Source of the DNA: an uncultured Haloferula sp.
Lineage (GTDB): Bacteria > Verrucomicrobiota > Verrucomicrobiae > Verrucomicrobiales > Akkermansiaceae
Length of the DNA stretch: 15,822 nucleotides
Reading direction: 5' to 3'
NCBI GenBank assembly: GCA_946885645.1
Contig: CAMPGU010000071.1
Location: 1 to 15,822, forward strand
A model generated the notes under the pieces. That model was not told the origin of the DNA and searched no databases. It worked only from the letters and a program-made list of their open reading frames with translations. The translations under genes and the position numbers were made by a program. Below, in pieces: positions 1 to 15,822 of the stretch. Position 1 is the first letter of the stretch. Every line of letters starts with the position of its first letter.

Positions 1-55
1 CCGGGTATGTCCCGGGTATGTCCCGGGTATGTCCCGGGTATGTCCCGGGTATGTC
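1..55. repeat. Five perfect 11-bp tandem repeats
   Basis: The unit ccgggtatgtc occurs five times in a row without any mismatch and is then broken at gcacgc. The array touches the left edge, so its true copy number is unknown. Eleven bases is not a multiple of three and the array overlaps no convincing gene; the short open frames through it simply repeat the unit in shifting frames. It could be a variable-number tandem repeat formed by slippage or an intergenic protein-binding array. The repeat itself is certain, the role is not known. Confidence 0.95.
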
Positions 56-68
56 GCACGCATTTCTC

Positions 69-141
69 CCTCACCGGCGGGGTGACCCGCAATCGCGCTA
101 CCATGGCCCCACGCCCGCCTCTCCGGCGTTCACCGGTGAGG
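69..141. repeat. Long-spaced 9-bp inverted repeat
   Basis: cctcaccgg at 69-77 is the exact reverse complement of ccggtgagg at 133-141, with 55 bases between the arms. The right arm overlaps the small palindrome caccggtg at 131-138. The whole 56-223 stretch between the tandem repeats and the stop of the heme protein gene holds no convincing gene. With so long a spacer this may be chance in GC-rich DNA or part of a larger folded or protein-bound structure. Confidence 0.5.
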
Positions 142-147
142 TACACG

Positions 148-179
148 AAAAGAGGGGGTCGCGCGGCTACACGCCCCCC
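148..179 (-). terminator. Probable intrinsic terminator of the heme protein gene
   Basis: Read on the minus strand, about 45 bases after the stop of the large heme protein gene, a run of C-pairing Gs (174-179 on the plus strand) and a run of Cs (154-158) can form a GC-rich stem around an inner GCG/CGC pairing. It is followed directly by TCTTTT (148-153). This is the layout of a rho-independent terminator. The T tract is short and the stem is imperfect in its middle, so confidence is moderate. Confidence 0.45.
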
Positions 180-223
180 GTCCACCTGCCGATGACGAGG
201 CAGATATTGAAGCCCCGCAGAAC

Positions 224-3200
224 CTAAGGCGTCACCAATTCCGGCTCCGGCCTCTTCTTGGGCTCCGGATCCTTGTCCTTGCGCGTTCCGAGCCAAGCCA
301 CCACGTCGCGCAGCTCGGCCGGCGTCAGGATACCACCCATCGGGGGCATGGCGGAGACGGGTGGCAGCATCGTCTCGATGTCGCTCTTCCTCACCCGCAG
401 GACTTTGCCGCTGCTATCCAAGTCCACGTGCTCCTTCGTGTCTTCGAGGATGATGCCTCCCACCGTCTTGCCCCCCTTGAGCGTGATGCTGGTGAGGCCG
501 AAGCCGGTCGCTATCTTGGCACCTGGATCAACGAGGGACTCCAGGAAATACTTCGCATCCCGGTGCTTGCCGATCGCCGAAAGATCCGGACCTGCATCGC
601 CCCCGCCGTGACCGCCACCCGCCGCATGGCAGCGCATACACTGCGCCGCCGGATGGGATTCGAAGAGCTCACCGCCCTTCTTCTCGCTCCCCCCTCGCAA
701 GGACCCGAGGTAAGGCGCAAGCGGATCCGCGGAGGCTTTGATTGCCGCCTGGTAATCCTCCAAGGCCCTTTTCACCTCCGGCTCCGGACGCGCCGCGCCC
801 GCGGCGAGCAATTCCAGCGCGGAAGGAGAAACACCGAGCTTCTCCTTCAGTCTGCCCAAGCCCTCCACGAAGAGCGCCGGGACTCCGGGAGCTTTGAGAT
901 TTGTGGCGAGCTTCCAGGCTTCCTGCTGGCGGCGGGCGCTCGAGTGAGCCACCGCGGCGCGGATACCGTCGAGCGCGGCCGCGGGTTGATCGGCCGCGAG
1001 GCGTTTGATCGCTCCGATGGCGAGTTCGTCGTTGCTCCCCTTCGCGAGATCGCCAAGCAGCTTGCCAAGGTCGGCGGGCTTGCTCGCGGCGTAGAGTTCC
1101 AGTGCTTCGGAGCGCGCGGCTCCCGGCAGGCCGCTGTTCATGACGAGGCCCCTCAGGGTCGCGTCGTCCACCGCGGAGAGATCCAGGTCATATTTCTGCA
1201 CCAGTGCCAACGCCGGCTCCGCGAGCTTCCCCTCCAGTTTCAAAAGGCTGCCGAGCACCGGCATCAGCACGTCCCGGACCTTCGCCGCATCCCGCTCTTC
1301 CAGCGGCGACCAGCGGCCCAAGGACTGATCGACGGGGTCCGGCTTGCTCCAGAGGCCGATCAGGCGCAATCCTTCCTCCCGGGCCATGGCAGGAGCTTCG
1401 GGATCCAGCACCACGTTCACCACGCGCTCGAGGTTCTTCTCGTCCCCCAGGCGGAAGGCGCTGTGCAGCAGGCGCCGCCAGTCCATCGTCGTGAGATAGT
1501 CAGGAGGCTCGTCGAGCAAGGCAGCGACCATCGGCCGGGCCTGCTCGATCCCCGCGTCGTGGATCGCCGCCAGCGCCTCGCGCGCCACCTTCGGATCCTC
1601 GTCCTCCAGGAACGCCGCGACGGCGGGATCCTTCATGCGCCGCAGGGCAATCACCCCTGCCAAACGCAGCGGCGCATCCTCCTCGTCGGCGAGCACCGAA
1701 ATCTGGCGCGGTTCGCATAGCAGCGACAGCGCATAGGAGCCGGCATGGCGCAGGTAGGGGTCCTCGTTCTCGCGCAGCATGTCCCAGAGGAAGGTGATGG
1801 CGTTGGGTTGCTTCATCCGGCCCGCCGCGATGGCGGTGAAGGCGCGCACCCGTGGCGACTCGTCCAGCAATAGCGACGCGAACTGGATGTTCGCGTCGGC
1901 CAGTCCCGACTCGCCCAGCGCTTTGATGGCCTGTGCGCGCACTTCCGCATCCGCATCCTCCAGCAATCCGACGAGCACGGTCCCCGCTCTCTGCCGGGTC
2001 TGCTTGGAAGGCAGCGTCACGAACTCGTCCGCGGAATCGGGAAGCACGGCGGCACCGCGCCGGGCGATGATGCCAAGGCCCCAGATGCCGTGAAGGCGCT
2101 CGAGGGTGGTTTTCCCTTCCTTCGCCACCCGGGAAAAGACCTCCATCGCTTCCGGTTTCCGGCTCAGCGCGAGTTGGGCACGCAGGCGTACCCGCATGTC
2201 CGGGTGTTTCATCAGTTTTTCCAGTCCCGGTGCCGGCCGCTTGCCGAAACCTTCCTCGATGATTTCCGCGGCGTACTCCGCATCCTCCTGGCGGAACATC
2301 TTGTCCGCCTCCAGCGAATAGACCCGGCCGTCCTCATGCGACTGCCAACCCGTGATAAAGTCGGTCACGTACAGCTTTCCATCCCACGAATATTCGACGT
2401 CCGTGACAGCGGCACCCCAGTTCATCTGGCGGGAGTCGCTCAGCTTCATTCCCGCACCGGAGGGTTCGACCTTGAAGGACCAGATCCCCGAATTCGCCGC
2501 CCCGCCGCGATAATCGCAGATCAGGAAACGCCCGGCCTCGCTCTCCAGAAAGCCTGTGCCGGGATGGTAGGTCAGGCCGGAGGGGCCGGCGGTGAGATTC
2601 GCCACGGGCGGCACGATGTAAGCGGGCTGATCCGCATTCAGGGGTGCCCACATGCGTTCCTCCATCCAGCGGTTCGGCGGATGCTCCTCCATCCCGATCT
2701 GCCGGTGGAAGCTGTGCAGCGCCTGGTGATCCATGGTCCAGCCGGAGTCCGCTCCTTCCATGATATAGACCACGCGCGCCTGGTCTCCCTGGTCGGAATT
2801 GTTATCCACGGAGATCGCGTTCCCGTATTCGTCGAAGGCGATCTCCTTCGGGTTCCGCAAGCCGGTGTGAACCACCTCGAAGTTCGAGCCGTCCGGATCG
2901 AAGCGGAAGACGCAGCCTTGGTCCGGGTATTCGTAGTGCTTTCCTTCCTTCGTGGTTAGGTTCATCCCGCGGTCGCCCAGCGTGCCGTAGATCCGGCCAT
3001 CGGGGCCCAGCGCGAAGCCGTTCAGATCGTGCCCCGAGAAGGACACCCGCACGCCGAAGCCGTCGAATAGCGCCTCGCGCTCGTCCGGCTTGTCCGCCTT
3101 GCCATCGCCGTCCTTGTCGCGCAGCGCCCAGATCTTCGGAATGCAGGCCAGATAGACCGTGCCTTCGTACTCGAAGACCCCCGCGGCCGGGCCGTCGAGA

Positions 3201-4141
3201 ACGTCATTGAAGCCGCGCGCGTAGATCTCGGTTTTCGCCGACTTTCCGTCTTCGCCCGGTTTTGAAAGCACCCGCACGACTTCGTCCACCTCGGTGAGGA
3301 ACTTCTTCGAGCTCTTCACCTCCTTGGTATACCACTTCTCGTGCAACTTCAGCCGGTCCGCGGTGGAACGCGAGGCGATGTCGTCGAGGTACCAGTAGAG
3401 GTGGTCCCGGTTATCCGGCACGCCGTGGCGGAAACGATGGGTCTCGGCGACGTAAATTTCGCCCTTCGGGCCGAAAGCCAGCGCGGTCGGGGAGGTGACG
3501 CCGCCGTTCTTGTAATCCGCCACGATGGTCGCCTTCGTTCCCTCCGGGATCGTCAGGCCGCCGATCGCGCTGCTGGCTATCAAGCCCGCCATATGAGGTT
3601 TCCCGCCTTTCGTGGAGGACGGGAATTTCTGGTTCGGATAATCCGTCATCAGGAAATGATCCGCCGCGATCACCCCCCAGCCGCCGCTCTCCTCGTCATA
3701 GAGGCGCAAACGGGCCCTCTTCCCCTTATGCTCGGAAACGTCCCACACCTGCGTGCGGAATTGCAGGCTGTTTTCGCCCGTCGCTTCGAGCACCGCCTTG
3801 CCGTCCACGAGGAGCTGCACGCCGGTTTTCCCCGGGTGCTTGCCGCCCGCGATGAGGAAGCAGATATAGTTCTCGGTGATTTTGAACTCCGGCGAGGTCA
3901 GGGAGCCCTTGGAAGCATCTCCTCCGTGGGCGGAGCAGGCCACGGATTCCTGGGCGTAGCCGGTGAGTTCGGCGGTGAGGCCGTCCATTTGCCCGCCGCT
4001 CGGAGCCAGACCGAAGGCCGCGCCCTCCACTTTCCAGTCCCCGTAGCCATCCCCTTCGAAAGCCTGGAGCACCTTCGTGGCTCCCAAGGTGGAGCCTGTA
4101 GCAAAAATCAGCCCGGAGGCGCACAGCAAACGCGTTCTCAT
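224..4141 (-). CDS. Secreted beta-propeller/HEAT/cytochrome c protein (Pirellula/Verrucomicrobium-type heme-binding)
   Basis: A 1305-residue exported protein of the large PVC-type family that joins a dehydrogenase-like beta-propeller to a heme domain; it probably oxidises a sugar or alcohol outside the cytoplasm and passes electrons to heme, but the substrate cannot be told. Residues 1-21 (MRTRLLCASGLIFATGSTLG) look like a signal peptide, which is why I start at the ATG at 4141 rather than at the longer open frame from 4249, whose extra 36 residues are Pro/Arg-rich and precede that signal. Residues about 22-175 form a beta-sandwich that recalls the extra domain of GH32 levanases (YGDWKVEG, AFGLAPSGG). 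A six-bladed propeller follows at about 195-615, with an acidic DKDGDGKAD loop near 342-350. HEAT-type helical repeats run from about 635 to beyond 1000. A cytochrome c domain ends the protein: CMRCH at 1168-1172 (bases 626-640), and the Met of SAMPPM near 1265 is the likely axial ligand. The gene stands alone, followed by a probable terminator. Confidence 0.9.
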   Translation of the reverse strand: MRTRLLCASGLIFATGSTLGATKVLQAFEGDGYGDWKVEGAAFGLAPSGGQMDGLTAELTGYAQESVACSAHGGDASKGSLTSPEFKITENYICFLIAGGKHPGKTGVQLLVDGKAVLEATGENSLQFRTQVWDVSEHKGKRARLRLYDEESGGWGVIAADHFLMTDYPNQKFPSSTKGGKPHMAGLIASSAIGGLTIPEGTKATIVADYKNGGVTSPTALAFGPKGEIYVAETHRFRHGVPDNRDHLYWYLDDIASRSTADRLKLHEKWYTKEVKSSKKFLTEVDEVVRVLSKPGEDGKSAKTEIYARGFNDVLDGPAAGVFEYEGTVYLACIPKIWALRDKDGDGKADKPDEREALFDGFGVRVSFSGHDLNGFALGPDGRIYGTLGDRGMNLTTKEGKHYEYPDQGCVFRFDPDGSNFEVVHTGLRNPKEIAFDEYGNAISVDNNSDQGDQARVVYIMEGADSGWTMDHQALHSFHRQIGMEEHPPNRWMEERMWAPLNADQPAYIVPPVANLTAGPSGLTYHPGTGFLESEAGRFLICDYRGGAANSGIWSFKVEPSGAGMKLSDSRQMNWGAAVTDVEYSWDGKLYVTDFITGWQSHEDGRVYSLEADKMFRQEDAEYAAEIIEEGFGKRPAPGLEKLMKHPDMRVRLRAQLALSRKPEAMEVFSRVAKEGKTTLERLHGIWGLGIIARRGAAVLPDSADEFVTLPSKQTRQRAGTVLVGLLEDADAEVRAQAIKALGESGLADANIQFASLLLDESPRVRAFTAIAAGRMKQPNAITFLWDMLRENEDPYLRHAGSYALSLLCEPRQISVLADEEDAPLRLAGVIALRRMKDPAVAAFLEDEDPKVAREALAAIHDAGIEQARPMVAALLDEPPDYLTTMDWRRLLHSAFRLGDEKNLERVVNVVLDPEAPAMAREEGLRLIGLWSKPDPVDQSLGRWSPLEERDAAKVRDVLMPVLGSLLKLEGKLAEPALALVQKYDLDLSAVDDATLRGLVMNSGLPGAARSEALELYAASKPADLGKLLGDLAKGSNDELAIGAIKRLAADQPAAALDGIRAAVAHSSARRQQEAWKLATNLKAPGVPALFVEGLGRLKEKLGVSPSALELLAAGAARPEPEVKRALEDYQAAIKASADPLAPYLGSLRGGSEKKGGELFESHPAAQCMRCHAAGGGHGGGDAGPDLSAIGKHRDAKYFLESLVDPGAKIATGFGLTSITLKGGKTVGGIILEDTKEHVDLDSSGKVLRVRKSDIETMLPPVSAMPPMGGILTPAELRDVVAWLGTRKDKDPEPKKRPEPELVTP

Positions 4142-4341
4142 CGGCGGGAACGCTAGCCACGGGCACGGGCTTGGCAATGATCCATGGGTACGGGAGTCGG
4201 CCGGATGTGACATGCGGCCGGGACGGCGGCCACCGGCCGGATCTTTCACCCCTAAAGGGACATCCCGATTCTTTCCCTGTCTCGCAGCCCCTCACCCCTT
4301 CTTAAAGAGTAAGGTCGGCCGCTTCGCCTTAGTGCGGAAAT

Positions 4342-4683
4342 TGTGAACAACTTGGGTACAGTCTTGAGAACTTCTGCCGACTGAAGAGCAAGCCTCGTAC
4401 CCAGATGCATTTTGCGACTTCAAATCGGGAAACTGCTGATCCGTGCCAAGCCTCTCTTTTTTTGCCTTGTTCACGGGCACTTTCCAAGTCCGGAACTTGG
4501 AATTCTACGATATGCCACTGTGAATCAATAGATTGAAAAGTTACGAATCCGTTTCACACCATCTGTCCACAAGTTATTCACATGTGGAGAACCCGATCCG
4601 GGGAACACTGCCGAAGGCCGTGGAATACCCTTCGTATAGCCGATTGCACTCCCTCGGGATACAGTCCCCGCTATTGTGAATAA
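4342..4683. other. Cluster of DnaA boxes; candidate replication origin
   Basis: This gene-free stretch contains two perfect matches to TTATNCACA: ttattcaca at 4574-4582 (+) and its reverse complement tgtgaataa at 4675-4683. Near matches with one mismatch lie at 4342-4350 (tgtgaacaa), 4519-4527 (tgtgaatca) and 4583-4591 (tgtggagaa, directly abutting the perfect box). Two-mismatch matches are at 4467-4475 and 4563-4571. The T-rich tract cctctcttttttt (4451-4463) fits 11 of 13 positions of the E. coli 13-mer GATCTNTTNTTTT, counting the two free positions as fits. The stretch is visibly richer in A+T than the genes on either side. No dnaA, dnaN, gidA or parAB gene is in the window, and gene direction does not switch cleanly here. 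It may be oriC, or another DnaA-binding site that titrates or regulates DnaA. Confidence 0.5.
4482..4502. repeat. 8-bp-arm perfect inverted repeat inside the DnaA-box region
   Basis: ttccaagt (4482-4489) and acttggaa (4495-4502) are exact reverse complements around the five-base loop ccgga. It lies between the T-rich tract and the central DnaA boxes. No T run follows on either strand, so it is not an obvious terminator. It could be an operator or a structural element of the candidate origin. Confidence 0.6.
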
Positions 4684-4710
4684 GCTGCCGATTTCCCCCC
4701 TGGCGAGGAC

Positions 4711-5046
4711 TCAGGCGCGTCGGGAAAGGCCGGCACCGGACCGCTCCGGGCTTCCGCCGGTAAGGAAACGCAGGATCCCGCCGACAAGTTTGGCCATCGC
4801 CACCACCACGGCCAGGACCATTCCCACCGTAAGCAGAAGCGCGACGGCGAGGATTCCTAGAAGCACCCACAAGGGCCACCAGCGCCGGTCCAGGCGGACC
4901 ACCTTCCCCCGCAGGGATTCCCATGACCTGCTTGCTTGGCCGCGCGAGCGGTCGTTACGAACCTCCGGCGGCGGGGGAGGTCCCCCGTCGATCTCCAGGA
5001 CTTCGGCTTCGATGGTATCCGGCACGGGCTTCAGTGTCGCCGACAC
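4711..5046 (-). CDS. Small single-pass or hairpin membrane protein, unknown function
   Basis: I do not recognise a named family. From the GTG at 5046 the product is 111 residues: an acidic stretch (TIEAEVLEIDGG), a proline run (PPPPPE), a basic segment (LRGKVVRLDRRWW), then a long hydrophobic stretch (WPLWVLLGILAVALLLTVG and onward to about ILRFL), and a polar C-terminus. This is the pattern of an inner-membrane protein with a charged cytoplasmic head. The start is uncertain: an ATG at 5166 would extend it but overlaps the SanA-like gene by 62 bases, and another GTG at 5025 is possible; none has a good ribosome binding site. It follows the SanA-like gene by 58 bases on the same strand, so it may be the last gene of that operon. 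Coding status is supported by the coherent membrane segment and placement only. Confidence 0.55.
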   Translation of the reverse strand: MSATLKPVPDTIEAEVLEIDGGPPPPPEVRNDRSRGQASRSWESLRGKVVRLDRRWWPLWVLLGILAVALLLTVGMVLAVVVAMAKLVGGILRFLTGGSPERSGAGLSRRA

Positions 5047-5104
5047 GCCGCGCGAGGCAATTTGAAGTTTCGCCCGAAGTTGGAACCGGATTCCGGCGGC
5101 GGTT

Positions 5105-5779
5105 TTAATCGGGTAGCGCCACCTTGTCCCCGAGATGCCTCGGTTGGGTCCCCAGCACACGGACATCCAGCCACATTTTCACCCGCGCGCCGACCTCGCG
5201 GAGCTTGGTCTTCAGTCCGCCATGCCCCGCCACGTCACGGGCGTTGAAGCCATCGATCTCCATGCCGTTTGCCCGGGCGAGGTATGCCGCTCTCTCGTTC
5301 TGGAACTTTTGCGAAATGAAGGTCACCTGGTTCAGCCCGAAAATCTCCTTCGCTCTCACCACCGAGTCCAAGGTCCGCAGGCCCGCGTAGTCGCAGACGA
5401 TCCGGTCCGCCGGGACCCCCCGCCCGATCAGCGCGCGGCGCATCTTCTCCGGCTCATTGTAGTATTTGCTGCGGTTATCCCCGGAGACCAGGATCAGCTT
5501 CAGCTTCCCCGCCTTCCACATGGCCTCCGCCGCTTCGATCCGGTAGCGGAAATACAAGTTCTCGCGTCCTTGGAACCGGTCATCGCAGCCGAAGACCAAC
5601 CCGACCTTCCCGCCGGGCAGCTTTTCCACTTCATTGTACAGCCTCCCGCGTCCCGCATGCACTGCCGCGAGGTTGGTCCACGCGACGAATGCCGCGAGCA
5701 ACAGCGCGAGCGCGGCACAGCCGAGAAAGAGACGCTTCAGCCAGCGCTTCCAGCCACCCGCCTTCCACCCTCGCGTCAC
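5105..5779 (-). CDS. sanA: SanA/YdcF-type DUF218 envelope protein
   Basis: This resembles E. coli SanA, an inner-membrane protein needed for the envelope barrier to vancomycin at high temperature; its biochemical activity is not settled. After a basic N-terminus there is one membrane span (LFLGCAALALLLAAFVAW, about residues 17-34), then a DUF218 domain. Diagnostic stretches are GLVFGCDD, the ILVSGDN motif, YYNEPEKM, GVPADRI, DYAGLRTLDSVVRA and ISQKFQNERA. With 224 residues the length is close to the usual SanA size. I chose the GTG at 5779 because its GTGA overlaps the stop of the lipid kinase gene by four bases, a typical sign of translational coupling; a TTG at 5812 would add 11 residues. 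Its place after a lipid kinase gene fits a role in envelope upkeep. Confidence 0.85.
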   Translation of the reverse strand: MTRGWKAGGWKRWLKRLFLGCAALALLLAAFVAWTNLAAVHAGRGRLYNEVEKLPGGKVGLVFGCDDRFQGRENLYFRYRIEAAEAMWKAGKLKLILVSGDNRSKYYNEPEKMRRALIGRGVPADRIVCDYAGLRTLDSVVRAKEIFGLNQVTFISQKFQNERAAYLARANGMEIDGFNARDVAGHGGLKTKLREVGARVKMWLDVRVLGTQPRHLGDKVALPD

Positions 5780-6738
5780 ACCTTCTGCTCGACGGGTTTC
5801 CACTTGGTCCAAGAGATCATGGCCTTGACGGCCTCCGCGAAACGACTGCCGATAGGTTCTTCCGGCGCGATCACCCGCAGTCGTCCGGGGTCGTCATTGC
5901 CGAAGGTCACTTCCCTCCACCGTCCTGCCAACTCGCCATCGACCTGGACGGGCACTTCCCTGTCCGCAGTTACCCGCAGGCTATGCGCCTGCATATAGCT
6001 CACCGTGGAGCCCGCGGCCTCCAGATTCCCGAGCGCGATGCCACGCAGCGAGTCCATCACCAGCTTGTAACCGGCTTCCTTGAAAACCAGCACGTCCAGC
6101 ATGCTGTCCCGGTTGTCCGCTTTATGGAACAGCTTGAATTGCCCGCCATAGAGCGAGCCGTTTCCCGCCAGTACCGCCACCCCTTCCTCGCGCTGCCCAT
6201 CACCGCAGATCACTTCCATCCGCGGCGGTTTCTCGCCCAGCACCTTTACCGCCGAAAGGAGGTAGGCCAGCGGGCCGAGCATCTTCTTGCTCTCCCAGGT
6301 GGTTTCCTCGATCACCATCGCATCGAAGCCGACCCCCGCCATCTGGACGAAGGGGATGCCGTTTGCCTCGAAGAGATCGATCTCCTTCACGTTGCCCGAC
6401 TCGATCACCTCGAAGGCGCGCGCGAGATTGTCGAAAGGGATGCCGAGCTCGCGCGCGAAGACATTCATGGTACCCGCCGGCAGGACCCCGAGCGCCGTTT
6501 GCGATCCGGCCAGACCTTGCACCACGGCATTGAGGGTGCCGTCGCCCCCGGCCGCAATCACCACCGGCTCCCCGCTGCGCGCGAAATGCGCCGCCAGCTC
6601 GCGCGCCTCCACGGCGCTGTTCGTGGCATGGAGCGCGAAACGGGTGGCGTGGTCCATGAGGAAGCGCAGGGCCCGCTGCCCTTTCTGGCCGCGCGCCCTC
6701 GGATTGAAGATTAACGGATACCGCCCGACTCCTCTCAC
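5776..6738 (-). CDS. Diacylglycerol/lipid kinase (DagK/YegS family)
   Basis: A 320-residue soluble or membrane-associated kinase that phosphorylates a lipid such as diacylglycerol with ATP, returning it to phospholipid synthesis. The catalytic domain shows PLIFNPRARG at residues 8-17, the ATP-binding GGDGTLNAV at 64-72, and GVLPAGTMNVFARELGIP at 84-101. A second beta-sandwich domain follows, with VQMAGVGFDAMV, GNGSLYGGQFKL and the VQVDGELAG stretch near the end; all are standard for the family and the length is normal. The start is a GTG at 6738; no ATG precedes the first conserved strand. The stop overlaps the start of the SanA-like gene. Sixty-five bases without a visible terminator separate it from maf upstream, so maf, this gene, the SanA-like gene and the small membrane protein may be one operon. 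The exact lipid substrate cannot be told from sequence. Confidence 0.92.
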   Translation of the reverse strand: MRGVGRYPLIFNPRARGQKGQRALRFLMDHATRFALHATNSAVEARELAAHFARSGEPVVIAAGGDGTLNAVVQGLAGSQTALGVLPAGTMNVFARELGIPFDNLARAFEVIESGNVKEIDLFEANGIPFVQMAGVGFDAMVIEETTWESKKMLGPLAYLLSAVKVLGEKPPRMEVICGDGQREEGVAVLAGNGSLYGGQFKLFHKADNRDSMLDVLVFKEAGYKLVMDSLRGIALGNLEAAGSTVSYMQAHSLRVTADREVPVQVDGELAGRWREVTFGNDDPGRLRVIAPEEPIGSRFAEAVKAMISWTKWKPVEQKV

Positions 6739-6803
6739 ACCCCGAATGGAAGCCGGGGATGGCCAAGTACCAAGCGCGAAGTGCCGGGACCCCGCAAGTC
6801 GCG

Positions 6804-7355
6804 CTACTTCCCGAGCGCGGCCATCACCTTCGCCACCGGAAGTCCCATCACGTTGTCGAAAGATCCTTTGATGCCTTCGACCAGCAATTCGCCGCTTTCC
6901 TGGATTCCGTAGGCTCCCGCCTTGTCGAGAGGATTGGCTTTTTCGAAATATGCCGTGATCCGCTCATCGTCCAGGCTCCGGAAGCGCACCTCGGTAAGAT
7001 CGTGGAAGCGCTTCACCCCGCCGCCCGGGAAAACAATGCAAACCCCGGTGCACACGGTATGGGACCTTCCCCCCAGCCGACGGAGCATCTCCCGGGCCTC
7101 CTCCAGATCCCGGGGCTTCCCAAGCGCGGTGCCATCGATCGATACCAGGGTATCCGCACCGATCACCGCCGCATCCGGGCTTCCGGCCGCTACCGCGGCC
7201 GCCTTGAGCTCGGCGTTCCTCTCGCAAAGTTCGTTGAGCGGGATCGTGTTGTCGTGGATTTCCTCGGCCGGAGAGACAGCCACTTCAAATTTCAAACCCG
7301 CTTCCGTGAGGAGTTCGCGCCGCCTGGGCGAACCTGATGCCAAGATGATCTTCAC
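6804..7355 (-). CDS. maf: Maf-family nucleoside triphosphate pyrophosphatase
   Basis: A 183-residue cytoplasmic enzyme that hydrolyses nucleoside triphosphates, including modified ones, to monophosphates and pyrophosphate. It cleans the nucleotide pool and is tied in some bacteria to septum control. The family marks are all present: SGSPRRRELL at residues 7-16, the acidic motif IGADTLV with D68, ALGKPRD with K80, and DKAGAYGIQ at 144-152. The GADT and KAGAYGIQ motifs fit the dTTP/UTP-preferring YhdE type rather than the YceF type. The ATG at 7355 places the conserved KIILASGSPRR at the very N-terminus, as in the family. It is divergent from the zinc-binding protein gene, with 104 bases between the two starts. 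Confidence 0.95.
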   Translation of the reverse strand: MKIILASGSPRRRELLTEAGLKFEVAVSPAEEIHDNTIPLNELCERNAELKAAAVAAGSPDAAVIGADTLVSIDGTALGKPRDLEEAREMLRRLGGRSHTVCTGVCIVFPGGGVKRFHDLTEVRFRSLDDERITAYFEKANPLDKAGAYGIQESGELLVEGIKGSFDNVMGLPVAKVMAALGK

Positions 7356-7414
7356 GGCGTAGGGCCTAGCGATTGGACGTCGGCTTGCAATCCTTGTCTC
7401 AAACGGCCCCTCTA

Positions 7415-7431
7415 TCGCAATTTACTTGCGA
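7415..7431. promoter_or_regulatory. 6-5-6 palindrome upstream of the zinc-binding protein gene; possible metal-repressor operator
   Basis: tcgcaa (7415-7420) and ttgcga (7426-7431) are perfect inverted arms around tttac. The site sits 28 bases before the ATG of the znuA-like gene, in the divergent space shared with maf. That is where a Zur/Fur-family repressor would be expected for a zinc-uptake gene, but the bases do not match a Zur box I know, so the regulator is inference. Confidence 0.45.
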
Positions 7432-7459
7432 ATCCGACCGAGCTTCGCACCTTTTCCTC

Positions 7460-8344
7460 ATGCGCCTGCCGTTCTCTACTCTTTTTGTTTCGCTCTTCCT
7501 TTCGGTCGAAGCCGCCGAACTGAAGGTCGCCTCGCTTCACCCTTTGATCGGGGATCTCGCCCGTCAGGTGGGAGGAGATCGGGTGGAAGTTGTGGATCTG
7601 ATCGGGAAAAACGGCGACCCGCATCATTTCGAGCCCGTCCAAGCGGATCTACAGAGGGCTGGCGACGCGTCGCTGTATCTCGCCTCCGGCATGGGCATGG
7701 AGAGCTATCTCGGTTCGCTCCGTGGTATCCTCGGCGACAAAGCGGAGATCGTGGAGATCGGCAAGGATCTGCCGTCCATCGAGGGCGCGTGCGAGGAGGA
7801 TCACGCCGGGCATGACCACGAGCACCACCACGAAATCGATCCCCACTGGTGGCACTCCATCGACCTTTTTCGCCGCGCGACGACCATCACCGCGGCGGTT
7901 TTCTCAAAAAAGGACCCTGCGGGTGCAGGTGTTTACGAGAAGAATGCCGCTGCTTACCGCGCTCAACTGGACGAACTCGAGCGCTGGACGCGCAGGGAAA
8001 TCTCCAAGATCCCCAAGTCCAAACGCCACCTCGCAACGGCACACGCGGCCTTCGGCTATTTCTGCAAGGATCACGGCTTCGAACCGATGCCGGTGCAAGG
8101 TCTGAACCGCGAACAGATGCCCGACGCCGTCAAACTGGCGTCCATTCTCGATGAATTGAAGGAGCACCAGGTCGGGGCTATTTTTCCGGAGAAGGAATCC
8201 AACCCCAAGATCCTGCAAGCGCTGACCGGGGACACGGGCATCAAGCTGGGCACACCTCTGATCGCTGACGGGTCCACGGCGGAAAGCTACCTCGCGATGA
8301 TGCGCCAGAATGTCGAAGCCATCGTCGAGGGGCTGGCGAAATAG
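7460..8344 (+). CDS. znuA: Zinc ABC transporter substrate-binding protein (ZnuA-like)
   Basis: A 294-residue cluster A-I solute-binding protein that would capture zinc (or manganese) outside the inner membrane and hand it to a permease. Residues 1-18 (MRLPFSTLFVSLFLSVEA) are a signal peptide, which fixes the start at the ATG at 7460 rather than the longer open frame from 7373. Likely metal ligands are the His of DPHHFEP (55/56), the His of DPHWWHS (near 129), H195 in TAHAAFGY and the acidic D270 near the end. A His-rich loop (HAGHDHEHHHE, about 115-125) is characteristic of zinc-specific members and argues against a manganese protein. No ABC permease or ATPase gene is adjacent: the next gene on this strand is a sensor kinase 111 bases downstream. 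The transporter partners must lie elsewhere, or this is a stand-alone binding protein. Confidence 0.92.
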   Translation: MRLPFSTLFVSLFLSVEAAELKVASLHPLIGDLARQVGGDRVEVVDLIGKNGDPHHFEPVQADLQRAGDASLYLASGMGMESYLGSLRGILGDKAEIVEIGKDLPSIEGACEEDHAGHDHEHHHEIDPHWWHSIDLFRRATTITAAVFSKKDPAGAGVYEKNAAAYRAQLDELERWTRREISKIPKSKRHLATAHAAFGYFCKDHGFEPMPVQGLNREQMPDAVKLASILDELKEHQVGAIFPEKESNPKILQALTGDTGIKLGTPLIADGSTAESYLAMMRQNVEAIVEGLAK

Positions 8345-8384
8345 ACCGCCGACGGCGCGGCGCACCGCTGGCGGGAGGCCTTGA

Positions 8385-8434
8385 AAGTCCGGGATAAAAT
8401 GATTGCCCGAATTTTTAAAATAAGTTAAGGACTT
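8385..8434. promoter_or_regulatory. A+T-rich leader with nested inverted repeats before the kinase gene
   Basis: In the 111-base gap before the sensor kinase, aagtcc (8385-8390) pairs with ggactt (8429-8434), and cggg (8390-8393) pairs with cccg (8406-8409) inside it, although base 8390 cannot be in both stems at once. The enclosed 8394-8428 is strongly A+T-rich, unlike the flanking genes. This is the natural place for the promoter of the two-component operon; I could not fix convincing -35/-10 boxes. It might also act as a weak terminator for the znuA-like gene. Confidence 0.3.
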
Positions 8435-8455
8435 CCTCGCTGTCGCCCGTAAATA

Positions 8456-10483
8456 ATGAAAATCAGACTCGAGAGGTTGCCCTACCTCTGTGTCGTCCTG
8501 CTCGCCCTGAACCTCCTGCTCCCCGCGTCGTCGTCTGCCGCTCAAGCAGCCCAGACGGCCAACCCGATCGGTCGGGTAGCCAGGCTGTTCAATCGCAAGC
8601 TGGCCGAGACCGAAAACGAAATCGACCGTCTGCAGACCCGTGCAGACAAACTCGCCGTCTTCGCGGAGAAGCCGCTCAAGGAGCGGATCGGATGGCGCTG
8701 CGGGCTTGAGGATGCAAAGGGTGGCGACCCTTTCGTCACCTTGGATCTCGGCCGGGAGCATCCCATCGACATGGTGTTTCTGGTTCCCGCCCAGCCCCAG
8801 GCGGGTGATACGAACGACCTTTTCCCCCGCCGTTTCAGGATCGAAGCCGCCATGGAGGCGGATTTCTCCGATGGCAGGCTCATCTATCGCACCGGAATGC
8901 TTCCCCAGGCATCGCCGGAAGGCTATCCGGTGCAGGTGACCGGGGACGGTCTTCCCGCCCGCCATGTGCGGTTCGTCCTGGAAGAGGGACACTGGCGCGG
9001 ATTGCGGGGGGTGGCCGCGTTGTCGGAGATCTTCGTGTTCGCGGATGAGAATCCGGTTTCACTCGGCGCGAAGGTGAGCACGCGCCAGTCGGTGGATATC
9101 CCCGGGATGTGGGAGCCGGAGTTCATCGTGGATGGCCGCACGCCGCTGGGGATCTGGCAAGGAGGCCTGTGGACCGCTTCGCACGGGGACTGTCTGGAGG
9201 TCCCTTCCGACAATCCCTACGTCGAGTGGGTGACGGATCTGGGTGCCGAGACCGAGGTGGAGCGGGTGATCCTTTTTCCCTACGCGCTGCCCGAACTCTC
9301 CGGGCCGGGTGTCATACCGCCGCGGCTGCGGGTGGAGCTCTCCTCCACCCCTGATTTCACCGACCCCCACTGCATCGCCTCCACCGGCGAGCAGGATCTA
9401 CCCGTGGATCTTACCACCCCCATCGTTCTTCCCGCCACGGGGCCGAAGGGACGGTATCTCCGCATTTGCTCGGAGAAGGCATGGCAGTTGGGTTCGCGGT
9501 ATCTGCAAGCGCTGGGCGAGATCCAAGTGTGGTGCGGGGCGCGGAATCTGGTCGCCGGCCGGGTCGTCACGGCCCGCCATGGCGGGATCGAGCAGCCTTC
9601 CGAGGAATTGACCGACGGATCGGGTGGCAGCGTGCCCATCATGCCGGTGCGCACTTGGCTGACGGAACTGGTGGAGCGCAATTACCTGCGCCGGCAGCTC
9701 GGCCTGTTGCAATCGTCCCAACGAACCATGGCTTCCGAGAGCGAGCTGAATACCACCTGGGGAGCCGCGATCGCCCTCGGCCTCACCTTCCTGATCCCTG
9801 TCGCCATTGTCGAACGCCGCCGCCTTGTTTCCCGCACCCAGCTCGACAAGCTGCGCAAGCGCATCGCCTCCGACTTGCACGACGACATCGGGAGCAATCT
9901 CGGCAGCATCTCCTTGATCGCGCGCTCGGCGAAACGCGATCTGGAGCGCCTCCAAGGTCCCGACGTCGTGGCGAACGACCTCGGTGAAGTCGAAACGATC
10001 GCCCGGGAAAGCTCGCTGGCCATGCGCGATATCGTGTGGCTGCTCGAGCGCCGGCAGGATACCATCGGAGATCTGGTCCAGCGCATGCGGGATTGCGCCG
10101 CACGCCTGCTACGCGAGATGGAGTACTCGCTCGTCTGCCGTTCCTCGAAGACCACGGCCAAGCTCACCCTCGATTCCAAGCGCCACCTGTTCCTCTTCTA
10201 CAAGGAGGCGCTTCACAATATCGTGAAGCATTCCAAGGCCACCCTCGTCACGGTGCGGCTCTACGACGCCCGCGACCGCCTGGTGATGGAAGTCAGCGAC
10301 AACGGCATCGGACTGCCCCGCAACGAGGAGGACCAGATGGCCGCCGTGAAAAAGCTGTCCGACCGCGCCCGGGTCTTGGAAGGTAACCTGCATGTGGAGT
10401 CCTCTCCCGGTGCCGGTACCACCCTGCGCCTTTCCGTGAAACGAACCAGCCTGATGGCTACCAAAGCTACCGCCAATGAGTGA
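8456..10483 (+). CDS. Membrane sensor histidine kinase with two discoidin-like sensory domains
   Basis: A 675-residue kinase of the NarX/DesK class (HisKA_3 plus HATPase). An N-terminal signal or anchor segment (residues 6-30, LCVVLLALNLLLP) is followed by a short helical stretch at about 43-70. Two beta-sandwich modules of the F5/8 C or galactose-binding type follow, about 75-195 (DPFVTLDLGREHPID) and 210-360 (VEWVTDLGAETEVERVILFP), placed outside the inner membrane. A single span lies at about 434-452 (TWGAAIALGLTFLIPVAI). Inside the cell, ASDLHDDIGSNLGSISLIAR carries the phospho-acceptor H475, the N box has N588 in EALHNIVKHSKA, the G1 box is DNGIGL at 615-620 and the G2 box is GAGTTLRL at 652-659, so it looks catalytically complete. 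It overlaps its response regulator by 8 bases. The paired outer domains suggest direct sensing of a carbohydrate or other extracellular ligand, which is inference. Confidence 0.93.
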   Translation: MKIRLERLPYLCVVLLALNLLLPASSSAAQAAQTANPIGRVARLFNRKLAETENEIDRLQTRADKLAVFAEKPLKERIGWRCGLEDAKGGDPFVTLDLGREHPIDMVFLVPAQPQAGDTNDLFPRRFRIEAAMEADFSDGRLIYRTGMLPQASPEGYPVQVTGDGLPARHVRFVLEEGHWRGLRGVAALSEIFVFADENPVSLGAKVSTRQSVDIPGMWEPEFIVDGRTPLGIWQGGLWTASHGDCLEVPSDNPYVEWVTDLGAETEVERVILFPYALPELSGPGVIPPRLRVELSSTPDFTDPHCIASTGEQDLPVDLTTPIVLPATGPKGRYLRICSEKAWQLGSRYLQALGEIQVWCGARNLVAGRVVTARHGGIEQPSEELTDGSGGSVPIMPVRTWLTELVERNYLRRQLGLLQSSQRTMASESELNTTWGAAIALGLTFLIPVAIVERRRLVSRTQLDKLRKRIASDLHDDIGSNLGSISLIARSAKRDLERLQGPDVVANDLGEVETIARESSLAMRDIVWLLERRQDTIGDLVQRMRDCAARLLREMEYSLVCRSSKTTAKLTLDSKRHLFLFYKEALHNIVKHSKATLVTVRLYDARDRLVMEVSDNGIGLPRNEEDQMAAVKKLSDRARVLEGNLHVESSPGAGTTLRLSVKRTSLMATKATANE

Positions 10484-11132
10484 TACAAGCAGCGCCCCGC
10501 TCCGGATCTGGATCCTCGAAGATCACGCGAATTTCGCGAAGCAGATCACCCGCCTGATCTCCGGTGAGGACGATCTGGTTTGCGAGAAGGCATTCTCGCA
10601 CCCGGACGATTTCTTCGCGGAACTCAATTACTGCTCCGCTCCGCCCGACCTGCTGATGCTCGACCTGGGCCTGCCCGGCAAGGACGGCCTTCAGGTCCTG
10701 CGTGAAGTGAAGGCCAAGGTGCCGGAGCAACGCATCGTCATCCTCACCTCCTTCGACGACCGCGAGCGCGTTTACCGCGCCATTTGCAACGGTGCTTCCG
10801 GCTATCTCCTGAAAACCGCCGATCCCGACGACATCCTCTCGGGTATCCGCGATGTCATGCGGGGCTCGGCCGCCCTGAGCAGCCCGATCGCCAACATGAT
10901 CCTGGAAGGCTTCGCCAAACACGGTCCGGTGGAGGAGACCGAGCCCCTCACCTCGCGCGAGGAAGAAGTGCTCCGCCTGCTGGTGAAGGGCTTCATCAAG
11001 AAGGAAATCGGCGATCAGCTCGACATTTCCCAGCACACCGTGGACATGCACCTGCGCAGCGTTTACCGGAAGCTCCACGTCCGGACCCAGACCGAAGCGG
11101 TCTCCAAGGCGCTACGCAAGGGCTTGGTGTAA
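10476..11132 (+). CDS. NarL/LuxR-family DNA-binding response regulator
   Basis: A 218-residue response regulator, cognate to the kinase with which it overlaps (ATGAGTGA shared by start and stop). The receiver domain (about 9-130) has the acidic pair E15/D16 in ILEDHANF, phospho-acceptor D63 in LLMLDLGLPGKDGL, T91 in ILTSF and K113 in YLLKTADPDD, so it should be phosphorylatable. The C-terminal LuxR helix-turn-helix (about 156-215) shows LTSREEEVLRLLVKG, EIGDQLDISQHTVDMHL and RSVYRKLHVRTQTEA. It presumably activates genes in answer to the outer-membrane-side signal detected by the kinase. Its targets are not evident; 37 bases separate it from the convergent regulator gene. Confidence 0.96.
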   Translation: MSDTSSAPLRIWILEDHANFAKQITRLISGEDDLVCEKAFSHPDDFFAELNYCSAPPDLLMLDLGLPGKDGLQVLREVKAKVPEQRIVILTSFDDRERVYRAICNGASGYLLKTADPDDILSGIRDVMRGSAALSSPIANMILEGFAKHGPVEETEPLTSREEEVLRLLVKGFIKKEIGDQLDISQHTVDMHLRSVYRKLHVRTQTEAVSKALRKGLV

Positions 11133-11169
11133 GAGCGGCTCTGTCCGCGGCCCGCCGCAACACCGTTCC

Positions 11170-12237
11170 CTAACGAAACGTCCCGCCGGGAACGAAATCC
11201 GGCAGCACTTTGACACGGGTGCACTTGCCGGTTCCGTTCCGGAGCACGTCGAGTAGCAGACCGATGATCTTCCGGCCGGTGCGCGCGCGGTCGATCCGGT
11301 AGCGCGCGATGCTCGGCACGGCGTGATCCAGGAAGGGATTATCCCACCCGCTGATGATCGCCGCGTCTTGGGGGATCCGCAGGCCCGCGTTCTGCAGATG
11401 CCCCAGGATCGTGATGCTGTGTTCCGCGCAGTTGGAAAAGAAGGCGGTCGGCCGCGGCCGGGTCACCAGCAAATGGTCGAGCGCCCGCCTGAGGCCCGCG
11501 ATTTCCGGCTGGTAAGGAGCGATGCAAGCCTCCGTTCCCAGACGCCGCGCTTCATCCGCGAAGGCGATGCTGCCCAAGCGGTCTCCCAGACTGGTGAACT
11601 CGGGGAGAAGGTATGCCATCCTGCGGTGCCCGCGGGCGTGGAAGAGACCCGCAGCATGACGGGCGCTAGCCTCGGTATCCGGATGGATGCTCGGCAGATT
11701 GATCTCCGGGTAGGCCGGGCCGACGATCACTCCAGGCTGGCCTCTGGCTGAGACCCACTTCTGAAGCGCATGGGTCGAGAAGAAGAGGACCCAGCCGGCT
11801 GTATCCGGCAGCAGGTCCAGCCTCCCGAATCCAGTGGGGCGGCGTGCGCTGAAAAGCTTCGGCTGGTGCTCGTACTCCACGCCGTAGCCGGCGGCACCGG
11901 CGCGTTCGCGCAGCTTGTCGAACATCACCAGATGTGCGGTATCCAGCGTCACCGGAGAGTAGGGCGTCAGGATGCGGATGATGCTGCCGCTGCGGGCCGG
12001 CGGCTGCCACGCGGGATGCAGGATCCGGTGGTGCCGGCCGCGTCCGCCGGGTTCCAGCCGCTTCTCGCGGACCAGTTGCGCGATCGACTTTCTCAGGGTG
12101 ACGCGGCTCACCTGGAAGTCCCGGCACAGGTCCGCTTCGCTAGGTAGTTCGGTGCCCCACCGCCCGGATGCGAGACCCTCGCGGAGACGTTCCGCCACCT
12201 GATCGGCGACCGAAGAGCGGATGACAGCTTCGCTCAT
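11170..12237 (-). CDS. GntR-LacI hybrid transcriptional regulator
   Basis: A 355-residue DNA-binding regulator with an N-terminal GntR-type winged helix (about 1-72: ELPSEADLCRDFQVSRVTLR and a following wing) and a C-terminal LacI/periplasmic-binding-like sensor domain (about 85-345). The latter is marked by AYLLPEFTSLGDR, the TAFFSNCAEHS stretch, RIPQDAAIISGWDNPFLDHA and the usual final ARTGRKIIGLLLDVL helix. The architecture is like AraR of Bacillus, which releases DNA upon binding a sugar, and is frequent in Verrucomicrobiota. The effector is probably a small carbohydrate but cannot be named. No divergent gene starts within the window upstream; the next plus-strand gene is 349 bases away. 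An inverted repeat lies 20 bases upstream of the ATG and may be an autoregulatory operator. It is convergent with the response regulator gene. Confidence 0.9.
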   Translation of the reverse strand: MSEAVIRSSVADQVAERLREGLASGRWGTELPSEADLCRDFQVSRVTLRKSIAQLVREKRLEPGGRGRHHRILHPAWQPPARSGSIIRILTPYSPVTLDTAHLVMFDKLRERAGAAGYGVEYEHQPKLFSARRPTGFGRLDLLPDTAGWVLFFSTHALQKWVSARGQPGVIVGPAYPEINLPSIHPDTEASARHAAGLFHARGHRRMAYLLPEFTSLGDRLGSIAFADEARRLGTEACIAPYQPEIAGLRRALDHLLVTRPRPTAFFSNCAEHSITILGHLQNAGLRIPQDAAIISGWDNPFLDHAVPSIARYRIDRARTGRKIIGLLLDVLRNGTGKCTRVKVLPDFVPGGTFR

Positions 12238-12257
12238 AATGCGCCGCGGACGATGGA

Positions 12258-12280
12258 GGTTGTATCGTAAAAATACAATC
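12258..12280. promoter_or_regulatory. Inverted repeat upstream of the GntR-LacI regulator, possible self-operator
   Basis: ttgtat (12260-12265) and atacaa (12273-12278) are perfect arms around cgtaaaa; the repeat extends by a further matched pair (g12258/c12280) after one mismatch. The centre is a sharp A+T island in GC-rich DNA and lies just upstream of the regulator's start on the minus strand, so it could be both promoter and operator. Dyad symmetry of this size fits a dimeric GntR winged-helix protein. Confidence 0.5.
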
Positions 12281-12517
12281 CGGGGGCGTGTCCGCGTCGT
12301 TGCGGCGGGGAGGCTGCAACGGGAATGTTCCCCTCATGGCTTATCTGCCCACATGTCTCGTTCTTCCGGGCCCGCTTCCCCCGGGGACTTCCTGGGTGCA
12401 CCACGGCGGGCACCGGTTTTACGAAGAGTGGATTCATTCTTCTGGAAAGCTCGCTCCGGCCCTTGGCCCGGGCACCGCGCGGTCGCCACGCCGCTCCCGC
12501 GCACCCTCCGGATCTCC

Positions 12518-12545
12518 GGGACCGTTTGTTAGATAAGACGGTCCC
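12518..12545. promoter_or_regulatory. 8-bp-arm hairpin in the leader of the lectin gene
   Basis: gggaccgt (12518-12525) and acggtccc (12538-12545) are exact reverse complements with the A+T-rich loop ttgttagataag. The structure ends 41 bases before the ATG of the secreted HExxH/ricin protein. No T run follows on the plus strand, so an mRNA leader hairpin or operator is more likely than a terminator. The rest of the 12238-12586 gap holds only the regulator-proximal repeat and GC-rich open frames without protein-like character. Confidence 0.45.
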
Positions 12546-12586
12546 CCCGCAGACGAAAACCAAAAACCACGACCTCACACGAACAT

Positions 12587-13528
12587 ATGAAGAAAACCCT
12601 GCTCCTCGCGATCGCGATGCTCGGCACGGTCATGTCCGGAAATGCGACATTGACCTGGTCATTTACCGGCAGCCCGCCCGCCACCGAAGCCGCCCAGATC
12701 ACCTCGGCCATGAATACCGCGGTGAACAATTACAACACCTGGGCCAATTACAGCGGGAACATCACCGTCGCCTACAATGCCGGGGTTCCTACCGCGCAAG
12801 CCAGCTATCAAGGCTGGATTGAATTCGGCGGCTCCCGTAGTGCCCGGGTGGCACAGCACGAGATGGCCCACTGGCTGGGAACCGGAACCTACGGAAACTG
12901 GAACGCCAACCGGAGCGGCAACACCTGGACCGGCGTGATTGCCACCACGAAGCTGAAATCCTACGACGGAGCTTCGGCGGTCCTGAGTGCCGATGCCCAG
13001 CATTGGTGGCCCTACGGCTGGAACCAGGACAACGAGGGCCCGGCGGATAAAAACATCGCGCTCGCCGGTGGCCTGCGCCGGGACATGGGCCTCAGCGATA
13101 CGTCCATCGGCGTGCCTCTGGGAACCTACAAGCTGCAGAACCGCGCCAGCGGCAAGATGCTCGACAACTATGGTGCCACCACCGACGGCGCCACCGTCCG
13201 CCAGCACGATAATAGCGGTAGCAACAACCAGCGCTGGCAGGTCACCCGCACCGGCAATTACTTCAAGCTCGTCTGCGTCACCGGTGGCAAGCGCCTGGAT
13301 ACCTTGGGCAATACGACCGATGGATCCTCGATCGGACAGTGGACCGACGGCGGCAGCTATAACCAGCAGTGGACATTCCAAGCCACCGACTCGGGCTACT
13401 ACAAGATCGTCAACCGGGCGAACGGCAAGTGCCTGGACACCGGCGGCCAAACCGCGAATGGCACCGTGATGCAAAACTGGGGCAGCGGCTCGAGCTACAA
13501 CCAGCAGTGGAAGTTCATCAAACCGTGA
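12587..13528 (+). CDS. Secreted HExxH protein with C-terminal ricin-type lectin domain
   Basis: A 313-residue exported protein. Residues 1-20 (MKKTLLLAIAMLGTVMSGNA) form a signal peptide. Residues about 21-170 carry a zincin-type motif, QHEMAHWLGTG with HExxH at 91-95, suggesting a zinc peptidase. The classical metzincin pattern HExxHxxGxxH is not complete: the position of the third His is T101. A downstream HWWPYGWNQDNEG stretch (139-151) could supply another ligand. Residues about 176-311 are a beta-trefoil with three repeats ending in QRW, QQW and QQW (QxW motif), each with a D-N/D-T-like sugar pocket segment such as KCLDTGG, so the lectin part is well supported. It probably anchors a catalytic domain to extracellular polysaccharide or glycoprotein. 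A stem-loop lies 10 bases after the stop. Confidence 0.85.
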   Translation: MKKTLLLAIAMLGTVMSGNATLTWSFTGSPPATEAAQITSAMNTAVNNYNTWANYSGNITVAYNAGVPTAQASYQGWIEFGGSRSARVAQHEMAHWLGTGTYGNWNANRSGNTWTGVIATTKLKSYDGASAVLSADAQHWWPYGWNQDNEGPADKNIALAGGLRRDMGLSDTSIGVPLGTYKLQNRASGKMLDNYGATTDGATVRQHDNSGSNNQRWQVTRTGNYFKLVCVTGGKRLDTLGNTTDGSSIGQWTDGGSYNQQWTFQATDSGYYKIVNRANGKCLDTGGQTANGTVMQNWGSGSSYNQQWKFIKP

Positions 13529-13538
13529 AACACTAAGG

Positions 13539-13570
13539 TTCCGCCCGGACCTCTCCCGAAAGGGGCGGAA
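13539..13570 (+). terminator. Stem-loop after the lectin gene
   Basis: ttccgccc (13539-13546) and gggcggaa (13563-13570) are perfect 8-bp arms with a 16-base loop, 10 bases after the stop. The stem can be lengthened by a G-T and a G-C pair. No T tract follows, so it is either an atypical terminator or an mRNA 3'-end stabilising hairpin. It separates the lectin gene from the next gene on the strand. Confidence 0.4.
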
Positions 13571-13642
13571 TCCCTTCCACGAAAGCATTAACCGGAGCAG
13601 GCCCCGCTTCAGATCGGGCGCCTGCTCCCCTTCCCCTCTTCC

Positions 13643-15034
13643 ATGAAAGCCTTCGTCCCACCTTATCTATCCCTGCCGCTCCTCGGCGTGCTTTGCGCTG
13701 TGTCCGGCTGGTGGCTCCGGGGAGCCACCGGGAGCGTGCCCGCCGCACCGGCGGAGTATTCCGGAATCCGTCCCGCGGATGCAGAGCGCCCGGAGACACG
13801 AACCTCATCCGTCCCGCGCGCGACATCGCCGCGAGGCATCGCCACTTCCCCGGGCACGGCACATCAGGACGGCGTCCGACGGGTGCAGACCACGGATCCT
13901 TCTGACATGCTCGCGATGCTCGAAGCCATTGGCGGGATGGTCCACATGAGTGACGAAGAGGCGCGCGCGGCATGGCTGGATCTCGCGCGGCGGACCCCCT
14001 CCCCCGGCTTCGGGAATTCCTTGAGCGTCCTCTACCTCTGGTCCCGTCTCACGCGCATGGGTGAGGACGTCGAGGTTCCCCCGGGCTGGGGCGCAGAGCA
14101 ATATCAACAGGCCATCGAAACGGAAAAGGCGCGCGGCAGGATGGCCGAACTCCGCAAGCGCATGGAATCGGGCGAAGGCCTTTCCGAAGCCGAAAGGCGG
14201 GTCGTGCTTACCGACACGGCACGCACCGATCCCCTGAAAGCCGTGGACCTGTGGTGTCTCTCCACGCGACCCGAGGACTACCGGAACGATGCAAAATGGC
14301 TCCTCGGAACCCTGTCCGATGCCGGCACACGCGAAGGGATCATGGAACGGATCCGGAAATGGCAAAGTGGCGGGAATGTCGCTGACGTTGTCTCCTTGCT
14401 GGCCAACCGCTGGATCGCCAGCGATCCGGCCGCGGTGGAGAAGTGGCTGCAGGAGCCCGCGCAAGCCGATATCAGGAGACCACTGATGGTCGAGGTCGCC
14501 AATGCGAGAGCCTTGGCGGAACCGGCCAGCGCGTGGGAGTGGAGCGAGAAGCTGAGCGGCTCCGAAAGGCTCCAGGCCCTCCGTACCGGTGCCATGCAGC
14601 TGGCCGTGCGCGATGCGGATCAAGGCATCAAGCTGATCGACGCCCTGGAGGACCCGGCGGAGCGCGAGACCGCGGTGAAGAACTTCGCCAACATCCTCGC
14701 CTCACGGGATTTCGACAAATGGCAGGCGTGGAGGGACAGCCTTCCCGCCGCGGAGCAGGCCATGGCGAATGAATCCGCCTTTACCCTATGGGTGAATATG
14801 GACGTGGAGCAGGCGGCCGGATGGCTGGGTAGCCGGCCGCAGGGAGAAGAGCGGGACGGGATGGTCGGCCAACTGGTCAACTACTATGCGGAACGGGATC
14901 CCGAGACCTGCTCCGACTGGATTCGCACGATCTCCGACAAGGCCCGCCGCAAGGAGGCGGCAGGAGCCGCGCTGAGCAACGTGGGGCCCTACGATATCGA
15001 GAAGATCCGCATCATTCTGGCCGCCGTGGACTGA
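13643..15034 (+). CDS. Membrane-anchored helical-repeat protein, unknown function
   Basis: I do not recognise a named family. The 463-residue product starts with a hydrophobic signal or anchor (FVPPYLSLPLLGVLCAVSGWW, split here only by its own basic start), followed by a low-complexity Pro/Ser/Thr/Arg linker to about residue 85. The rest is almost entirely amphipathic alpha-helix with recurring units of about 30-40 residues containing a D-P/A...A...W-L core, for example SDPAAVEKWLQE, AEPASAWEWSEK, MDVEQAAGWLG and RDPETCSDWIR. The pattern recalls TPR/HEAT-like solenoids that bind peptides, and similar proteins of unknown role are common in Verrucomicrobiota. It is likely exported or anchored with the solenoid outside the cytoplasm. 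No ribosome binding site is evident before the ATG at 13643. The stop is ten bases from the stop of the convergent isomerase gene. Confidence 0.75.
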   Translation: MKAFVPPYLSLPLLGVLCAVSGWWLRGATGSVPAAPAEYSGIRPADAERPETRTSSVPRATSPRGIATSPGTAHQDGVRRVQTTDPSDMLAMLEAIGGMVHMSDEEARAAWLDLARRTPSPGFGNSLSVLYLWSRLTRMGEDVEVPPGWGAEQYQQAIETEKARGRMAELRKRMESGEGLSEAERRVVLTDTARTDPLKAVDLWCLSTRPEDYRNDAKWLLGTLSDAGTREGIMERIRKWQSGGNVADVVSLLANRWIASDPAAVEKWLQEPAQADIRRPLMVEVANARALAEPASAWEWSEKLSGSERLQALRTGAMQLAVRDADQGIKLIDALEDPAERETAVKNFANILASRDFDKWQAWRDSLPAAEQAMANESAFTLWVNMDVEQAAGWLGSRPQGEERDGMVGQLVNYYAERDPETCSDWIRTISDKARRKEAAGAALSNVGPYDIEKIRIILAAVD

Positions 15035-15044
15035 CCCGGAAGCC

Positions 15045-15822
15045 TCAGGCTCCCAGCAGATATTTCTTCATCCGGGCGAGAATGTCAGCGCAGGCATCGG
15101 CATCGCCGCCTTCCACTTCGGCGGTGGCCCAGCCGGTGTAGCCGATTTCCCGCAAGGCCGTGCGCACCGCAGGCCAGTCCACGTCGCCCTCGCCGATCTT
15201 GCCGAAGCCGCCTTTCACGCCCCAGTCTTTGCAATCCAGTTTCACGATGCGGTTGCCAAGGGTCCGCGCCCATTCGGCCGGTTTACCGAAGCGCTGGTGG
15301 TTTCCGATGTCGAAATAGGAACCCACCCAGGGAGAGTTGATCTCGTCGAGATACTTCGCGAGCGGTTCCGCCGATTGCGCGGCACCGCCGTCCTCTTTGT
15401 AAAACATCCGGTTCCACACGTTCTCGATCAGGATGTGGATGCCGAGTTCGGCAGCGAGAGGCACCGCCTTGCGGATTTCAACGATGGATCGAGCCCAAGC
15501 CTCCTCGTGATTCGTCATCGCATCCACCGCTCCAGGTACGAGCAACACCGAGGAACCGCCGATCATATGGCTTTCCCGAATGGCAGTTAAAAGCCCTTGC
15601 AGCCCCTGCTCGCGAACCTCGGCGGAAGGATCGGAAAGGCGGGTCTTCCAGTGGACGGAATCCACCACGCCATGGATCGGCAGGCCGGTGGGCTTCGAGG
15701 CGGCAAGCGCTTCGGCCTTGTCCTGCACGCCGGGAGAGTCCAGCTCGACGCCATCGTAACCGATCTCCTTCAGGATACGGAATTTCTCCTCCAGATTCGC
15801 GCCGAAATCCGCCATCCCGCAC
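15045..15822 (-). CDS. Sugar phosphate isomerase/epimerase, TIM barrel (5' end outside window)
   Basis: A member of the xylose isomerase-like TIM-barrel family (AP endonuclease 2 fold), which interconverts sugars or related keto compounds at a divalent metal. Probable metal ligands are the Glu of ILIENVWN, the Asp of YFDIGNHQ, the Asp in KLDCKDWG and the Glu of ATAEVEGGD. Other family stretches are LEEKFRILKEIGYDGVELDS and GSSVLLVPG. An ATG at 15815 is in frame, but the frame stays open to the window edge (codons read C-G before that Met), and relatives usually have a beta strand just before this point ending in YGM or FGM. The true start, perhaps with a Tat or signal segment, therefore probably lies beyond 15822. 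The substrate cannot be specified. Confidence 0.85.
   Translation of the reverse strand, partial: CGMADFGANLEEKFRILKEIGYDGVELDSPGVQDKAEALAASKPTGLPIHGVVDSVHWKTRLSDPSAEVREQGLQGLLTAIRESHMIGGSSVLLVPGAVDAMTNHEEAWARSIVEIRKAVPLAAELGIHILIENVWNRMFYKEDGGAAQSAEPLAKYLDEINSPWVGSYFDIGNHQRFGKPAEWARTLGNRIVKLDCKDWGVKGGFGKIGEGDVDWPAVRTALREIGYTGWATAEVEGGDADACADILARMKKYLLGA

Follow-up and report, generated by a model that had tools for sequence, protein, structure and literature searches.

The window (i.e., the whole stretch of DNA analyzed here; 15,822 nucleotides) carries an ordered array of predicted DnaA-type boxes, designated A, B, C, and D, within a 569-base noncoding gap. On balance, this array is probably an extra-origin DnaA-binding locus that would control the initiator rather than start replication, a reading based on sequence comparisons. 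The window is from the family Akkermansiaceae and is Haloferula/Luteolibacter-like; the best match of its diacylglycerol kinase is the enzyme of Haloferula sp. BvORR071 (89%), with those of Luteolibacter and related genomes also near.

Organization of the array

The gap (4142 to 4710) had been described as gene free and is 569 bases long if the dehydrogenase-like gene bordering it starts at ATG 4141; this start agrees with relatives, and the longest open reading frame (ORF) of the gene extends to 4249. On one side, the start of a gene for a PVC-type heme-binding protein (224 to 4141, minus strand) faces box A, and on the other, the 3' end of a gene for a small protein (4711 to 5085, minus strand) faces box D. 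We refer to these as the A-side and D-side neighbors.

Box A (4342 to 4350, minus strand) reads TTGTTCACA, with one mismatch to TTATNCACA; its family logo on the plus strand is tTGTGAATAACTTGgGaAaA. Box B (4467 to 4475, plus strand; TTGTTCACG) lies 107 bp upstream of box C. Box C (4574 to 4582, plus strand) is a perfect TTATTCACA box with the extended consensus CAAGTTATTCACA, and box D (4675 to 4683, minus strand), 101 bp from C, is a second perfect TTATTCACA box. Both perfect boxes had been noted in the preliminary description, and its three one-mismatch boxes were also recovered, namely, box A, a box at 4519 to 4527 (minus strand), and a box at 4583 to 4591 (minus strand; TTCTCCACA) that stands head-to-head with box C. 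The last of these is perfect in the relative G059 and is absent as a general feature in most relatives. Box C is preceded at a 2-bp gap by a weaker box; in the window, this is C' (4563 to 4571, plus strand; CTGTCCACA), arranged head-to-tail with C, and the pair reads CTGTCCACA-AG-TTATTCACA. Box B, an IHF-like site (4523 to 4535; described below), and the conserved spacing are additions to what was first listed. The 8-bp hairpin (4482 to 4489/4495 to 4502) and the T-rich tract (a T-run at 4457 to 4463) that had been placed among the boxes are present in the window; by eye, neither is conserved in an alignment of nine genomes, and we rejected both as functional parts.

We compiled 48 arrays (the window plus 47 genomes; see below) and removed seven near-duplicates (G191, G184, G185, G084, G078, G229, and G065), leaving 41. 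Logos of these 41 arrays gave tTGTGAATAACTTGgGaAaA for boxes A and D and caCAAGTTaTTCACAa for box C, where the nine box positions were set by the search pattern and the extensions were free. A B-type box was present in 24 of the 41 arrays (21 at 105 to 107 bp before C and 3 only at 98 bp) and was not found in the other 17.

The expectation that one perfect box should occur by chance about once per 33 kb proved too generous: in 11 relatives, we counted 9 to 41 perfect boxes per genome, i.e., approximately one per 124 to 522 kb, with no genome-wide enrichment over the pattern read backwards. Boxes with at most one mismatch numbered 6 in the whole window versus 2.58 expected, and 8 of 200 shuffles reached 6. 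Because this window-wide count is only mildly unusual, the case rests on clustering, with five of the six boxes crowded into 342 bases. The pattern TTRTNCACR, which was picked after the boxes of relatives had been seen, had 5 matches in the window versus 0.55 expected (0 of 200 shuffles reached 5), and 4 of the 5, box B among them, fell in the gap. The box cluster of the window is real and nonrandom.

The IHF-like site (4523 to 4535, plus strand; AATCAATAGATTG), 51 bp upstream of box C, overlaps the one-mismatch box at 4519 to 4527. A loose form of the IHF consensus is WATCAANNNNTTR, and the site matches it in full. This was the single match in the window (0.12 expected; 23 of 200 shuffles contained one). 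Against the stricter consensus TAAnnnnTTGATW, as printed in an excerpt of PMC8682772, the site has one mismatch. At the same position, 51 bp before C, the 41 arrays had a mean score of 6.29 of 9, versus a maximum of 4.88 over 300 shuffles. The element scored at least 7 of 9 in 19 arrays (shuffle maximum, 7) and below 7 of 9 in the other 22. Mean G+C content from C-80 to C-20 was 0.37 to 0.43, and little beyond the IHF-like element was conserved there. Genes of the HU/IHF family were found in all eight genomes searched, at two or three per genome.

Conservation of the layout in the family

In nine genomes including the window, boxes A (minus strand), C (plus strand), and D (minus strand) kept their order and orientation, with A-C distances of 228 to 234 bp and C-D distances of 87 to 111 bp; box B was present in eight of the nine. 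An A-C-D search pattern built from these nine design genomes matched 47 of 260 family genomes at one place each, and the pattern read backwards matched none of the 260. Eight of the 47 matches were in the design set, and the 39 new ones came from the other 252 genomes. A C-D pattern matched 48 of the 260 genomes, again at one place each and with no control match. It added 12 new genomes and brought the total to 59 of 260. At the one of these 12 new places that we inspected (G003), the D-side neighbor was as in the window. In a sample of the phylum, the A-C-D pattern matched 10 of 387 genomes, i.e., nine family genomes already counted plus G382 (L249).

A lack of these boxes in close relatives had been named as a refutation; they are conserved in many (47 of 260 by the strict pattern) and were not found in all (e.g., not in G008 and G010). 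Neither pattern matched in 201 of the 260 family genomes, many of which are fragmented, and no match occurred in any small genome of the blocks G012 to G055 and G126 to G160, which we presume to be Akkermansia proper. The pattern-negative genome G008 has two boxes next to a D-side neighbor of the window's type.

The median pairwise identity of the arrays, boxes included, was 0.645; shuffled pairs averaged 0.607. The array sequence has diverged almost to random while the box layout has been kept.

Spacing of boxes C and D

Over the 48 arrays, C-D distances were 87 to 94 bp (12 arrays), 98 to 102 bp (13 arrays), or 107 to 112 bp (23 arrays). These three groups, near 88, 99, and 110 bp, are separated by roughly one helical turn. 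For a phase test, arrays at least 75% identical were collapsed to a single representative, which left 41. These gave a best period of 11.0 bp (R, 0.60). When distances were drawn uniformly from the permitted range, 1 of 1000 draws reached this R, a figure that overstates the certainty because grouping at 75% removes relatedness only partly. With a threshold of 65% identity or lower, all arrays fell into one group, so no phase test could be made at that level. At the 12 further places, the C-D distances were 88, 100, 87, 102, 81, 110, 89, 82, 100, 100, 100, and 101 bp. Altogether, 46 of 60 distances fell within 2 bp of 88.5, 99.5, 110.5, or 77.5 bp (13 of the 36 lengths counted qualify), modes that were named after the data had been seen, and 14 of 60 were more than 2 bp off the three modes, including 81 and 82 bp. 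Some pairs of most-similar arrays differed by approximately two turns (109/87 and 111/89 bp), and others differed by 9 or 12 bp (90/99 and 112/100 bp). A-C distances peaked at 230 to 234 bp with a second group at 219 to 222 bp; their best period was 13.3 bp (R, 0.68; R at 11 bp, 0.55), and they thus do not confirm the 11-bp phase.

That the boxes are a chance cluster without function would agree with the mildly high count of boxes with at most one mismatch in the window (8 of 200 shuffles). Given the conservation in relatives, where the layout is kept in 47 of 260 genomes with no control match and the C-D distances are grouped, we regard this explanation as extremely improbable.

Position relative to the replication origin

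The preliminary description put the array forward as a candidate oriC, to be checked by GC skew. We ran the check in five relatives (G058, G059, G063, G078, and G084), sampled as 20-kb stretches (one, 10 kb); each of these genomes has a single contig whose length is close to the listed genome size. The origin of the two-arm skew fit was 1930 (G058), 2764 (G059), 1227 (G063), 2245 (G078), and 1318 kb (G084) from the array. When the origin was forced to the array, the scores were far worse than those of the best fits in four genomes and less so in G084 (G058, -54.5 versus 367.2; G059, -136.7 versus 305.4; G063, 54.8 versus 231.6; G078, -39.4 versus 179.3; and G084, 232.1 versus 318.3), G084 being the weakest case. 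The directions of the rRNA and rpoB genes, searched in four of the five (G058, G059, G063, and G084), fit the skew origin. The dnaA gene was 750 to 2696 kb from the fitted origin.

Lying 1.2 to 2.8 Mb from the GC-skew origin in five of five, the array is thus not oriC in these single-contig relatives, and we rejected that role for it there. Expressed as a fraction of half a genome, its distance from the skew origin ranged between 0.45 and 0.91. An origin at the array, either in the window's own genome or as a second or conditional origin in the family, would be in keeping with the perfect boxes, the AT-rich stretch before C, the IHF-like site, the tandem boxes, and the presence of one copy where found, traits that the array has in common with bacterial oriC. 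Against this stand the single far-off skew origin that fits each of the five relatives and the gene directions in four of them, and we consider such an origin very unlikely. The narrower proposal of a second, conditional origin in part of the family, with condition-dependent firing that would leave the skew unmarked, is likewise very unlikely in our view.

A candidate oriC beside the pyruvate dehydrogenase E2 gene

A different box locus fits the skew origin better than the array does in four of the five relatives. It lies downstream of a pyruvate dehydrogenase E2 gene, i.e., a 2-oxoacid dehydrogenase acyltransferase gene (best NCBIfam model, TIGR01349, just below the cutoff), which we located in 22 of 23 genomes. 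Downstream of this gene, a minus-strand box with no more than one mismatch occurs in 20 of the 22, and in 12 of the 22 a plus-strand box follows 144 to 146 bp further on; by eye, 19 of the 22 have in common an AT-rich block that precedes the first box. Examples with boxes and an AT-rich block are L221:12310-12464, L207:4713-4925, and L093:3975-4129. The locus was 65 (G058), 98 (G063), 96 (G078), and 176 kb (G084) from the fitted origin. The exception was G059, a misfit in which the locus (3.034 Mb) was 724 kb away. In G078, the sign of the skew switches between the 5-kb bins flanking 405 kb and the E2 boxes lie at approximately 406.5 kb, so that the local sign change coincides with the locus although the coarse fit is 96 kb off. 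This locus looks like oriC.

The sequences TTATCCACA, TTGTTCACA, and TTATTCACA of the array recur at this origin-like locus. This recurrence bears on the explanation that a protein other than DnaA (e.g., a chromosome-organizing protein or a CRP-like regulator) binds the array and that the boxes resemble DnaA boxes by convergence. TGTGA is a CRP half-site as well, and the extended consensus CAAGTTATTCACA(A) exceeds the 9 bp of a DnaA box, as such a protein would allow. The cores of the array, however, are DnaA boxes shared with the origin-like locus, and the DnaA of G059, the single DnaA that we aligned, retains domain IV, including its PRQ and GGRDH parts, in an alignment to chain 8btg_A, which we take to be the DnaA of Bacillus subtilis. 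The 2-bp gap of the head-to-tail boxes also matches the intervals of 2 to 3 bp reported, in an excerpt of PMC8682772, to favor head-to-tail cooperativity of DnaA. We therefore consider a non-DnaA binder improbable.

Boxes were also seen at other sites. A third box site lies in the znuA-maf gap of some relatives (L007:9113-9335, L005:9003-9224, and L004:7005-7205), and G003 and G059 have boxes near maf as well; the window's own short znuA-maf gap has no box with at most one mismatch. We rejected the idea that these boxes are the window's array shifted across maf and treat them as a separate site because G005 and G006 carry both. In G001, L087:3953-4249 contains two perfect and three one-mismatch boxes between two genes, presumably for a ribosomal protein L9-like protein and a DnaB-like helicase, judging from the protein starts. 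L085:3959-4242 (G008) has five perfect boxes in 284 bp, and G059:C1:4611826-4611905 has four in 80 bp.

Neighboring genes

The A-side neighbor of the window matched DUF7133, HEAT, and TIGR02603 over the cutoff and TIGR02604 under it. The D-side neighbor, a small protein with a hydrophobic C-terminal part (start provisionally at 5085; longest ORF to 5166), matched nothing in Pfam or NCBIfam. The A-side gene could be named in 25 of the 48 arrays, the other 23 being unnamed: a PVC heme protein in 8 (including the window), a dimeric NADP isocitrate dehydrogenase in 10 (e.g., L185 and L183), and a monomeric isocitrate dehydrogenase in 7 (e.g., L193 and L202), the last two being unrelated families. 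On the D side, we found a small protein of the window's type in 17 arrays (including the window), DUF6941 in 12, and a cyanophycin-synthetase-like protein in 6. The genes flanking the array on both sides thus differ between lineages while the array persists, which weakens a tie to any one neighbor gene.

The main alternative is that the array is a promoter region under DnaA or another regulator, serving the A-side gene and, where one starts there, the D-side gene. All 25 of the named A-side genes have their start toward box A, and the DUF6941 and cyanophycin-synthetase-like genes point away from box D. A promoter role is best supported by the occurrence of two unrelated isocitrate dehydrogenases at one place (17 of 48 arrays), since unrelated enzymes of equal activity at the same position suggest a link of the array to that activity. 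However, the neighbor gene is not constant across the family, the A-side gene of the window's clade is not an isocitrate dehydrogenase gene, and in the 17 arrays with the small protein, the D-side gene ends at the array instead of starting there. In G059, moreover, the monomeric isocitrate dehydrogenase gene (0.914 Mb) and the array (5.074 Mb) are approximately 2.3 Mb apart, and the 2.9 kb upstream of the dehydrogenase gene contain no box with one mismatch or fewer. In our assessment, a promoter role is fairly unlikely.

Proposed mechanism and comparison with known systems

We return to the reading of the array as an extra-origin locus that would control the initiator. A titration or regulatory role like that of datA or DARS had been offered as the alternative to oriC, and the single copy, the kept layout, the extra-origin position, and the IHF-like site fit it. 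In such a role, DnaA would bind the boxes of the array, and a protein of the IHF/HU family would bend the 107 bp between B and C. This bend would bring the DnaA bound at B, C'C, D, and A together on one face, and the resulting complex would alter the amount or the nucleotide state of free DnaA. It might inactivate DnaA in the manner of datA, reactivate it in the manner of DARS, or titrate it.

Of these models, datA is the nearest because the array has a single IHF-like site. According to an excerpt of PMC10950094, the minimal datA of Escherichia coli consists of one IHF-binding site (IBS) and four boxes. The array would resemble it, on sequence grounds, as a noncoding extra-origin cluster of DnaA boxes with one IHF-like site inside. 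It differs from datA in its neighbors, in its position far from the origin, and in having three strong box sites over approximately 340 bp with grouped C-D distances. Within E. coli, the positions of datA and DARS relative to oriC are kept (PMC4585315, in part), whereas the distance of the array varies as given above, a comparison of five different species with one. Because the position differs and any datA-like biochemistry of the array is a prediction from sequence, we do not file it as datA.

With DARS1 and DARS2, the array shares the character of an extra-origin DnaA-box locus. Excerpts of PMC8682772 and PMC4585315 state that DARS2 needs IHF and that DARS boxes I and II face each other, as do box C and the box at 4583 to 4591 in the window; this opposing box, in contrast, is not retained in most relatives of the window. 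The core of DARS has three boxes, and the window offers C', C, and the opposing one-mismatch box as possible counterparts. DARS2 also needs Fis, which is conserved among gammaproteobacteria related to E. coli (PMC8682772, in part). In B. subtilis, DnaA-box arrays are found away from oriC, and some act on transcription (PMC4447404, in part). The array is likewise a candidate DnaA-box array outside oriC; for the B. subtilis regions, the excerpts mention neither a spacing conserved across genera nor an IHF-like site. From bacterial oriC, it differs in lying off the skew origin in five relatives, in four of which the E2 locus fits better.

To our knowledge, the DnaA-resetting sites datA and DARS have been described mainly in E. 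coli and related bacteria. Among the open-access papers listed for Verrucomicrobia, Luteolibacter, or Akkermansia on oriC or DnaA boxes, no title or abstract opening described such a site. The analysis yields a candidate oriC for the family that adjoins the pyruvate dehydrogenase E2 gene rather than dnaA. In addition, an array of DnaA boxes with an IHF-like site and grouped spacing provides, in Verrucomicrobiota, a concrete candidate for a site of the datA/DARS type.
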